DNA of 64,000 bases, taken from Gemmatimonadaceae bacterium. GTDB taxonomy: Bacteria; Gemmatimonadota; Gemmatimonadetes; Gemmatimonadales; Gemmatimonadaceae. Position 1 is the stretch's first letter. Each line of letters opens with the position of its first letter. The notes beneath the pieces are model-generated. The model saw only the letters and a program-made list of their open reading frames with translations. It was not told the DNA's origin and did no database searches. Below are positions 1 to 64,000 of this stretch, piece by piece. The DNA is taken from assembly GCA_035606695.1 (NCBI GenBank), contig DATNEW010000026.1:310001-374000 (forward strand), written 5' to 3'. Position numbers and translations under genes: made by a program.

Positions 1-807
1 CACGCGACGGCGTGGTGGAGCGACATCGTCGGCGACGCAAAGCCCATCGATACGACGCGCTACCGCGTGCTTGGCGTCGATTTCATCGACGGCGGCCGGC
101 GTGCGGACGGCCAGCCGCGACGCGTCGTGACCACGCACGATCAGGCCGATGCGATCGCCGCGGTGCTCGACGAGATCGGCGTCGCGCGCGTTCACGCGTT
201 CGTCGGCGCGTCGTACGGTGGAATGGTCGGACTGGCGTTCGCCGAGCGGTATCAGGAACGCATCGAGCGGCTGGTGGCGATCAGTGCGCCGCACGAACCG
301 CATCCGATGAGCACGGCGCTGCGTGCGCTGCAGCGGCGCATCGTCAAGCTCGGCCTCGAGACGGGCCGCACGCGCTCCGCGCTCGCGATCGCGCGCGGAG
401 TCGCGATGACGACGTACCGCAGCCGCGAAGAATTCGGCGAGCGTTTCGATCCGCGGCCCGACTCGCTGTACGATAACGACGCGACCTTTCCGGTCGAGTC
501 GTATCTCGCGCATCACGGTGAGCAATTCGCCGACCGGTGGTCGGCCGAACGGTTCTTAGCACTCTCGCTGTCGGGGGACCTGCATCGCGTCGATCCGGCG
601 CGCATCACGACGCCCACCGTCATCGTCGCCGCCGAGGGGGACGCGATCGTTCCGGGCGCGCAGCTCGAGGCGTTGGCGGCGACGATCGCCGCGCCGACTC
701 GCCTGATTCATCTCGCGTCCACGTGCGGTCACGACGCCTTTCTCACGGAACCTGATGCGCTCGGGACCATTCTCGAGATCGCCATCGCCACGACTATCAT
801 CCAATGA
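1..807 (+). CDS. metX: Homoserine O-acyltransferase (MetX-type alpha/beta hydrolase), 5' end outside window
   Basis: Acylates homoserine in the first committed step of methionine synthesis, in the cytoplasm. The reading frame is open from base 1, so the gene starts upstream; the GTG at 67 is internal. The nucleophile elbow GASYGGM puts the catalytic Ser at 211-213. The acid follows near the end in AAEGDAIVP, and the catalytic His is at 730-732 in CGHDAFL, a motif typical of MetX. The stop overlaps the metB start as ATGA at 804-807, so the two are translationally coupled and supply successive steps. Sequence alone does not say whether acetyl-CoA or succinyl-CoA is the donor. Confidence 0.88.
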   Translation, partial: HATAWWSDIVGDAKPIDTTRYRVLGVDFIDGGRRADGQPRRVVTTHDQADAIAAVLDEIGVARVHAFVGASYGGMVGLAFAERYQERIERLVAISAPHEPHPMSTALRALQRRIVKLGLETGRTRSALAIARGVAMTTYRSREEFGERFDPRPDSLYDNDATFPVESYLAHHGEQFADRWSAERFLALSLSGDLHRVDPARITTPTVIVAAEGDAIVPGAQLEALAATIAAPTRLIHLASTCGHDAFLTEPDALGTILEIAIATTIIQ

Positions 808-2081
808 GCAAACTCGAATACACCCCGACCACGCGTGCCGTGCGCGCCGCGATCGCCACCGACAAGGAACATGGGGCCGTGGTCCCGCCGCTGCACCTCT
901 CGTCCACGTTCTCGTTCGAGGGCTTCGCCAGGCCGCGGCGCTACGACTACACGCGCAGCGGAAATCCGACACGCACGAACCTGGCCGACGCTATCGCTGA
1001 TCTGGAGGGCGGGGCGGCGGGCGTGGTGACGAGCACCGGCATGTCGGCGGTGACGCTGGTGCTGCAGCTCCTGCGGCCCGGCGACACCATCGTCGCGGCG
1101 CACGATTGCTACGGTGGAACGCAGCGGCTGCTGCGCGCGCTCGCGGCGAAAGCGCACTTCACCCTGGTGTTCGCCGACTTGACGAGCGTCGAGGCGCCGT
1201 TGGAGATCGCGCGTCATGCGCCGCGGCTCGTCTGGATCGAGACGCCGAGCAATCCGTTGCTGCGCATCACGGACCTCCGTACCGTGATTCAGGCCGCACA
1301 CGCGGCCGGGGCGTTGGCCGTCGTGGACAACACCTTCTTGTCGCCGGCGCTGCAGCAGCCCGTTCGATTCGATGCCGACGTCGTCGTGCACTCGACGACG
1401 AAGTATCTGAACGGACACAGCGACGTCGTCGGCGGCGCGGTCGTGACGCGCGACAAGTCGCTCGGGCAGGAGCTCGCGTGGTGGGCCAATTGTCTCGGGA
1501 TTACCGGCGCGCCGTTCGACAGCTACCTGACGTTGCGGGGCATCCGAACGCTCCACGCGCGGCTCACGCAGCATTTGGCGTCGACGCGTGAGGTCGTTGC
1601 CGCGCTCGAGGGGCATGAGGCGGTATCACGAATTTATTATCCCGGTTTACTCACGCATCCCGGGCACGCGATCGCGGCATCGCAACAAGCCGGGTTCGGC
1701 GCGATGGTGAGCTTCGAGATCCGCGGCGGTACGGCGGCGGTCGAGACGCTTGCGGCCAATCTCGAGCTGTTCACGCTCGCCGAGTCGCTGGGTGGCGTCG
1801 AGAGTTTGATCGCGCATCCCGCGACGATGACGCATGCGTCGATGGACGCCGCGGCGCGTGCCAGCGCGGGGATTAGTGACTCGCTGGTGCGAGTGTCGGT
1901 GGGGATCGAGTCGGGAGAAGATCTGGCGCGCGATCTGGTACGGGCGCTGGATGTGGTGGCGATTGAGCACTCTTGTCATCCTGAGGGAGCGCAGCGACCG
2001 AAGGACCCCGATCGCTGCGGAGAGAGTTCTCCTCGGCGACCAAGGGGTCCTTCCCCCTCGCTACGCTCGGGGCGAGGATGA
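804..2081 (+). CDS. metB: Cystathionine gamma-synthase / O-acylhomoserine sulfhydrylase family, PLP enzyme
   Basis: PLP-dependent gamma-replacement enzyme that uses the product of metX to make cystathionine (or homocysteine directly). The PLP lysine is Lys200 in STTKYLNGHSD. The phosphate-binding RYDYTRSGNPT segment lies near residues 46-56, and VVDNTFLSP precedes the lysine. It overlaps metX by 4 nt. The Cys/Met-metabolism fold should end near residue 390 (VRALDVVAIEH). The last ~34 residues, starting SCHPEGAQRPKDP, are encoded by a dispersed palindromic repeat (1974-2083) and do not look like protein, so the native stop was probably replaced by the repeat. MetB and O-acylhomoserine sulfhydrylase cannot be separated here with certainty; metB is the more likely call. 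Confidence 0.88.
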   Translation: MSKLEYTPTTRAVRAAIATDKEHGAVVPPLHLSSTFSFEGFARPRRYDYTRSGNPTRTNLADAIADLEGGAAGVVTSTGMSAVTLVLQLLRPGDTIVAAHDCYGGTQRLLRALAAKAHFTLVFADLTSVEAPLEIARHAPRLVWIETPSNPLLRITDLRTVIQAAHAAGALAVVDNTFLSPALQQPVRFDADVVVHSTTKYLNGHSDVVGGAVVTRDKSLGQELAWWANCLGITGAPFDSYLTLRGIRTLHARLTQHLASTREVVAALEGHEAVSRIYYPGLLTHPGHAIAASQQAGFGAMVSFEIRGGTAAVETLAANLELFTLAESLGGVESLIAHPATMTHASMDAAARASAGISDSLVRVSVGIESGEDLARDLVRALDVVAIEHSCHPEGAQRPKDPDRCGESSPRRPRGPSPSLRSGRG

Positions 2082-2083
2082 CA
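1974..2083. repeat. Dispersed palindromic repeat, copy 1 (overlaps metB 3' end)
   Basis: Begins TGTCATCCTGAGGG and ends CGAGGATGACA, with internal GAAGGACCCC and GGGGTCCTTCC arms, so the whole unit is a long imperfect inverted repeat. It supplies the C-terminal codons and stop of metB. Related copies occur near 7.3, 14.8, 22.6, 25.7, 28.1, 33.8 and 36.4 kb. Confidence 0.8.
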
Positions 2084-2174
2084 TTGCGGGGGAGAGTGGT
2101 TCACTGCCTCCGCGCCACGATCTCCAACACCCCCGGCGTGATCATGCGCGCCGTCGGATCGTTCGCGACGCGCG

Positions 2175-2948
2175 TCAGTTCCGGGCGGCCCCGCGCTCGG
2201 CGCTCACCGCGCCCAGATCGATCAACCGCCGCAACCCAACATCCATGAATGACGCCGGCCATTGCCAGATCGGATTGGCCGGCGTGATCGCATCGATGAG
2301 CGGAGTCGTGGATTCGATTGTGAAGCCCAGCTCCTCGAGCCACCGCGGAATGTCCAGCGCGACGTCCGGCTCGCCGCCGCTCTTTCGCCAGTTCGCCATC
2401 ACGGCCTGCACGAACTCCTCGAATAGCGGCGAGCGGGGCAGCACACGCCAACTGGCATAGTCGAAGTATTCGTGCGACACGAACACGCCGCCGGGCTTGA
2501 GCGCCTGCGCGATTCGCTCGAGCAACGCGCGCGGGTTCGGCAGGAACGCCAGCACCCATCGGCACCACGCTCCGTCGGCGACGCGATCGCCGAGATCGAT
2601 CTCGGCGAGGTCGGACTCGATCGTATCGATGTGTCCGATGCCGCGATTGTGCTGCACCTTCCGCAATACGTTCAAAAAGCGCCGCGATCGATCGACCGCG
2701 ATCACGCGTCCACGGGAGCCAGCAAGTTCGGCAAGATCCATCGTGGCGTAGCCGGGCCCTGACCCGACGTCGATCAGCGTGTCCCCGCGGCCGAATCCGG
2801 CGCGCCGCCACGCCGCAAGTGCACGTGAGCGCCACACGACGTGCTGCACTCCGAGCCGTTCCCCTTCCTCGTCGTGTGTTCCGAGGACGTAATCCCGTTC
2901 GATGACCACCATGTTCGCAACGTATCGCGCGTACGCGCGCTCGACCAT
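2175..2948 (-). CDS. SAM-dependent class I methyltransferase
   Basis: Rossmann-fold methyltransferase of unknown substrate. Motif I is DVGSGPGYATMDLAEL at about residues 60-75. Later come AVDRSRRFL (motif II, acidic residue binding the ribose), ESDLAEIDL, and the post-III segment ALKPGGVFVSHEYFDY. The N-terminus DYVLGTHDEEGERLGVQHVVW is familiar from a group of small uncharacterised methyltransferases. The ATG at 2912 (MVVIERDYVLG) is an alternative start that fits that family better; neither start has a clear Shine-Dalgarno site. It converges on metB. Confidence 0.8.
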   Translation of the reverse strand: MVERAYARYVANMVVIERDYVLGTHDEEGERLGVQHVVWRSRALAAWRRAGFGRGDTLIDVGSGPGYATMDLAELAGSRGRVIAVDRSRRFLNVLRKVQHNRGIGHIDTIESDLAEIDLGDRVADGAWCRWVLAFLPNPRALLERIAQALKPGGVFVSHEYFDYASWRVLPRSPLFEEFVQAVMANWRKSGGEPDVALDIPRWLEELGFTIESTTPLIDAITPANPIWQWPASFMDVGLRRLIDLGAVSAERGAARN

Positions 2949-3031
2949 CCGATTGTTGTTCGGAAACTATGGCTTTCGACGCGCGCCCACGAGCGAGCTG
3001 GGAGCCTGATCGCGCCTTCGCTCGGCCGACA

Positions 3032-3070
3032 ACGAAAAACTGGCTGAAGACCTTGGGTCATCAGCCAGTT
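3032..3070 (-). terminator. Rho-independent terminator for the 3088-3915 gene
   Basis: AACTGGCTGA at 3038-3047 pairs perfectly with TCAGCCAGTT at 3061-3070 across a 13-nt loop. Read on the minus strand the hairpin is followed by a T-rich tract (TTTTTCG). It lies just beyond the stop of the membrane-protein gene. Confidence 0.8.
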
Positions 3071-3087
3071 ATCGTGCTCGTCATCGA

Positions 3088-3915
3088 TTAGTTGATGCCG
3101 AGCTCGGAGAACAACTCCGTTTGAGTCGGCACCCCCTTGCTGGGCGCGCGATTGAAGATGAAGTCGCGCAACTTCTCCGCTTTCGCTTCACCGACCTCCA
3201 ACAGGAAGCGAACCATACGCCGATCGAGCTCTTTGCGACTCTCGAGCTGCTTTTCCGTCAGATCGCGAAGCCCGACGACGCGGAACATACGCGCCGCGCG
3301 ATAGTAAACCCACGGCCCCACGCCGCTCGACGCCAGCGCAATCACCACCGCGTGCGCCGCCACCGTCAGGGCGACCATCGCGACGCTGACGACCAGCTTT
3401 TCCGGCGGCATGACGCCGTTGACGTCCGCCCATCCGGCGACGCACGTCGCCCAACTGATGATCGCGGGCACGGCGAGCAGAGAACCGATGATCGCCGCGC
3501 GCCCATATGCCATCTGTCGTGACACAGCGCGGCGCGGGAACAGCAACCCCACACCGACGTCGGCTCCGGTCAGCACCAGCGAGACCACCGACGCGATCCA
3601 GAACAGCGACGACGCCGCCGTACCAGAGAGATCGGCGATCATGCGCGCGAACGCCGAGAGGAACCGCTGGTCCTGGAACATCACCAACACGATCATCATG
3701 ATCAGCATGACGGTGCGCGGGCGCAGCTTGTCGGCTTCGTCCAGCAGCTCGCCGGCGTCGATGTCGAGCGTGTTGAGGGCCGTCTCGGCCAGGGTGAGCG
3801 CGGTCGTGTCGTGGTCGGACTGCATCTTCGCGTTGATGACACCATCGGCGAGTTGCTCGACCGCGCGCGTGCGTGCTCTGTCGGGATTTTCGGCGAAAGG
3901 AATGGTGGTCGACAT
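3088..3915 (-). CDS. Four-helix membrane protein of unknown function
   Basis: 275 residues from the ATG at 3915; upstream in-frame codons overlap the neighbouring gene and look non-coding, so this start is preferred. A hydrophilic N-terminal region (about 1-65) is followed by four hydrophobic segments at roughly 68-82, 103-127, 139-162 and 173-197. The C-terminal ~75 residues are charged and cytoplasmic-looking. It begins 10 nt after the stop of the secreted VWA-like gene, so the two form an operon ending in the terminator at 3032-3070. No family was recognised; a membrane partner of the upstream VWA-like protein is an inference from gene order. Confidence 0.7.
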   Translation of the reverse strand: MSTTIPFAENPDRARTRAVEQLADGVINAKMQSDHDTTALTLAETALNTLDIDAGELLDEADKLRPRTVMLIMMIVLVMFQDQRFLSAFARMIADLSGTAASSLFWIASVVSLVLTGADVGVGLLFPRRAVSRQMAYGRAAIIGSLLAVPAIISWATCVAGWADVNGVMPPEKLVVSVAMVALTVAAHAVVIALASSGVGPWVYYRAARMFRVVGLRDLTEKQLESRKELDRRMVRFLLEVGEAKAEKLRDFIFNRAPSKGVPTQTELFSELGIN

Positions 3916-3925
3916 GTTCGAGTTC

Positions 3926-4726
3926 TCAGAAGAGTAGGGAAACATCCTTGAGTGAAAAGACGCGGGCGGGCTCCGGGATGACATTGACGCTGTGTCGAGG
4001 TCGGTCGGCGAGCGTGAGCACCATGTCGGCGATGCGCGCGGACGGACAACCGGTCCCGACATCGGTTGCCAACAAATCGGTATTGAGGATCAGGATGCGC
4101 ATGGCGCGCGGAGCGCCGGCCGGTTTCGGTCTGTTGAAGAACTCGACGGCGTCTCGAAGCGCCTGACAGACGCGCGAACCGTTGGCCCTCTCGAATACCT
4201 GATTGTGAATCGCGATCGCCTCATTGATGAAGGCCGCGCGCTCCGCCGCCGAGGTCCTGTCGTACGTGGCCGCCGCGACGAGCGCGAGCGAGTCCGCGAC
4301 GTGCTGGGCGCGTTGTGCTTGTTTTGCCGCAAACGGGTTGTGCGCGGTATCGCTGACGCGAACCGGCAGGCGGCTGTGCGCGGGACGCGCGTCGATGCGC
4401 AGTTCTACGGTGCGCCGGGTCGGATCGGCTCCGACGACGGTGACGAGGATTCCGCCCGCGCTGCACGCCGGCACGGATTGGACGAACGCATCCAGCCCCT
4501 CTCGTTTCGGCGCCAGGTGGGCACTGTGGAGCATCGACGTCGACATGTCGTCGACGAGGACGATGTCCGTTGCGGGCCGGCACGTGGTGTCGGCGGCGGA
4601 GACGGTCGGCGCGATCGTCGGCTGAACTTGCGTCGTCGGAGGAATGATCGATACGCTGTTGTGCGGGGGGGCGAGCGGCGCCGACGCGACGCTCGCGGCG
4701 AAAAGGAAAAGGCGGATCACGCTCAT
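3926..4726 (-). CDS. Exported von Willebrand factor A-like protein (putative)
   Basis: 266 residues from ATG 4726, giving an N-terminal signal peptide (MSVIRLFLFAASVASAPLA). After a Pro/Thr-rich spacer the sequence DIVLVDDMSTSM at about residues 55-66 fits the start of a VWA domain, with a MIDAS-like D60-x-S62-x-S64. A later strand MRILILNTDLLATD fits the second half of such a domain. VWA modules bind partners through a metal ion; the ligand here is unknown. The gene is the first of a two-gene minus-strand unit with the four-helix membrane protein. The VWA call rests on one motif and fold-like hydrophobicity, so it is moderate. Confidence 0.6.
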   Translation of the reverse strand: MSVIRLFLFAASVASAPLAPPHNSVSIIPPTTQVQPTIAPTVSAADTTCRPATDIVLVDDMSTSMLHSAHLAPKREGLDAFVQSVPACSAGGILVTVVGADPTRRTVELRIDARPAHSRLPVRVSDTAHNPFAAKQAQRAQHVADSLALVAAATYDRTSAAERAAFINEAIAIHNQVFERANGSRVCQALRDAVEFFNRPKPAGAPRAMRILILNTDLLATDVGTGCPSARIADMVLTLADRPRHSVNVIPEPARVFSLKDVSLLF

Positions 4727-4954
4727 TAGGAAAACCCTCAGGACTGGGGTAGCAGCACCGGGACGACGTGGAATCAATTCCCCGCTGCGAGGGTGTGAAG
4801 ACGTGAATCCGAGGGATTAACCGGCTCGTTTCAGCTGAAAGACGCTCGGAAGGTTCGATTAGAAGGTTACGGGTGATTAGAGCTCTTGCATCATTGGTTT
4901 TTTCGCGTGAAGTTTCGGGCCTAATTCCCTCCCAATACTTCGATCCCCGACGCC

Positions 4955-6439
4955 GTGGCCACTACATCATTCGACGGGCGAACGACGCCGTCGCCGCGTG
5001 CCTTACACCCGCTCGAAGTCCTCGCCCAGCAGGAACGCGAAGATGCGCGGAGCCGGCTGAGACGCATTCTGCCTGTCGACGCCAAGGTCTCGGTGTATTT
5101 GTTCCAGCCGCTCGGCTGTGACGGGCTGCGGGACGAATCTCCAGGTCCGTTGTTCGACGTCGGGCCGCATCCCGCGGCCGCCGGAATCACCGAGCCAGAT
5201 ACCGTTCACACCTGCGCAGCATCGGGAAAAACCGGACTGTTTCTCTTGAACCAGGAACACTGCCTCAGCCGATTCCCGAAATCGGACGAGATCGACGTTA
5301 GCGCGGTATCGAACTATCGCCAGGCCAATTCGGCGATCGCCCGGTCAGCGGATTTTCGCGTGCAACAAGCACGCTACCGCATTCCTGTCGGAGAGGCATC
5401 GAAGCCGGGCGGCGGCGACCCGGTACCTCCAAAGGGCTGGTGGATCCACCATCTCGCCTTAGCGCCCTTGGTCAACGCGTTCGATCTTCCAGTCTGGCGG
5501 CGCACGCCGGTGCTGGGCACGATCTTCACCTTGACAAAGGAAGAGCAAAGCGCACGGGACGTCCAAGTTCCCGAATACTCCAATCTCATCGACTATGTCG
5601 CCGCGATTGCGCCGCGTCTGAGAACGGTGCGCGCGAACGTGCTCTTCGGAGAAGCCCGCGTGACGCGGCATCTCGGCGCCCTCCTCGAGGCCGGTGTTAG
5701 CGATCACTCGGTGCAGTGCGTACTCCAGATGCTGTTCGCGCATCACTGGTTCTATCCGTACGACCCCGTGGGCTATTACCTGTTGGTCAAGGCGTGCGCG
5801 AACGAAGCCGCGGCGAAGCAGGCATACCTCGACCACGGATGGTTGCCGCCAAGAAACGCGTCCGCCCCGCCCACGACTTCGGCGAAGCAGCTCTTCGAAG
5901 CGCTGGTCCTGGATATCGTCCTACTTGCACGCCAGCTCAGGCACGATGAGCAGAACGATTCGTTTCGGACGCTCAAAGACAGGGTTCATGCGACGGTGCA
6001 AGCCAGTCTCAAAACCGGCCTCGCGTTGCTGTGTGGTGGACCGGCGCTCGTGGATGGCTACAGCACGCTCGTTCCGCCTCCGTCACTGCAAGAGCTGGAC
6101 TGGAGCAAGGATATTCTGCTTCCGGGGTTCGGGAGCCAAACGCTCGACTCGAAGTCTCGCTCGTCGATGGAGGAGCTCTCCGCCAACGTGAACGAAAGCC
6201 GCGACGCGTGCGCACCAGGGCCCGATGCAGATTCGCGAGAGGGTTCGGTCGGTAACCCGCACCGCACCCGCGTGAGCGCTGGCGCCATGGTCCATATTGT
6301 CGGTCTTGGAACGTGGGGCGCGCCGCGCTACAACGACTCGGTTCGGCAGTCGCCGCCGAAGCACGTGTTCGCTTCGACAAAGTGGATCCGTACCTACTTC
6401 ATCGATCGCCTGGCCATGCCGCCTGAGGTTGCGAAATGA
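4955..6439 (+). CDS. Unrecognised 494-aa protein, first of a coupled pair
   Basis: I do not recognise this protein. It starts at GTG 4955, the only plausible start after the in-frame stop at 4922. It has no signal peptide or membrane segment, so it should be cytoplasmic. Visible features are several Trp/His-rich stretches (GWWIHHLALAPLV about residue 155; FAHHWFYPYDPVGYYLLVKAC about 265-285) and a disordered, Ser/Arg-rich stretch near 415-450. The stop overlaps the next gene as ATGA, implying co-translation. Third-codon positions are less GC-biased than in flanking genes, which hints at horizontal origin. The 228-nt gap upstream shows no obvious element. Confidence 0.65.
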   Translation: MATTSFDGRTTPSPRALHPLEVLAQQEREDARSRLRRILPVDAKVSVYLFQPLGCDGLRDESPGPLFDVGPHPAAAGITEPDTVHTCAASGKTGLFLLNQEHCLSRFPKSDEIDVSAVSNYRQANSAIARSADFRVQQARYRIPVGEASKPGGGDPVPPKGWWIHHLALAPLVNAFDLPVWRRTPVLGTIFTLTKEEQSARDVQVPEYSNLIDYVAAIAPRLRTVRANVLFGEARVTRHLGALLEAGVSDHSVQCVLQMLFAHHWFYPYDPVGYYLLVKACANEAAAKQAYLDHGWLPPRNASAPPTTSAKQLFEALVLDIVLLARQLRHDEQNDSFRTLKDRVHATVQASLKTGLALLCGGPALVDGYSTLVPPPSLQELDWSKDILLPGFGSQTLDSKSRSSMEELSANVNESRDACAPGPDADSREGSVGNPHRTRVSAGAMVHIVGLGTWGAPRYNDSVRQSPPKHVFASTKWIRTYFIDRLAMPPEVAK

Positions 6440-7278
6440 CGTCTCCGGCCGCCACGAAGATTGAGCTTCCAAAGCTCTCGGAGTGGCTCGCGCAACGCAT
6501 CGTCGACGCGGAGCCCAGTCGAGTGGCGGTGCTGGCGGGCCATTACGCCCTGTTTTCGGCGGGCGGTAAGACGATGGATTTCCTCGACGCTTCCAGCTTT
6601 CCCGAGGGCGTGCCAGCCGACCTCATGGCGTTTACGAAGTTCACATGGTACGCCGCGTGCCAAGCGCTGGCGTCGGCGTGCTCTCCCCGAACGCAGCTCG
6701 TCGCATCCGTCGATGACGTTCAATTCGTCCGCCCCGCAGTCGAAGATCGGCACTTACGCGAACAGCTCGCAGTCGCCCTCGTCGAACAATACTACCAGGC
6801 GGTTCCGGAACTTCCGCATTTCCATCATGTGTTACTCTCGCAAGCCGGTCTCGACGCGGATGACGTGCTGCCGTGCATGGAGAATCGCTGGCTATTCTCG
6901 GAACGCTGGCTGCGCCAGCGAAGCGTGGGACACCTGCGCGAGCACGCCATGAACGGTCGTCACGGCCTCGCGCATCTACACTCGGACGAAACGCTCAGCA
7001 GAATTTCCGTGCGCGATCCTGAGCTCGGCGAATTCTGTATGATCGAATCCGGCAACGGCAACTGCGCGAGTGGCTATTTCGAGCTAATCACAGAGTTACG
7101 CATGCGCGGCGTGGAGCTGCTCATCGCGATGATCCCGATGCGCTGCCTTGCCCAGATCACGGCCGCGACGGTGCTGGCCGAGCGACTTGGCGTCGCGAAC
7201 GGATTTCGGGTAGTTAACGTCTCGCTTGCCGACGTCGAAGCCGAGCTCCCCGCACAGGTGAGCGGCGTACTGATCTGA
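6436..7278 (+). CDS. Unrecognised 280-aa protein, second of a coupled pair
   Basis: No family was recognised. It starts at ATG 6436, overlapping the preceding stop by 4 nt. It is soluble, with no signal peptide. Conserved-looking blocks are VAVLAGHYALFSAGG (about 30-45), FTKFTWYAACQALASAC (66-82), HFHHVLLSQAG (127-137), a Trp/Arg-rich ENRWLFSERWLRQRSVGHL (152-170) and CMIESGNGNCASGYFELITEL (197-217). The last is the kind of Cys/Asn/Glu cluster that could form an active site. Codon use matches its partner rather than the flanks. It ends just before a hairpin (7292-7324) and converges on the VPS10-like gene. Confidence 0.65.
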   Translation: MTSPAATKIELPKLSEWLAQRIVDAEPSRVAVLAGHYALFSAGGKTMDFLDASSFPEGVPADLMAFTKFTWYAACQALASACSPRTQLVASVDDVQFVRPAVEDRHLREQLAVALVEQYYQAVPELPHFHHVLLSQAGLDADDVLPCMENRWLFSERWLRQRSVGHLREHAMNGRHGLAHLHSDETLSRISVRDPELGEFCMIESGNGNCASGYFELITELRMRGVELLIAMIPMRCLAQITAATVLAERLGVANGFRVVNVSLADVEAELPAQVSGVLI

Positions 7279-7291
7279 CTCGAGCGTTGCC

Positions 7292-7324
7292 TATCATCCT
7301 GCGCGCTTCACGCACAGGATGACA
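7292..7324. repeat. Dispersed palindromic repeat, short hairpin copy 2
   Basis: TATCATCCTGCGCG and CGCACAGGATGACA form a compact inverted repeat (TCATCCTG/CAGGATGA stem) between two convergent genes. It could act as a bidirectional terminator and is a short member of the repeat family. Confidence 0.7.
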
Positions 7325-7337
7325 GAACGTGCGGGCA

Positions 7338-10300
7338 TTACGGCGCCTTCACCTCGACACCCGCATCCTTCAACGCTTTGATCAGCGCCGGCAAATCAGT
7401 CGTCGACACTTTCTTCACGCGCGCCGCCTGCTTGTCGATCTCCGCCGGCAGCGCCTGTACGGTCTTCTTCTGCGCCGGGCTCGGATTGAACGTGACGTTG
7501 AGCATCTCTGTCGTCGTGCCAAGTCGCGCTTGAATGGTCTGCGGCGTCTGTTGTTGCGCGGGTGTCTGTTCATCCTCGACAGGTGCGGCGCCAGCGCCGC
7601 GACCAGGCTCTGCGCTCGCCGGCTGACCCGCTTGCGTCGCGCCAGCGCCGCGTCCGCCACGGCCACCAGCTCCGCCGCGACCCGCGTTCGCCACCACGGC
7701 GCCGCGACCACCGCCACCACCGCCACCACCCCCGCCGAATCCACCGCGACCGCCGCCCGCGACGCCGAGCTCGCGGTTCACGTCCGCCAGCTCCTTCTCG
7801 ACCGCCGCGATCTGCGTCTTGAGCTCGGGCGTGACCTTGGTGCCCGACGAATCCGCCGCGCGCTTTGCCGCGGCGAACACACGCTGCGCCGTGTCGAGCT
7901 GCGCCTGCCGCTCGCGCAGCGTGCGCTGAAGCTTCGTCACGTCGAGACGGAACGCGTAGAGCTGCTTGAGCTCCGTCTCGCTCAGCGTCACCATCGGATC
8001 TTTCGTGAGCGCGAACGATTGTGTGAGAACCGTCGGTGCGCCGGTCGTCGGCGTCACCGTGAGTCGGGCAACGTAACGACCCGGCAATGCGGGGAACATC
8101 GGCTCCGCGTTGCCGCCGCGGCCGCCGCCGAATCCACCACCGAACCCACCGGCGCCGCGGCCCGCGGAATCAGCCGGTGCACCACCGCCACCGCCGCCGC
8201 CACGTCCACCTCGACCGCCGCGACCACCGGCGTTCGCCGCGTTGAGAGTCAACGTGTCGACGGGCGCCGTCAACGGCGGACCAACACGCATGTCCCACGT
8301 GATGCGATGCATGCCCGGCTGCTTGCTCACCGGTAATTCGCGCACTTCCGTGCCCGCGTTGTCGAGAATCGAGAGCGAGACTTTCGCATCAGTCGGCGCG
8401 TTCAACGCATACGTGATGTGCGGACCCGGCTCCGGATTCTGACCGCTGAACCCGCGCGTGCCCATGCCGGAATTGCGGCTTCCGTTCGGTTGAAAGAGCA
8501 GCGCGTCCTGCACCGGGACGAGATAGGCGACCGATGACTGCAAGGCCGCGCGCGCCTTCGCGAGATGCTCGAGCGGCGTGATGTCGTCGAGAATGTAGAT
8601 GCCGCGACCGTGCGTGCCGACGACGAGATCGTTCGCGCGCGGTTGAATCTGAATGTCCGCGACCTCCACGCCGGGAATGCCGCTCTTGAGCTGCGTCCAG
8701 TGCGTGCCGCCGTCCGTCGTGAAGAAGACGCCGAACTCGGTGCCGGCGAACAGCAGATTGGCCGTGCGCGGATGCTCGCGCACCACCTGCGTGGCGCCGC
8801 CGTCGGGCAAGTCGCCCGTGATCGACGTCCAGCTCTTGCCGAAGTCCGTGCTCCTGTAGACGTACGGATGGAAGTCATTGCTGCGATGGCCGTCGAACGT
8901 GGCGTACAGCGTTCCCTCGTTCGTCTTCGACCAGACCACCCGGCTCACGAAGGTCGTGTCGGGCACGCCGGCGAAATGATCCGCCTTCGTCCACGACTTG
9001 CCGCCGTCGCGCGTGACCTGAATGATGCCGTCGTCGGTGCCGACCGCGAGCTCGCCGGCGCGGAAGCCGGATTCGTCGATCGTTGTGATATTCGAGAACT
9101 CTGCTGTGCCTTCATTGCGCCCGAGCGCGGTGGAATCAGGCACGCCTTCGCGCAGCGCGAGCGTGTTGCGATCGATGCCGCGCGTGAGATCGGGCGAGAT
9201 CTTCTCCCACGTGTCGCCGCGATCGTTCGAGCGGAAGAGATAGTTGGCCGCCATGTACACCACTTTCGGCGCGTGCATCGACGGCAGAATCGGCGCGCTC
9301 CAGTTGAAGCGGTAGCGTTCCGGCGGCGTCGGCGTGGGACGAATGTTCTTCGTCTGCCCCGTGCGCGCATCATATCGCACCACGCCGCCCTGCTGCGACT
9401 CGGCAAACACGATCTCGTGATCCGCCGGATCGGGCACGGCGAAGAATCCATCGCCGCCCGCCATGCGGAACCAGTCGGCGTTGGTCGGGCCGAACGAATT
9501 GCGCGTGCGGCTCGGGCCGCCCCACGTCTGGTTGTCCTGCAATCCGCCATACACGTTGTAGAACGGCTGCGCGTCGTCGACCGCGATCGAATAGAACTGG
9601 CCCGCGACGATGCTCTCCACGTGATCCCACGACTTGCCGGCGTCATACGATTGATACAACCCGCCGTCGGAGCCGAGCATCATTTGATCGGCGTTCTCGG
9701 GATTGATCCAGAGCGCGTGGTGATCGGTGTGAATGCCGTTGCCCGCCGCGAACGGAGTGAACGTACGGCCACCGTCGTGCGATTCGCGCGAGTTGGCGTT
9801 GAGCGTCACGACGTGATCGGGATCGGTCGGATCGCAGATCACCTGACTGTAGTACCAGGCCGTGCCGTTGACGTCATTCACGTGCTTCCACGATGCGCCG
9901 GCGTCATCGGTGCGATACAAGCCGTTCTCCGGCGCCTTCGCGTGCACCATCGCGTAGAGCACGGACGGCCGCGATTTGCAAACGCTCAAGCCCACGCGGC
10001 CGATCTCACCGTTCGGCAGTCCGCCGGCGAGCTTCGTCCACGTCTTCGCGCCGTCGGTCGTCTTGTAGATCGCGGCTTCGGTGCCCGCGGGAAGAAATCC
10101 GTATTCGCGGCGCTCGCGCTGCTCGGACGCCGCGTACAGCACGTCGGGATTCGACGGATCCATCACGAGCTCGCCAAAGCCCGTGTACTTGCTGATCTGC
10201 TTCGTGTTCGTCCACGTCTTGCCGCCGTCGGTGGTCTTGTAGAGACCACGGTCACCGCCCGACGCCCAGAGCGGACCGAGCGCGGCGACGTACACGATGT

Positions 10301-10802
10301 TGGGATCGCGCGGGTCGACGACGATGCGGCCGATGTGCTGCGACTTCGGGAGCATGGCGCTCGACCACGTCTTGCCGCCGTCGGTCGATTTGTAGACGCC
10401 CGTGCCCCACGACGAACTGCGCATGTTGTTCGATTCGCCCGTGCCGACCCAGATGACGTCGGGATTCGACGGCGCGACGGCGACGGCGCCGATCGAGCCC
10501 GTGCGCACGGAGTCGAACACCGGCGTCCAGCTGACGCCCGCGTTGGTCGACTTCCAGATACCGCCCGTTGCGGCACCCGCATAGATCACGTTGCCGATCT
10601 GCGCGCGCCCTGACTTGCTCTCGGCCACGGCGATGGCGGCGATGCGGCCCGACATGACGGCGGGTCCGATCGAACGGAACGCGAGCGAGCGCACGAGAAT
10701 CGAGTCCGCGGGGAGCGGGCGGTTCTGCGCATTCTGAGCGAGGGCGGGACTGGACGCCGCGACGAAAAGTGTGGCGAGCGCGGCGAGCGCGATGCGATGC
10801 AT
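7338..10802 (-). CDS. Secreted VPS10/sortilin-type BNR-repeat (glycosyl-hydrolase-like) protein
   Basis: 1154 residues from ATG 10802, which gives a clean signal peptide (MHRIALAALATLFVAASSPALA). The first ~730 residues are a beta-propeller built of BNR/Asp-box repeats, seen many times as STDGGKTW or KTTDGGKTWTN. They are followed by a beta-sandwich-like region and a C-terminal part with two Gly/Arg-rich low-complexity runs (about residues 854-899 and 1016-1061). Such proteins are abundant in Gemmatimonadota and Acidobacteriota; their ligand is unknown and glycosidase activity is not established. Sequence upstream of 10802 is a CGCCCATA tandem repeat rather than coding. A paralogue lies at 26674-30123. 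Confidence 0.85.
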   Translation of the reverse strand: MHRIALAALATLFVAASSPALAQNAQNRPLPADSILVRSLAFRSIGPAVMSGRIAAIAVAESKSGRAQIGNVIYAGAATGGIWKSTNAGVSWTPVFDSVRTGSIGAVAVAPSNPDVIWVGTGESNNMRSSSWGTGVYKSTDGGKTWSSAMLPKSQHIGRIVVDPRDPNIVYVAALGPLWASGGDRGLYKTTDGGKTWTNTKQISKYTGFGELVMDPSNPDVLYAASEQRERREYGFLPAGTEAAIYKTTDGAKTWTKLAGGLPNGEIGRVGLSVCKSRPSVLYAMVHAKAPENGLYRTDDAGASWKHVNDVNGTAWYYSQVICDPTDPDHVVTLNANSRESHDGGRTFTPFAAGNGIHTDHHALWINPENADQMMLGSDGGLYQSYDAGKSWDHVESIVAGQFYSIAVDDAQPFYNVYGGLQDNQTWGGPSRTRNSFGPTNADWFRMAGGDGFFAVPDPADHEIVFAESQQGGVVRYDARTGQTKNIRPTPTPPERYRFNWSAPILPSMHAPKVVYMAANYLFRSNDRGDTWEKISPDLTRGIDRNTLALREGVPDSTALGRNEGTAEFSNITTIDESGFRAGELAVGTDDGIIQVTRDGGKSWTKADHFAGVPDTTFVSRVVWSKTNEGTLYATFDGHRSNDFHPYVYRSTDFGKSWTSITGDLPDGGATQVVREHPRTANLLFAGTEFGVFFTTDGGTHWTQLKSGIPGVEVADIQIQPRANDLVVGTHGRGIYILDDITPLEHLAKARAALQSSVAYLVPVQDALLFQPNGSRNSGMGTRGFSGQNPEPGPHITYALNAPTDAKVSLSILDNAGTEVRELPVSKQPGMHRITWDMRVGPPLTAPVDTLTLNAANAGGRGGRGGRGGGGGGGAPADSAGRGAGGFGGGFGGGRGGNAEPMFPALPGRYVARLTVTPTTGAPTVLTQSFALTKDPMVTLSETELKQLYAFRLDVTKLQRTLRERQAQLDTAQRVFAAAKRAADSSGTKVTPELKTQIAAVEKELADVNRELGVAGGGRGGFGGGGGGGGGGRGAVVANAGRGGAGGRGGRGAGATQAGQPASAEPGRGAGAAPVEDEQTPAQQQTPQTIQARLGTTTEMLNVTFNPSPAQKKTVQALPAEIDKQAARVKKVSTTDLPALIKALKDAGVEVKAP

Positions 10803-10803
10803 A

Positions 10804-10843
10804 GGCGGGCGTATGGGCGTGTAGGCGCGTGGACGTATGGGCG
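10804..10843 (-). repeat. CGCCCATAC-type tandem repeat directly before the VPS10-like start
   Basis: On the minus strand the 40 nt before ATG 10802 read as degenerate units of CGCCCATACG, ending CGCCCGCCT then ATG. The same arrangement precedes the divergent OsmC-family gene and the M13 peptidase. Confidence 0.75.
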
Positions 10844-10920
10844 ACAAGCCAAAGGCGGGCGATTGGCTATGATATTGTACGGCCTTGCACGCGCCTTCGC
10901 TGGGGTTAGGTTCGCGGTTC

Positions 10921-10953
10921 ACGCCCATACGCCCATACGCCCATACGCCCGCC
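10921..10953 (+). repeat. CGCCCATA tandem repeat directly before the OsmC-family start
   Basis: Three 8-nt units CGCCCATA followed by CGCCCGCC end 4 nt before ATG 10958, where a Shine-Dalgarno would be expected. It mirrors the tandem at 10804-10843 that precedes the divergent gene. Confidence 0.8.
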
Positions 10954-10957
10954 TTTC

Positions 10958-11407
10958 ATGACCGCCCCCCCGACCACCCTCCGCGAATACACCATCGCCG
11001 CCCAATCGACCGACATCTTCGGCCGGGTGCTGTGCAGCGCGCGCGACCATCATTTCATCGTCGACGGACCGGCGCAGAACGGCTGTCCGGGCGAGGAGAT
11101 CACGCCGGTCGAGCTGTTTCTGTCGGCGGTGGCGGCGTGCGGCGTCGAGCTGATTCATGTGATCGCCAGGACCGAGAACAAGCCGCTCGACAAGGTCGCG
11201 GTGAAGATCTACGGCGCCAACGATCGCACCAAACAGGCGCGCACGGACGTCACGTTGCTCAATACCGTCCGCGTGGACTTCACGCTGACGGGCTGTGACG
11301 ATGCAACCGCCGCGGCGCTCGTGGAGAGTTTCAAGCGGCGGTGACCCCTCTACGGCACGGTCGCGGTCGCGACCCCGGATGTCGTCGTCACGTATCGTGT
11401 GGGCTAG
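10958..11407 (+). CDS. OsmC-family peroxiredoxin-like protein with in-frame TGA (candidate selenoprotein)
   Basis: OsmC/Ohr proteins reduce organic peroxides in the cytoplasm using two thiols. The block NGCPGEEITPVELFLSAVAAC (residues 41-61) is the OsmC core, with Cys61 in the peroxidatic position. The conventional ORF stops at TGA 11342-11344 (residue 129). From my knowledge of the family, a redox Cys-Pro motif (CPxYGT) is expected there. Reading TGA as an amino acid continues the frame with PLYGTVAVATPDVVV to TAG 11405-11407, giving 149 residues with the expected C-terminal strand. Either selenocysteine is inserted (see the hairpin at 11359-11374) or a single-base nonsense mutation truncated the gene. 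Without readthrough the coding part is 10958-11344. Confidence 0.8.
11342..11374 (+). promoter_or_regulatory. TGA codon plus SECIS-like hairpin (candidate)
   Basis: TGA at 11342-11344 is followed by GGTCGC (11359-11364), loop GGTC (11365-11368) and GCGACC (11369-11374), a perfect 6-bp stem. The loop starts 20 nt after the TGA and begins with G-G. Bacterial SECIS elements are described as having the apical loop about 16-37 nt downstream with a G in its first two positions, so this fits. In DNA this GC-rich such short stems arise by chance, so confidence is moderate. Confidence 0.45.
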
Positions 11408-11429
11408 CGACGACGCGTTTTCACCACGC

Positions 11430-12035
11430 TCAGGGGCAGGGAACCTCAGGAATCGGATCGGCGGCGGGCAGATTGCGCAGCAGCGGGCGGCCGCGCGAAT
11501 CGGTCACGAGCAAATACTCATACTGCGCCGCCGCATGGTGGCGTGAGAAGTAGTAGCCGCGGCGTCCCGGACCGGCGACGCGCCGTGTCATGCGACCGTC
11601 GTGCGCGGCGGTCAGATCGAATTCCCGCACGGTTCCGCCGCCCGCCGCCACCGGATTCGTGTTGTGCACGCCGCGATCGGCGCCCGGCGCCGGCAAGTTG
11701 TTGACGATCAGATTGCGCGCTCCGGGCTGCTGGGCGGCAGGAATCTGCGAAAAGCGAATCCATCCCGGGTTGGTCCGCCCCAGCCATGCGGTCCGCGTGT
11801 TGGTGAACTCGGTATCCAACGTCGTCAGCCGCGTCCGAAGGTCGGCGAGATACTCCGACGTGCCGACGAACGTGCTGTTCGCCGTGTTCACGGCGGCGAT
11901 CACGAAGTCCAGACAGAACTGGTCGAAGTAGTAGAGCGGCAATTGATTGCGGTTCGTCGCGTCGGTGAACCTCTCGCTCGCGATGGTCGTCGCGCGGGCG
12001 ACGGCGATGTTCGTGCCTCCGATCATGATGGTCAT
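11430..12035 (-). CDS. Orphan 201-aa protein of unknown function
   Basis: Not recognised. I take ATG 12035 (MTIMIGGTNIAV) as start; the open frame continues further upstream but only as the shadow of the GH18-like gene. There is no signal peptide. The N-terminal third contains NQLPLYYFDQFCLDFVIAA and a helical stretch with EYLADLRTRLTTLDTEF. The C-terminal half is Gly/Arg-rich with GRRGYYFSRHHAAAQYEYLL. GC-rich third positions support coding. It is last in a likely minus-strand operon after the M1 peptidase and GH18-like genes, 58 nt after the latter's stop. Confidence 0.55.
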   Translation of the reverse strand: MTIMIGGTNIAVARATTIASERFTDATNRNQLPLYYFDQFCLDFVIAAVNTANSTFVGTSEYLADLRTRLTTLDTEFTNTRTAWLGRTNPGWIRFSQIPAAQQPGARNLIVNNLPAPGADRGVHNTNPVAAGGGTVREFDLTAAHDGRMTRRVAGPGRRGYYFSRHHAAAQYEYLLVTDSRGRPLLRNLPAADPIPEVPCP

Positions 12036-12093
12036 GAGGCACAAAGATGGGACGCACGATCGAACACGCAAGCTCGAATGTCTTGACGGGACG

Positions 12094-13143
12094 TCAGCGC
12101 CACACCGCCGGATCTTCCGACCCCAGCACCCACACGGAATAGCCTCGCAGCTTGTACTTGCGCACGAGCTCGAGCTTCGCGGCGAACGCCCGCGCATCCT
12201 CGATCCACAAATGCTCATACACGCCGGCGTTGCTCCACGACGCGGTCGCCGCCTTCTCGCGATCGTCCCACACGGGCACCAATCCGAACTTGGCGACGAG
12301 CTCCGTGACGCGGGCGTACGACACGTCGCCGCCTCGCATGCGCGCGCCTGCCGTGGTGTCGTACGCGGGATACCAATAGTCCGAATACGACGGGATGCCG
12401 AGCGAGATCTTCTCCGGCGGCACACCCTGGGCGAGGACGAAGCGCAGGCAATCCTCCATCCACGGGTAGCCGGCGACCGGTCCGACGGTCGAGCCGCCCG
12501 TGTGCTGCGCGTACGTCATGTACGAGAGGAAATCGAGCGCGTCGGCGAGCGCCTTGTAGTCGTACACGCCGCGCCAGTTGTCGAAGATCCACTGATGGTA
12601 CGTCGTGGGTCCGCGATCGTCGCTCATGCGCGGAACGACGGCCGCCGACACGGTGCAGTGTACCGCGTGCAATGCCGTCGCGGACGCTCGCATGAACGCC
12701 GTCAACGAATCGCGGTCGGAAACGTGCACGTTCTCGATGTCGAACTGAATGCCGGCGAACTGATTGTCGCGACAGAGGGACGCAAGGCGTTCGACCGCAT
12801 GCTGGCGTACGTCGGGCGTCACGAGGATGCGATGCATGAGCGCCTGGTTGAATCCCGGATTCATCACCAGCGGCACGAGTTGCACGTGACGCTCGCGGGC
12901 CGCGGCGACCATGCGCGGATCGACATGTCCGGAGATGTTGCCCAGGGAGTCGAAGAAGAACACCTGCGGCGAAACGATCGCGATGCGATCGGCGTGCGCG
13001 AGGAACGCCTGCGTGCTTTGCTCGGAGCCCGTGGCGTACCACAGCGACTCGAGTTGCTGCGCGCCGGCGACGCGCGGCCTGCCGAGCAGCGCGGCGCCGC
13101 CGATCAAGAGCGCAGCGGCGCACCGCGCTCTGGTCCAATGCAT
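12094..13143 (-). CDS. Exported GH18-family (chitinase/YaaH-like) hydrolase
   Basis: 349 residues with a signal peptide (cleavage near AGA-QQ, residue 28). The TIM-barrel catalytic strand of GH18 is recognisable as GIQFDIEN (131-138): the DxE acid pair is Asp135 and Glu137, although the canonical first Asp of DGxDxDxE is replaced. Other barrel strands are RIAIVSPQVFFFD, VQLVPLVMNPGF, ALDFLSYMTY and KISLGIPSYSDYWYP, and the C-terminus has GYSVWVLGSEDPAVW. It resembles spore-cortex/YaaH-like glucosaminidases, so a peptidoglycan or amino-sugar polymer substrate is plausible. Its ATG overlaps the stop of the upstream M1 peptidase gene by one base (TAATG), implying coupling. Confidence 0.8.
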   Translation of the reverse strand: MHWTRARCAAALLIGGAALLGRPRVAGAQQLESLWYATGSEQSTQAFLAHADRIAIVSPQVFFFDSLGNISGHVDPRMVAAARERHVQLVPLVMNPGFNQALMHRILVTPDVRQHAVERLASLCRDNQFAGIQFDIENVHVSDRDSLTAFMRASATALHAVHCTVSAAVVPRMSDDRGPTTYHQWIFDNWRGVYDYKALADALDFLSYMTYAQHTGGSTVGPVAGYPWMEDCLRFVLAQGVPPEKISLGIPSYSDYWYPAYDTTAGARMRGGDVSYARVTELVAKFGLVPVWDDREKAATASWSNAGVYEHLWIEDARAFAAKLELVRKYKLRGYSVWVLGSEDPAVWR

Positions 13144-14750
13144 TACCGCGCCACCTTCCGCACCTGCACATAGAAGTTGGGATCAACGATCACTGTGTCC
13201 GCCCGCGCCATCGTCTTCCACTGCGCCGTCGGATGCAGCCACGCCCCATTCGCCTTCACCGACATGGCGAATCCCTTCACGACGTTCGTCCAGCGATACG
13301 TCGTGTTCTTATCAGTATTCTGATATTCCAATACAGGAATATCCGTCGTGGTCAGGTACTGCTCGAACACCTTGCTCAAATCGACGCCTGACGCGCGGCT
13401 GAAGTAGGCCTCGATCTGCGCGCCCGTCACCGTCTGATGCCAGAACGCCGACTGCGCGCCGCGCAGCACGCGCCGCCACTTCTCGTCGTCGTTCACGATC
13501 TGGCGCATCATGTGGAGCATGCTGCCGCCCTTGTAATACATGTCGCCCGAGCCGTCGGCATTCACGCCGTACGGCGCGACGATCGGCGCATCGTTCTTGA
13601 TGTTGTGGCGGCTGCCGATGATGTACTCCGCGCCGGCCTGCTTGCCGTCCTGGCACTCGGCATAGAGCCCCTCGGCGTAGTTCGCGAAGCTCTCGTGCAC
13701 CCACATGTCGGCCTGGTCCTTCACCGTGATGTTGTTCCCCCACCACTCGTGCGCGCTTTCGTGCACGATGATGAAGTCCCATTTCATGCCCCAGCCGGTG
13801 GCCGACAGATCGCGGCCCAGGTAGCCGTTCTTGTAGTGATTGCCGTACGCCACGCCGCTTTGATGCTCCATCCCCAGATGCGGCGCCTCGATCAGCTTGT
13901 AGCCGTCCTTGTACCACGGATACGGCCCGAACCAATGCTCGAAGCATGCGAGCATCGGTTTCGCTTGCTTGAACTGCACCTGCGCGGTGTCCAGGTGATA
14001 CGACAGCGGCCAGAAGTCGAGCGTGAGATTGCCTTTCTCGCCCTTGAACACGTCGCTGAAATGCGCGTAGTCGCCGCCGTTGACTTCGACGTTGTAGTTG
14101 TTGATCGGATCGGCGACGAACCACTCGTACGTCGTCGTGCCGTCGGCGTTCGCTTTCGTCGAGCGCAGCCGCCCGTTCGACACATCCTTCATCGACGACG
14201 GCAGTGTGATCGCAATCCGCTGGCTGTCCGGCTCGTCGGCCAGGTAGTCCTTGTTCGGCCACCACACGCTGGCGCCCAATCCTTCGTCCGCCGTCGCGAT
14301 CCACGGATGCCCGAGGCTGTCGCGCGTCCACACGTAGCCGCCATCCCACGGCGCACGAATCGCAACGCGCGGCCGACCGTGATAGTGCACCGTGATCGAC
14401 TTGCTTGCCCCGGTTTTCTGCGCGGCCAGGAGCGGAATGAAGAACGCGTTGCCATCTCGACTCGGCGACAGCCGCACACCGTCCTGAACGACGCTGTCGA
14501 TCTGCATCGGCTGCTGGAGATCGATCTGCATCTTCTTCCCGGGCTGGAGCACGCGGTACGTGATGGTGTTCCATCCGTGCACGCTGCTGTCGGCGGGATT
14601 CACCGTGGCGTGCAAGTCATAGAATGTCACGTCCCACCACGCGCGGCCGGCGCCGTTCGAGCCGCGCAACGTGTCGGCGTGCGTGAAAACGTGCGCGGGG
14701 CGCTGGGCGAGCGCGACGGAGGGTACCAGCAGAAATGCAATGAGTCGCAT
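13143..14750 (-). CDS. Secreted M1-family zinc aminopeptidase
   Basis: 535 residues from ATG 14750, giving a signal peptide (MRLIAFLLVPSVALAQ). The open frame runs to 14900, but that part is translated palindromic repeat (CHSER, PSVARNL type text) and is not native. The zinc site is HESAHEWWGN (encoded near 13733-13762) with the third ligand Glu 18 residues after the second His in HESFANYAEG. The exopeptidase motif appears as LGMEHQSGVAYG (GxMEN-like, with Asn replaced by His). It belongs to the M1 group common in Gemmatimonadota and is likely periplasmic. It is first of an operon with the GH18-like gene. Confidence 0.9.
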   Translation of the reverse strand: MRLIAFLLVPSVALAQRPAHVFTHADTLRGSNGAGRAWWDVTFYDLHATVNPADSSVHGWNTITYRVLQPGKKMQIDLQQPMQIDSVVQDGVRLSPSRDGNAFFIPLLAAQKTGASKSITVHYHGRPRVAIRAPWDGGYVWTRDSLGHPWIATADEGLGASVWWPNKDYLADEPDSQRIAITLPSSMKDVSNGRLRSTKANADGTTTYEWFVADPINNYNVEVNGGDYAHFSDVFKGEKGNLTLDFWPLSYHLDTAQVQFKQAKPMLACFEHWFGPYPWYKDGYKLIEAPHLGMEHQSGVAYGNHYKNGYLGRDLSATGWGMKWDFIIVHESAHEWWGNNITVKDQADMWVHESFANYAEGLYAECQDGKQAGAEYIIGSRHNIKNDAPIVAPYGVNADGSGDMYYKGGSMLHMMRQIVNDDEKWRRVLRGAQSAFWHQTVTGAQIEAYFSRASGVDLSKVFEQYLTTTDIPVLEYQNTDKNTTYRWTNVVKGFAMSVKANGAWLHPTAQWKTMARADTVIVDPNFYVQVRKVAR

Positions 14751-14885
14751 TGTCATCCCGAGCGAAGCGAGGGATCTAACGTCATGGTAGAGAGGCAGGC
14801 CAATCCGTACGGAGGCAAGATTCCTCGCTACGCTCGGAATGACAAGGCAGCGCTCGGAATGACAAGGCAGTGCTCGGAATGACAA
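14751..14885. repeat. Dispersed palindromic repeat, copy 3, with a 20-bp tandem
   Basis: Starts TGTCATCCCGAGCGAAGCGA immediately before the M1 start codon and ends with CGCTCGGAATGACAAG. The 20-bp unit CGCTCGGAATGACAAGGCAG is present about three times in tandem at 14829-14885. It occupies most of the gap between the divergent M1 and M13 peptidase genes. Confidence 0.8.
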
Positions 14886-14919
14886 GCGGTCTCCCAGCAC
14901 TCATATTCCCTGTACCGAA

Positions 14920-14966
14920 CGCCCATCGCCCAACGCCCATCGCCCAACGCCCATCGCCGACGCCCA
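14920..14966 (+). repeat. CGCCCAT/CGCCCAA tandem repeat abutting the M13 start
   Basis: Alternating 7-nt units CGCCCAT and CGCCCAA (about seven) run right up to ATG 14967, leaving no room for a separate Shine-Dalgarno. Similar to the tandems before 10802 and 10958. Confidence 0.8.
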
Positions 14967-17015
14967 ATGATCAAACGCGTATTCCTCGTCGTTGCCTTCG
15001 CGCTCCCATCGCTTGCCTCCGCGCAGGCGGCCAAGACCTCCCTCGCCCCGCTCAAGGTCATCGACGTCGCGTACATGAACCGCAAAGCGAACGCCTGCGT
15101 CGACTTCAACGAATTCGCGAACGGCGCGTGGCTGGCTACGGACACCATTCCCGCGGCCTACTCGACATCCGGCGTCGGTCGCGACATGAGCGATCGCAAC
15201 GAGCTCGTCGTGCGCTCCGTGGTCGAAGACGCGATGGCGAAGCGCGCCTCGCTTCCCGCCACGAGCACGGAACACAAGCTCGGCACCTACTACGCGACGT
15301 GCATGGATTCCGCGGGCGCCGAACGCGCCGGCGTCACGCCGCTCCAACCGGAGCTCGACGCGATTGCCGCGATGAAAACGAGCGCCGACGTCATGCATCA
15401 GATCGCCGCCGCGCACGTCCGCGGCGTCGACGCCGGATTCGGCTACGGTCCCGACGTCGATCCACACGATGCCCAGCGCTATCTCGGCGGCTTCGGCTCG
15501 GGCGGACTCGGGCTGCCCGATCGCGACTACTACACGAAGACCGATCCCTCGTCCGACTCGCTGCGCACCGTGTACCTGAATCACATCACGACGCTGCTCA
15601 CGATGTCCGGGGAGCCCGCGGCGACCGCGCACTCGGACGCGCAAAAAATCATCGCGCTCGAGACCGAGCTCGCGAAGGCGACGCTCACGCGCGTCGCGCG
15701 CCGCGATCCGTCGGCGATCGACCACCCGATGACGCTCTCGCAGTTCCGCGCGATCACGCCGAACGTCGACTGGGCCGCGTACTTTCACGACGTCGGCCTC
15801 AATGCGCCGGTCAACAAGCTCAACGTGTCCGAGCCCGAGTTCTTCAAGCGATTCAATTCGCTCGTCGCGTCGACGCCCGTCGACACGTGGAAAGCGTACC
15901 TGCGCTATCACACGATCGCCGACGGTGCGCCGTGGCTCAGCAGCGCATATGTGAATGAGAATTTCAAGTTCTCATCGAAGTTCAACGGCGCGAAGGCGCT
16001 CCTGCCGCGCTGGAAGCGGTGCCTCCGCGTCGCCGACCGCACGATCGGCGAAGCACTCGGCCAGGCCTACATCGCGAAGACGTTTTCGCCCGCGGCGCGC
16101 GCGCGCGCGAAATCGGTGATCGACGACATTCGCGCGTCGTTCGGGCAGCGCATTCAGGCGCTGAGCTGGATGTCGCCGGCGACGAAAAGCCAGGCGGCCA
16201 ACAAGCTGGCGCACGTCGGCGAGAAGGTCGGGTATCCCGACGTGTGGCGCAACTTCAGCAGCCTGCGCGTCGACGAAGGCCCGTTCGTGCTCAACACGCA
16301 GCACGCCGCGGAGTTCGAGTGGAAGCGCACGATGAATCGGCCGGGCATGCCGGTGGACACCACCGAATGGGGCATGACCGTGCCGACCGTGAACGCGTAC
16401 TACGATCCGACGAAGAACGAGATGGTGTTTCCCGCCGGCGCGCTCGCGCCGCAGACGTTCGATCCGAAGGCCGACGACGCGGCGAACTACGGTTCGCTTG
16501 GCGGCAGCTGGGCCGGCCACGAATTGACGCACGGGTTCGACGACGAAGGCCGTCACTTCGACGCCAAGGGCAATCTTCGCGACTGGTGGGCGCCGAGTGA
16601 TTCGGTGCAATTCACGCGCGAGGCGCAGAAGGTGGTGGATCAGTTCAACCACTACATCCAGGTCGACACCTTCCATGTGAACGGCAAGCTCACGCTCGGC
16701 GAGAACATCGCGGACTACGGCGGGTTGCTCACGTCGTATGACGCGCTGCAGCGTGCGCTCAAGCGTGACGGCCGCCCGGGGCTGATCGACGGCTTCACGC
16801 CGGAGCAGCGATTCTTCATCGGCTACGCGCAGAGCTGGCGCAGCCATTCGCGTCCCGAGCAGATGAAGACGCGCGTCACGGTCGATCCGCACGCGCCGGA
16901 GAAATGGCGTGTGAATGGACCGCTCTCGAACATGGCGGCGTTCGCGGCGGCGTTCAACTGCAAGCCCGGCGATCCGATGGTGCGATCGGCGGCGTTGATA
17001 CCACACATCTGGTAA
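14967..17015 (+). CDS. Secreted M13-family (neprilysin/PepO-like) zinc endopeptidase
   Basis: 682 residues, signal peptide MIKRVFLVVAFALPSLASAQ. The N-terminal M13 domain contains CVDFNEFANGAW. The catalytic domain has the NAYYDPTKNEMVFPAG substrate-binding block, the zinc motif HELTH at His518-Glu519-His522 within AGHELTHGFDDEGRHFD, and the third ligand Glu579 with Asp583 in LGENIADYGG. The C-terminal CKPGDPM and final W (HIW) are also typical. It probably degrades peptides in the periplasm or outside the cell. It is divergent from the M1 peptidase gene and followed after 4 nt by the YdeI-like gene. Confidence 0.92.
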   Translation: MIKRVFLVVAFALPSLASAQAAKTSLAPLKVIDVAYMNRKANACVDFNEFANGAWLATDTIPAAYSTSGVGRDMSDRNELVVRSVVEDAMAKRASLPATSTEHKLGTYYATCMDSAGAERAGVTPLQPELDAIAAMKTSADVMHQIAAAHVRGVDAGFGYGPDVDPHDAQRYLGGFGSGGLGLPDRDYYTKTDPSSDSLRTVYLNHITTLLTMSGEPAATAHSDAQKIIALETELAKATLTRVARRDPSAIDHPMTLSQFRAITPNVDWAAYFHDVGLNAPVNKLNVSEPEFFKRFNSLVASTPVDTWKAYLRYHTIADGAPWLSSAYVNENFKFSSKFNGAKALLPRWKRCLRVADRTIGEALGQAYIAKTFSPAARARAKSVIDDIRASFGQRIQALSWMSPATKSQAANKLAHVGEKVGYPDVWRNFSSLRVDEGPFVLNTQHAAEFEWKRTMNRPGMPVDTTEWGMTVPTVNAYYDPTKNEMVFPAGALAPQTFDPKADDAANYGSLGGSWAGHELTHGFDDEGRHFDAKGNLRDWWAPSDSVQFTREAQKVVDQFNHYIQVDTFHVNGKLTLGENIADYGGLLTSYDALQRALKRDGRPGLIDGFTPEQRFFIGYAQSWRSHSRPEQMKTRVTVDPHAPEKWRVNGPLSNMAAFAAAFNCKPGDPMVRSAALIPHIW

Positions 17016-17019
17016 CGGC

Positions 17020-17604
17020 ATGGGCACGAAGGACAAGCGCATCGACGCGTACATCGCCAAGGCGCCGGAATTCGCGAAGCCGATTCTCGACACTTTGCGC
17101 GCGACCGTTCACGAGGCGTGCCCGGAATGTGAGGAAACTCTAAAGTGGAGTCATCCCACGTTCATGTATCACGGCATTCTCTGCGCGATGGTCGCGTTCA
17201 AGGAGTACGCCTTGCTTCGCTTCTGGAAGGAGAAGCTGCTCGAGGTCGACGGCCGGAACGCCGTTGACGTGTTCGGCAAGGCGACGAGCGTGAACGATCT
17301 GCCATCGAAAAAATTGATGGCTTCTTTCATCAGGAAGGCGATGGCGCTGAACGCGGAGGGCACGCCTCTTCCCAAACGACCCACCAAGCCGAAGAAAGCG
17401 CTCGTGATGCCGGATGATTTCATGGCGGCGATCCGGAAGAACAAGAAGGCGCTGGCCGCCTATGATCGGTTCAGCCCGAGCCATCAGCGGGAGTACGTCG
17501 AGTGGATCGTCGATGCGAAGCGCGAGGAAACGCGAGCCAAGCGAATTGCTCAGGCCGTCGAGTGGATGGCGGAGGGCAAGCCTCGCAATTGGAAGTACAT
17601 GTAG
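17020..17604 (+). CDS. YdeI/OmpD-associated family protein (DUF1801 plus C-terminal YdeI helix)
   Basis: 194 residues, soluble. The N-terminal part is DUF1801-like: ETLKWSHPTFMYHGILCAMVAFKEYALLRFWK (abridged across residues ~40-70). The C-terminal part is the YdeI/OmpD-associated helix bundle: PDDFMAAIRKNKKALAAYD, FSPSHQREYVEWIVDAKREE and the ending EWMAEGKPRNWKYM. The family is often annotated as bacteriocin-protection related, but its biochemical role is not known. It starts 4 nt after the M13 stop, so it is probably co-transcribed with it. Confidence 0.85.
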   Translation: MGTKDKRIDAYIAKAPEFAKPILDTLRATVHEACPECEETLKWSHPTFMYHGILCAMVAFKEYALLRFWKEKLLEVDGRNAVDVFGKATSVNDLPSKKLMASFIRKAMALNAEGTPLPKRPTKPKKALVMPDDFMAAIRKNKKALAAYDRFSPSHQREYVEWIVDAKREETRAKRIAQAVEWMAEGKPRNWKYM

Positions 17605-17618
17605 TTAGGTTCCCATAT

Positions 17619-17951
17619 ATGATTGACACACGCTCGCAGGTAGATCAACCGGGAGCGTTGACGGTGTCGACCGAGGCGGTCGCGAACCTGCCGATCGTTC
17701 CGCTCCTGCTGCTGCCGTTCGCGCTCATCTTCTTCATCATCGTGTTCCCGTTCTGGGGCGTCGCGCTTGGCGTCCTCGGCCTGCTGCTGGTGATTTTGCG
17801 CGGACTGAATTCGGTGTTCGGGAAGGGCCACGGTCCGTTCGCGGGACCGGCCGCCGCGGTGTATCGCGCCTTTCGGTGGGTGCTGACGTTCGGCGGATTC
17901 GTGCGGCTTGGTGAGCAGCACCCCGCGTCTGATCCGGTGCATCGCGCGTAA
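17619..17951 (+). CDS. Small membrane protein, unknown
   Basis: 110 residues from ATG 17619 (MIDTRSQVDQPG); the longer frame starting at 17502 overlaps the YdeI-like gene and is rejected. A hydrophobic region about residues 27-62 (PIVPLLLLPFALIFFIIVF followed by WGVALGVLGLLLVIL) could form two closely spaced transmembrane helices, with a basic C-terminus. No family was recognised. It sits 14 nt after the YdeI-like gene in the same orientation. Confidence 0.6.
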   Translation: MIDTRSQVDQPGALTVSTEAVANLPIVPLLLLPFALIFFIIVFPFWGVALGVLGLLLVILRGLNSVFGKGHGPFAGPAAAVYRAFRWVLTFGGFVRLGEQHPASDPVHRA

Positions 17952-18061
17952 GCGCGGGCTACGGTCGCAGGTCTCGTAACGATACCGGCCAGGAACGAAA
18001 CCTCTGGCCGCGACAGGTGGGCGCACACACATTACGCGCATCCTTCCTATTGACGAGGCCG

Positions 18062-18349
18062 ATGATGACCGCGCATCCGGGCAGTACCCCCGAGCTCACT
18101 ACTGCGGCGAGCGATCGTCGCGTCAAGCTTGGGGCGACCGCGGTCTTGATCGTCGTCGCGCTCTACACCATCGTGCGGAGCATGCGCGGGCATCCGCCCG
18201 AGATGGACAGCTGGTTGTTGATGGGCGGCCTGGTCATCTCGATCGTGTCGGCGACGATCGGCAGTCGTACGATGAAGTCCGTCGTCGCCGCGGTCGGACT
18301 GTGCCTCGTTCTCGCCGCCGCGTACGGGATCTTCACGCACACGTTCTGA
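18062..18349 (+). CDS. Small three-helix membrane protein A
   Basis: About 95 residues from ATG 18062 (MMTAHPGSTPE). Three hydrophobic segments can be seen: LGATAVLIVVALYTIV, SWLLMGGLVISIVSATIG and VVAAVGLCLVLAAAYGIF. The next gene, 8 nt downstream, encodes a protein of the same size, the same MMTA start and the same three-helix layout, so the two look like an old tandem duplication. Function unknown. Confidence 0.6.
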   Translation: MMTAHPGSTPELTTAASDRRVKLGATAVLIVVALYTIVRSMRGHPPEMDSWLLMGGLVISIVSATIGSRTMKSVVAAVGLCLVLAAAYGIFTHTF

Positions 18350-18357
18350 GGAGGTCG

Positions 18358-18636
18358 ATGATGACCGCACCTGAATCCGCATCACTCGCTCCCGCGCGTG
18401 TGAAGCCGCTCAATTGGCTCGCGCTCGTGTTGGTCGCGCTCGCCGCGTGCGTGAACTTGTTCGTGACGCTTCGATGGAAGCCGGTGCCGTATTATTCGTG
18501 GGCGCTGATCGTCGGTCTGGCGCTGTCCGTCGCATCGTCGAGCACATCGAACCGTAATCTGCGCAATCTGCTCTCGGGCTTGGCGATCGGCGTCGTCGTC
18601 GTCGCGATATACGGATACCTGAAACACCTTCACTAG
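18358..18636 (+). CDS. Small three-helix membrane protein B (paralogue of A)
   Basis: About 92 residues from ATG 18358 (MMTAPESASLA), with a good Shine-Dalgarno GAGGAGG overlapping the stop region of gene A. Hydrophobic segments are LNWLALVLVALAACVNLFV, SWALIVGLALSVAS and LLSGLAIGVVVVAIYGYL. Between helices 2 and 3 both proteins carry a short polar stretch (GSRTMKS in A, TSNRNLRN in B). Function unknown; tight spacing implies joint expression with A. Confidence 0.62.
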   Translation: MMTAPESASLAPARVKPLNWLALVLVALAACVNLFVTLRWKPVPYYSWALIVGLALSVASSSTSNRNLRNLLSGLAIGVVVVAIYGYLKHLH

Positions 18637-18651
18637 ACGCACGCTCGACGC

Positions 18652-19104
18652 GTGAGACGTTCACCGGCCGCGCTCCTTCCGCATCGTTATCCGTTCTTGT
18701 TGGTAGATCGCGTCGAGGTGATCGAGCCGGGCAAGCGCGTGGTGGGTCACAAGCAGGTGACGGCGGGCGAGTGGTGGAGCGACGGCGATCGCATGGCGAT
18801 GCCGCACACGCTGCTGCTCGAGGCGTTGGCGCAGACGAGCGGTGCGCTGATCGCGGATTTGAGCGACAGCCCCGCCGGCGCGATCGCCTACTTCATGGGC
18901 GCCGAGCACGTTCGGATGCGCGGCGCCGCGCGCGTGGGGGATGAGGTGCTGCTGGACCTACGACTGCGTCTGTGGCGTCGTGGCATTTGTCGCACCCACG
19001 GCGTTGCCTCGGTGACCGGATCTGAAATTCTGCGCGCGGAGCTGGTGACGATCGTCCGTCCCGGCGAGAAAGAATCAACAACGACAAAAACAGACAAGAT
19101 CTGA
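18652..19104 (+). CDS. FabZ-like hot-dog fold protein lacking the GHF catalytic motif
   Basis: 150 residues from GTG 18652. The FabZ N-terminal signature LPHRYPFLLVDRV (9-21) and the helix MPHTLLLEALAQTSG (50-64), with Glu57 in the place of the FabZ catalytic Glu, are clear. The block that should carry the catalytic His (GHFPxxPxxPG) is missing; the sequence there is WWSDGDRMAMPH. It may therefore bind an acyl chain without acting as a normal (3R)-hydroxyacyl-ACP dehydratase. The last ~10 residues (STTTKTDKI) are encoded by the left arm of a 40-bp inverted repeat, so the native C-terminus may have been replaced. Confidence 0.75.
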   Translation: MRRSPAALLPHRYPFLLVDRVEVIEPGKRVVGHKQVTAGEWWSDGDRMAMPHTLLLEALAQTSGALIADLSDSPAGAIAYFMGAEHVRMRGAARVGDEVLLDLRLRLWRRGICRTHGVASVTGSEILRAELVTIVRPGEKESTTTKTDKI

Positions 19105-19195
19105 CCAGATCCGAGAAGTACTGTTAAGGTACGGGCCGAAGCTTCCCGATCGCAGTTCTCGGATCTCGTCAGATTTTGTCTGTTTTGGTCGTTGT
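19078..19195. repeat. 40-bp near-perfect inverted repeat with 38-nt loop
   Basis: Left arm 19078-19117 (ACAACGACAAAAACAGACAA...) and right arm 19156-19195 pair over 40 positions with three mismatches. The arms are AT-richer than their surroundings. The left arm holds the stop of the FabZ-like gene and the right arm ends 14 nt before the SPFH start. It could be a MITE-like element or a strong RNA hairpin. No target-site duplication was recognised. Confidence 0.85.
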
Positions 19196-19209
19196 ACCAG
19201 AGGTGTGAC

Positions 19210-20115
19210 GTGCTACAAGTGATCGGAATCGCGGCCGCAGCCATCGCCGCATACGTGCTGTCGAGCCTCCGCGTCGTCACCCAATACGAGCGCGCCGTCG
19301 TCTTCCTGCTCGGCAAGTATCGCGGGACGCACGGGCCTGGTCTCATCTTCGTTCCGACGATCTTCTCGCGCATGCGGCGCGTCTCGATGCGCGTCGTCGT
19401 GCTCGACATCCCGCCGCAAGACGTCATCACGCGCGACAACATCTCGGTCAAGGTGAACGCGGTTCTCTATTTTCGCGTGACCGACCCGTCGCTCGCCGTC
19501 CTGGAAGTGCAGGACTTTCTGTACGCCACGACGCAGCTCGCGCAGACGACGCTGTTGTCGGTGCTGGGCCAGGTGGAGCTCGACGAACTGCTTGCCGATC
19601 GGCACAAGGTGAATGAGATCCTCAAGAAGATCATCGACGAGCGAACGGATTTCTGGGGGATCGAAGTGTCGGCGGTGGAGATCAAGGACGTGTTGCTGCC
19701 TGACAGCATGCGCCGCGCGATCGCGCGCCAGGCCGAGGCGGAGCGTGAGCGCCGCGCCAAGGTGATCAGCGCGCAGGGAGAGCTCCAGGCATCGGAAACA
19801 CTCGCGCAGGCGGCGCGCATGCTGCAAAGCCAGCCTGCGTCGCTGCAGCTTCGCTATCTCCAGACGGTGAGCGAGATCGCGGCCGAGAATAATTCGACGA
19901 CGATCTTTCCGTTGCCGATCGATCTGCTCACGCCGTTTCTCAGGACCGCCGACGACAGCATCGCGGCGGCCACGCCGCCGGGTGCGGCGCTCGTGCGCGC
20001 CGCGGCGAGTTTGCTTCAGGCGGCCGGCGCGAACGGCGCAGCGCCCGCGATCAAGGTCGGCGAACCGGCGCTGCAGGACGTCTCACCAGACACGCCGAAA
20101 CCAGGTTCCGAGTAA
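19210..20115 (+). CDS. SPFH/band-7 membrane protein (slipin/stomatin type)
   Basis: 301 residues from GTG 19210, which has AGAGG about 6 nt upstream; a TTG at 19192 lies inside the inverted repeat and is less likely. One N-terminal transmembrane helix ([17 protein letters not shown]) is followed by the SPFH core: [54 protein letters not shown], then the helical [19 protein letters not shown]. That is the stomatin/slipin order. Such proteins oligomerise on the membrane and often work with an NfeD protease partner, which is absent here. The C-terminus is Ala/Pro-rich. Confidence 0.88.
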
Positions 20116-20118
20116 TCG

Positions 20119-22416
20119 CTACGGCACGGTCGTCCGAAAGACGTAGCTGCCTTTGACGAAGAACGAATCCGCCGTTCTCCTGAGGCCGTTGAACGCCAGC
20201 GGATCCGCCTCGCTCATGCTGCCGCCGTAGCCGAGAAAGAACACGGTGCCGGGCGCGGGGCGGTACGAGAACAGCCAGTCGGTGCGCAGCGAGTTGGACG
20301 CGCTCGCGGTCGACGGCGTCGGCGAACCGTTGTTCGCCAGGACGATGATTTCGCCCGTGCGCGGATCGACCAACGGCTCGCGGCGCGTCGCGGTGTACTG
20401 CGACACGACGCGCACGAAGATCGGCCTCGCGAGCTGATACTCGAGTTTGATGCGCGGAATGCGCGTTGTCGCGCTCACCTCACCGTCGCTGCGTCGGGTG
20501 AACGCGCTGCTCACGTACGTCGCGCCGATGCGCAGCCGCTCGTTCGGCCGCAGATCGAGCGACGCGTTGTAATCCCGGCGCTCGACGCGCGAGGTCTCGA
20601 GAAAATCGACGTCGCCGCCCATGGTCGTGCCGACTGACGCTGCCCAGCGGCGGAATTGCGGCGTCGCGACGGTGAATCCGCTGACGAGCGACTCGATCCG
20701 ATCCGACGGGACGAAGTTCACCAGCTGCGCGTAATCGCCGGGGCTGAACGCGTAGCTCGACACCTTCGGCGACGCGCCGATGCTCCATCCGCCGCGCACG
20801 TTCACGCTCAACTGCGCGCTCGCGTGATCCTCGAGTAGACTTTTGGTATTAAAAAAGTCTTTATAGCCCCAGAGCGCGTTTTCGGTCAGGAAGATGTTGA
20901 ATCGCTCGACGAAGGCGCCGGGCTTGCCGTACCACGTGAAGCGATTGGCGGCGTTCGGCTGCACGAAGCCAACGCGCGGCACGAATCCGTTGTCGGCCTG
21001 AAAATCAGGGTGAATGCCGATGACGTTGTAATGAAAGCCCCACTTCCGGCCCGTCGCGTCGAGCACCGCCTCCCACATCGGGCCGCTGCGCGCGATGCCG
21101 TGGTCGCTCGTCATGCTCTCGACGGCCTGAAATTGCGCGAAGTAGATGTCGCCGAAGACGATGTGCGTGTCGCCGCCGAAGAGGCGATTCGCGCGATCCG
21201 CCCCGACGCGATCGCTGTACAACATTCCGGCCTGCGACTGACCCCAGAAGCTCTGTTTCAGCCGCACGATGTCGACGAGCGGATGGTCGCTCGCACCCAG
21301 CTGCGGCTGATCGACCGCCGAGAGCACCGCGACGTCCGCCTGCCCGACCTTGCCCGTGACCTTGGCCGCGCCTTCGGGCTGCACGATCGATCGCGTGTAC
21401 ACGAGCGTGTTCGGCACGTTGAACTGATCCAGCGCCTCGACGAAGAAGGGACGCTTCTCCGGGTAGAAGAGCGCGAACCGCTCGTCGGCGGCAATCTGCG
21501 TCGCATCCGCTTCGACTTGCGAAAAGTCGGGCTTCACCGTGCCGTTGAGCACCACGTTGCTGCCGAGCGTCCAGCGGATGTTGCCGCCGAACTGCGGGTT
21601 TGAGGAGTAGCGCCACTGCGTGAACGCCGGATCGCAGCACGGCAGGCCGTTCGTGGTATTCGTCAGCTCGGGATTCACCTCGACGATCTGCCCGTGATGC
21701 ATTCCGGCGAGCCCCGTGAGCATTCCTTCCTGCGCGACGAACGACGCCGACCCTCGGCGCGCCGCTGTCCACGTTTCCTCATAGCCGTTGCGCTGCACGT
21801 GGCGGTCGATCTGCAGGCCCCACGACTCGACGGCACGGGCGGGATAGCGCAGGCTGCTGAACGGAATCCGAACCTCGACCTCGTAGCCCCAGTCTGTCAC
21901 CCGCCCGCGCGACTGCCAGACCAGGTCGGCACTCAAGTCGTTCTGTCCGGGGGCCACGTTCGAGCCGGGAATGAATCCGCCGGCCTCGTTCTTCGTGCCG
22001 TCCGCTTGAATACCGAGTGGATTGACGATGAAGACGAACGCGCGATTCAGCTCGCGGAAGGTGTCGAGGTGAATCTCGACGTTGTCGTCGCTGCTCACGC
22101 GATCGCGATCGGCGAGCGTGGCCGCGACGGTGCCCGGCTGCGCGTACGCGCGAATGCCGAAGTAGATCGCGTCGCTCGAGTACCACACGAGGACGTCGGT
22201 GGAGTCGGGCGACGGCCGCTGATCCACGGGCTGATAGAGAGAGAATCCGGTGAGCAGGGCCGCGCGGCTCCACGCCGGCTCGTCGAGACGACCGTCGATG
22301 ACGACGTCGGCGTCGATGCGCGGGGCGGCCACCTGCGTGTCGCCGGCGCGGCCGTTGTACACGCGCGGCGGAACGCCCAAGCCGAGCTGGAACGCGGCGA
22401 GGAAGGGAAGAAGCAT
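20119..22416 (-). CDS. DUF5916 outer-membrane protein with N-terminal CBM9-like domain
   Basis: 765 residues with an N-terminal export signal (MLLPFLAAFQLGLGVPP). Residues ~30-220 look like a carbohydrate-binding family 9 module (VVIDGRLDEPAWSRAALL, then VLVWYSSDAIYFGIRAY and DDNVEIHLDTFRELNRAFVF). The rest matches the DUF5916 layout with alternating beta strands expected of an outer-membrane barrel; FYPEKRPFFVEALDQF is a typical block. The last residues (SYVFRTTVP) do not end in the usual aromatic. Ligand unknown. It converges on the SPFH gene with a 3-nt gap and is divergent from the PadR gene. Confidence 0.85.
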   Translation of the reverse strand: MLLPFLAAFQLGLGVPPRVYNGRAGDTQVAAPRIDADVVIDGRLDEPAWSRAALLTGFSLYQPVDQRPSPDSTDVLVWYSSDAIYFGIRAYAQPGTVAATLADRDRVSSDDNVEIHLDTFRELNRAFVFIVNPLGIQADGTKNEAGGFIPGSNVAPGQNDLSADLVWQSRGRVTDWGYEVEVRIPFSSLRYPARAVESWGLQIDRHVQRNGYEETWTAARRGSASFVAQEGMLTGLAGMHHGQIVEVNPELTNTTNGLPCCDPAFTQWRYSSNPQFGGNIRWTLGSNVVLNGTVKPDFSQVEADATQIAADERFALFYPEKRPFFVEALDQFNVPNTLVYTRSIVQPEGAAKVTGKVGQADVAVLSAVDQPQLGASDHPLVDIVRLKQSFWGQSQAGMLYSDRVGADRANRLFGGDTHIVFGDIYFAQFQAVESMTSDHGIARSGPMWEAVLDATGRKWGFHYNVIGIHPDFQADNGFVPRVGFVQPNAANRFTWYGKPGAFVERFNIFLTENALWGYKDFFNTKSLLEDHASAQLSVNVRGGWSIGASPKVSSYAFSPGDYAQLVNFVPSDRIESLVSGFTVATPQFRRWAASVGTTMGGDVDFLETSRVERRDYNASLDLRPNERLRIGATYVSSAFTRRSDGEVSATTRIPRIKLEYQLARPIFVRVVSQYTATRREPLVDPRTGEIIVLANNGSPTPSTASASNSLRTDWLFSYRPAPGTVFFLGYGGSMSEADPLAFNGLRRTADSFFVKGSYVFRTTVP

Positions 22417-22504
22417 CAGCGAACTTATATAGGAGCGGGGGGCGGATCGTCGGGGAGTTCGGTGAATCCTAACCGCGCGTAGAACGCGGCGAGGGAACGT
22501 AGCC

Positions 22505-22548
22505 TTGACAGCTAGGTATCATCGGTGAATGTTGGTCTAGACATCTAG
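22505..22548 (+). promoter_or_regulatory. Candidate PadR operator/promoter region
   Basis: CTAGACATCTAG at 22537-22548 is a palindrome (CTAGA/TCTAG with a 2-bp centre), and a related half-site CTAGGTATC lies about 25 nt upstream, just after a TTGACA box (22505-22510). PadR regulators commonly autoregulate through such dyads. The location, about 100 nt before the padR-ADOP operon, fits, but the site is unproven. Confidence 0.4.
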
Positions 22549-22569
22549 GCAACACCATTCTGAACAGAG

Positions 22570-22632
22570 CGCTCTCCTCGGCATACGGGGTCCCCTCGAC
22601 TCCGGCGCGGCGCGCCTCCGCTCGGGATGACA
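22570..22632. repeat. Dispersed palindromic repeat, partial copy 4
   Basis: A half element containing GGGGTCCCCTCGACTCCGGC and ending CGCCTCCGCTCGGGATGACA, the same right-hand end as the copies at 25.7 and 36.4 kb. It lies in the leader of the PadR-ADOP operon. No left half with TCATCC is visible. Confidence 0.65.
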
Positions 22633-22646
22633 TCGCCCCGACGCCC

Positions 22647-22970
22647 ATGCCCAAAGACTCCCTCCACGGCACCCTCGACGCACTCGTCCTCAAAACGCTG
22701 ACGTTCGGCCCACGCCACGGCTACGCCATCGTCTCCTGGATCCGCGAACAAACCCGCGACGCGCTCCAGGTCGAGGAAGGCTCGCTCTATCCCGCGCTCT
22801 ATCGCATGGAGCGCGACGGCTGGATCGAAGCCGACTGGGGAACCTCCGAGCTCGGACGCCGGGCAAAGTTCTACAACATCACCGACAAGGGCCGCCGGCA
22901 GCTTCGCGCCGAGACGAAGGAGTTCGCCGCATTCGTCGAAGCCATCGCGCCGCTGCTGCTGCCGACATGA
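22647..22970 (+). CDS. PadR-family transcriptional regulator
   Basis: 107-residue winged-helix repressor. It shows the PadR signature LHGTLDALVLKTLTFGPRHGYAIVSWI (given here only as a region, residues 6-32), the wing EEGSLYPALYRMERDGWI and the post-wing RRAKFYNITDKGRRQL. Its TGA overlaps the ATG of the following ADOP permease, the standard padR-ADOP pairing in Gemmatimonadota and Acidobacteriota. It probably represses this operon through the CTAGACATCTAG dyad upstream; the inducer is unknown. Confidence 0.92.
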   Translation: MPKDSLHGTLDALVLKTLTFGPRHGYAIVSWIREQTRDALQVEEGSLYPALYRMERDGWIEADWGTSELGRRAKFYNITDKGRRQLRAETKEFAAFVEAIAPLLLPT

Positions 22971-25636
22971 CGCGCCGTCCGTTCTGGCGCGCATCGATCG
23001 AGGACGAAGTGGAGAGCGAGCTCGCCTTCCACCTCGAGATGACCACGCGAGCGCTCGTGGAGCATGGAATGTCCGAACAGAATGCTCGCGCCGAAGCCGC
23101 GCGCCGCTTCGGCAACGCCGCCGCGGTCGACGCCGAATGCCGCCGCTATGCGCAGGAGCGCGACCGCAATCAACGAAAGGCCGAATATCGGCATGAGCTG
23201 ACGCAGGACGTCGCGTTCGCGCTGCGGCAGCTCGTCAAGGCCCCCGCGTTTGCCGCCATCGCTGTCCTCACGCTCGCGCTTGGCATCGGCGCCACGGCCG
23301 CGGTGTTCAGCGTCTTGAACGCCGTCGTGCTCCGTCCGCTGCCGTTCGATCACGCCGACCGCGTCGTGGTCGTCTACGCGAGCACCGACGGCGATACGCA
23401 CTCGCCCTCGGTGCCCGATTTTTTCGCGATGCGTAACGTGCACGAATTCGAGCACGTTGCCGCCGGAATTCTCGAGGTCGGGATCGCGATGAAAACCGGC
23501 GACGCGCCGGAGATGATCCAGGGTGGCCGCGTCGCGCACGACTATTTCGCCGTGTACGGTGTGCAGCCGCAAATCGGCCGCGCGTTCACCGCGCACGACG
23601 ACGAGCTGGGCGCTCCGAATGTGGCCGTCATCAGCCATCGCCTGTGGATGTCGCACTTCAATGGCGAACGGTCGCTCGTCGGCCGCACGGTATCGCTCGA
23701 CGGGCGGCAGTCGACCATCATCGGTGTCATGCCGTCCTCGTTCGACTTCACCAACGGCTCCGAAGACATCTGGGTGCCGCTCGCGTTCACGCCCGAGCAG
23801 AGGGTGCAGTACAACGAGCACTATCTGCCGATCGTCGCGCGGCTTCGCGCGGGTGTCACGCTCGAGCGGGCAATGGCTTCCGCGACCGCCGCGGAGCGCA
23901 CCATGGCCGAGCGAATTCCGGAACGCACCCGGCCCGTAAATCAGTATGCGATCCAGATGCATCGCTACGTCGACGACCTCGTCGGCGACTACCGTGATCT
24001 GCTCATGATCCTCCTGGGCGCCGTGAGCTTCGTGCTGCTCATCGCGTGCACGAACGTCGCCAACCTCCTGCTCGCGCGCGGATCGACACGCGCGAAGGAG
24101 CTGGCGATTCGCGCCGCACTCGGCGCCGGTCGCGGCCGGCTCGTGCGGCAACTGCTCACGGAAAGCCTGGTGCTCGCCGTCACGGGATCGGTGCTCGGAC
24201 TCGCGATCGCATTCGCGCTCGTCAAGCTCGTCGTCACCGTGGCGCCGAGCGATGTTCCGCGAATCGAGCAGGCAGGCATCGATTGGCGCGTGTTCGGCTT
24301 CACGCTGGGCGTCGGTGTGGTGAGCGCGATCGTCTTCGGGCTGCTGCCCGCGTTTCGCTCGGCCGGTCCGCAGTTGCAGGGCGCGTTGCGTGAAGGTGGA
24401 CGGAGCAGTCGCGGCGGACGCGATCGTCTGCGCGCCGTGCTCGTGACGGCCGAGGTCGCGCTCGCGATCACGCTGCTCGTTGGATCGGGCCTCCTGCTTC
24501 GCAGCGCCTGGCTCATCGAGCATGTCGATCCGGGCTTCGATCCACGCGGCGTGCTGACCGCGCGACTGATGCTTCCTGAATCGCGCTACCCCGACGGGCC
24601 GTCGATCGTGCGGCTGTTCGAGAGCGTGCGCGACGAAGCAGCGCACATTTCCGGCGTGCGTTCGTCGTCGCTGGTGCTGTTGCCTCCGCTTTCCGGTTCG
24701 GCGCTCAATTCTTCCATCGAAGCCGAAGGCGAGCGACAGGACAAGCCGCCGTCGGCGAACATGCGCCTGGCGAGCGACGGCTATCTCGCGACGATGGGCA
24801 TTCCGCTGCTTGCCGGACGCGACATCGCGAAGACCGATCGCGCGAGCTCGCCGCCGGTGATGGTGATCAACCAGGCGATGGCCAGGAAGTTGTGGCCCGC
24901 CCTCGATCCGCGCGAGACCATCGGCAAGCGGGTCGATGCGTTGTCGCAGAGCCGAGCAGCGCCGCATTACATGACGGTGATCGGCATCGCCGGCGATCTG
25001 CACGATGCGGGGCTCGACAAGCCGGTGCGGCCCGAATTTTACTCGCCGGTCGAGCAGACGCCGGAGTATCTGTGGCCGCTGCTTCAGCGTTCGCTCATCG
25101 TCGTGCTGAAGACCAGGAATCGCGATGCCGATCCGCGGACGCTCGTGCGTCCGCTTCGCGAGGTGATCGCGCACATCGATCCGTCGCTGCCGATCGCCGA
25201 CGCGAGGAGCATGGAGAGTTATCGAAGGGAATCGCTCGCCACCGCGCGCATGAATACCATTTTGCTATCGACGCTCGGCGGCATCGCGCTGGTTCTCGCG
25301 ATGGTGGGCATCTACGGCGTGGTCTCCTACTTCGTCAGCCAGCGCACGCACGAGATTGGTGTGCGCATGGCGTTGGGCGCGACGCCCGGGCGCGTGTGGC
25401 AATTCGTGATTCGTCGCGGGTTGGCGCCGATCGTGAGTGGTCTCGTGATCGGCTTTGGGCTCTCGCTGCTCGCGACGTCGGTGCTGCGGCAACAGCTCTA
25501 TCACGTCACGACGCATGACCCCGTGACGCTCGGTGGCGTCGGTGCGACGCTGCTCGCGGTCGCGTTGCTGGCGATGTATCTGCCTGCACGGCGGGCAATG
25601 CGCGTGGCGCCGATCGTGGCGTTGAATGACAGCTAA
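22967..25636 (+). CDS. ADOP-family (MacB/FtsX-type) ABC transporter permease, full length
   Basis: 889 residues. An N-terminal cytoplasmic ADOP helix domain (about 1-75; EDEVESELAFHLEMTTRALVE region, then ARAEAARRFGN) precedes the first helix (AFAAIAVLTLALGIGATAAVFS, ~95-115), a MacB-like periplasmic core (~120-340), FtsX helices near 345-470, a second periplasmic core, and C-terminal FtsX helices from ~765. The cytoplasmic motif ELAIRAALGAGRGRLVRQLL is present and its repeat is EIGVRMALGATPGRVW. No cognate ATPase gene is nearby, as usual for these orphan permeases. It starts within the padR stop (ATGA). Confidence 0.92.
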   Translation: MTRRPFWRASIEDEVESELAFHLEMTTRALVEHGMSEQNARAEAARRFGNAAAVDAECRRYAQERDRNQRKAEYRHELTQDVAFALRQLVKAPAFAAIAVLTLALGIGATAAVFSVLNAVVLRPLPFDHADRVVVVYASTDGDTHSPSVPDFFAMRNVHEFEHVAAGILEVGIAMKTGDAPEMIQGGRVAHDYFAVYGVQPQIGRAFTAHDDELGAPNVAVISHRLWMSHFNGERSLVGRTVSLDGRQSTIIGVMPSSFDFTNGSEDIWVPLAFTPEQRVQYNEHYLPIVARLRAGVTLERAMASATAAERTMAERIPERTRPVNQYAIQMHRYVDDLVGDYRDLLMILLGAVSFVLLIACTNVANLLLARGSTRAKELAIRAALGAGRGRLVRQLLTESLVLAVTGSVLGLAIAFALVKLVVTVAPSDVPRIEQAGIDWRVFGFTLGVGVVSAIVFGLLPAFRSAGPQLQGALREGGRSSRGGRDRLRAVLVTAEVALAITLLVGSGLLLRSAWLIEHVDPGFDPRGVLTARLMLPESRYPDGPSIVRLFESVRDEAAHISGVRSSSLVLLPPLSGSALNSSIEAEGERQDKPPSANMRLASDGYLATMGIPLLAGRDIAKTDRASSPPVMVINQAMARKLWPALDPRETIGKRVDALSQSRAAPHYMTVIGIAGDLHDAGLDKPVRPEFYSPVEQTPEYLWPLLQRSLIVVLKTRNRDADPRTLVRPLREVIAHIDPSLPIADARSMESYRRESLATARMNTILLSTLGGIALVLAMVGIYGVVSYFVSQRTHEIGVRMALGATPGRVWQFVIRRGLAPIVSGLVIGFGLSLLATSVLRQQLYHVTTHDPVTLGGVGATLLAVALLAMYLPARRAMRVAPIVALNDS

Positions 25637-25637
25637 G

Positions 25638-25716
25638 TGTCATCCCGAGCGCTCGCTACGCTCGCTCGCCTGGGATGACAAAGGGTGAAGCGCTTCGCGC
25701 CTCCGCTCGGGATGAC
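25638..25716. repeat. Dispersed palindromic repeat, copy 5
   Basis: GTGTCATCCCGAGCGCTCGC and GCCTGGGATGACA form a short inner hairpin (25638-25680). It is followed by a second arm GCGCCTCCGCTCGGGATGAC. The repeat fills the gap between the ADOP gene and the DUF3667 gene. Confidence 0.75.
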
Positions 25717-25766
25717 CCGGGCGGGCCATTCCGGCTCCGTCTCGCGGGTGATACTCTATCCGCGTC

Positions 25767-26657
25767 ATGACCGCCACTGTACTCCCGGCCGCCGACCCTG
25801 CTTCCGAGCCAACGGAGCGATGCGTCACCTGCGGCGCCGCGCTCTGCACGCCTTTCTGCCCCGAATGCGGCGAAAAGCGCGCCGCCGACCGCTCGTACTC
25901 GATATTCCACTTCACGAAAGAGAACGTCATCGACGCCATCGGAAGCCTCGATGGGCGGACGTTTCGCACGCTCAAGCTGTTGTTGCTGCGCCCCGGCGAG
26001 CTGACCGCGCAGTTCATGCGCGGCGCGCGGCTGCCATATCTGTCGCCGTTGCAACTGTTCCTGGCGCTCAACCTGCTCTTTTTCGTCTGGTCGTCTGCCG
26101 AACGTTTTTCGATTCTCGATACGCCGCTGTCGGTGCACACGACGAGCATGCCGTGGTCGCAGTCCGCGCGCGCGATGGCGCACGACCGCATGGTCGCGAC
26201 CAAACGCGACTCGGTCGCCTTCCAGGCGGCGTACGACGCCACGAGTCACGAACAGGCCAAATCGCTCGTGATCCTGATGGTGCCGTTCTTCGCGATCTGC
26301 GTCGCCGTCATGGCAGCGGGGCGCCGCCAATCGCTCGTCAAGGACATCGTGTTCTCGATGCACTTCTATTCGTTCGTGTTCATCGCGATTCCCGTCACGC
26401 TCGAGCTCATCATCCGCACCAACCGGTGGATTCTGCGACCGCTCGGGCATCCGATGAGCAACGACGCAGGCATCCAGCTGTGGACAGAGCTGCTTGCCAT
26501 CATTCTCGCGATGTATCTGGCCCGCGCGCTCCTGCGAGCGTACGATATGAGCAAGCTGAGGACGGTGCTTTCCGGGATTGCCGGCGCATTCGTCATCACC
26601 TTCGTGTTCTATCTCTACCGTTACGTACTCCTGATCGTCGGGATGCACTCTGTTTGA
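25767..26657 (+). CDS. DUF3667-type zinc-ribbon membrane protein
   Basis: 296 residues. The N-terminal zinc ribbon has CVTCGAALC and CPECGEK (residues ~20-37). Then comes the family segment FHFTKENVIDAIGSLDGRTF and LLLRPGELTAQFMRGARLPYLSP, with LQLFLALNLLFFVW as the first transmembrane helix. Further helices are at about 170-190 (LVILMVPFFAICVAVMAA), 205-225, 245-265 and the C-terminus (FVITFVFYLYRYVLLIV). Function unknown. It stands alone between the PadR-ADOP operon and the second VPS10-like gene. Confidence 0.82.
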   Translation: MTATVLPAADPASEPTERCVTCGAALCTPFCPECGEKRAADRSYSIFHFTKENVIDAIGSLDGRTFRTLKLLLLRPGELTAQFMRGARLPYLSPLQLFLALNLLFFVWSSAERFSILDTPLSVHTTSMPWSQSARAMAHDRMVATKRDSVAFQAAYDATSHEQAKSLVILMVPFFAICVAVMAAGRRQSLVKDIVFSMHFYSFVFIAIPVTLELIIRTNRWILRPLGHPMSNDAGIQLWTELLAIILAMYLARALLRAYDMSKLRTVLSGIAGAFVITFVFYLYRYVLLIVGMHSV

Positions 26658-26673
26658 TCCGAGACCCCACTTG

Positions 26674-29600
26674 ATGCATTTGATGCGCACTTCACTCCGC
26701 GCGCTCGCCGCGCTTCTCGTTCCCTGCGCGATCTTCGCGCAACGAGGCAATACACCCTTACCCCGCGCACCGATACCCGATCCGTTCCGTTTCCAGATGA
26801 TGGGACCCGCGGAGGGTGGACGCATCGCGTCGATATCGGGCGTGCCGGGCGATGCGCGCGTCTGGTACCTGGGCGCCGCGTCGGGCGGCGTGTGGAAGTC
26901 GACCGATAGCGGCGCCACGTTCCGCCCGGTGTTCGACAGCATGCCGGTGCAGGCGATCGGCGCGTTGGCGGTCGCACCGTCGAAGCCGTCGATCGTGTGG
27001 GCCGGCACCGGTGAAGGGTGGGCGATTCGCGACGCCGATCTGTTCGGCGACGGCATCTACAAGTCGACGGATTCGGGCGCGACGTGGACGCACATGGGCC
27101 TCGATCAGACGGGGCGCATCGGGCGCATCATCGTGCATCCGACGAATCCCAACGTTGTCTATGTGTGTGCATTGGGCCGAGCGACGGGCGAGCAGGAAGA
27201 GCGCGGCGTGTACAAGACGACGGACGGTGGCAAGAACTGGAAGCGCGTGTTGTACGTCGGCGGCAATTATGGATGCTCGGGGCTCTCGCTCGACGTGAAG
27301 AACCCGAATGTGCTCTTCGCGGGCATGTGGCACGTCGTGATGCACACGTGGGCGATGTTCAGCGGCACGGAGGAGCCGAAGGATGGCGTGTACGTGTCGC
27401 GCGACGCCGGCGAAACCTGGAAGCAGGTGATCGATCCGGGGCTGCCGCATCCGCCGATCGGCAAGATCGACGTGGCGATCGCGCCGTCGAGCTCGAAGCG
27501 GGTGTACGCGCTGATTCAAACCGCCGATCAGGGTTCAGTATGGCGCTCGGACGACGGCGGTGTGAAGTGGAAGGTCGTCAACCATCAGAGAGCTCTCATA
27601 GGCCGAGCGGGGTATTACATCCATCTGGCTGTGATGCCGGCGAATCCGGACGAGATTCTGCTCGCGAACAGCAGCTTCTTCCAGTCGAAGGACGGCGGCA
27701 AATCGTTCGTCGAAGTGCCGTGGGGCGGCGACAATCACGACATCTGGATCGACCCGAAGAACGGCAATCATTTCGGGTTGACGAACGATCTCGGCGCGCG
27801 GCTCACGAACGATCATGGGAAGGGTTTTCTGTCGGTGGCACTGCCGATCGCGCAGATGTATCACGTCGCGGTCGACAATCAGGTGCCGTACTGGGTGTAT
27901 GGCAATCGGCAGGATAACGGGACGATGCGCGGTCCGAGCACCGCACCGGAAGGCGCGCAGGCGACGCGCGGCATCGCGGCGGAATTTGCGCGAGGTGGGC
28001 GTGGCGGTGGCCGTGGTCGGGGCAATGCGGATTCGACGGCGGCGCGCGGGCGTGGGACTCCTCCGTCGGGACGGGGATCCCTCGCTACGCTCGGGATGAC
28101 AAGCTCCCGCGCGCCCTCTCCCCAGTCATCCCGAGCGAGCGGAGCGAGTCGAGGGACCCCCGTCCCGGCGGACGACACCACCGGCGGAGGTCGAGGCGGC
28201 GGCGGGGGCGGCGGCTTCGGCGGCTCCTCGACCTGGGACCACGGCCTCGGCGGATGTGAATCCGGATTCACATTACCGGACCCCACCGATCCCAACATCG
28301 TCTGGGCATCGTGTTACGGAAACGAAGTGACGCGCTACGATCATCGCACGAAGCGCGCGCGCTCGGTGAGCCCGTGGATTCACACGCTCGATTCGCCGCC
28401 CGACAAGCTCAAGTATCGCTGCCACTGGACGCCGCCGCTGGCGATCGATCCGTTCGATCACAATACGGTCTACTACGGCTGTCAGGTGGTATTCAAGACC
28501 TCTAATGGCGGCCAGAGCTGGAGCGAGATCAGCCCCGACCTCTCGACGCGCGATCCCAAGTACATCGTGTCGTCGGGCGGCATCGTCGAAGACAACCTTG
28601 GCCAGTTCTACGGCGAGGTCGTGTTCGCGATCGCGCCGTCGGAGATCGAGCGCGGGTTGATCTGGGCCGGCACGAACGACGGGAAGCTGTGGTACACGAC
28701 CACCGGCGGCGGCTCGAACAACTCGTGGACCGACGTCACGCCCGGTCTCACCGCCGCGGGCATGCCCGCGTGGGGCACCGTGCGCAAGATCGAGCCGTCG
28801 CACTTCGACTCGGCCACCGCCTACGTCGCCGTCGATTTCCACATGATGGATAACCGCAAGCCGTACATCTTCAAGACGACGGACTTCGGCAAGACGTGGA
28901 AGAACATCACGGGCGATCTGCCGGCGACGAGCCCGCTCGATTACGTGATGGCCGTGACGGAGAATCCGAATCGCAAGGGCATGTTGTTCGCCGGCACCGG
29001 GCACGCGTTCTATTACTCACTGGACGACGGCGCGCATTGGACGCAGTTCAACGAGGGCTTGCCGCACACCGCGGTGTCGTGGATCGTGGTGCCGAAGCGG
29101 TGGCACGACGTCGTCGTGTCGACGTACGGGCGCGGCATCTACATTCTGCGCGACATCGCGCCGCTCGAGACGAAGCAGCCCGTCGAAGTCACGGCGAACG
29201 CGGCGCGTCTCTATCCGCCGCACCCGGGGTATCGCCAGGCGCGCAGCGGACACGCGGACATCACGTTCCGTCTCGACACGGTGTCGGCGCGTCCGGCGCG
29301 CCTCGAGATTCTCGACTCGGCGAACAAGGTCGTCCGCACCATGCAGGTGCCGACGCGGGTGGGCTACAATCGCGCGGTGTGGGATCTGCGCTACGATCCG
29401 CCGCGCGTCGTCGCGATGCGCACGCCGGCGCCGGACAATCCGTTCATCTTCGACGAACCGCGATTCAAGAATCGTCAAACGCGGCCGGTCACGCACTGGG
29501 GCATTCAGGGCGCGCAGACGTCCGGTCCGCTCGCGCTGCCCGGCATGTACACGGTGCGGCTGAGCGTCAACGGCATCACGACGACGAGTCCGCTCGAGAT

Positions 29601-30123
29601 CATCAAGGATCCGCAGATCACCACGACCGAGGCCGATCTCGTGGCGTCCGCGCGCGCGGGCATCCGCGTCCGCGACGACATGAACTCCGCGGTCGACATG
29701 ATCAACCGCCTCGAGGTGATGCGAAAGCAGATCGCCGATCAGGAGAAGGCGAACGCGAGCAAGGCCGACGTCACGGGCGCGCTGGCGTCGCTCGAGAAGA
29801 AGATGATGGACGTCGAGCTCATGCTGCTCACGAAATCCGACATGGAGAGCGACGACAAGTATTATGTCGAGCCGTTCAGTCCCTACATGGCGCTGATCTG
29901 GTTGAACGGCACGATCAGCACCGGCGCCGGCGACGTGGCGGGCGGCGCCGACTACGCGCCGACCGACGCGTCCATCGCCTGGCTTGGCGACATCGAGAAG
30001 CAGCTCGCAACGGCGAAGACGGCGTATCGCTCGCTCGTCGACGGCGATCTCGCGGCGTTCAACAAGCAGATGGAAGGAAAGCTGCCGGCGATCACGGAGA
30101 CGGTGCGGCCGATCGTGCCGTGA
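26674..30123 (+). CDS. Secreted VPS10/sortilin-type BNR-repeat protein with in-frame palindromic repeat
   Basis: About 1149 residues from ATG 26674 (ATG 26683 is equally good), signal peptide LRALAALLVPCAIFAQ. BNR Asp-boxes include KSTDSGATW, KTTDGGKNWKR, RSDDGGVKW and KTTDFGKTWKN, forming a propeller; a beta-sandwich and helical C-terminal region follow. It is a paralogue of the 7338-10802 protein. Between propeller blades lies a Gly/Arg-rich linker. Within it residues ~463-500 (SGRGSLATLGMTSSRAPS and on) are encoded by a complete copy of the dispersed palindromic repeat, kept in frame. The 3' end overlaps mscL by 32 nt on the opposite strand. Confidence 0.87.
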   Translation: MHLMRTSLRALAALLVPCAIFAQRGNTPLPRAPIPDPFRFQMMGPAEGGRIASISGVPGDARVWYLGAASGGVWKSTDSGATFRPVFDSMPVQAIGALAVAPSKPSIVWAGTGEGWAIRDADLFGDGIYKSTDSGATWTHMGLDQTGRIGRIIVHPTNPNVVYVCALGRATGEQEERGVYKTTDGGKNWKRVLYVGGNYGCSGLSLDVKNPNVLFAGMWHVVMHTWAMFSGTEEPKDGVYVSRDAGETWKQVIDPGLPHPPIGKIDVAIAPSSSKRVYALIQTADQGSVWRSDDGGVKWKVVNHQRALIGRAGYYIHLAVMPANPDEILLANSSFFQSKDGGKSFVEVPWGGDNHDIWIDPKNGNHFGLTNDLGARLTNDHGKGFLSVALPIAQMYHVAVDNQVPYWVYGNRQDNGTMRGPSTAPEGAQATRGIAAEFARGGRGGGRGRGNADSTAARGRGTPPSGRGSLATLGMTSSRAPSPQSSRASGASRGTPVPADDTTGGGRGGGGGGGFGGSSTWDHGLGGCESGFTLPDPTDPNIVWASCYGNEVTRYDHRTKRARSVSPWIHTLDSPPDKLKYRCHWTPPLAIDPFDHNTVYYGCQVVFKTSNGGQSWSEISPDLSTRDPKYIVSSGGIVEDNLGQFYGEVVFAIAPSEIERGLIWAGTNDGKLWYTTTGGGSNNSWTDVTPGLTAAGMPAWGTVRKIEPSHFDSATAYVAVDFHMMDNRKPYIFKTTDFGKTWKNITGDLPATSPLDYVMAVTENPNRKGMLFAGTGHAFYYSLDDGAHWTQFNEGLPHTAVSWIVVPKRWHDVVVSTYGRGIYILRDIAPLETKQPVEVTANAARLYPPHPGYRQARSGHADITFRLDTVSARPARLEILDSANKVVRTMQVPTRVGYNRAVWDLRYDPPRVVAMRTPAPDNPFIFDEPRFKNRQTRPVTHWGIQGAQTSGPLALPGMYTVRLSVNGITTTSPLEIIKDPQITTTEADLVASARAGIRVRDDMNSAVDMINRLEVMRKQIADQEKANASKADVTGALASLEKKMMDVELMLLTKSDMESDDKYYVEPFSPYMALIWLNGTISTGAGDVAGGADYAPTDASIAWLGDIEKQLATAKTAYRSLVDGDLAAFNKQMEGKLPAITETVRPIVP
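28060..28172. repeat. Dispersed palindromic repeat, copy 6, inside a coding sequence
   Basis: The unit runs TCCGTCGGGACGGGGATCCC, then CGCTCGGGATGAC, then GTCATCCCGAGCGAGCGGAG, then CGAGGGACCCCCGTCCCGGC, an inverted repeat with the same parts as the intergenic copies but inside out. It is translated as a low-complexity stretch of the VPS10-like protein with no stop in that frame. Confidence 0.8.
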
Positions 30124-30562
30124 GGTCCGACGTGCAGTGCGGACACCGCGTGGCGGCCTTCGCCACCGACAACGTGCAGTAGGGACAGGGCCGAGCGTTG
30201 TCGGTGGCCGGCGCGGGCTTGTTGTACATGCGGTTCACGGCGCGCAATATGAGAAATATCACGATCGCGATGATCAGAAACGCGATCAGGTTGTTGATGA
30301 ACACGCCGTAGTTGAGCGTGACCGCGCCGTTCGCCTTCGCTTCGGCGACCGTGGCGTACGGCGGCGGTGCCTTCGTGCCCGGCCGCAAGAGCACGAATCG
30401 GTTCGCGAAGTCGACTTTGCCTGTGATCAGACTGATCGGCGGCATGATGACGTCGTCGACGGCCGACTTGACGATCGCGCCGAACGCGCCGCCGATGACC
30501 ACGGCAATCGCGAGATCGACGACGTTGCCGCGCATGATGAACGCCTTGAAATCCTTCCACAT
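30092..30562 (-). CDS. mscL: Large-conductance mechanosensitive channel MscL with C-terminal zinc-ribbon-like tail
   Basis: 156 residues from ATG 30562, with GAGG about 11 nt upstream. The MscL core is clear: MWKDFKAFIMRGNVVDLAIAVV (start only), VIGGAFGAIVKSAVDDVIMPP for TM1, a periplasmic loop, and NYGVFINNLIAFLIIAIVIFL for TM2. It releases solutes on hypo-osmotic shock. Most MscL proteins end with a short helical bundle; here the tail instead carries two CxxC pairs (CPYC, then CPHC 11 residues later), a zinc-ribbon-like or redox knuckle. The gene is convergent with the VPS10-like gene and overlaps it by 32 nt. Confidence 0.93.
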   Translation of the reverse strand: MWKDFKAFIMRGNVVDLAIAVVIGGAFGAIVKSAVDDVIMPPISLITGKVDFANRFVLLRPGTKAPPPYATVAEAKANGAVTLNYGVFINNLIAFLIIAIVIFLILRAVNRMYNKPAPATDNARPCPYCTLSVAKAATRCPHCTSDLTARSAAPSP

Positions 30563-30622
30563 TGGCGAAGCCTCGAAGGAATTAGAAAACGCAAACAGAT
30601 GGTGGTCGCTGCCGTCGTTTGT

Positions 30623-30645
30623 CGCCCATCGCCCATTACCCATCG
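30623..30645. repeat. CGCCCAT tandem in the mscL-patatin divergent gap
   Basis: CGCCCATCGCCCATTACCCA and a fourth partial unit. Same unit as the tandems before 10802, 10958 and 14967, but here about 100 nt before the patatin start and 60 nt before mscL. The rest of this 185-nt gap shows no other element. Confidence 0.6.
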
Positions 30646-30747
30646 CAATCTGGCGGTCGGTTCCGCGCCGCTTCATCTTATCGCATTCTCGAGGGCGATG
30701 CCGCCAGAGCGGGATTTGGTGCCGCGGTCACTAGCCACCGGTCGCTT

Positions 30748-33700
30748 GTGAAGCCACATCTCGATCGTCCCGATACGCCGAAGTACAACGCATCGACCGC
30801 CGCCGTACTCCCGGCGCACCGTGCGCCGCTGCTCTATCGCGTGACGGACGCGGCGCGCCGCTGGTTCGACGTGGCCTCACAGCGCACGAGCCCGGCGTTC
30901 GTCGTCATCGTCGCGGCCGCGATCGCCGTGGGCACCGCGTTGTTGACGAACGCGATGATCACGTCAGGATGCCTCAACTTGCCCGTACCGCTGATGCGGC
31001 TCGAGGTGTCGTTCTCCGCGTCGCGATTCGCCGCCCTGCTCGGCGCCGAAGGCGCGTGCCGCAACGGAGTGATCTCGAGCATCCTGCCCGACGGCTTGTT
31101 CTCCGTCGGCTATGCGCTCGCGCTCAGCACGACCTATTTGTGGGCCGAACGCTGGCGGCGTTACGAAGCCGGCGACGACTGGCGGCCGGTCCATGCACAG
31201 ACTGATAAGCACCGCCGCCGGCTGTTCATCGTGCTGCCGCTCGTCGCGGCGGCGATCGATCTCACGATCGAGAACGTGCCGCTCTGGTTGGCCGGTCGTT
31301 CAATTGGCTTTTCTCCAGCGGGCGCGACGAGCTCCATTCCGACCGGTGTGGGCGCCGCGGTCGTCATCGGCTCGATCGGCGCCTCGCTCAAGTGGCTGCT
31401 CGTACTCGGCTCCATCTGGTCGATCGCCGCTGAATTGTTGTCGGGGCCAAGAGGAATCGTGCTGCGTCGCCTGCGATTCAGCGTGCTCGCCGTCGCGCTG
31501 GGCGCCTTGCCGCTGTTGCTCGTGGGCCAGGGTCAGGACATTCTGCAGCGCGTCTCCGAGGGCGACCATCGCGTGATCCACACGCTCGAGTCCGTGCTGG
31601 CCATCGCGTTCGCGTCGACGATGGTGTGGTATTGCGGACGGCGACTGATGCAGCTCGGCCTCGACGCCAAGTCGGAACAAGCATCGACGTGGTATCCGTT
31701 CTTCGCCACGCATCTCCCGCGCGTGCTCGGCGTCGCGATGTTCGCGCTCTGCGGCGCGGCGTTCGCGAACGCCGGTCTCGCGCTCACGGCTTTCGCGCTG
31801 TCCGCCGTGGGCGGCCTGCTCGGCGTCACGCTGCTCGAGCGGTTCGCGCCGAGCGTGTTGATGCTGCCGCGGTTCGCACTGCCCGCGGCGACGGACGACC
31901 CCGACATGAACGCCTCGCTCGACTACGCGGCGCGACGGCTCGGCAGCGCGATCATCGCGTGCGCGCTCGGCCTCGTTGTGTTGTTGCCGCCGAGTGGCGC
32001 GTGGGACGACACGGCGCGCGGGTTGTACCTGCTTCGTATTGCCGCGTGGTTGTGTCTCGTCTCGACGTGGTTCTTCTATCTCTTCGTCTACTATCGCCGC
32101 GAGGTGCGAGTCGCCGCCGGCAGGCCGCATCATTTCGAGGCGTTCGACGTCGACGATGACGTACTCCTCCGAGCGCGCCTGAGACGACAGCTGGCGATCG
32201 CGACCGTGATCACCACCACGCTGCTGCTGCTCTTCGCGTACGTGCCCGTTCCCGTCGGCCGCGCGATTGGCCCGGTGTGGATTCTGTCGCTCGTCGTGGC
32301 GAACGCGGTCTTCTTCGGCAGCGTCGCCGTGTGGGCGAACGCGCGCTTCCGCGTTCCGATCGTGCGGCTCGCGATTGCCGCGGCGTTCCTGTTCAGCATG
32401 TGGAACGACAACCATCGCGTTCGCACGATGGCCGATGAGAGTTCTGTAAAGGCCGTCGAGCCGCCGCGCGTCACGGCCGCGGCGCAGCTCGATCAGTGGG
32501 TTGCGGCGCGCGGAGCGGCAAACAGCAAGCCGATCGTGCCGATGATTCTGGTCGCCGCCTCGGGCGGCGGCTTGCGCGCCGCGTACTGGACGGCGCTCAG
32601 CCTTGCCGCGGCCGAGGATCGTGATTCGTCGTTCGTGCCGCATTTGTTCGCCATCTCGAGCGTCTCGGGCGGCAGTTTGGGCGGCGCGATGTTTACGGCC
32701 GTCGCGCGAGACGCGGGCCGGTCGCGCACGAAGCTGCCGTGTGCCGACACGGCGCAAGCGCACTCGTACACGACGTGCGTCAAGGATTTCATGGGCGATG
32801 ATTTCCTGTCGCCGCTCCTGGCCAAGATGGTCGCGCCCGACATGCTCCAGCGTTTCCTCCCCTGGCCGATCATGGCGTTCGATCGCTCGCGCGGACTCGA
32901 GGACTCGTGGGACGATTCCTACGAGCACACCGTCGCGCGTCCGACGATGCACGAAGGCCTGCTGTCGCTGAGCGGCGATTCGGCGAGCCGCGTATCCATG
33001 CCGACGCTGTTTCTCAACTCGACGCATGTCGAGACCGGAAGACGGTACGTCGCATCGCCGGTGATCGTCACCAACGTACTCCAGGATTCACCCGACGTGT
33101 TGCAGTTGCTGCACGCCGATCTCCCGTTGTTCGCGGCCGTCCACAACAGCGCGCGATTCACCATCGTCAGTCCCGCCGGTCATCTCGTGAGTCCAACCTC
33201 GGAAGGCGTGGAGCTCGGCCACGTCGTGGACGGCGGCTACTTCGAGAATTCGGGACTCGTCACGCTCCAGGAAGTCCTTGGGCTCATCGAGTCGAGCCCG
33301 CAGCGCGCCAACGTTCGGCCCATCGTGCTGTATCTCTGCAACGACCCGGTGAGCTGCGACGGCGAGGCGCACACCGCCGTACCCGATTCCGTCACGCGGA
33401 CGCACGGCACATGGGCGAATGAAGTGATGGCGCCGATTCGTGCGCTCCTCAACACGCGCGATGCGCGCGGCGAGCTCGCGGTGGCGCAGATGCGGTACAA
33501 GATGGGATTCGATTTCCTGGAGCTCGACGTGTGCGGCACGCTCGACGTCGAGGCGACGGGTGGCGCGAAGACCTCGGCGGATTCCGCGCGCCTCGAGGAA
33601 GGCCGCGCGCGCGTCGTGTCGCCGCCGCTCGGCTGGCTGCTCTCGAAGCTCGCGCGCGACTGGATGGATTCGTCGCTCGCGATGGACTCGACGCGCGCGG

Positions 33701-33786
33701 CGAGCCCCGATGTCGCGCCGGGGAGTTGTCGGGTGAGGAATACCAGGCAACTGCAGCGGTTGAGCAAGCTGCTGCGGAAACAGTAG
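30748..33786 (+). CDS. Large polytopic membrane protein with C-terminal patatin-like phospholipase domain
   Basis: About 1012 residues from GTG 30748; the frame is open back to TTG 30619, but that part covers a tandem repeat. The first ~590 residues contain around ten hydrophobic helices (for example AFVVIVAAAIAVGTALLTNA and AWLCLVSTWFFYLFVYY). The C-terminal ~420 residues are patatin-like: oxyanion loop ASGGGLRAAYW (near 32557), nucleophile elbow SSVSGGSLGGAMF (Ser near 32673) and the catalytic Asp in VVDGGYFENSG (near 33227). This predicts a membrane-bound Ser-Asp acyl hydrolase acting on lipids. The substrate and the role of the helical half are unknown. Confidence 0.8.
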   Translation: MKPHLDRPDTPKYNASTAAVLPAHRAPLLYRVTDAARRWFDVASQRTSPAFVVIVAAAIAVGTALLTNAMITSGCLNLPVPLMRLEVSFSASRFAALLGAEGACRNGVISSILPDGLFSVGYALALSTTYLWAERWRRYEAGDDWRPVHAQTDKHRRRLFIVLPLVAAAIDLTIENVPLWLAGRSIGFSPAGATSSIPTGVGAAVVIGSIGASLKWLLVLGSIWSIAAELLSGPRGIVLRRLRFSVLAVALGALPLLLVGQGQDILQRVSEGDHRVIHTLESVLAIAFASTMVWYCGRRLMQLGLDAKSEQASTWYPFFATHLPRVLGVAMFALCGAAFANAGLALTAFALSAVGGLLGVTLLERFAPSVLMLPRFALPAATDDPDMNASLDYAARRLGSAIIACALGLVVLLPPSGAWDDTARGLYLLRIAAWLCLVSTWFFYLFVYYRREVRVAAGRPHHFEAFDVDDDVLLRARLRRQLAIATVITTTLLLLFAYVPVPVGRAIGPVWILSLVVANAVFFGSVAVWANARFRVPIVRLAIAAAFLFSMWNDNHRVRTMADESSVKAVEPPRVTAAAQLDQWVAARGAANSKPIVPMILVAASGGGLRAAYWTALSLAAAEDRDSSFVPHLFAISSVSGGSLGGAMFTAVARDAGRSRTKLPCADTAQAHSYTTCVKDFMGDDFLSPLLAKMVAPDMLQRFLPWPIMAFDRSRGLEDSWDDSYEHTVARPTMHEGLLSLSGDSASRVSMPTLFLNSTHVETGRRYVASPVIVTNVLQDSPDVLQLLHADLPLFAAVHNSARFTIVSPAGHLVSPTSEGVELGHVVDGGYFENSGLVTLQEVLGLIESSPQRANVRPIVLYLCNDPVSCDGEAHTAVPDSVTRTHGTWANEVMAPIRALLNTRDARGELAVAQMRYKMGFDFLELDVCGTLDVEATGGAKTSADSARLEEGRARVVSPPLGWLLSKLARDWMDSSLAMDSTRAASPDVAPGSCRVRNTRQLQRLSKLLRKQ

Positions 33787-33788
33787 CC

Positions 33789-33821
33789 GTCATCCTTTCG
33801 CGCTTCGCGCTCAGGATGACA
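33789..33821. repeat. Dispersed palindromic repeat, short hairpin copy 7
   Basis: GTCATCCTTTCGCGC and GCGCTCAGGATGAC pair around TTC. It lies between the patatin gene and the next ADOP gene, as in the short copy at 7292-7324, and may terminate transcription. Confidence 0.7.
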
Positions 33822-33876
33822 ACAGGCAACGGAATTTGCGTTCGCGGCGTCTCACCGAGCGAGACCATCCAGGGGA

Positions 33877-36321
33877 ATGATGCGCGATCTCGCCGCTGAC
33901 ATTCGCTACGCCGTCCGTTCGCTGCGCAACAACGCCGGCTTCACGCTGACCGCGCTCGTCACGCTGGCACTCGGGGTCGGCGCCAACGCCGCGATGTTCA
34001 GCTTCCTCGACGCCGTCTTTCTTCGTCCTCCGGCGGGCGTCGTTGCGCCGGCCGGCGTGCATCGCGTCTGGTTCCGGCAGAACTATTCCGACGGCCCGCG
34101 TTTCACGACGATCATGGCGTACCAGCAGTTCGAGGCCATCCGCGACGCCGTCGGCGATCGGGCGCGCGCGACGGTCTATCGCCAGCCGACCAAGTCACGT
34201 CTCGCCGACGGCCAGTCGGTCGGCGAGATTCGCCCGAGCCTCGTCACGAGCGACTACTTCGCCATGCTTGGCGTACACGCATCGCTCGGCCGGCTGTTCT
34301 CGCGCGACGAGGACGATCTTAGCAATCGCTCGCTGGTGGTCGTCGTCAGCGAACCTTATTGGCGGCGCTCGCTCGGCGGTGACGCGCATGTGTTGGGCCG
34401 CCACCTGCGCATCAACGGCAGCGTCTACACGGTAATCGGCGTCGCGGCCAACGGCTTCACAGGCGTCGACCTCGACGCGGCGGACGTCTGGCTTCCGCTG
34501 TCGTCGTACGGGAGTCCCTCGGCGAAGACACCGTGGTGGAGAGACTGGCATGTCAACGGGCTCACGATGCTCGTACGCCCGCAGGGCAACGCGAGTGAAT
34601 CCGAATTGGAGCAGCGCACCGCACTCGCGCTGCGGCAACTCGACTTCGGCGGTCGACGCGATACGGCGGCGGTCGTGCAACTGGGTAGTATCGTCGCGGC
34701 GAATGGGCCGGGACAGAAGTCGCAGGAGCAGCAGATCGCCATTCGGCTGGCCGGCGTCTCGTTCGTCGTGCTGTTGATCGCGTGCGGCAACCTCGTGAAC
34801 CTGCTGCTCGCGCGTGCGCTCCGTCGGCGGCGCGAAGTCGCCGTTCGTCTCGCGCTCGGCATTTCACGCGTGCGGCTCGTGCGACTGTTGCTCGTAGAAA
34901 CGCTCATCCTCTCGCTCGGCGCCGCATTCCTCGCGATCGCGGTTGCATTCGTTGGCGGGCGAGTATTGCGCACGCTGCTCATGCCCGATGTCCATTGGAG
35001 CACGCCGGCGGTTGACGGCAGCGTGCTCGTCGTCGCGCTCGCGCTGGCGATTGCCGGCGGGCTCGCGGCCGGGCTGATCCCCACGCTCCAGTCGGCGTCG
35101 ACCCAATTGACCGACGCGCTCAAGATCGGCGGATCGGTGGGTCGTGTGCCGTATGCGCGACTGCGCTCGGTGCTCGTCGCGGCGCAGGCGGCGTTGTCCG
35201 TGGTGCTGCTGATCGGTGCCGCGCTGTTCGTGCGCAGTTTGTCCGCGGTGCGGAGTCTCGACATCGGCTTCGATCGCGATCGCATCCTGAGCGTTGGCGT
35301 GAGCTTCGACGCCGCCGAGCAGCGGAAGGATCCAACGATTCCCGCGCGCCTGGGCGAGTTGAGCAAACGTATCGCGAGCGTGCCGGGCGTCGAGCGTGTG
35401 GCACTCTCGAGCATGGAACCGATGGCCGGTTTCTCGTGGACCGCATTCTTTACCGAACGCGACTCCCTCGGGTCGCGGAAGAACTGGATGCCGACGCTCA
35501 CCGCGGTGAGCCCTGAATTCTTCGCGACCACGGGATTGCGCATGGTTCGCGGCGCCGGATTCGAGGCGAATCCGCGCGGCGTCGTCGTGAACGAGGAGAT
35601 GGCGCGCGGGCTCTGGCCGAACGAAGATCCGATCGGCAAGTGCATTCGCTTCGACTCGCGAGCGTCGGAGTGCTACACCGTCGTCGGTGTCGCGGAGAAC
35701 TCTCGCATGGGTCGCGTGATCGAGGAGCCGAAGCCGATGTACTATCTGCCGCTCGGTCACCTGCCGAACCCGGCGGACTTCGCCGCGAATCTCGTCATCG
35801 TGCGCGTCACTCCCAGCGCGCTCGCGAGCGCGGAGACGGAAATTCGCGCGCAAGTGCTGAAGGAATTTCCCGGCGGATATCCGTTCCTCAAAACGATGGA
35901 GGAGCGGCTCGAGCCGGAGTATCGGCCGTGGCGCCTGGGTGCGTCGCTGTTCACGGCGTTCGGTGTGCTCGCGCTCATCGTGGCGATGGTGGGCATCTAC
36001 AGCACGATCTCGTACGCGGTGAATCATCGCCTGCATGAATTCGGCATTCGTCTGGCGCTCGGCGCGACGCTGCGAAACGTCGTCGGATTGGTGATGCTGC
36101 AGGGCATGCGCGTGGTCGCGATTGGCATCGTGCTCGGTGTCATCGCATCGATCGCGGCGGGGCGGCTTGTCGCCAGTCTCCTCTATGGAGTGACGCCGAG
36201 TGATCCGTTCGTGCTCGGGTTTGTGGTGATTGCGTTGATGGGGGCGGCGGCGTTGGCGACGCTGGTGCCGGCGTGGCGCGCGGGGCGAGTGGATCCGGCG
36301 AGCTCGCTCAGAGCGGAATGA
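33877..36321 (+). CDS. ADOP/MacB-FtsX-type ABC permease
   Basis: About 814 residues, with AGGGG just upstream of the ATGATG start. It lacks the N-terminal ADOP helix domain of the 22967 gene and starts at the membrane-proximal DIRYAVRSLRNNAGFTLTAL. The first helix ends TLALGVGANAAMFSFLDAVF. A MacB-like periplasmic core, FtsX helices with REVAVRLALGISRVRLVRLL, a second periplasmic core, and C-terminal helices with EFGIRLALGATLRNVV follow. It has the PPAGV motif after TM1, as does the 48423 permease (APAGV), suggesting these two are closer to each other. No ATPase or regulator gene is adjacent. Confidence 0.9.
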   Translation: MMRDLAADIRYAVRSLRNNAGFTLTALVTLALGVGANAAMFSFLDAVFLRPPAGVVAPAGVHRVWFRQNYSDGPRFTTIMAYQQFEAIRDAVGDRARATVYRQPTKSRLADGQSVGEIRPSLVTSDYFAMLGVHASLGRLFSRDEDDLSNRSLVVVVSEPYWRRSLGGDAHVLGRHLRINGSVYTVIGVAANGFTGVDLDAADVWLPLSSYGSPSAKTPWWRDWHVNGLTMLVRPQGNASESELEQRTALALRQLDFGGRRDTAAVVQLGSIVAANGPGQKSQEQQIAIRLAGVSFVVLLIACGNLVNLLLARALRRRREVAVRLALGISRVRLVRLLLVETLILSLGAAFLAIAVAFVGGRVLRTLLMPDVHWSTPAVDGSVLVVALALAIAGGLAAGLIPTLQSASTQLTDALKIGGSVGRVPYARLRSVLVAAQAALSVVLLIGAALFVRSLSAVRSLDIGFDRDRILSVGVSFDAAEQRKDPTIPARLGELSKRIASVPGVERVALSSMEPMAGFSWTAFFTERDSLGSRKNWMPTLTAVSPEFFATTGLRMVRGAGFEANPRGVVVNEEMARGLWPNEDPIGKCIRFDSRASECYTVVGVAENSRMGRVIEEPKPMYYLPLGHLPNPADFAANLVIVRVTPSALASAETEIRAQVLKEFPGGYPFLKTMEERLEPEYRPWRLGASLFTAFGVLALIVAMVGIYSTISYAVNHRLHEFGIRLALGATLRNVVGLVMLQGMRVVAIGIVLGVIASIAAGRLVASLLYGVTPSDPFVLGFVVIALMGAAALATLVPAWRAGRVDPASSLRAE

Positions 36322-36327
36322 CTCTTC

Positions 36328-36440
36328 TGTCATCCTGAGCGAGCGAAGCGAGTCGAAGGACCTCCATCCCGACGGAGGAGTTCTCCGTAGTGAAGGGGGT
36401 CCCTCGACTGCGGCGCTACGCGCCTCCGCTCGGGATGACA
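36328..36440. repeat. Dispersed palindromic repeat, copy 8 (full length)
   Basis: CTGTCATCCTGAGCGAGCGA, then GAAGGACCTCCATCCCGACG, an inner dyad, GGGGGTCCCTCGACTGCGGC and CGCTCGGGATGACAG. This is the clearest full-length intergenic copy and can serve as the family reference. It is followed directly by the broken Uma2 gene. Confidence 0.85.
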
Positions 36441-36495
36441 GAAGGAGAGAGCGCTACGCGCCGAGTTGCATTCACCCGCACCCGCCGAGCACTAT

Positions 36496-36862
36496 ATGGG
36501 TATGCCCGCGCAACGACACAAGCGGTGGCTTCAGCCGGATTTGCTGGTTGTGCCAAATGGCGAGTTACGCAAACCAAGCGACTACATCCGTCACCTGCGT
36601 CTCGCCGTCGAGGTGCTCTCGCCAAGCTCGGCGCGCTACGATCGCGTGAAAAAGCGTCCCGTCTATCAACGCAATCGCGTGGCCGATTACTGGATCGTCG
36701 ACGGCTGGTCTCGCACGTTCGAGCTCTGGCATCCCGATGATGAGCGGCCGGAAGTAGTTTCGGAAACGCTCATGTGGCGTCCTGAGGGGCCGGTGAGCCG
36801 TTCACGTTGAACCTCGCCGAGTTTTTCGCGGAAGTTGTGCCCGAGGAGGGACCAGGGCAGTA
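36496..36862 (+). pseudogene. Uma2-family (PD-(D/E)XK-like) gene, internally deleted and frameshifted
   Basis: The start MGMPAQRHKRW is a typical Uma2 N-terminus but is joined directly to mid-domain sequence LQPDLLVVPNGE, so about 60-70 codons are missing. The core LRLAVEVLSPSSARYDRVKKR and YQRNRVADYWIVD follows, with the Asp and Glu of the nuclease-like fold. The frame stops at 36810. One base missing from the G run at 36786-36789 explains this: restoring it reads on as GEPFTLNLAEFFAEVV to TAA 36862, the usual Uma2 ending. The 36466-36810 frame is therefore a remnant. An intact relative is at 42002-42571. Confidence 0.75.
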
Positions 36863-36908
36863 ACCTTCGCGCCGTAACCGCGCCCGCTCGCGCACCCGCC
36901 TCGGCCTC

Positions 36909-37490
36909 TTACCGCGCGTAGACTCGCTCGAGCCGACTGTCCGAGACGGCTCTCACCCACAGTGTATCTCCCCGCAGCACTCCAATGCTGCCCGCGGCGT
37001 GCGGGAGGACCTGCGGTGTGATCGTACTCATGAAGCCGAGCTGGTCGGCGGCACCGCCGGCGAGCGTTCCGCTGTCCGCGACGATCGCGACCGCGTCACG
37101 ACCTCTCGTCAGGGGCAGGCCGTCTGCGGCGCATGCGGCGATTGTGTCCACGGCGATCCACCGCGGACCGGATATCGCGATCCACCCCGCGATGACGGCG
37201 TGACACGACAGCCGCGCTGGTGGTACGCGGTCGTGTCGGCCTCCGATGATGCCGAACGACGCAAGATGCAGCACCAACGCGTTCGTCGGCGGAGCAAGCG
37301 TGCTGGCGGGGGCGAGCATTGGCGATGCGGCGGCGACGCGTTTCGGCGACAAGGAGCAGGATGACAGCAACGCGCTCGCCGTCGCAGCCAGCGCGTATGC
37401 GAGCGTCTTCGCGTCGAGGATCGACCGGCGAGTGTGGCACCGCGGGCGGTAAGATGCCCGCGGTACCACTTCGTGAATCACACGTGCCAT
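36909..37490 (-). CDS. Putative exported lipoprotein, unknown
   Basis: 193 residues from ATG 37490; the longer frame upstream is only the shadow of the preceding gene. A hydrophobic stretch AYALAATASALLSSC looks like a lipoprotein signal with Cys at about residue 47, though it sits unusually far from this start; a downstream start would fit better. The rest has strands such as WIAISGPRWIAVDTIAACA and LRGDTLWVRAVSDSRLERVYA. No family was recognised. It is last of a three-gene minus-strand set, all of which appear exported. Confidence 0.5.
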   Translation of the reverse strand: MARVIHEVVPRASYRPRCHTRRSILDAKTLAYALAATASALLSSCSLSPKRVAAASPMLAPASTLAPPTNALVLHLASFGIIGGRHDRVPPARLSCHAVIAGWIAISGPRWIAVDTIAACAADGLPLTRGRDAVAIVADSGTLAGGAADQLGFMSTITPQVLPHAAGSIGVLRGDTLWVRAVSDSRLERVYAR

Positions 37491-37507
37491 GGAATGCCCA
37501 ACAATCC

Positions 37508-38311
37508 TCAGCGAGTCTGGTTGCCAGCTACCGGCGATACTTTCACCTGAATGGAATGGACGATGCCTACTCCGGGCAAGTTCGACGGAGGGGCTGACCC
37601 CGCTGCGGCGAGATACGTCGTGTAGCGCAGCCGCGTTGCGTCGCTGATACGGAGACCGGCCGCAATACCATTGACCGTCACGCGCTGCGCAGCCAGTGGT
37701 GCGTCGCCAAACTGGTTCCGCAGGCCCTGAAGATCTCCGATCGTGCTCGCAAGCGCCTCGGGCGTCGTGTTCGGTGGAATAACAATCGTCGCCTGCTTGT
37801 AGCTGTTGGCCGCTCGAATGATCGTTGCGATGCCATGCGCGAATTGCGGATCGGACGACACGGCGAGCGTGACGGTCGCGCCGGACCATCGCGCCGCACC
37901 CTTGAAGGCGTCGCGCCTCGAGACGAGCGCATCGAGGGCCCGAATATGGTAGATCGCGGAGATTTGTGCGGCCACCACCGAATCTGGATATGCGACGACT
38001 CGGGTGTGCGGGTCGAGTAACGTATGTTGCATTTCGGCGCGGTCCTGCGCCGTCGGCATGCGGCTGAGCACGATCGCCGTGGCCGCTGCCTCCTCGGCCC
38101 GGCGCGCGCCGACGGCGTGTGCGGCGAGCTCTTGATCCGAGATATGACCGGCGGAGATTCCGACCATCGAATGCGGACCAGTCAGCGAGCGCGCCGCGTT
38201 CGCCGGCGTGGTGCCGGCCGAGCGTGCGGGGGGCGCCGCAACATCTCTCGGTCCGCACGCGGTCAGCACGCCGGCACTCACTGCTCCGACTATGTAGTTG
38301 CGTATCGACAT
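37508..38311 (-). CDS. Putative lipoprotein, unknown
   Basis: 267 residues. The N-terminus MSIRNYIVGAVSAGVLTACG is a lipoprotein signal with an LTAC lipobox (Cys19). A disordered spacer is followed by a helical region rich in Ala (HISDQELAAHAVGARRAEEAA) and a strand/helix part with VTLAVSSDPQFAHGIATII and KQATIVIPPNTTPEALAS. No known family. It lies 17 nt before the next gene (36909-37490) and 21 nt after the one at 38333-38905, so the three are probably one transcript. Confidence 0.62.
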   Translation of the reverse strand: MSIRNYIVGAVSAGVLTACGPRDVAAPPARSAGTTPANAARSLTGPHSMVGISAGHISDQELAAHAVGARRAEEAAATAIVLSRMPTAQDRAEMQHTLLDPHTRVVAYPDSVVAAQISAIYHIRALDALVSRRDAFKGAARWSGATVTLAVSSDPQFAHGIATIIRAANSYKQATIVIPPNTTPEALASTIGDLQGLRNQFGDAPLAAQRVTVNGIAAGLRISDATRLRYTTYLAAAGSAPPSNLPGVGIVHSIQVKVSPVAGNQTR

Positions 38312-38332
38312 GACATCACCAGTTGAGGGCGT

Positions 38333-38905
38333 TCAGATAAGCGCGATTAACGTATTCGGATCGTCGGAGCAGATTCCTGTGTTGTCGATGCTGGTAACAT
38401 CGCCCCACGGGTCGTAGCTCACTGAGAAGATGCAGTACGCGTCCCCACCGCCACCACCGCCGGTGCCGCCGCTGTTCGACGCAACTTCGTCGGCCTCGAT
38501 TACCTGCGCCCATCCGGACGGTGTATTGTCATCAGTAATGCGGATGCCGCCGTTGCTGCCGTCCGCATTGGTGTGCTGCGTGCAGGTGAAGTGGTCCGCC
38601 GGCGACATCCACTGATAGGCCGTCTGACGGGCGGAGTTGTACGTCTTCACGTCCGGCGGATCGGGATCGTACCACGCGCCGGATCCAGATCCGGGCGCCG
38701 TGCCGGTGTCCTCGATGAGAAAATTTGATACGGCGAACGTCTCCATCGTCTGATCAGTCGCGGGCAGCGAGTACGAGCCGATACCGGTGGCATTCACGGT
38801 ACAGAAATACCAGGCGGACGTATCCGCCTGTGCGTGCAACGCCCAAGGGGCCATCACGATCAGAAGAGTCACAGCAGCAGCAAACACGTTCCGTCGATCT
38901 GTCAT
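38333..38905 (-). CDS. Exported protein of unknown function
   Basis: 190 residues with a signal peptide (FAAAVTLLIVMAPWALHAQ). The mature part is acidic, with strands and few charged clusters: WYFCTVNATGIGSYSLPAT, FLIEDTGTAPGSGSGAWYD, HFTCTQHTNADGSNGG, and a Gly run GGTGGGGGG before AYCIFSVSYDPWGD. Four mature Cys could form two disulfides. No family was recognised. First gene of the exported three-gene set. Confidence 0.6.
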   Translation of the reverse strand: MTDRRNVFAAAVTLLIVMAPWALHAQADTSAWYFCTVNATGIGSYSLPATDQTMETFAVSNFLIEDTGTAPGSGSGAWYDPDPPDVKTYNSARQTAYQWMSPADHFTCTQHTNADGSNGGIRITDDNTPSGWAQVIEADEVASNSGGTGGGGGGDAYCIFSVSYDPWGDVTSIDNTGICSDDPNTLIALI

Positions 38906-39070
38906 TCGGCATCTCTCCGCTGTCAGCAGCGAAACACAGTTTACGAAAGCGCGTCGTCGCGGAGCCCAGGCTATGCGGTGGACCGGCGTCGGTCAAGAAT
39001 CAGAGTCAGTGTTTCGAGATCTTTGTGCATTTAGAACATTGAATACGAGTTAATCGTACGTCGCCCGAGA

Positions 39071-39084
39071 TTAGAGCGCTCTAA
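39071..39084. repeat. Perfect 14-bp palindrome TTAGAGCGCTCTAA
   Basis: Overlaps the stop of the small minus-strand gene. It is a fully symmetric dyad without a loop, more like a protein-binding site than a terminator. Confidence 0.5.
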
Positions 39085-39463
39085 TGGGCGCAACTTCGAT
39101 CAGAGTCCGATACTTGCGTGTGTCCGGGAAGTCACGAATCTTCAACGGTTCGCCTCGATCACGGTGGAGGCGAGCGGCGGCGCAGAAAATGAACGTTGTC
39201 GAGTTGAACCGTCCATCATCTCGCTCGTCGAATCCGCTGCTCGCGAAATAACCTGGGCTGGACAGATGCACGTTCTCTCGGGTTCGCGGATTTTGCGGAT
39301 AGCAGCGAATCGGTCGCGGAATCTGTCTCTTGATTGTGTCCGCGAACATTTCGTCCGATTCCGTCAATTCCGCGACCCATGATTGATCCAGCCGTAGCGC
39401 CCCCGAGACCTCCCAATCACGCGGACACCACCATATAACGGAACCAACCGTCTTCTCGCGCAT
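39071..39463 (-). CDS. Small hypothetical protein
   Basis: 130 residues, not recognised and without a signal peptide. The amino-acid composition is normal, with a C-terminal DFPDTRKYRTLIEVAPIRAL, and codon use is less GC-rich than in neighbours. Its stop codon lies inside a perfect 14-bp palindrome. It is divergent from the ADOP gene at 39496, starting 33 nt away. The 165-nt gap downstream holds nothing I recognise. It may be a chance ORF. Confidence 0.42.
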   Translation of the reverse strand: MREKTVGSVIWWCPRDWEVSGALRLDQSWVAELTESDEMFADTIKRQIPRPIRCYPQNPRTRENVHLSSPGYFASSGFDERDDGRFNSTTFIFCAAARLHRDRGEPLKIRDFPDTRKYRTLIEVAPIRAL

Positions 39464-39495
39464 ACTATCCCGACTCCAACCGCACGAGCCGCGAA

Positions 39496-41970
39496 ATGAC
39501 CACCTTTCGTTTCGCCATTCGATCCCTCCGCCACGCCCGCGCGTTCACCGCCGCGAGCATCGCGACGATCGCACTGTGTATTGCCGCCGCGTGCACGGTG
39601 TTCGCGCTGGTCAACGCCGTGCTGCTCCGCCCACTGCCATACGCGCACGCCGATCGCCTCGTCGGGATATGGCATACACTCCCCGGCGTCGACGTGCCCG
39701 TCGCCAAGCAGTCGATCGGCACGTACACGCTCTACGGCGAGAGCGCGCGCAGCTTCGAGTCGATGGGCTTGTACGTCTCGCTCGCCGCGACGGTCGAATT
39801 TCCGAATGCACGAGACGTCGCGCCCGAGCGCGTCCGTGTCGGATACATGACGCCGTCGATCTTCGGCGCACTGGGTACTCGCACCCTGATCGGCCGCACG
39901 TTCGATCAATCCGACGCGACGAACAGGGCGCAGCCCGTCGCAATGATAGGCGAGCACCTATGGACCACGCGCTTCGGCGCCGATCGGGCGGTACTCGGCC
40001 GCTCGATCTCGATCGACGGCGTCGCCCACACGATCGTTGGCGTGATGCCCGAATCGTTCGCGTTTCCCGAGGCACAGACGCCCGTCTGGGTTCCGCTCGA
40101 TACGTCGAACCCGAAATACCTGGGCAGCTTCGGCTACAACGGCATCGGGCTGCTGCGTCCCGGCGTGACGCCCGACGCGGCGCAACGCGAGCTCGCGCAG
40201 ATTCTGCCGCGCGCCGTCGAGCGCTTCCCCGAACAGCGGCCCGGCGTTTCGACGGCGCTCGTGCTTCAGAAAGCTCGCATGGCGCCGGTCATTCACTTGC
40301 TGCGCGACGACGTCATCGGCGGATTCGATCAGGTGCTGTGGCTCGTCGCCGGCGCGGTCGTGCTGCTCATCGTCGTCGCGTTCAGCAACGTCTCGTCGCT
40401 GAGACTCGTGCGAAGCGAGGCGCGGCAGCGCGAGATCGCGGTGCGCCGTGCGCTGGGTGCATCGACCGGTTCGATCTGGCGGGACCTGATGCTGGAGAGC
40501 ACGCTCGTCTCGGGCGTCGGTGCGAGCATCGGGTTGATCGTCGCCGTCTTCGCGGTGCAACTTCTCGTTGACGCCGCTCCCGCGAACGTGCCGCGATTGA
40601 ACGAGGTGCGCGTGGATGGCGCGGTCGTTGGCATCGCCCTTTCGCTCATGCTGCTTTTTGCCACGGCGAGCGCATTGATCGGCGCACTGCGCGTTCGCGA
40701 TCCGAACATGGTCGCCACGCTGCGCGACAGCGGCCGCACTGTCGCCGGCGGACGCTCATCGCGACGGCTGCGCGCGATCTTCGTCGGCGCCGAAGTCGCG
40801 ATGTCACTCGCCCTCGTTGCTGCGTCCGGCGTACTGGGCCGCAGCCTCGTGCGTCTTCGCGCCGTGCAGCCGGGGTTCGACGCGTCGAACGTGTTCACGT
40901 TCTGGACGTTTCTTCCGTCGACGTCGTATCACGGCGCCGAGAACGTCGCGCGCTTCTATCGCGACGCGCTCGAGCGCATCGGCAAGATGCCGGGCGTCGC
41001 TTCAGTTGCAGTGACCGCGAAGCTGCCGCTCGAGATCGAAGGCTATCCGTATCGCACGACGGTATGGGGCGACAACGGCGCGAACGTCGCGACGCAGCTG
41101 CCGCCCGTCGTGCAGGCCACGACGACGTCGAGCGGCTACTTCAATACGATGCGCATTCCGCTCGTCGCCGGCCAATCGTACGACGACGCGAACATTCGCC
41201 GCGGCGCGTACGAGGCCGTGGCGAGCCGCGCGTACGTCGAGCAAGTCTGGCACGATCCAACGGGCCGCTCGGGCGTCGGCAAACGACTCCGTCCAACCGC
41301 GAACGGTCCATGGTTCACGATCGTCGGCGTCGTCGGCGACGTGCGCGATTCGACGCTCACGCTGCCGCCCGTGTCCGAAGTGTATTTCGCCGAGGAACCG
41401 AATGGCGATACGACGGCCAACACGACCGCGCGCGACATGGCGTTCGTCGTTCGCACGCGCGGCGCGCAGCCGAACATCGCCGCCGCGTTGCGCAACGAGC
41501 TCCACGCGCTCGATCCGAATCTCCCATTCCATCGCCCGGCAACGCTCGATCAACTCGTCGCCGATTCGCGCGCCAGCATGACGTTCGCGCTCATCGTACT
41601 CGGCGCCGGCGCCGCGGCCGCATTGCTGCTCGGCATCGTCGGCTTGTATGGTGCGATCGCGTACGCCGTGCGCCTCCGCACGCGGGAGCTGAGCATTCGT
41701 ATCGCGCTCGGTCTCGATCCCGCACATGCGCCTCGATTGATGCTGCGTGACGGCGCCGTCGTCGTGATCTGCGGCGCGGGCGTCGGACTGCTGGTGGTGC
41801 TCGGGTCGGCAAAGCTGCTCGCGAGTCTCACGTTCGGCGTGAGCCCGTACGATCCGTTGGTGCTGGCCGGTGCGCTCGGCGGCGTGATGCTGATTGCGGC
41901 CGCCGCGATCTGGGTGCCGGCGCGGCGCGTGGCGGGGATCAATCCGGCGGAGGCGTTGAGCGCGGACTAG
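39496..41970 (+). CDS. ADOP/MacB-FtsX-type ABC permease
   Basis: 824 residues. It begins MTTFRFAIRSLRHARAFTAA, with the first helix ending AACTVFALVNAVLLRPLPY and the HADRLVGIW block that marks the ADOP family. A periplasmic MacB-like core (~60-270), helices near 285-400 with EIAVRRALGASTGSIWRDLM, a second core, and C-terminal helices with ELSIRIALGLDPAHAPRLML follow. It lacks the N-terminal ADOP cytoplasmic domain and has no adjacent ATPase or PadR gene. These permeases are thought to move or extract lipophilic or peptide substrates, but no substrate can be read here. Confidence 0.9.
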   Translation: MTTFRFAIRSLRHARAFTAASIATIALCIAAACTVFALVNAVLLRPLPYAHADRLVGIWHTLPGVDVPVAKQSIGTYTLYGESARSFESMGLYVSLAATVEFPNARDVAPERVRVGYMTPSIFGALGTRTLIGRTFDQSDATNRAQPVAMIGEHLWTTRFGADRAVLGRSISIDGVAHTIVGVMPESFAFPEAQTPVWVPLDTSNPKYLGSFGYNGIGLLRPGVTPDAAQRELAQILPRAVERFPEQRPGVSTALVLQKARMAPVIHLLRDDVIGGFDQVLWLVAGAVVLLIVVAFSNVSSLRLVRSEARQREIAVRRALGASTGSIWRDLMLESTLVSGVGASIGLIVAVFAVQLLVDAAPANVPRLNEVRVDGAVVGIALSLMLLFATASALIGALRVRDPNMVATLRDSGRTVAGGRSSRRLRAIFVGAEVAMSLALVAASGVLGRSLVRLRAVQPGFDASNVFTFWTFLPSTSYHGAENVARFYRDALERIGKMPGVASVAVTAKLPLEIEGYPYRTTVWGDNGANVATQLPPVVQATTTSSGYFNTMRIPLVAGQSYDDANIRRGAYEAVASRAYVEQVWHDPTGRSGVGKRLRPTANGPWFTIVGVVGDVRDSTLTLPPVSEVYFAEEPNGDTTANTTARDMAFVVRTRGAQPNIAAALRNELHALDPNLPFHRPATLDQLVADSRASMTFALIVLGAGAAAALLLGIVGLYGAIAYAVRLRTRELSIRIALGLDPAHAPRLMLRDGAVVVICGAGVGLLVVLGSAKLLASLTFGVSPYDPLVLAGALGGVMLIAAAAIWVPARRVAGINPAEALSAD

Positions 41971-42001
41971 GGGTACTGCAAGAACATAGTCCGTCAAGAG
42001 C

Positions 42002-42571
42002 TCAGCGCAGTCCCTCGAAGAGGTCCCCAACTCGACACGAGAATCCTGGCAGGATCGTTCCGCCGTCGAGCACATCATCGTGGTGTAACGTGCGAGGCGC
42101 ACCGCGTAATGTGACGACGGTAACCGTGCGACTCGAACCATCGACAACCCAGGCTAGCGGAATTCCGGCCGCGCGGTAATCGGCGAGCTTTTCGTCGAGA
42201 CGACTCGCCGGCTCGCTCGGCGAGAGAATCTCGATGGCCAGATCCGGACGGAAGCGGGCGATCCGTTCCGCCTCCATGTCAGGTGGCAGACGGCTCGCCG
42301 AGACGAACGCGATGTCCGGTCCGCGCACGGTCCGCGGTAGCGCGGCCAACACGTATCCCGATCCGACGGTGACCGTCCCAAGCCGGTTCGGTTCGACAAA
42401 CGCGTCAAGGAGTCGAGCGACGCGCGTCGCGAGCGCGCCGTGGCGAAAACCCGGTAGCGGAATCAAACGTAGCTCACCGCGCACGAGCTCGGCCTGCATG
42501 TCGTCGGGCACGTCGTATTGCTCGAATTCTTCTACGGTCAGATAGACCCGAGCGGGTGCGGGCTGAGCCAT
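42002..42571 (-). CDS. Uma2-family PD-(D/E)XK nuclease-like protein (intact)
   Basis: 189 residues from ATG 42571, with a GGAGA Shine-Dalgarno 6 nt upstream; the longer frame to 42763 overlaps the upstream region of the M14 gene and is rejected. The order is typical: N-terminal YLTVEEFEQYDVPDDMQAELVRGELR (residues ~9-34), FRHGALATRVARLLDAFV, GPDIAFVSASRLP with the active-site Asp, RPDLAIEILSPSE with the Glu, the Lys in RLDEKLADYRAAGIP, and AWVVDGSSRTVTV. Uma2 proteins have a restriction-endonuclease fold, but their role is unproven. It is divergent from the M14 gene. Confidence 0.85.
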   Translation of the reverse strand: MAQPAPARVYLTVEEFEQYDVPDDMQAELVRGELRLIPLPGFRHGALATRVARLLDAFVEPNRLGTVTVGSGYVLAALPRTVRGPDIAFVSASRLPPDMEAERIARFRPDLAIEILSPSEPASRLDEKLADYRAAGIPLAWVVDGSSRTVTVVTLRGAPRTLHHDDVLDGGTILPGFSCRVGDLFEGLR

Positions 42572-42808
42572 CTCGTCTCCGTGTTCGCCCTGCATTAACC
42601 CTACGCTCGGCGGACGCCACTCGGCAACTCGGCATGTCTCACGATGTCCGCGCCACGGCTGGAGAGCCGCACCGGGCGATTGTCGATCGTACCGTTCGAG
42701 CGCATAGGCCCTTTCCGGCGTCAAAAAAACTGGCGGCAGCCCGTTCCTCCCCCCAACTTTCACGACTCTCGTTCCGCGGTCTCTCCTCCCCAGCTCGAGG
42801 CAGCATTC

Positions 42809-45800
42809 ATGCGGCGTTCACTCGCCCTACTGGTACTCCTTGCCTTATCCGCCGTCCCGCTCCGCGCCCAGTTCACCGATCCCGCGTCGCAGCGTCCCGG
42901 CCGCAATCCGAATCAGCCGATCGACCAGGCGTACACCGACAAGATTCATCAGTACACGACCGAGAAATTTTTCCTCTCGCCGCTCGTGGACTACATGCCC
43001 GCCAAGGCCGGCGTTCCGACGCCGACCGCGGAGCTCGGCGACATTGCCGGCGCGCCGGGCAAGCTGCCGTACGCCGAAGAGGTGTACGCCTACATGCGGA
43101 AGCTCGAGAAGGCGCTGCCGGGCCGCGTGAAGGTCTACTCGATCGGCCACACCGAAGAGGGCAGAGAGCACATCGCCGTCGCGATCGCGAGCGACGAGCT
43201 GATGAAGAACTATGATGCGAATCGCGCGAAGCTGGCGAAACTCGCCGATCCGCGCACCATCAACATGGACGACAAGCAGGCGCAGGCGATCGTGACGACC
43301 ACGGCGCCGGTTTATTACATAACTGGAACGATTCACTCGACGGAAGCCGGCGCGCCGACCGCGTTGATGGAGCTGGCGTATCGCCTGGCGGTCGATGAGT
43401 CGCCGTACGTGAAGCAAATTCGCGATCACGTCATCACGCTCATCACGCCGGTGGTGGAAGTGGACGGCCGCGATCGCGTCGTGGACGTGTACAACTGGCA
43501 CAAGGCGCATCCGAACGAGGTGGCACCCGACGCCGTGTACTGGGGCCACTATGTGCGTCACGACAACAATCGCGACGCCATGGGCATGACGCTCAAGCTG
43601 AGCGAGAACATTCTCAACACGTACGTCGATCAGAAGGCGCAGGTGCTGCACGATCTGCACGAGTCGGTGGCGTACCTGTACGACAACACCGTGGGCGACG
43701 GCCCGTACAACTCGTGGCTCGATCCGATCGTGACGAACGAGTGGCAGTTGATCGGCTGGAACAACGTGCAGGAGATGACGCGGTATGGGATGCCCGGCGT
43801 GTTCGCGCACGGGACCTTCGATACGTGGTCGCCGGGTTATCTGATGTTCATTGCGGCGACGCACAACGGCATCTCGCGGTTGTACGAGACGTTCGGCAAC
43901 GGCGGCAGTGCCGACACGCAGGAACGCACGCTTTCGGCGAACGAGACGAGCCGCACGTGGTATCGTCAGGATCCGCCGCTCCCTCGAGTCAACTGGTCGC
44001 TGCGCAACAACAACAATTACGAGCAGACGGGCTTGTTAGTATCGTTGAATTACATTGCTAGTAATCGCTATCAGATTCTCGAGAACTTCTACGAGAAGTC
44101 GAAGCGATCGATTCTCAAGGCGCATACGGAAGGACCGGCCGCGTATATCCTGACGGCTGATGAACGGCGTCCGGGCGCGCAGGCGCAGCTGCTCAGAATT
44201 CTCCAGAAGCAGCGCGTGGAGATCTCGAGAGCCACCGCGCCGTTCTCGATCGGCGTGCCGGTGAAGGTGGTGGCGCAGGGTGGCGGCGCGAATGGTGGTG
44301 GCCGCGGTGGACGTGGCGCGGGTCGTGGCGGCGCGCAGGGTGCGGGTGCGGCGGGCCCGGTGCAAGGTGATGCCGCGGTGCAGCAGGCGGGATCGAACGC
44401 GCGCATCGAGCAGAAGGAATTCCCGGCGGGCAGCTACATCATTCGGATGGATCAGCCCTACTCGCGCATCGCGGATGCGCTGCTCGACTATCAGTTCTGG
44501 TCGCCGAACGATCCGCAGAAGCAGCCGTACGACGACACCGGCTGGACGTTCCCCGAGGGCTTCGCGGTGAACGCCGTGCGCGTGACCGATCCCAAGGTGT
44601 TGAGCGTCGCGATGGAGCCGGTGAAGGGCGAGATCAAGGTGGTGAGCGCGGGCGTGAACGGCTCGGGCTCGACCTATTTAGTGAATGCTAATGGCGACAA
44701 CGGGCTGATCACGCTGCGCTACAAGCTGCGCAACGCCGACATGCAGGCCGCGGAAGAGCCGTTCGACGCGAACCGCGTGCATTACAACCGCGGCTCGCTC
44801 GTGATCACGAATGTCTCACAGTCGGATCTCGACGCCGCCGCGAAGGCCGCGGACATCAAGGTGAACGCCGTGTCGAGTGGGCCGAGTGTGAAGATGCATC
44901 CCGTGCGTGCGGCGCGTGTGGCGGTGATGCACACGTGGCAGAATACACAGACGGAAGGCTGGTGGCGTTACGCGCTCGATCAGGCGGGCGTGCCGTACAC
45001 GTACCTCAACACGCATGCGCTGTCGCAGATCCCGGATCTCAACGCTCGGTTCGACGTGATCATCTTTGGCCCGGGCGGCGGCTCGCCCAAGTCGGTGATG
45101 GACGGCATGCCGATGTGGCGCAATCCGATCCCGTGGAAGAAGACGGCGCTCACGCCGAACATCGGCGTGCTGGACTCGACCGATGACATGCGACCGGGCT
45201 TGGGCTACGAGGGTTTAGAGAAGTTGCAAAAGTTCGTGCAGAACGGCGGCGTGTTCATCGGCGCGGTGGCGTCGGCGCAGTTCGCGGTGGATGAGGGGCT
45301 GGCGAATGGTGTGTCGATGTCGACGGCGTCGCGTGGGACTGTCACGGGCACGTTCTTGAAGACGCGGATTGTGGATGATGCGTCGCCGATTGTGTATGGC
45401 GTGGCGGATGGGGTCGCGGCGTATACGAATGACGGGGAGTCGTTTGGGGTCTCGGCGACTGCCGGTGGGCGTGGAGGATTTGGTGGGCGGGGTGGGGCGG
45501 GTGGTGGCGCGCGAGAGACGGGGCGTGGGCAGGCGGATGATGTGGATGAAGTGCAGGGGCGGCCGGCGTTGGAAGATCGGTTCAAGGCGCCGCCTCGCGA
45601 GCGCGTGCAACCCTGGGAGTATGCGAAGCCGACGGATGACCAACTGCGCAACCCACTGAACATCATTCCGCCGGATCAGCGGCCGAGAGCAGTTCTGCGG
45701 TATGGGGCGCAGAATGAGCTGTTGGTGTCGGGACTGCTCAGTGGCGGTGGGGATATCGCGCAGCGGCCGGCGGTGGTGGACTCGCCGTTTGGGAAGGGGC

Positions 45801-45925
45801 ACAGCGTGTTGTTCTCGATCAATCCTATTTATCGCGGGGAGACGATTGGGACGTATCCGCTCGTCTTTAATGCGATCATGAATTTTGATAATTTGGGGGC
45901 GGGGCGAATAGTTGATTCACGATAG
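42809..45925 (+). CDS. Secreted M14-family zinc carboxypeptidase
   Basis: 1038 residues from ATG 42809 (GAGG about 10 nt before), signal peptide MRRSLALLVLLALSAVPLRA. The zinc ligands of M14 are His176 and Glu179 in GTIHSTEAGAPTAL; the third His is probably in VLHDLHESVAYLYD. The substrate-carboxylate Arg is in the HYVRHDNNRDAMGM block. The catalytic domain spans about 90-400. Then come a Gly/Arg-rich linker near 490-520, and a C-terminal region with a glutamine-amidotransferase-like look (RFDVIIFGPGGGSPKSV) plus a second Gly-rich stretch near 885-905. Likely periplasmic or extracellular. It ends 23 nt before a strong terminator. Confidence 0.9.
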   Translation: MRRSLALLVLLALSAVPLRAQFTDPASQRPGRNPNQPIDQAYTDKIHQYTTEKFFLSPLVDYMPAKAGVPTPTAELGDIAGAPGKLPYAEEVYAYMRKLEKALPGRVKVYSIGHTEEGREHIAVAIASDELMKNYDANRAKLAKLADPRTINMDDKQAQAIVTTTAPVYYITGTIHSTEAGAPTALMELAYRLAVDESPYVKQIRDHVITLITPVVEVDGRDRVVDVYNWHKAHPNEVAPDAVYWGHYVRHDNNRDAMGMTLKLSENILNTYVDQKAQVLHDLHESVAYLYDNTVGDGPYNSWLDPIVTNEWQLIGWNNVQEMTRYGMPGVFAHGTFDTWSPGYLMFIAATHNGISRLYETFGNGGSADTQERTLSANETSRTWYRQDPPLPRVNWSLRNNNNYEQTGLLVSLNYIASNRYQILENFYEKSKRSILKAHTEGPAAYILTADERRPGAQAQLLRILQKQRVEISRATAPFSIGVPVKVVAQGGGANGGGRGGRGAGRGGAQGAGAAGPVQGDAAVQQAGSNARIEQKEFPAGSYIIRMDQPYSRIADALLDYQFWSPNDPQKQPYDDTGWTFPEGFAVNAVRVTDPKVLSVAMEPVKGEIKVVSAGVNGSGSTYLVNANGDNGLITLRYKLRNADMQAAEEPFDANRVHYNRGSLVITNVSQSDLDAAAKAADIKVNAVSSGPSVKMHPVRAARVAVMHTWQNTQTEGWWRYALDQAGVPYTYLNTHALSQIPDLNARFDVIIFGPGGGSPKSVMDGMPMWRNPIPWKKTALTPNIGVLDSTDDMRPGLGYEGLEKLQKFVQNGGVFIGAVASAQFAVDEGLANGVSMSTASRGTVTGTFLKTRIVDDASPIVYGVADGVAAYTNDGESFGVSATAGGRGGFGGRGGAGGGARETGRGQADDVDEVQGRPALEDRFKAPPRERVQPWEYAKPTDDQLRNPLNIIPPDQRPRAVLRYGAQNELLVSGLLSGGGDIAQRPAVVDSPFGKGHSVLFSINPIYRGETIGTYPLVFNAIMNFDNLGAGRIVDSR

Positions 45926-45948
45926 CGTTGGGTGAAACTCTGTGGGAT

Positions 45949-45982
45949 ACGGCCGCCCTCTCCTGGGCGGCCGTTCTTATTT
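45949..45982 (+). terminator. Rho-independent terminator after the M14 gene
   Basis: ACGGCCGCCC (45949-45958) and GGGCGGCCGT (45965-45974) form a perfect 10-bp stem with a 6-nt loop, followed by TCTTATTT. Confidence 0.85.
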
Positions 45983-46262
45983 CGGGCCTACTTGAGATTC
46001 TACCTCATGGCAGCCGACTGTCGCGGCTTGGGACAACGTGAGCACACGGGAGCGCGACGCCTGCAGCAAACATGCGTTGGTTTCATTAAAAGTTGCTAAT
46101 TTCGTGTTTCGATATTAGTAATCGCGGTCAACGGACCGACACCCACGCCGCGACGCATAGGCGTCGGGAGCGGCCGCGTGTCCTCATGACACAGCAGGCC
46201 CGAGTCTACGTCGAGCGCTGTGGCTCGCAACTGTCGCTGTCGTCAACGAGTGGCTTGTGTTT
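45983..46262. other. Intergenic region with an AT-rich block before the AraC-like gene
   Basis: About 280 nt without a gene. The stretch 46085-46125 (TTCATTAAAAGTTGCTAATT and on to GATATTAGTAATCG) is the most AT-rich part of this neighbourhood and is a plausible promoter zone for the AraC-like operon. No -35/-10 pair with good spacing could be fixed. Nothing else was recognised. Confidence 0.35.
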
Positions 46263-47099
46263 ATGAGCGGCGAAACTTGTCTGATCATCAGTCACAGCCG
46301 ACCCACGCTCCTTCTCATTACCCTGGGTAACTCCCATCGAACTGAGGTCGAGAATCGGCTGCGGCAGTGTCATGTCGTTGTAGCCGAGATGAGGAGTATA
46401 GCCGGAGTGCATCTCGATCGGTTTGACTGTGCGCTCATCGACATGACGGGTGAGGGCGTCACGGGGTGGCCTGACAACGCATTGTCCGGTGTACGGGGCA
46501 GACTATCTCTGCTCGCGGCGTACCGGCGTATACCGCCGCCAGCGCTGACAGAGTGGGAGTATCAAATCCGGGGTGTTGACGTTGATGCACCCGGATTCGA
46601 ACGGACCGTGCTCGCTCAATGGGAATGGGCCCAGGCGGTGGCAATTGAAAGTCGATTGCGTGCGATCTGGCTGTACAAGACTTCGCCCCGACTCGCCGTC
46701 GCCATGGAGTGTGCCGTTCGACTGTCATACGATAAGACGCGCGTGACGGAGCTCGCACTCGCTGCAGGCGTTCCGGCCCGTACTCTGGAGTGGTGGCTCA
46801 GGGCTGATGGTATGCCGACCGCACGACATGTTTTGGGTTGGTCCCGCGTGTTACGCGCAACGTGGTTGCTGGAAAGGGGCGGCCTGGCGCTGAAACACGT
46901 CGCACCCATCCTGGGCTTTCCAAGTCCACTTGGACTCGGGGCGATGATCACGCGCTACGTCGGCCAATCGGTGCGTCGCTCGGTGAAACACGGGGCCTAT
47001 TCCGTCGCCGTCGATAGACTCAAGACAACTTGGCCGACGCTGTTCCCGCCGAAAGCGACGTCGACCACTAACAGTGGGCAATTCAGTGCCGCGCGCTAA
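46263..47099 (+). CDS. AraC-type HTH transcriptional regulator
   Basis: 278 residues from ATG 46263. The C-terminal ~80 residues are an AraC-family double helix-turn-helix: VTELALAAGVPARTLEWWL (161-179) and LERGGLALKHVAPILGFPSP (203-222), ending in the second recognition helix region LGLGAMITRYVG. The N-terminal ~130 residues do not look like a sugar-binding cupin; PTLLLITLGNSHRTEVENRL and FDCALIDMTGEG resemble a degenerate receiver domain without a clear phosphoacceptor. It is first of a plus-strand set in which the next gene overlaps it by 26 nt, so it likely controls that module. Codons are less GC-biased than in the flanks. Confidence 0.75.
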   Translation: MSGETCLIISHSRPTLLLITLGNSHRTEVENRLRQCHVVVAEMRSIAGVHLDRFDCALIDMTGEGVTGWPDNALSGVRGRLSLLAAYRRIPPPALTEWEYQIRGVDVDAPGFERTVLAQWEWAQAVAIESRLRAIWLYKTSPRLAVAMECAVRLSYDKTRVTELALAAGVPARTLEWWLRADGMPTARHVLGWSRVLRATWLLERGGLALKHVAPILGFPSPLGLGAMITRYVGQSVRRSVKHGAYSVAVDRLKTTWPTLFPPKATSTTNSGQFSAAR

Positions 47100-48426
47100 C
47101 CAACAAACGACCACGATCGTTCGCGCGAAGGCGCGGCCTGTGTTGGCCATTCTGTTCATTTTAAGCCCGCTATCCGCCGCGCTCTCGCAACATCTCGAGC
47201 GCGTGCTGTCTGTTCCGGTCGAGGAGGGTATCTACGCGTACGCGAGAATCTCTCCGGACGGTCGCAGGCTTGCATATTCAGCAGAGATAGCGGACCCGCA
47301 TCACCCTACTGCGTTAAAACGGATGTTGAGAGTCGTGGCGCTGAGGACGAGAGCCGTCCTGTTCACGCGTGCGGGACTTGACGCGTATTGGTCGGTCGAC
47401 GGATCTCGCCTGATCTACCTGTCCGATCCGGATTCCACTCCCAGCGTGAGCATCTGGAATCGGACGACAGGCGATGTCGTCGCCGACGTCGCGCCGGCGA
47501 ACCTGGGTGACTATTTCAGTTGGGCCCGTCGGTCTGGACATGACCTCATTCTTACGATCATCGGTCGGTACTACTACCTCCAGGGCGACCGCGCGGGCCT
47601 GCCGGCGAGTAGCGCCGCCTCATGCGACAAGAGTGGCCCACCTCAAAGGCCACTGATATCCAAGGACGGACGGCGCATCACGATATTCATCGCAGGGCAT
47701 GTTGCCGTTCGCGATTTGTCAGACTGTAAAGGGCTATTCAATACGCATCTGCCCGGCGCAAAGGCTGACTTCTCGTGGGACGGTCGATTCATCGCTTTTC
47801 ATTCCCCGAAAGAAGGCGCGCCCGGGTACGAGATTGTAATTGTTGATTTGATACGCCGGACCTATCGTCGGCTCAGCGGCCTACCTGGTTCCAGCTTATT
47901 CCCTAGTTGGACGCGAGACGGGAGACTGTGCTTCCGGTACGACGGCGATGACTACCGCGGTTTCATTATGGCAAGCAACGTTACGCTCCTTCCAGAGCGG
48001 CCGCTGCCAGTACACGACGACACTCTCCCGTCCCAGGGGACCTGGAAGGAGATCGTTCGAAGTGACCGGCCGCCGCACCAAATCAATTTGCTAGTGATTT
48101 GGGGCGCGTGGATCGCTCACACGAAGGACGCCCTTGGCGCGGCTAACCAGGCATCGGCCCATTTTGCCACCCGAAGTTACAGCGTCGGTATTTCAACGGC
48201 GGTCGATCCCTCCAGCAATTCGTCCGATGTCGCCCGCTTTGCATTCGTCCATGCAGTGAACCTTCCGACTGTTGAGCTACGGCCGGAGTCATTCGGCTTG
48301 ACGCGGGGTATGAATCAACTACCGGTAATTCTGCTCTTTAGAGATTCGATTTTGATCGATCGTCACCTCGGTGCAATGTCAGCGCGCGAAATCGAGCGAT
48401 GGGTCGAGAGGAGCCAACGCCGATGA
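47074..48426 (+). CDS. Exported beta-propeller protein with Cys-less thioredoxin-like C-terminal domain
   Basis: 450 residues from GTG 47074 (GTG 47086 is also possible). A signal or anchor helix (VLAILFILSPLSAALSQ) leads into TolB/WD40-like propeller blades: ARISPDGRRLAYSAEI, YWSVDGSRLIYLSDPD, DFSWDGRFIAFHSP and FPSWTRDGRLCFR. The C-terminal ~115 residues look like a TlpA/thioredoxin fold: INLLVIWGAWIAHTKDAL at the position of the active-site CxxC, and LPVILLFRDSILIDRHLGA with the cis-Pro strand. Both active-site Cys are absent, so it should bind rather than oxidise or reduce. Its stop overlaps the ADOP start (ATGA). The propeller-thioredoxin fusion is unfamiliar to me. Confidence 0.68.
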   Translation: MGNSVPRANQQTTTIVRAKARPVLAILFILSPLSAALSQHLERVLSVPVEEGIYAYARISPDGRRLAYSAEIADPHHPTALKRMLRVVALRTRAVLFTRAGLDAYWSVDGSRLIYLSDPDSTPSVSIWNRTTGDVVADVAPANLGDYFSWARRSGHDLILTIIGRYYYLQGDRAGLPASSAASCDKSGPPQRPLISKDGRRITIFIAGHVAVRDLSDCKGLFNTHLPGAKADFSWDGRFIAFHSPKEGAPGYEIVIVDLIRRTYRRLSGLPGSSLFPSWTRDGRLCFRYDGDDYRGFIMASNVTLLPERPLPVHDDTLPSQGTWKEIVRSDRPPHQINLLVIWGAWIAHTKDALGAANQASAHFATRSYSVGISTAVDPSSNSSDVARFAFVHAVNLPTVELRPESFGLTRGMNQLPVILLFRDSILIDRHLGAMSAREIERWVERSQRR

Positions 48427-50861
48427 TACAACTTGTTCCTGAGACTCTACGACAGGACTTGAGAACGGCGATGCGCCGGTTTCGGCAGGCAAAAATGGTA
48501 TCCGTTATTGCCGTTCTCACCCTGACACTTGGCGTGGGCGCCAATGCGGCTGTTTCTGCCGTCTTGGCCAGCGTCCTACTTCGCGCGCCGGCCGGAGTGA
48601 CGGCTGCAGGTGAATTACGACGGGTAACTCAGCGCTTCGTCGTGCCCTTGACGCACGAGCGCCGTGAGCGAGACATCTTCTCGTTGAGCGAAGTAACACA
48701 AATGAGTCAAGGGATGCCGCCCGGCGTGTCGGCCGCACCGTACGTTGATGACGAGCAGACGACCGACGATGATCTTCGGGCGCAGATCAAGTGCACTTTT
48801 GTGGCCGGTGACTACTTCGGCGTCCTCGGCGTCACCGCCGCTTTAGGCCGTCTCTTCCACAGCGACGGCCCGATAGGTCCTGTCGCCGTCATCAGTGAGC
48901 GGTTATGGGAGACGAGATTCGGGCATTCACCCCAACTGTTGGGACAGCATCTTCAGATTGCGGGCAAGCGATTCGCCGTCATCGGCGTCGCCGGGAAGGG
49001 CTTTCGCGGAGTGGGCACCTGGCATACTGATGTATGGATCCCCTTCGCGTACTGGCCGGACAGCGCTGCTGCAGCGTCGAAGCCGTATGATCTTCGCTTT
49101 CACTACATCGCGCGGGCTCCGGATCGGCGGATCACGCCGGCTCTCGCTGCAGCGCTCACGCGATCGCTTCGCTGGGCAGACGTTGTCGGAGACGCGACTG
49201 CGACCGCGAACCTGACTCCCGTGACGAGGCTCCTCGAGCCACAGCAGGGCTCCGTTGTTATCAACGTCCTAACTCGTTTTCAAATTGCCGCCGCCACGAT
49301 TCTCTTAATCACCATCGCGAACCTCTCGAACTTGCTGGTGTTTCAAAGCTCATATCGGGGAAAACAGTTGGCGATTCGCTCAGCGCTCGGAGCACCTCGG
49401 CACCGACTTGTACAAGAATTGGCATTTGAATACGTCATACTTGGTATCGTGTCCGGTGTGGCATCGATCGCTCTGGGAGGCGCGGCTGCCACGTGGCTCC
49501 GTAATCGTTTGATTCCAGGGATCGACTGGTCCGGCTCGCCGATCGACCTTCGACTGTGCGGTCTAACTTTGGGCATCGGACTCGTAGCAGGCCTGTTGTC
49601 TGGAGTATCTCCACTGCTCCAACTTCGCTCGCCGCGACTAAATCTTGTCTTGATGGGAACGAAGACAGACGACGCTCGGGAGCGCACGCGCCTCAGATCA
49701 GTCATGTTAGCGCTGCAAAGTGCTCTCTTAGTCGTGTTGCTGGCCGTGTCGGCGTTGTTCGTTCGATCACTGCGCAATGTCCGCTCCTCCAACACCGGCT
49801 ACGCGATCGATGAATTGGTGGTTGCGTACGTTGAGCCAGGTGCCACCACGAGTGTGTCGGAAGAGAGATTCAAGACCCTCAGCTCAGAGGCGGCGGCTCG
49901 ATTGCGGGCATTGCCTCAAGTCGCCGCCGTCGCCACCGCTGCGTCGCCGCCGCTCGCGTCAGCTATGTACTCGACCGTGTTTCCTTACAAGGGACTAGAT
50001 GCTCGAATGGGTCGCCGCACGGATCTCTCCGTTGTATCACCGGGCTTCTTTCGAGCCGTTGGACTTAAAATGGTGAGCGGCCGGGACTTCGACTCGACGG
50101 ACCAGTCGGGCTCGCTCCCGGTTGCGATCGTCAGTGTCATGCTCGCACGCGATTTGTGGCACAATACAAAGCCAGCAAATAACTGTGTGGTTATCGGCGG
50201 CCCGAGCGAGGAGTGTCGAACAATCGTCGGCCTGGTTGACGACGTCCATTCGCAGAAGTTGCTCGAGAGTTCCTCGCCTCACATCTACTTACCGCTGAAT
50301 CAGGTACGGGGCTTCGCCGGCGCACCAAGGGCAGTTATCGTCACGATGAAGCACGGCGCGTCGGCGAGTGATGTCCAGCTAATACGTCAGGTAGCGTCAT
50401 GGCGTTCCTCGTCCATCACATGGAACGTCAAATCCCTACTTCAGGTTCTCGAACCTGAACTGAGACCGTGGCGGATTAGCGCACTACTTTTCGCATCGAT
50501 GGCGGTGCTCGCCGTGATAGTCGCAGGCGCTGGAATGTTTGGCAGCATCGCATATGTGACGACTCGTCGGACGCGCGAAATCGGCGTGCGCCGTGCTTTT
50601 GGAGCGAACTCCCAGCACATCGTGCGCAGCCTGCTCACCGAATTTGCTCGAACCATTGGAGTGGGCCTGTTGTTCGGCTTGGGCGGAGCTCTCGTAGTTG
50701 GTAAGACGATCCAGTCCTCGCTCTACGGCATCGAACCGTACGACCCGCTCACGCTCGCCGTTACTTTTACCGTGCTTATTGCGGTCGCCGCCGTCGCATG
50801 CATATCACCAATCTGGCGTGCGCTACGAATCTCTCCCGCGTCGGCGCTCTTGCTGGACTAA
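48423..50861 (+). CDS. ADOP/MacB-FtsX-type ABC permease of the Cys-peptide island
   Basis: 812 residues from ATG 48423, overlapping the previous stop. It starts MIQLVPETLRQDLRTAMRRF, with first helix LTLTLGVGANAAVSAVLASVLL and the APAGV motif shared with the 33877 permease. Two MacB-like periplasmic cores and FtsX helix sets carry QLAIRSALGAPRHRLVQELA and EIGVRRAFGANSQHIVRSLL. There is no ATPase gene nearby. Codon use is clearly less GC-biased than in the other three ADOP genes here, matching its island neighbours. It ends 3 nt into the convergent exported-protein gene. Confidence 0.88.
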   Translation: MIQLVPETLRQDLRTAMRRFRQAKMVSVIAVLTLTLGVGANAAVSAVLASVLLRAPAGVTAAGELRRVTQRFVVPLTHERRERDIFSLSEVTQMSQGMPPGVSAAPYVDDEQTTDDDLRAQIKCTFVAGDYFGVLGVTAALGRLFHSDGPIGPVAVISERLWETRFGHSPQLLGQHLQIAGKRFAVIGVAGKGFRGVGTWHTDVWIPFAYWPDSAAAASKPYDLRFHYIARAPDRRITPALAAALTRSLRWADVVGDATATANLTPVTRLLEPQQGSVVINVLTRFQIAAATILLITIANLSNLLVFQSSYRGKQLAIRSALGAPRHRLVQELAFEYVILGIVSGVASIALGGAAATWLRNRLIPGIDWSGSPIDLRLCGLTLGIGLVAGLLSGVSPLLQLRSPRLNLVLMGTKTDDARERTRLRSVMLALQSALLVVLLAVSALFVRSLRNVRSSNTGYAIDELVVAYVEPGATTSVSEERFKTLSSEAAARLRALPQVAAVATAASPPLASAMYSTVFPYKGLDARMGRRTDLSVVSPGFFRAVGLKMVSGRDFDSTDQSGSLPVAIVSVMLARDLWHNTKPANNCVVIGGPSEECRTIVGLVDDVHSQKLLESSSPHIYLPLNQVRGFAGAPRAVIVTMKHGASASDVQLIRQVASWRSSSITWNVKSLLQVLEPELRPWRISALLFASMAVLAVIVAGAGMFGSIAYVTTRRTREIGVRRAFGANSQHIVRSLLTEFARTIGVGLLFGLGGALVVGKTIQSSLYGIEPYDPLTLAVTFTVLIAVAAVACISPIWRALRISPASALLLD

Positions 50862-51409
50862 CGAACAGGAGTCTTTTCTCTTATCCGTTTGAGTCGAGCT
50901 ACTTCCACCCACTTTGGTTGGATTGAATCGGCGGCCGTCACATAGAAGGTGTTAGCCGACGGCGCAGAGATTGGGGGATAAGAACCAGCTGGTCGCTGTG
51001 CGCGGATTTGGCGCAACTCTGCTGCCGCGAATGCTTCTACCGTCTGCCGATCGATGAGGAACACACGGCCAGTGGTTGTTTGGACAGCGATCCCCGCGCC
51101 GGACGGGGCTGGTTTGCCGCCGATCAGCCAATTGGAACCGACACGCTGAATTCGTGAGTCCAAGCGCTCAAATCCGAGAACGTTGAGACCAATGACATGC
51201 TCATCGTACTCCGGAAGGAAGAGCGCGACCGGCAGGGACAAACCTCCGCGAAAATCCAAGGTCATCGTCGCGCCGGATGGACCCGAGCGGGTTTCCGGTC
51301 GAGTACAACAGCAGAAGAGCGCGGCGACTAGTGCTGCCCGGAGCCGCTGAAGCGACCCGGGCGCGAAAGTAGGAGGAGCTCGGCGACGGCTCCCCCGTGT
51401 TGGCCGCAC
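50858..51409 (-). CDS. Putative exported protein, third gene of the Cys-peptide operon
   Basis: 183 residues. The best start is GTG at 51409, sharing one base with the TAG of the Cys-rich peptide gene (TAGTG), which implies coupled translation. An internal ATG at 51265 (MTLDFRGGLSLPVALFLPEY) is the alternative. With the GTG start, a basic N-terminus and hydrophobic LRAALVAALFCCC (Cys33-35) could be a lipoprotein-like signal, although the lipobox is imperfect. The mature part has SNWLIGGKPAPSG and FLIDRQTVEAFAAAELRQI. No family was recognised. It converges on the ADOP gene and overlaps it by a few bases. Confidence 0.55.
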   Translation of the reverse strand: MRPTRGSRRRAPPTFAPGSLQRLRAALVAALFCCCTRPETRSGPSGATMTLDFRGGLSLPVALFLPEYDEHVIGLNVLGFERLDSRIQRVGSNWLIGGKPAPSGAGIAVQTTTGRVFLIDRQTVEAFAAAELRQIRAQRPAGSYPPISAPSANTFYVTAADSIQPKWVEVARLKRIREKTPVR

Positions 51410-51669
51410 TAGAGTTGCCAACAAAAGATGGTCGTCAAGCCGAATTTGGAGCACGGTAGCTCCCCGCACGTGGCGCCCCACGCCCCGCTGCAGCCGCCGG
51501 CGGCGGTGCAGCCCGACATACCGTAGTCCGAGCAAGAATACCAACAAAACTGATTACAGGGCGGAAAAGGAGTAGGCCCAGCCTCGGCTCGTCGTGGCGT
51601 CGAAAGTGAAACACCTCCCATTAATGCAACGATGATCGCTTGTGCGGTTACCCGCCGAGTCGCTGTCAT
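51409..51669 (-). CDS. Secreted 8-cysteine miniprotein
   Basis: 86 residues with a strong Shine-Dalgarno (GGAGGAAG) before ATG 51669. Residues 1-30 are a signal peptide (basic MTATRR, hydrophobic AQAIIVALMGGVSLS, cleavage near RAEA-G). The mature ~56 residues hold eight Cys at 38, 42, 46, 54, 60, 68, 73 and 83, with abundant Gly, Ser and aromatic residues (CNQFCWYSCSDYGMSGC), and end CWQL. This predicts a compact peptide with up to four disulfides. It sits between a DsbA-like oxidase gene and a small exported-protein gene. No known bacteriocin or RiPP signature was recognised, and no maturase is near. Role unknown: signal, toxin or surface peptide are all possible. Confidence 0.7.
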   Translation of the reverse strand: MTATRRVTAQAIIVALMGGVSLSTPRRAEAGPTPFPPCNQFCWYSCSDYGMSGCTAAGGCSGAWGATCGELPCSKFGLTTIFCWQL

Positions 51670-51729
51670 GCTTCCTCCAGTGAAAGTTGGACGGTCATAC
51701 CCGCCCGTTGTCGCAATTCGGCGGTACGC

Positions 51730-52413
51730 CTAGGGTCGTACGACATCAGCGGGTGACTTTCCCGCGAGCAGACGATCAGCAACACGAGCCAAGATTGAAT
51801 CGGGCGGTCCGCCCATAAACTTCCAGCCGTTAATAATTACGGCCGGCGTGCCGTAAACCTTCAGCTTGTTCGCGAGGGCAATTCCCTGTTCGATACGCTC
51901 CAGACGGTTCGAATCTGCCGCGCATTTCGCGAAGCTGACCGAGTCGGTGACTGCCGCGTCGGCCCCATACGCAGACCAAGGTCTCAGACCGAAAGAATCT
52001 TGCTTGGCGTATAGCGCAGTCTGCATTTGGGGAAACCGACCCTGCGCAGCCGCGCACTCTGCAGCACGGGCGGCCGATCGAGCGAAGCGATGGATGGTCA
52101 GCGGGAAGTGCACGAATACCCGGGCAACTTGTCCGCGATGCTCTTTTTGGAATGCTCGCAAGGTTTGTTCGTATTGAGCGCAAAATGGACATTGGAAGTC
52201 GGCGAATTCGATGACCTGAATCCGCGCCGCCGAATCACCATCTCGGATGCCAGCATTCGCAATCGCCCGCCAATCCCGAACGTATTCTGGCTTCGGTATT
52301 GTCGGCCCGGCTGGCGGCGGCGAAGCGAACTCTCGGTGAAAGGTTGAACCCGCGATCACGATGGCAGCGATCGCCAGCGTCCCAGATATTGCTCGCTCGA
52401 ATACGATACTCAT
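51730..52413 (-). CDS. DsbA/BdbD-like thiol-disulfide oxidoreductase, membrane-anchored
   Basis: 227 residues, with a GAGG Shine-Dalgarno before ATG 52413. One N-terminal helix (GTLAIAAIVIAGSTF) exports or anchors it. The thioredoxin fold with helical insertion has the active site Cys75-Pro-Phe-Cys78 (EFADFQCPFCAQYE) and the cis-Pro190 loop KVYGTPAVIING. That fits disulfide formation in exported proteins. Two further Cys (about 120 and 164) lie in the helical insert. It is the first gene of the minus-strand operon that continues 60 nt later with the 8-Cys peptide, its most obvious substrate. The 180-nt gap upstream contains the short palindrome ATCAATTGAT and is otherwise featureless. Confidence 0.88.
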   Translation of the reverse strand: MSIVFERAISGTLAIAAIVIAGSTFHREFASPPPAGPTIPKPEYVRDWRAIANAGIRDGDSAARIQVIEFADFQCPFCAQYEQTLRAFQKEHRGQVARVFVHFPLTIHRFARSAARAAECAAAQGRFPQMQTALYAKQDSFGLRPWSAYGADAAVTDSVSFAKCAADSNRLERIEQGIALANKLKVYGTPAVIINGWKFMGGPPDSILARVADRLLAGKSPADVVRP

Positions 52414-52595
52414 AAGACCTCGCTCATGTCGCTTGCGCGTCCGATTGGCTAATCATCAATTGATTGGTATGAAGAGAACCAGTCTCAAGCGCGTGATGCA
52501 ATGCGCAAACGCGCAGGAACTTTACAGTTTGCGCAGCCGTGTTAGCATCGGTTGAAAATTGAACGCTCCACCGGTTGAACATGGAACACGGGTCC

Positions 52596-53045
52596 TCAGC
52601 CGCCGGCATACCGAGCGGCTCTCCGTTTTCGACCTTTGGGCTCTCGACCTCTCGCGAGCCCGGTATACATGGAGTGGTCACGCGTATGTTGCTGCATCAA
52701 TAGCTGGAGGAGACCGGCGGCGATAAGGCAGAAGCCGCGCGCCGCGCCGGCGGCATCGGAGCAGACGGGAACGAAGACGTCGTCGCGAAACGGCAGGTCG
52801 GGCCCGTTCCATTCGGTTCCGGCGACGAGACAGCGGAAACCGTTCAGGCTCGGACGAGCCTCGACGTATCCCCGCGCGGGATCGAGCAGGTACACGCCGG
52901 CGGAATCTCGAAGGTGTGCGGGTGCCGCGCTCAGCGCGTACGCGGTCTCGAGTGCGCGGGGCATCGCGTCGAGCCTCGGAGCAGGCGCCTGAGCGTTCGC
53001 AACGGATGCGCACCACGCGATGCTGAAGAGGACGGCGAATCGCAT
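52596..53045 (-). CDS. Exported hypothetical protein with possibly frameshifted C-terminus
   Basis: 149 residues, signal peptide MRFAVLFSIAWCASVANAQ. The middle AGVYLLDPARGYVEARPSLN and GFRCLVAGTEWNG followed by VFVPVCSDAAG looks well folded. After about residue 100 the sequence turns basic and low-complexity (HTRDHSMYTGLARGREPKGR). The +1 frame there reads GARLLP, which looks more like a continuation. I suspect a frameshift or replaced C-terminus, but have no homologue to prove it. It lies 90 nt after the SARP gene stop on the same strand. Confidence 0.5.
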   Translation of the reverse strand: MRFAVLFSIAWCASVANAQAPAPRLDAMPRALETAYALSAAPAHLRDSAGVYLLDPARGYVEARPSLNGFRCLVAGTEWNGPDLPFRDDVFVPVCSDAAGAARGFCLIAAGLLQLLMQQHTRDHSMYTGLARGREPKGRKRRAARYAGG

Positions 53046-53135
53046 GCGTCACAGTCTCGTAGGCGCGACGGCGCGATTCCATGACCACTTCGACCGGCGG
53101 CGCATAGCCATTTGGGCCGCTCGGCGTGCACAGCC

Positions 53136-56009
53136 TTACTGCTTCCCCACCCGCCCCACCCCCGCCCGCGCCCGCGCGACGAGCGGCGCCAGCTCCGCAT
53201 CCGCCGTCCGCCAATAGTCGAGAGCACGCTGATACTGCGCCGCCGCTTCATTCCGCTGTCCAAGCTTCTCCAGCAATTCCCCCTGCCTGAGATGCGCCGC
53301 CGGCGCATACGCGATGTCGCCGCCATTCGGCCCGGGAATCGACGCCAGCACGCGCAGCGCTTCGCGATCGCGGCCGAGTTTCGACAACACCTCCGCGCGC
53401 ACCCACCGCTCCTCGGCATTGAGCAGCATCGAGCTCGGGTCGCCCATCCACCCGCCGGTGACGGGATACGGCCCGAGTGCGGCGAGAGCGTCGGCTGTCC
53501 GCCCTTGCAACAGCGTGGTTTCGCCGCGCAGCAGCGGCGCGAGTTGCGTTGCTTCCCAATCGCCGCGCGCCGCCGTCGCGTCGAGCGTCGCGGACTCACG
53601 CGATGCGATTGCGGCATCGCCGCGGCGTACGGCGATCAGCCCCGACGACAACGCGCGCCACATGGCGGCGTATTCATGAATTGTAATCGTGTCGCCCTTG
53701 TCCACGGCGTGCTGCGCGCGGTCCATCACCCCCGACGACCATGCGTTCGTCGGAAGGAACGGGAGCGTGCCGGTGAGCACGCGGTAGCGCAGCGCCATGG
53801 ACGGATCGGCTGGCGCCGCTTCGTCGATCGCCGCGCTCGCGGCACGCAAGTGTCCGAGCGCGAGCTCCACCGACGCGCGATGCAGCGTGAGGATCGCGTG
53901 CGAGGGGAGATGTGGCGGCTCGTTGTCGATCGCGCGCCAGAACGCCGCGACACCGCGCGCGTCGTCGGATGCGGCCGTGAGATGACCGGCGAGCTCCAAC
54001 GCGGCCGGTGCCTTGGTCAGTCGCCGCGCCTCCGGCAGGAGCGCCGCGCGCTCGCTGGAATCACCGAATGCGAAGGCGCGCAACGCTTCGACCTCGAAGC
54101 GCGTGTCCTCGGAGGCGTCGAGCGGACGCAGCCGCGTCGCCAGCGAATCGAACGCGGCGCGGTCATGCGACGCCGCGGCGAGACGGACGACGTGAATGAG
54201 CGCGCTCGCATCGTTGGGCTGGAGCGCCAGCACGTGATCCCACGACGCGCGCGACTCGTCGGCCGGCCAGGCGATCTGCGGTCCGAAGTGGTAGATCAGA
54301 TCCGCGAGGTAATACCACGCTTCGACGTCGGTGGGATCCTCGGTGACGAGCTGCCGATACAGCGCTTCCGACTGCTGCGGGCGATTAGAGATCGTTGAAA
54401 AGTGCCACGCCTGCGCGCGCAGCCGGTCGCGGGGCGACAGATGGCTCTGAAGCAGCTGTACGCGGTCGTCGGCCATGCGCTGCAATCGATAGTCGCCCGT
54501 CCAGTTGGCGGCCTGGCTCGTGCGCAGGAACGCGAGCGCGAACGTCGAATCGGCGGCGATCGCGCGCTGGTACGCCAGGACCGCGGCATCGTACTGCCCG
54601 GTGCGGAAGTCGTGCTCTCCTTCAAGAAAAGCCTGGAGCGCCGGGATCGAGTGTGTCCCCGCGGCGACGGCGGCGAGCGCATGCGCCGTCGTGTCGCGCG
54701 AGCGCGCCGCGGCAATCTGCATGGTGAGGCGGTCGACGAGATCGAACAGCGAATCGGCCGCGCCGTCGGCGACGACGGGCGCCATCACCGGGCGCGCCTT
54801 TGCGTCGTACACGGTCGCGGTCACGCGCAGCCGCCGCCCGGACTCGGTGATGTCGCCGAGCACGAACTGGCCCGCACCGAAGCGATGCGCCGCCGCCACG
54901 GCATCATCAACCGTGACAGCCGACGCGCCCGCGAGGCCGGCGAGCATCACGCGCGAGTTGACCGCGCGCAGTCCACCGGCGCGATCCAGCCCGGCCGCGA
55001 GGAGCGTCGCGATGCCCTCGCGCGTGTAGCTCAGATCCGGCGTGCCGTGATAGGCAAAGGGCAGCACCGCCACGACCGCGGCCGAGTCGGAGCGGGCCGG
55101 CGTTCGCGCGAATGCGTACGCGACCCCGGCGATGACGAGTGCCGCCGCCGAGCCGAGTACGACGCGCCATCGTCGTGATGTCAACGGTGCCGGCGGTGGC
55201 GCGGGAACCGACACGACTGGCGAAGCGGGTGATGCAGGCAATACAGCTAATGCAGGTGAGACAGGCGTCACCGGCGACGCGACACCCACCGGCGTCGCCC
55301 GCAATGCCTCGTAGAACCCGCGCGTCTCGGCCGACGGCGCCACGCCGTGGAGATCCGCGAACCGCTTTATGAAATGCTCATACTCGGCACCCAAGCCGGC
55401 GACGTCGCCGGTGCCGTGCAGTGAGGAGAGCAGCTCCCTCAGCGCGCGCTCGTCGTCGGGCGCCAACTCCAGCGCCCGGCGCGCCCAGCGCGTCGCGGCC
55501 GCGGCATCCCGCGCTCGGCGGGCCGCTTCGATCGCGCCCCACGCCGCCGTGCGCGCCCGCTCGCGCAACCGAAGCCGCCGCGCATCGGCCCACTGCTCGA
55601 GCTCGGGCGCATCGGCGTCGTAGAAGCCGTCGAGGAAATCGCCGCGATAGAGCGCCAGCGCGTCCTCGAACCGGCCTTCGTCGGCGGCCCGCTCGAACTC
55701 GTGCACGTCGGTCCACAGCTCGCCGGGCGCGATCATCAGGTCATCGGCGCCGTGCCGCACGATGGCGTCCTGACCGAGCTCGCGCCGCAGAAAGTAGAGC
55801 GCGTAGGTGAGGGCGCGCCGCGCCTTCGACTCGTCGGCCTCCGGCCAGAACAGCGCCAACACTTCGTCGCGCCGTCGCGGACCCTTTACCGCTTCCACGG
55901 CCAGGTACGCGAGAAGGCCGAATCGTTTCGGCTGGGCAAGCACCGCCCGCAGCGATCGATCCTGATCGTCTCGCGCGTCCTGGGGGCCCAGCAAAAACAG
56001 CCGAATCAT
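53136..56009 (-). CDS. SARP/BTAD-type transcriptional regulator with TM helix and TPR-rich C-terminus
   Basis: 957 residues from ATG 56009 (MIRLFLLGP, a typical SARP-like start); the frame further upstream is antisense to the kinase leader. The N-terminal OmpR-like winged helix (RFGLLAYLAVEAVKGPRRRD, VLALFWPEADESKARRALTY) covers ~20-105. The BTAD helices extend to ~265 (WTDVHEFERAADEG, YRGDFLDGFYDADAPELEQW). A Pro/Ala linker and one membrane helix follow (VVLGSAAALVIAGVAYAFA, ~288-305), then an enzyme-I-like or TolB-like domain and C-terminal TPRs. This architecture recurs in Gemmatimonadota; ligand and targets are unknown. It is divergent from the kinase operon with a 96-nt shared promoter region. 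Confidence 0.85.
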   Translation of the reverse strand: MIRLFLLGPQDARDDQDRSLRAVLAQPKRFGLLAYLAVEAVKGPRRRDEVLALFWPEADESKARRALTYALYFLRRELGQDAIVRHGADDLMIAPGELWTDVHEFERAADEGRFEDALALYRGDFLDGFYDADAPELEQWADARRLRLRERARTAAWGAIEAARRARDAAAATRWARRALELAPDDERALRELLSSLHGTGDVAGLGAEYEHFIKRFADLHGVAPSAETRGFYEALRATPVGVASPVTPVSPALAVLPASPASPVVSVPAPPPAPLTSRRWRVVLGSAAALVIAGVAYAFARTPARSDSAAVVAVLPFAYHGTPDLSYTREGIATLLAAGLDRAGGLRAVNSRVMLAGLAGASAVTVDDAVAAAHRFGAGQFVLGDITESGRRLRVTATVYDAKARPVMAPVVADGAADSLFDLVDRLTMQIAAARSRDTTAHALAAVAAGTHSIPALQAFLEGEHDFRTGQYDAAVLAYQRAIAADSTFALAFLRTSQAANWTGDYRLQRMADDRVQLLQSHLSPRDRLRAQAWHFSTISNRPQQSEALYRQLVTEDPTDVEAWYYLADLIYHFGPQIAWPADESRASWDHVLALQPNDASALIHVVRLAAASHDRAAFDSLATRLRPLDASEDTRFEVEALRAFAFGDSSERAALLPEARRLTKAPAALELAGHLTAASDDARGVAAFWRAIDNEPPHLPSHAILTLHRASVELALGHLRAASAAIDEAAPADPSMALRYRVLTGTLPFLPTNAWSSGVMDRAQHAVDKGDTITIHEYAAMWRALSSGLIAVRRGDAAIASRESATLDATAARGDWEATQLAPLLRGETTLLQGRTADALAALGPYPVTGGWMGDPSSMLLNAEERWVRAEVLSKLGRDREALRVLASIPGPNGGDIAYAPAAHLRQGELLEKLGQRNEAAAQYQRALDYWRTADAELAPLVARARAGVGRVGKQ

Positions 56010-56105
56010 CGGAAAAGCGGCGTGGGAGGGCCCAAGCCACAGGCGGGCCACACGGAAAATGACAGGCAGGCGACTCTGAGCCCTCAATGTGGGGGCGGAA
56101 ACAGC

Positions 56106-57089
56106 GTGCGGCAACGCCGATTCACGTTCCTCGGCGGTCGTCATCCCCCCGGCATCGTGTCAGCTCTCGCTCTCGGTCTGATCGCTTCTATCATATGTAT
56201 GGCGTGCGCGGCCGTGCTCGCGGCGTTCTACGCCCGGCGCGCCGCCGCCGCCCGCCGTGAGGCCGCCTCGGCAAAAATTCGCTGCGACGAAGCGCAGGCA
56301 TTGCTCGAGCGCACCCGCCGGGCGGCCGAGGAGGCGAACCGCGCGAAGAGTCTGTTCCTGGCGAACATGAGCCACGAGCTCCGGACGCCGCTGCACGCGA
56401 TCATCGATTACAGCGCGATGGCGGTCGAGGTGCTGGAGCCCGAGCAGGAGGCGAGCGAGCTCACGGCCGATCTCAATCGGATCGGCGCCGCCGCCCGGCA
56501 TCTTCTGGCGGTCATCGACACGATTCTCGATCTCTCACGTGCCGAGGCGGGGCATACGCGGCTCGTCGTGGAGAGCTTCGACGTCGCCGCGGCGATGCGC
56601 GAGATCGCCGAAGCCGCGGCCCCGCTCGTCGCCGGCAACGACAACACGCTCGAGCTCCAGTGCGGCGACGCCCTCGGCGTCATGCGCAGCGATTCGGGGA
56701 AGCTCCGGCAGGTGCTGCTCAATCTCCTGTCGAACGCGGGCAAGTTCACGGAACGCGGACGCGTCGTGCTTCAGGCGGCGCGATCGGCCGACGGGCGCGA
56801 GCTCACATTCGCGGTGCGAGACACGGGCGCCGGCATGACGCCGGAACAGCGCAAGCAGCTCTTCCAGCCATTCGGCGTCGCCGATGATTCGTCGCACGGA
56901 GCGGGATTGGGTCTCGCGCTCAGCCGCCGCCTCTGCGCGCTGATGGGCGGCGACATCTCGGTGGATTCGGCGCCCGGCGCCGGTTCGACGTTTTCGGTTC
57001 GGCTGCCCGCGTCCGTGCCCGAGTTCGCGGCGAGCGGAGTGTACATCGCACCGGCCGCCCTGGCGCGCGAGCCGCAACTGGTTTCGTGA
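56106..57089 (+). CDS. Membrane-anchored sensor histidine kinase
   Basis: 327 residues from GTG 56106 (GGGGGCGGA upstream; GTG 56157 is an alternative). One N-terminal helix (LALGLIASIICMACAAVLAA) leads into a coiled coil, then the HisKA H-box FLANMSHELRTPLHAII with His90. The ATPase domain has the N-box Asn210 (LLNLLSNAGKF), G1 Asp239 (DTGAGM) and G2 HGAGLGLAL. There is no separate sensor domain and no adjacent ordinary response regulator; the receiver-PP2C protein four genes downstream is the likely partner. The stop overlaps the next start (GTGA). Confidence 0.9.
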   Translation: MRQRRFTFLGGRHPPGIVSALALGLIASIICMACAAVLAAFYARRAAAARREAASAKIRCDEAQALLERTRRAAEEANRAKSLFLANMSHELRTPLHAIIDYSAMAVEVLEPEQEASELTADLNRIGAAARHLLAVIDTILDLSRAEAGHTRLVVESFDVAAAMREIAEAAAPLVAGNDNTLELQCGDALGVMRSDSGKLRQVLLNLLSNAGKFTERGRVVLQAARSADGRELTFAVRDTGAGMTPEQRKQLFQPFGVADDSSHGAGLGLALSRRLCALMGGDISVDSAPGAGSTFSVRLPASVPEFAASGVYIAPAALAREPQLVS

Positions 57090-57529
57090 CCACGACGAAG
57101 CTGACGACGCATCGCTCGATGTCGCTCACCCACGCGGCATTCACCGATCTGGCCGCGATTCGGCGTTTCGTTGCAAACGCGTGCGCGGACGCGCACGCGT
57201 CCCCGGACGCGCGCGACTCGCTCGAGCTGGCGGTCGACGAAGCGTGCACGAACGTGATCGAGCACGGCTATCCGAAGACCGCGCCGGGACCTGTCGGCGT
57301 GACGTTCGAGGCGGACGATCGCGAGCTGCGCGTCCATCTCGTCGACCGCGGCAAACCGTTTCCGCCGGACGACGCACCACTCGCCGACACCATCTCCGGA
57401 TGGGTGCGGCGTTTTCCCGGCGGCCTTGGCTGGCATCTCATCAAGAACGTCGTCGACTCGGTCACGTACGCGACCGAATCCGACGGCAGCAATCGCCTCA
57501 CTCTCGTCGTCGTGCGGAGACCCTCATGA
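57086..57529 (+). CDS. RsbW/SpoIIAB-like anti-sigma factor Ser kinase
   Basis: 147 residues from GTG 57086, overlapping the kinase stop. It is a GHKL ATPase of the HATPase_c_2 type: LELAVDEACTNVIEHGYP with Glu52, Asn56 and His60, VHLVDRGKPFPP with Asp87, and GGLGWHLIKNVVD. Such proteins phosphorylate STAS antagonists and sequester sigma factors. The STAS partner follows directly, with an ATGA overlap. No sigma factor gene is in the window, so the downstream client may lie elsewhere or be something other than a sigma factor. Confidence 0.9.
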   Translation: MTTTKLTTHRSMSLTHAAFTDLAAIRRFVANACADAHASPDARDSLELAVDEACTNVIEHGYPKTAPGPVGVTFEADDRELRVHLVDRGKPFPPDDAPLADTISGWVRRFPGGLGWHLIKNVVDSVTYATESDGSNRLTLVVVRRPS

Positions 57530-57876
57530 ACATCGCGATCGATCAACGCGCCACCGCCACCGTCGTGTCAGTCGACGGCAGCCTGGACGCGCTCACCGCC
57601 GACACGCTCCAGCGGGCCTTCGATACCGAGGTGCGTTCGGGGCGCACGCAGCTCGTCGCCGGGTGCGCGGGGCTGGAGTACACCAGCAGCGCCGGGCTTC
57701 GCGTGCTGCTCGCGACGATGCGCGAGGCGCGTCATCGCGGCGGCGACCTGCGGTTGGCCGGCGTCACCGACAAGGTGCGGCGCGTCCTCACGATGAGCGG
57801 GTTTACCAGTATTCTAAAGTGCTATCCGGACGTCGAGAGCGCGGTGGCCAGCTACGCGACGGCGGTTCGCGCATGA
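57526..57876 (+). CDS. STAS-domain anti-sigma factor antagonist
   Basis: 116 residues, starting at ATG 57526 inside the previous stop. A single STAS domain: VVSVDGSLDALTADTLQRAF, then CAGLEYTSSAGLRVLLATM with the phosphorylatable Ser54/Ser55, then LRLAGVTDKVRRVLTMSGF. Its phosphorylation by the upstream GHKL kinase and dephosphorylation by the downstream PP2C domain would form the partner switch. The stop overlaps the patatin start (ATGA). Confidence 0.9.
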   Translation: MNIAIDQRATATVVSVDGSLDALTADTLQRAFDTEVRSGRTQLVAGCAGLEYTSSAGLRVLLATMREARHRGGDLRLAGVTDKVRRVLTMSGFTSILKCYPDVESAVASYATAVRA

Positions 57877-58724
57877 GCCTCACCGTCGTCGTCGGCTCAG
57901 GCAGCGTGAAGTGCGCGGCATCGCTCGGCATGTTCCGGCTGCTGCGCCGCGAAGGCGTCGCGATCGACCGGCTGGTCGGCTGCAGCGCGGGCGCCATCTA
58001 CACCGCGTGCATCGCGCTGGGCATGAGCGTCGAGGAAGCGGCCGAGAAGAATCGCACGCTCTGGACGCGCGAGGTGGCCGAGCGGGCGAATCGCCGCGCG
58101 ATGTGGCAGGCGTTGTTTCCGCGCGCGCTGCGCTTCACCGAGGAGTGGGGCCTCAAGGACGACCGGCTGCTCGAGCGGCGGCTCGCTGCCGCGTTCGGCG
58201 ATCGCACGTTCGAAGATTGTAATATTCCATTGCACATCACCGCGACGGATTTCTCGAACGGCGAGCAGGTGGTGCTGTCGCGCGGGCGCATCGTCGACGC
58301 CATTCGCGCGAGCCTCGCGCTGCCGTTTGCCTTTCCACCCGTGCGCATAGATGGCCGTCTGCTCGTCGACGGCTTCATGTCCGATCCGCTTCCCGTGGGC
58401 GTCGCCATTCGCGAAGGCGCGGACGTCGTCATCGCGATGGGGTTCGAGAGCGTCTACCAGGAACGCATTCATTCGCCGAGCCGGTTCGCGATGCAGCTCA
58501 GCTCCATTCTGAGCAACAACCTGCTCAAGGCGATGTTCGCGTTCCACGGCGCGGCGCATCACGGCGAGCTGTTGCTCGTCGTTCCGCAGTTCACCCAGCG
58601 CGTTCGGCTGTTCGACGTCGAGAAGATGCCGTACATCATGGACGTGGGCGAGCGGGCGATGGCGGAGCAGCTGCCGTATCTGCGCCGGCTGCTCGAGTCG
58701 CGCGCGGTCGGAGCCGGAGCATAG
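57873..58724 (+). CDS. Patatin-like phospholipase A (RssA-like), first of two
   Basis: 283 residues from ATG 57873. The family elements are the oxyanion loop VVGSGSVKCAASLG, nucleophile elbow VGCSAGAIYTA with Ser38, and dyad Asp166 in LLVDGFMSDPLPV, where the usual DG[GA] is DGF. No signal peptide or membrane helix, so it is a cytosolic lipid acyl hydrolase or an inactive relative. It overlaps the STAS gene by 4 nt, an unusual place for a lipase gene, and is followed by a paralogue 1 nt later. Confidence 0.87.
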   Translation: MSLTVVVGSGSVKCAASLGMFRLLRREGVAIDRLVGCSAGAIYTACIALGMSVEEAAEKNRTLWTREVAERANRRAMWQALFPRALRFTEEWGLKDDRLLERRLAAAFGDRTFEDCNIPLHITATDFSNGEQVVLSRGRIVDAIRASLALPFAFPPVRIDGRLLVDGFMSDPLPVGVAIREGADVVIAMGFESVYQERIHSPSRFAMQLSSILSNNLLKAMFAFHGAAHHGELLLVVPQFTQRVRLFDVEKMPYIMDVGERAMAEQLPYLRRLLESRAVGAGA

Positions 58725-58725
58725 C

Positions 58726-59571
58726 ATGGCGCCGCGCATCGCGGTCGTGATCGGCTCCGGAGGACTCAAGTGTGCCGCCGCGCTGGGTCTCTGGCGCGTG
58801 CTCGCGCGGGAAGGCATTCAACCCGATCTCGCGATCGGGTCGAGCGGCGGCGCGCTCTACGCCGCGGGGTTGGCGCTCGGTCACCCGCTCGCGCTGGCGG
58901 AAGAGCGCACCAAATGGATGTGGGACAGCCTGCTGTCGTTCGATCCGGTGGGCGTCGCGCGCGCCGCGCTGCCGCGCATGCTCGGCTACGACGCTCGCGT
59001 GGGCTTGAGCCGCGACACGAAGATCAACGCGGAGATGCATGAGCTCTTCGGCAACTCGATGTTTTCGGACGCGCGCATACCACTGCTCGTGGCGGCCACG
59101 GATGCGGAAAGCGGGGAATGTGTTTTGATCGACGAAGGACGCGTCGCCGATGCCGTTCGCGCCAGCGTGTCGCTGCCGATCGTTCTTCCCGCGTGCCGCG
59201 TTGGCGATCGACTCCTCATGGACGGCGGCCTCTCCAATCCGCTGCCGGTCGACGCGGCCATTCGCGAAGGCAGCGAGATCATTCTCGCGATGGGTTTCGA
59301 GAACTCATACAAGCCGGCCGTGCGCTCGGTGTGGGACGCTGTCGGCAACGTCATCGCGATGTCGACCAATCATCTCATGCGCGCGAGCTTCGCGTTCCAC
59401 TCGCTGGCGCATCACGCCGAAATCATTCCCGTGCTGCCCGAATTCGACCGTCCGATCGGCTTCAAGGACTCGGCGCTCATTCCATACATCGTCGAATGCG
59501 GCGAGCGCGCCGCCGAGCGGCAGCTGCCGTACCTCATGCGTCTGCTCGAATCTCCCGTCTCCGCCGACTGA
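58726..59571 (+). CDS. Patatin-like phospholipase B, paralogue of A
   Basis: 281 residues, ATG 58726 one base after the stop of A. Oxyanion loop VVIGSGGLKCAAALG, nucleophile elbow AIGSSGGALYAAG with Ser40, and catalytic Asp166 in LLMDGGLSNPLPV (canonical DGG). Both patatins share the VADAVRAS or VDAIRAS block, the AIREG(S/A) segment, an FAFH motif and a C-terminal GERAxAxQLPYLxRLLES, so they are tandem duplicates. B keeps the full motif set while A has drifted at DG[GA]. It may act on membrane lipids under control of the surrounding partner switch (inference). Confidence 0.88.
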   Translation: MAPRIAVVIGSGGLKCAAALGLWRVLAREGIQPDLAIGSSGGALYAAGLALGHPLALAEERTKWMWDSLLSFDPVGVARAALPRMLGYDARVGLSRDTKINAEMHELFGNSMFSDARIPLLVAATDAESGECVLIDEGRVADAVRASVSLPIVLPACRVGDRLLMDGGLSNPLPVDAAIREGSEIILAMGFENSYKPAVRSVWDAVGNVIAMSTNHLMRASFAFHSLAHHAEIIPVLPEFDRPIGFKDSALIPYIVECGERAAERQLPYLMRLLESPVSAD

Positions 59572-59572
59572 C

Positions 59573-60841
59573 ATGCTGCGCACTTCCGCAAATCCGAGCC
59601 GCGTCCTCGTCGTGGACGACAGCGAGATGAGCCGCGACCTCTTCTCGCGGCGTCTTCGCCGCCAGGGCCACGCGGTGAGTCTTGCCGAAAACGGGCGACT
59701 GGCGCTCGATATGATTCGACGCGACGAGTTCGATCTTGTCTTGCTCGACACGGTGATGCCCGAGATCAACGGCTTCGATCTGCTCGCGCGGCTCAAGGCC
59801 GATGAATTCCTGCGGCATCTGCCGGTCATCATGATCTCGGCGATCGAGGACATTGACGGCGTCGTGCGCTGCCTCGAGATGGGTGCCGACGATTTTCTGC
59901 CGAAGCCGTGCGATCCCGTGGTGCTGCGCGCGCGCGTGGAGTCGGCGCTGGAGAAGAAACGCCTGCGCGACGGCGAGCGGCTGCGCGCGCGTTCGCTCGA
60001 GCGCGATCTCGAGATCGGCCGCGAGATTCAGGAAGGCTTCATCCCCGACGTTCTCCCGACGGCGGATGGATGGGAGATCGCCGCGCGTTTCCAGCCGGCG
60101 CGCCAGGTCGCCGGCGACTTCTATGACGCGTTCAAGCTCGGTGGAACAGACCGCATCGGCATCGTCATCGCCGACGTGTGCGGCAAGGGTGTCGGCGCCG
60201 CGCTGTTCATGGCGATCTGCCGCACGCTCATCCACGCGATCGCCGACCGCTTCGCCGAGGAACCGCGGGCGCGCCGCGTGTCGGGTCTGTTCGCGCCCGA
60301 TCCCGCCTCGATGGGCCCGTCGGGCGTCGGCGCGTCGACCGCGTGTCTCTATCACGCTGTCGGCGCGACGAACGATTACATCGCGCGCACGCACGGCAAC
60401 GCGAACATGTTCGCCACGCTGTTCTTCGCCGCGGTCGATCCCTCGACCGGATTGGTCTTGTACGTGAACGCCGGGCACGAGCCGCCCGTGCTGATGCGCG
60501 GCGGCGAGGCGCCGTTGCGTCTGGACCCGACGGGACCGGCGCTTGGTCTCGCCGCGGACGCGACGTTCACCGTGGGCACCGCGCGGCTCATGCCGGGCGA
60601 TGCGCTGGTGATGTTCACCGACGGCATCACTGAAGCGCGATCGCCGGCGGGCGAGCTGCTCGGCGACGATCGCGTGCAGCGCTTGTGCGCGCAGTCCGCG
60701 CCGTCGGCGGAAGCAATTCTCGATCGACTGTCGTTCGCCGTGCAGCAGCATGTGCAGGGTGGGGAACAGTTCGACGACATCGCGATGCTCGTCGTGCGGC
60801 GCGTGCCGAATTCCGGCGGATCGACGGGACCACACGCGTGA
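59573..60841 (+). CDS. Response regulator with SpoIIE/RsbU-type PP2C Ser phosphatase domain
   Basis: 422 residues from ATG 59573, 1 nt after the patatin B stop; the longer open frame upstream is antisense noise. The receiver (about 8-125) has Asp15/Asp16, phosphoacceptor Asp59 (VLLDTVMPEINGF) and Lys111 (LPKPCDP). A coiled coil (RLRARSLERDLEIGREIQ) joins it to a PP2C domain with QVAGDFYDAFKL, IVIADVCGKGVGAALFMA, NAGHEPPVLM and MFTDGITEARS (metal-binding Asp residues). It would dephosphorylate the STAS protein when its receiver is activated, probably by the operon's histidine kinase. The stop overlaps the next kinase start (GTGA). Confidence 0.92.
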   Translation: MLRTSANPSRVLVVDDSEMSRDLFSRRLRRQGHAVSLAENGRLALDMIRRDEFDLVLLDTVMPEINGFDLLARLKADEFLRHLPVIMISAIEDIDGVVRCLEMGADDFLPKPCDPVVLRARVESALEKKRLRDGERLRARSLERDLEIGREIQEGFIPDVLPTADGWEIAARFQPARQVAGDFYDAFKLGGTDRIGIVIADVCGKGVGAALFMAICRTLIHAIADRFAEEPRARRVSGLFAPDPASMGPSGVGASTACLYHAVGATNDYIARTHGNANMFATLFFAAVDPSTGLVLYVNAGHEPPVLMRGGEAPLRLDPTGPALGLAADATFTVGTARLMPGDALVMFTDGITEARSPAGELLGDDRVQRLCAQSAPSAEAILDRLSFAVQQHVQGGEQFDDIAMLVVRRVPNSGGSTGPHA

Positions 60842-63498
60842 CCGACATCGTGTTACATCGCCTGAACGCGGCGCTTGCCGAACGCTATGTCGCCGAGCGT
60901 GAGATTGGACGCGGCGGCATGGCGACGGTGTATCTCGCGCGCGACCTGCGCCACGATCGCTCGGTGGCACTCAAGATCGTGCACCCCGATCTTGGCGCCG
61001 TCCTCGGCACGGAGCGGTTCCTCACCGAGATCCGCGTCACGGCGAACCTGCAACATCCCACGATCCTGCCGCTGTTCGACTCGGGCCGTGCGGAAGGCCA
61101 GAACGGCTCCGACAGCACGCTGTATTACGTCATGCCGTACGTCGAGGGTGAGTCGTTGCGGCAGCGGCTCGATCGTGACGGGCCGCTCGACGTGGCCATC
61201 GCGCTGCAGATTGCGATCACGATCGCGGACGCGCTGGATTATGCGCATCGGCATGGCGTAATCCATCGCGACCTCAAGCCAGAGAGCATTCTCCTGCATG
61301 CGTCGGAGACCGGGCGCGGGAGTACCGCGGCGGTGCATCCTGTGGTTGCCGACTTCGGGCTCGCGCTCGCCGTGTCGAGCGCCGGCGGCGAACGACTGAC
61401 GCAGACCGGTTTGTCGCTCGGCACGCCGCAGTACATGTCGCCCGAGCAGGCGACCGGCGATCGCCGCGTCGATGCGCGCAGCGACATCTATTCGCTCGGC
61501 GCCGTGCTTTATGAGATGCTCGCCGGCGAACCGCCGCACACCGGGCCGTCGGTGCAGGCGGTGTTCGCCAAGCTCCTGACTGAGAGGCCACGCTCATTGC
61601 GTCTGGCGCGCGACACCGTGCCGCAGCATGTGGATGCCGCGGTCGAGCGCGCGCTCGCCAAACTGCCGGCCGATCGCTTCTCGACGGCGCGCGAGTTCGC
61701 GGAAGCGTTGGAGTCGTCTGCGTCGCCCAAAGCGATCGCGCCGGCGCGGCCGCGCAGCCGGGCAGTCGCGACGGCCGCTGTGCTCGGCGGCGTCGCGTTG
61801 TTCGCGGGGGGATTCGCGTTGCATCCATCGCGCGCGAAGACGTCCGACGCCGTGACCTCGCGATTCGTCGTTCCACTGAGCGGCGACGAGCGTCTGACCG
61901 CGCGCAACGAAGGATCGTATCTCGCGATCTCGCCGGATGGCAAGCGTGTCGTCTATGTCGCGCGCGCGGGACTCAGCACGCGGCTCGTCGTGCGCGCGCT
62001 GGACGAGCTCGTGCCGCGCCCGCTCGCCGGCACCGAGGATGCGACGAGTCCGGCCGTGTCGCCGGACGGACGCTGGGTCGCCTTCTTCGTCGGCACCAAG
62101 CTTCGCAAGATGCCGATCGACGGCGGCCCGATCACCGACATCGCGGACGTCACGCAGACGGATTTTCCGTCGCTCGCCTGGCCGTTGGACACGCTGCTGG
62201 TGCTCGGCGGCACGGGCGAGAGCGCGGGACTGTCGGCGGTGAACGCGTCCGGCGGGCGAGTTCGGACGTTGACGAAGCCCGCGAATGCCGTGCAGCACGT
62301 GATGCCCGTCGCAATCCCCGGCGGCAGGGAAGTGCTGTTCACGAATTGGGGACCCGGCGACTCGCGCGACGATTATATCGGCGTCGCGTCGCTCGAGGAC
62401 GGATCTTTCACGCTGACGCCGCTCATCGGCGCGGCGGCTGTCGGCATCATCGACGGACAGCTCCTCTACACGCGCAGCGACGGCGTGGTGATGGCCGTGC
62501 CGTACGACGCGCGGGGGCACAAGGTGACCGGAGAGCCCGTCGCCGTGCTCGACGGTGTCAAGCCCGGTGCGTGGCCGGGCGCTCCAGTGATCGCGAGCAA
62601 TGGAACGGCGGCGTATGTCACCGGCGGCGTGCGCAACACGATCGTCATCGCCGACAGGTCCGGCACGCGTCCACTGCTCGATGAGCCGCGCGCGTACACG
62701 CATCCGCGACTCTCGCCGGACGGACGTCATCTCGCTCTGCAGATCGAGTCGCCGATTGGAACGGCGATCTGGAACTACGACATCGCCACGCACACGCTGG
62801 GGCGGCTGACGCCGGAGTTGTACAACACACGTCCGGAATGGTCGCCCGACGGCACGCGCGTACTCTGCTACTCGCTCATGAACTCGCGGCGCGGGCTCGG
62901 ATGGGTGCCGGCCGACGGCAGCGGCGGCATCACCCCGCTCGTGCTCGGACCGGAAGTGGAAGGCACGATCTCACGCGACGGGAAGTCGCTGCTCTACCGC
63001 AACGACGACGGCCGCGGTCACATGGAAGTCGGCGCGATGCGCCTCGGCGACACGACGCGGACGGTGCTCATCGCCGACGGCGCGCGGAATCTTTCACCGC
63101 GCCTCTCGCCCGACGGCCGGCTCATGGCGTACGCGTCGGATCAGTCCGGGCAATTCGAGGTGTACGTGCGTCCGTTCCGCGACGGCGGCGGCCGCGTGCA
63201 GATCTCGGTTGGCGGCGGCAGCGAGCCGGTGTGGGCGCGCGACGGCACGCGGCTCTACTACCGGCAGGGGCGCGCGTTCATCGTTGCGACGCTGAGCGGC
63301 GGAGACGTTCCGTCGGTCGTGAGACGTGAGACTCTGCTCGAGAACGACTTCCTCACGGACAGCGAGCACGCGGACTATGACGTGACCGCCGACGGCAACG
63401 CGATCGTCGGGCTCGCGCCCGCCGAAGAGATGCGACTGACGATCGTCGTGAACTGGCCGGACGAGATTCGCCGCCGGCTCGCGGCGCGAGGACCCTGA
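60838..63498 (+). CDS. Membrane Ser/Thr protein kinase with C-terminal TolB/WD40-like propeller
   Basis: 886 residues from GTG 60838. Kinase domain about 15-285: Gly loop IGRGGMATVYLAR, Lys46 (VALKIVHP), catalytic loop HRDLKPES (His143, Asp145) and ADFGLAL (Asp172). The catalytic-loop Asn that normally follows KPE is Ser150, which may weaken metal binding. The activation segment keeps GTPQYMSPEQATG. One membrane helix lies near 303-322 (ATAAVLGGVALFAGGFAL), and the extracytoplasmic part is a beta-propeller (ISPDGKRVVYVARAG, SPDGRWVAFFVG, HPRLSPDGRHLALQ and more). This kinase-propeller layout is very common in Gemmatimonadota. Confidence 0.9.
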   Translation: MTDIVLHRLNAALAERYVAEREIGRGGMATVYLARDLRHDRSVALKIVHPDLGAVLGTERFLTEIRVTANLQHPTILPLFDSGRAEGQNGSDSTLYYVMPYVEGESLRQRLDRDGPLDVAIALQIAITIADALDYAHRHGVIHRDLKPESILLHASETGRGSTAAVHPVVADFGLALAVSSAGGERLTQTGLSLGTPQYMSPEQATGDRRVDARSDIYSLGAVLYEMLAGEPPHTGPSVQAVFAKLLTERPRSLRLARDTVPQHVDAAVERALAKLPADRFSTAREFAEALESSASPKAIAPARPRSRAVATAAVLGGVALFAGGFALHPSRAKTSDAVTSRFVVPLSGDERLTARNEGSYLAISPDGKRVVYVARAGLSTRLVVRALDELVPRPLAGTEDATSPAVSPDGRWVAFFVGTKLRKMPIDGGPITDIADVTQTDFPSLAWPLDTLLVLGGTGESAGLSAVNASGGRVRTLTKPANAVQHVMPVAIPGGREVLFTNWGPGDSRDDYIGVASLEDGSFTLTPLIGAAAVGIIDGQLLYTRSDGVVMAVPYDARGHKVTGEPVAVLDGVKPGAWPGAPVIASNGTAAYVTGGVRNTIVIADRSGTRPLLDEPRAYTHPRLSPDGRHLALQIESPIGTAIWNYDIATHTLGRLTPELYNTRPEWSPDGTRVLCYSLMNSRRGLGWVPADGSGGITPLVLGPEVEGTISRDGKSLLYRNDDGRGHMEVGAMRLGDTTRTVLIADGARNLSPRLSPDGRLMAYASDQSGQFEVYVRPFRDGGGRVQISVGGGSEPVWARDGTRLYYRQGRAFIVATLSGGDVPSVVRRETLLENDFLTDSEHADYDVTADGNAIVGLAPAEEMRLTIVVNWPDEIRRRLAARGP

Positions 63499-63500
63499 CG

Positions 63501-64000
63501 ATGACGGCAAACGCGTACGCGGGCGGCAACAATGCACGTGCCGATCTTCAAACATCTCTCGGCGCCGCATTCACGATCGAATCGGAACTGCTCGGCGGCG
63601 GCATGTCGCGCGTGTTCGTGGCGACCGACATCCGACTTGGGCGGCGCGTCGTCGTGAAGCTGCTCGCGCCGGAGCTGGCCGCGGGCCTGAGCGCCGAGCG
63701 ATTCGAGCGCGAGATACAGCTCGCTGCCGCGATGCAGCATCCGCTCGTCGTACCACTTCACACGGCGGGGACGACCGCCGCCGGCGTGCCGTACTACACG
63801 ATGCCGCTTGTGGACGGCGTGTCGCTGCGCTCGCGGCTGGTGCGCGAGCCAAAGCTGCCGCTCGGCGAAGCGCTGCGCCTGCTCCGTGACGTGAGCGATG
63901 CATTAGCATATGCTCATTCACGAAATGTCGTACATCGCGACATCAAGCCCGAGAACATCCTGTTGTCGGGCGGGCATGCGCTGGTGGCCGACTTCGGCAT
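63501..64000 (+). CDS. Ser/Thr protein kinase, 3' end outside window
   Basis: 166 codons visible from ATG 63501, 2 nt after the previous kinase stop. Gly loop LLGGGMSRVFVATD, Lys53 (VVVKLLAPEL), a full catalytic loop HRDIKPENIL (with the Asn the upstream kinase lacks) and VADFG at the window edge. The remainder is cut off, so membrane helix and C-terminal domain are unknown. It is the last visible gene of the signalling operon. Confidence 0.9.
   Translation, partial: MTANAYAGGNNARADLQTSLGAAFTIESELLGGGMSRVFVATDIRLGRRVVVKLLAPELAAGLSAERFEREIQLAAAMQHPLVVPLHTAGTTAAGVPYYTMPLVDGVSLRSRLVREPKLPLGEALRLLRDVSDALAYAHSRNVVHRDIKPENILLSGGHALVADFG

Follow-up and report, generated by a model that had tools for sequence, protein, structure and literature searches.

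An in-frame TGA in an OsmC-family gene

The 64,000-nt stretch of DNA analyzed here (the window; positions 310,001 to 374,000 of contig DATNEW010000026.1, from a Gemmatimonadaceae bacterium) contains a gene of the OsmC family whose reading frame is interrupted by a TGA, raising the question of whether this codon ends the protein or is decoded as selenocysteine (Sec). The frame opens with ATG at 10958–10960, halts at TGA 11342–11344 directly after FKRR, and continues in frame as PLYGTVAVATPDVVVTYRVG up to TAG at 11405–11407, confirming the layout on which the original prediction of a selenoprotein at this locus was based. The features referred to throughout are as follows:

10958..11407, plus strand: readthrough gene, 149 aa, OsmC family (PF02566), with predicted Sec at residue 129
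11138..11140, plus strand: TGC codon for Cys61, where OsmC/Ohr proteins have their peroxidatic Cys; unchanged across the subfamily
11342..11344, plus strand: in-frame TGA, predicted Sec codon, residue 129; TGA in 12 genes, TGC in 3
11345..11407, plus strand: coding sequence after the TGA, with stop TAG; third-position divergence in most comparisons
11359..11374, plus strand: SECIS-like hairpin, 6-bp stem GGTCGC/GCGACC, loop GGTC; considered on the basis of conservation and the bSECIS model

When read through the TGA, the frame scores 43.6 bits (E = 4.2e-11) against the Pfam OsmC profile, passing the gathering score of 27.5, as against 31.3 bits when ended at the TGA. That the truncated protein still matches the profile, and that the mechanically called open reading frame ends at this codon, are both in keeping with a true stop, in which case the protein would end at residue 128, and what follows would be a tail lost recently or an artifact of sequencing.

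Flanked by a divergent Sortilin/BNR-repeat gene (minus strand) and, downstream, a glycosyl-hydrolase-18 gene (minus strand), the gene stands alone, and its context therefore adds no functional hint. Upstream, between the gene and the BNR-repeat gene, repeated GCCCATAC/GTATGGGC units at 10800–10955 make the intergenic region inverted-repeat-like and yield spurious sub-threshold microRNA matches.

Selenocysteine machinery of the source genome

The original prediction had proposed a search of the genome for selA, selB, selC, and selD, and all four are present in the source assembly (50 contigs, 99% complete). The selA gene scores 562 bits, and tRNA-Sec (selC) scores 70 bits and is called by ARAGORN as tRNA-SeC with anticodon TCA. 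Adjoining selC is selD (381 bits), which has an in-frame TGA of its own at the catalytic position (CAGUAAK). The selB gene (244 bits, over the cut-off) is split across contigs C47 and C22: one part (L009) is found where C47 ends and the other (L010) where C22 begins, the two contig ends carry the same 15 bp, and the parts match profile positions 1–75 and then 73–338. Given the shared 15 bp and the continuing profile positions, we take selB to be one intact gene, interrupted solely by the contig break. The selD gene (L020; G000:C22:74432-75352) lies ~100 bp upstream of selC, and an ordinary gene finder would cut it short at its TGA.

Homologues and exchange of TGA with cysteine codons

A compact subfamily emerged when 298 genomes of the phylum and 179 genomes of the family were searched. 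Besides the window gene, it comprises 11 homologues that share the TGA and three that have TGC in its place (L031, L032, and L093); identity to the window protein ranges from 50 to 72% among ten aligned members. Alignment of homologues at this codon, a check proposed along with the original prediction, thus returns TGA in 12 genes and Cys in 3. The TGA forms occur in seven of the family's genera, one of them (L088) in a different species of the genus to which the window belongs, and one further TGA homologue (L054) comes from outside the family, in a MAG labelled Betaproteobacteria (G374). In the Cys forms, the motif reads CPLYGT/S, with TGC in place of the TGA of the window gene, and two of them (L031 and L032) are ~50 to 54% identical to the window protein over its full length. 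Both forms occur in genus g10, with TGA in genomes G155 and G257 and TGC in G029 and G361. On the tree of the subfamily, the Cys label needs two changes, whose direction is not fixed. A class-wide search around the MAG holding L054 returned no further subfamily members, and tblastn against plasmids returned distant haloarchaeal OsmC proteins alone.

The frame past the TGA is open in every TGA homologue, with no decay after the codon. Relative to the window gene, changes after the TGA at codon positions 1/2/3 amount to 1/0/7 and 0/1/6 in L027 and L028, and the weakest third-position bias is that of L092 (4/3/7). Since the differences after the TGA fall mainly at third positions in most pairwise comparisons, we conclude that this stretch is translated. 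A true stop is difficult to reconcile with these observations: the same TGA recurs in 12 genomes, the sequence past it is intact and diverges mostly synonymously, the codon exchanges with Cys, and the Sec machinery of the genome is complete. We therefore consider termination at residue 128 highly improbable. The recent C-to-stop mutation that the original prediction had kept as its alternative is contradicted by the same distribution, the TGA being neither strain-specific nor a sequencing error; nor did we find any of the circumstances that had been named as evidence against Sec, as the sel genes are present and there is no decay after the stop.

An open frame after the TGA would also be expected if the codon were read as Trp or another standard residue, through suppression or a change of code. 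Homologues, however, have Cys at codon 129 and never Trp or Arg, and the tRNA that ARAGORN finds, with anticodon TCA, is tRNA-Sec, such that this form of readthrough has a negligible probability.

Among the genomes of the family with TGA forms, 10 of 11 have tRNA-Sec and selA over the cut-off, the exception being G336, which is 72% complete. In a distant, class-level genome with a Cys form (G223), searches for tRNA-Sec and selA found neither. No selA match was obtained in the 1.7-Mb MAG G374, which holds the TGA gene L054. This MAG carries two different TGA-bearing OsmC genes, L054 and a member of the known selenoprotein family NF041052 (L101); because of the latter, G374 probably belongs to a Sec user whose assembly is incomplete, with a mixed bin as the named alternative.

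A conserved SECIS-like hairpin downstream of the TGA

The original prediction had placed a 6-bp hairpin with a GGTC loop at +20 and G in the first loop positions downstream of the TGA, and the hairpin is exactly as stated: 14 nt separate the TGA from the stem and 20 nt separate it from the loop, whose first two positions are GG. The bSECIS model, as quoted in PMC13188914, calls for a loop of 3 to 9 nt, a stem of 4 to 16 bp, G in the first two loop positions, a spacing of 16 to 37 nt, and a minimum free energy of ≤ −7.5. With a loop of 4, a stem of 6, GG, a spacing of 20, and −14.8 kcal/mol (for the fold of 43 nt from the TGA), the hairpin lies inside the bacterial SECIS window, as had been claimed. 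Its folding energy does not distinguish it from shuffled sequences (z from −0.04 to 1.3), and its stability is ordinary for GC-rich DNA. Rfam returned no SECIS match in the region, only sub-threshold microRNA noise.

What sets the hairpin apart is its conservation. All six pairs of the stem are kept in 12 of the 12 TGA genes, and in three of the pairs both bases have been exchanged: C-G for U-A in L029, G-C for C-G in L054, and G-C for A-U in L092, where I replaces V and V replaces T in the protein. One stem pair each is kept as a wobble in L030 and L092. Of 500 shuffles, 1 came out as high, a count that overstates significance owing to the kinship of the homologues; sliding the hairpin partners destroys both pairing and covariation. 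In the Cys genes of genus g10, two of the six pairs are left (computed for L032 and read by eye for L093). In the remaining Cys gene, L031, which has no Sec machinery alongside it, five of the six pairs persist, perhaps through descent from a Sec form or else through constraint on the coding sequence. Such constraint accounts for part of the hairpin, much of which overlaps the conserved peptide TVAVAT; given the protein and the local codon usage, such a hairpin is expected in ~16 to 32% of single genes.

Taken with the machinery, the exchange between Sec and Cys codons, and the selected sequence after the UGA, this covarying hairpin leads us to predict that UGA at codon 129 is almost certainly decoded as Sec, in support of the original prediction. 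The hairpin, 20 nt downstream, would direct SelB and tRNA-Sec to decode the UGA at this position. Standard annotation ends the gene at the TGA, so that only the first of the two predicted redox residues is left in the product.

Redox positions and proposed chemistry

Alignment to Ohr/OsmC sequences of solved structures places residue 61 at the peroxidatic position and residue 129 at the resolving position. Cys61, on the central helix, does not vary among subfamily members, whether Sec or Cys forms. What the TGA replaces is the second of the Cys residues conserved in OsmC proteins, within the motif UPLYGT of the window protein. The claim that the TGA stands in for the Cys of an OsmC CPxYGT motif holds with respect to the residue; the motif itself is typical of this subfamily and not of the OsmC family in general, Ohr having CPYSNA there. 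A structure model built on a two-row alignment (pLDDT of 68.6, low around residues 132–139) retrieved 25 PDB chains with Foldseek at E ≤ 0.001, nearly all of them named OsmC/Ohr, as are the best matches.

A close point of reference is the Ohr of Xylella fastidiosa (PMC5962072), whose redox residues Cys61 and Cys125 match residues 61 and 129 in position and whose fold the window protein shares by sequence and by Foldseek; the two differ in the resolving residue, which is Cys125 in Ohr and the predicted Sec129 in the window protein. By this analogy, Cys61 and Sec129 of the predicted selenoprotein would form a redox pair, as Cys61 and Cys125 do in Ohr. The window protein scores only 21.8 bits against the Ohr profile TIGR03561, below its cut-off of 88.85. 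Of the catalytic triad (peroxidatic Cys61, Arg19, and Glu51) and the resolving Cys125 of the Xylella enzyme (PMC5962072), both Cys positions have counterparts in the window protein, and the charged residues may or may not correspond to Arg23 and Glu52, which are both invariant in the subfamily; Glu52 is one residue off Ohr's Glu in the alignment (as read by eye), and the substrate or the peroxidase chemistry may for this reason differ from that of Ohr.

Judging from fold and family, the likely function is the reduction of organic hydroperoxides via Cys61 and Sec129, with recycling by a dithiol. In the scheme that we put forward, Cys61 would attack an organic peroxide and become a sulfenic acid, Sec129 would resolve this sulfenic acid as a selenenyl sulfide, and a dithiol, possibly that of a lipoylated protein, would reduce the Cys61-Sec129 bond. 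With Sec as the resolving residue, both resolution and re-reduction would be faster, and Cys61 would be protected from overoxidation. Our confidence in the details of this chemistry is about evenly balanced. The main variant on it swaps the roles, such that Sec129 would attack the peroxide and Cys61 would resolve, in line with most known redox selenoproteins (e.g., MsrA; PMC13188914), in which Sec is the attacking residue. Against such a swap stands the location of Cys61 at the peroxidatic position of the central helix and its invariance even in the Cys forms, and we view the swapped assignment as possible but somewhat doubtful.

Relation to known OsmC-like selenoproteins

Knowledge of OsmC-like selenoproteins dates back to 2005, in the form of a Sargasso Sea family with the motif UxxT (PMC1088965, PMC2398784, and PMC13188914). 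The remark in the original prediction that such proteins had already been reported is thus true, but those proteins carry Sec at the first Cys, unlike the window gene. The corresponding family, NF041052 (OsmC_like_Se), has in common with the window protein the OsmC fold (PF02566/COG1765), a TGA-encoded Sec, and the existence of Cys homologues. Its member L101 scores 154.9 bits and has its TGA in GFULLT, at the first (peroxidatic) Cys, and the Cys relatives of L101 read GFCLMT in three of four cases and AFCLMS in the fourth. The window protein, in contrast, scores 30.3 bits, below the curated cut-off of 95, and has Cys61 at the first position and its predicted Sec at the second, in UPLYGT, with no first-Cys UxxT. 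Judged by these profile and motif comparisons, the window protein is not a member of the NF041052 family.

We consider it fairly probable that the window gene represents a separate OsmC subfamily with Sec at the resolving position, that sister subfamilies of the phylum have Sec at the attacking position, and that Sec has more than one origin, with both ends of the redox pair affected. Our literature search turned up no account of an OsmC protein that carries Sec at its second Cys, although one may exist; OsmC goes unmentioned in the deep-Sep paper, which presents a list of new selenoprotein families. In the literature searched, nothing relevant and no selenoproteome study emerged for the Gemmatimonadetes lineage, to which a predicted selenoprotein group would be added. 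If Sec does occupy the resolving position here, OsmC proteins would constitute a natural test of what selenium does there as opposed to at the attacking position of a thiol peroxidase; the natural Cys forms, two of which share a genus with Sec forms, would serve as matched controls.

Other OsmC genes with in-frame TGA codons were observed elsewhere in the phylum. In other order-level genomes (L067 to L073 and L081), the TGA occupies the first Cys, in GAUTSMT or its variants GAUMSMT and GSUMSMT, and the second Cys is kept, in CPVHRT/CPVHHT; L067 scores 61 bits against NF041052, which is below the cut-off. Other class-level genomes (L074 to L079) contain an OsmC group with the TGA at the first Cys, in AAGULLGT, and the second Cys in KCPTA. 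The score of L074 against NF041052 is 38.9 bits, and this is probably another unannotated selenoprotein group.
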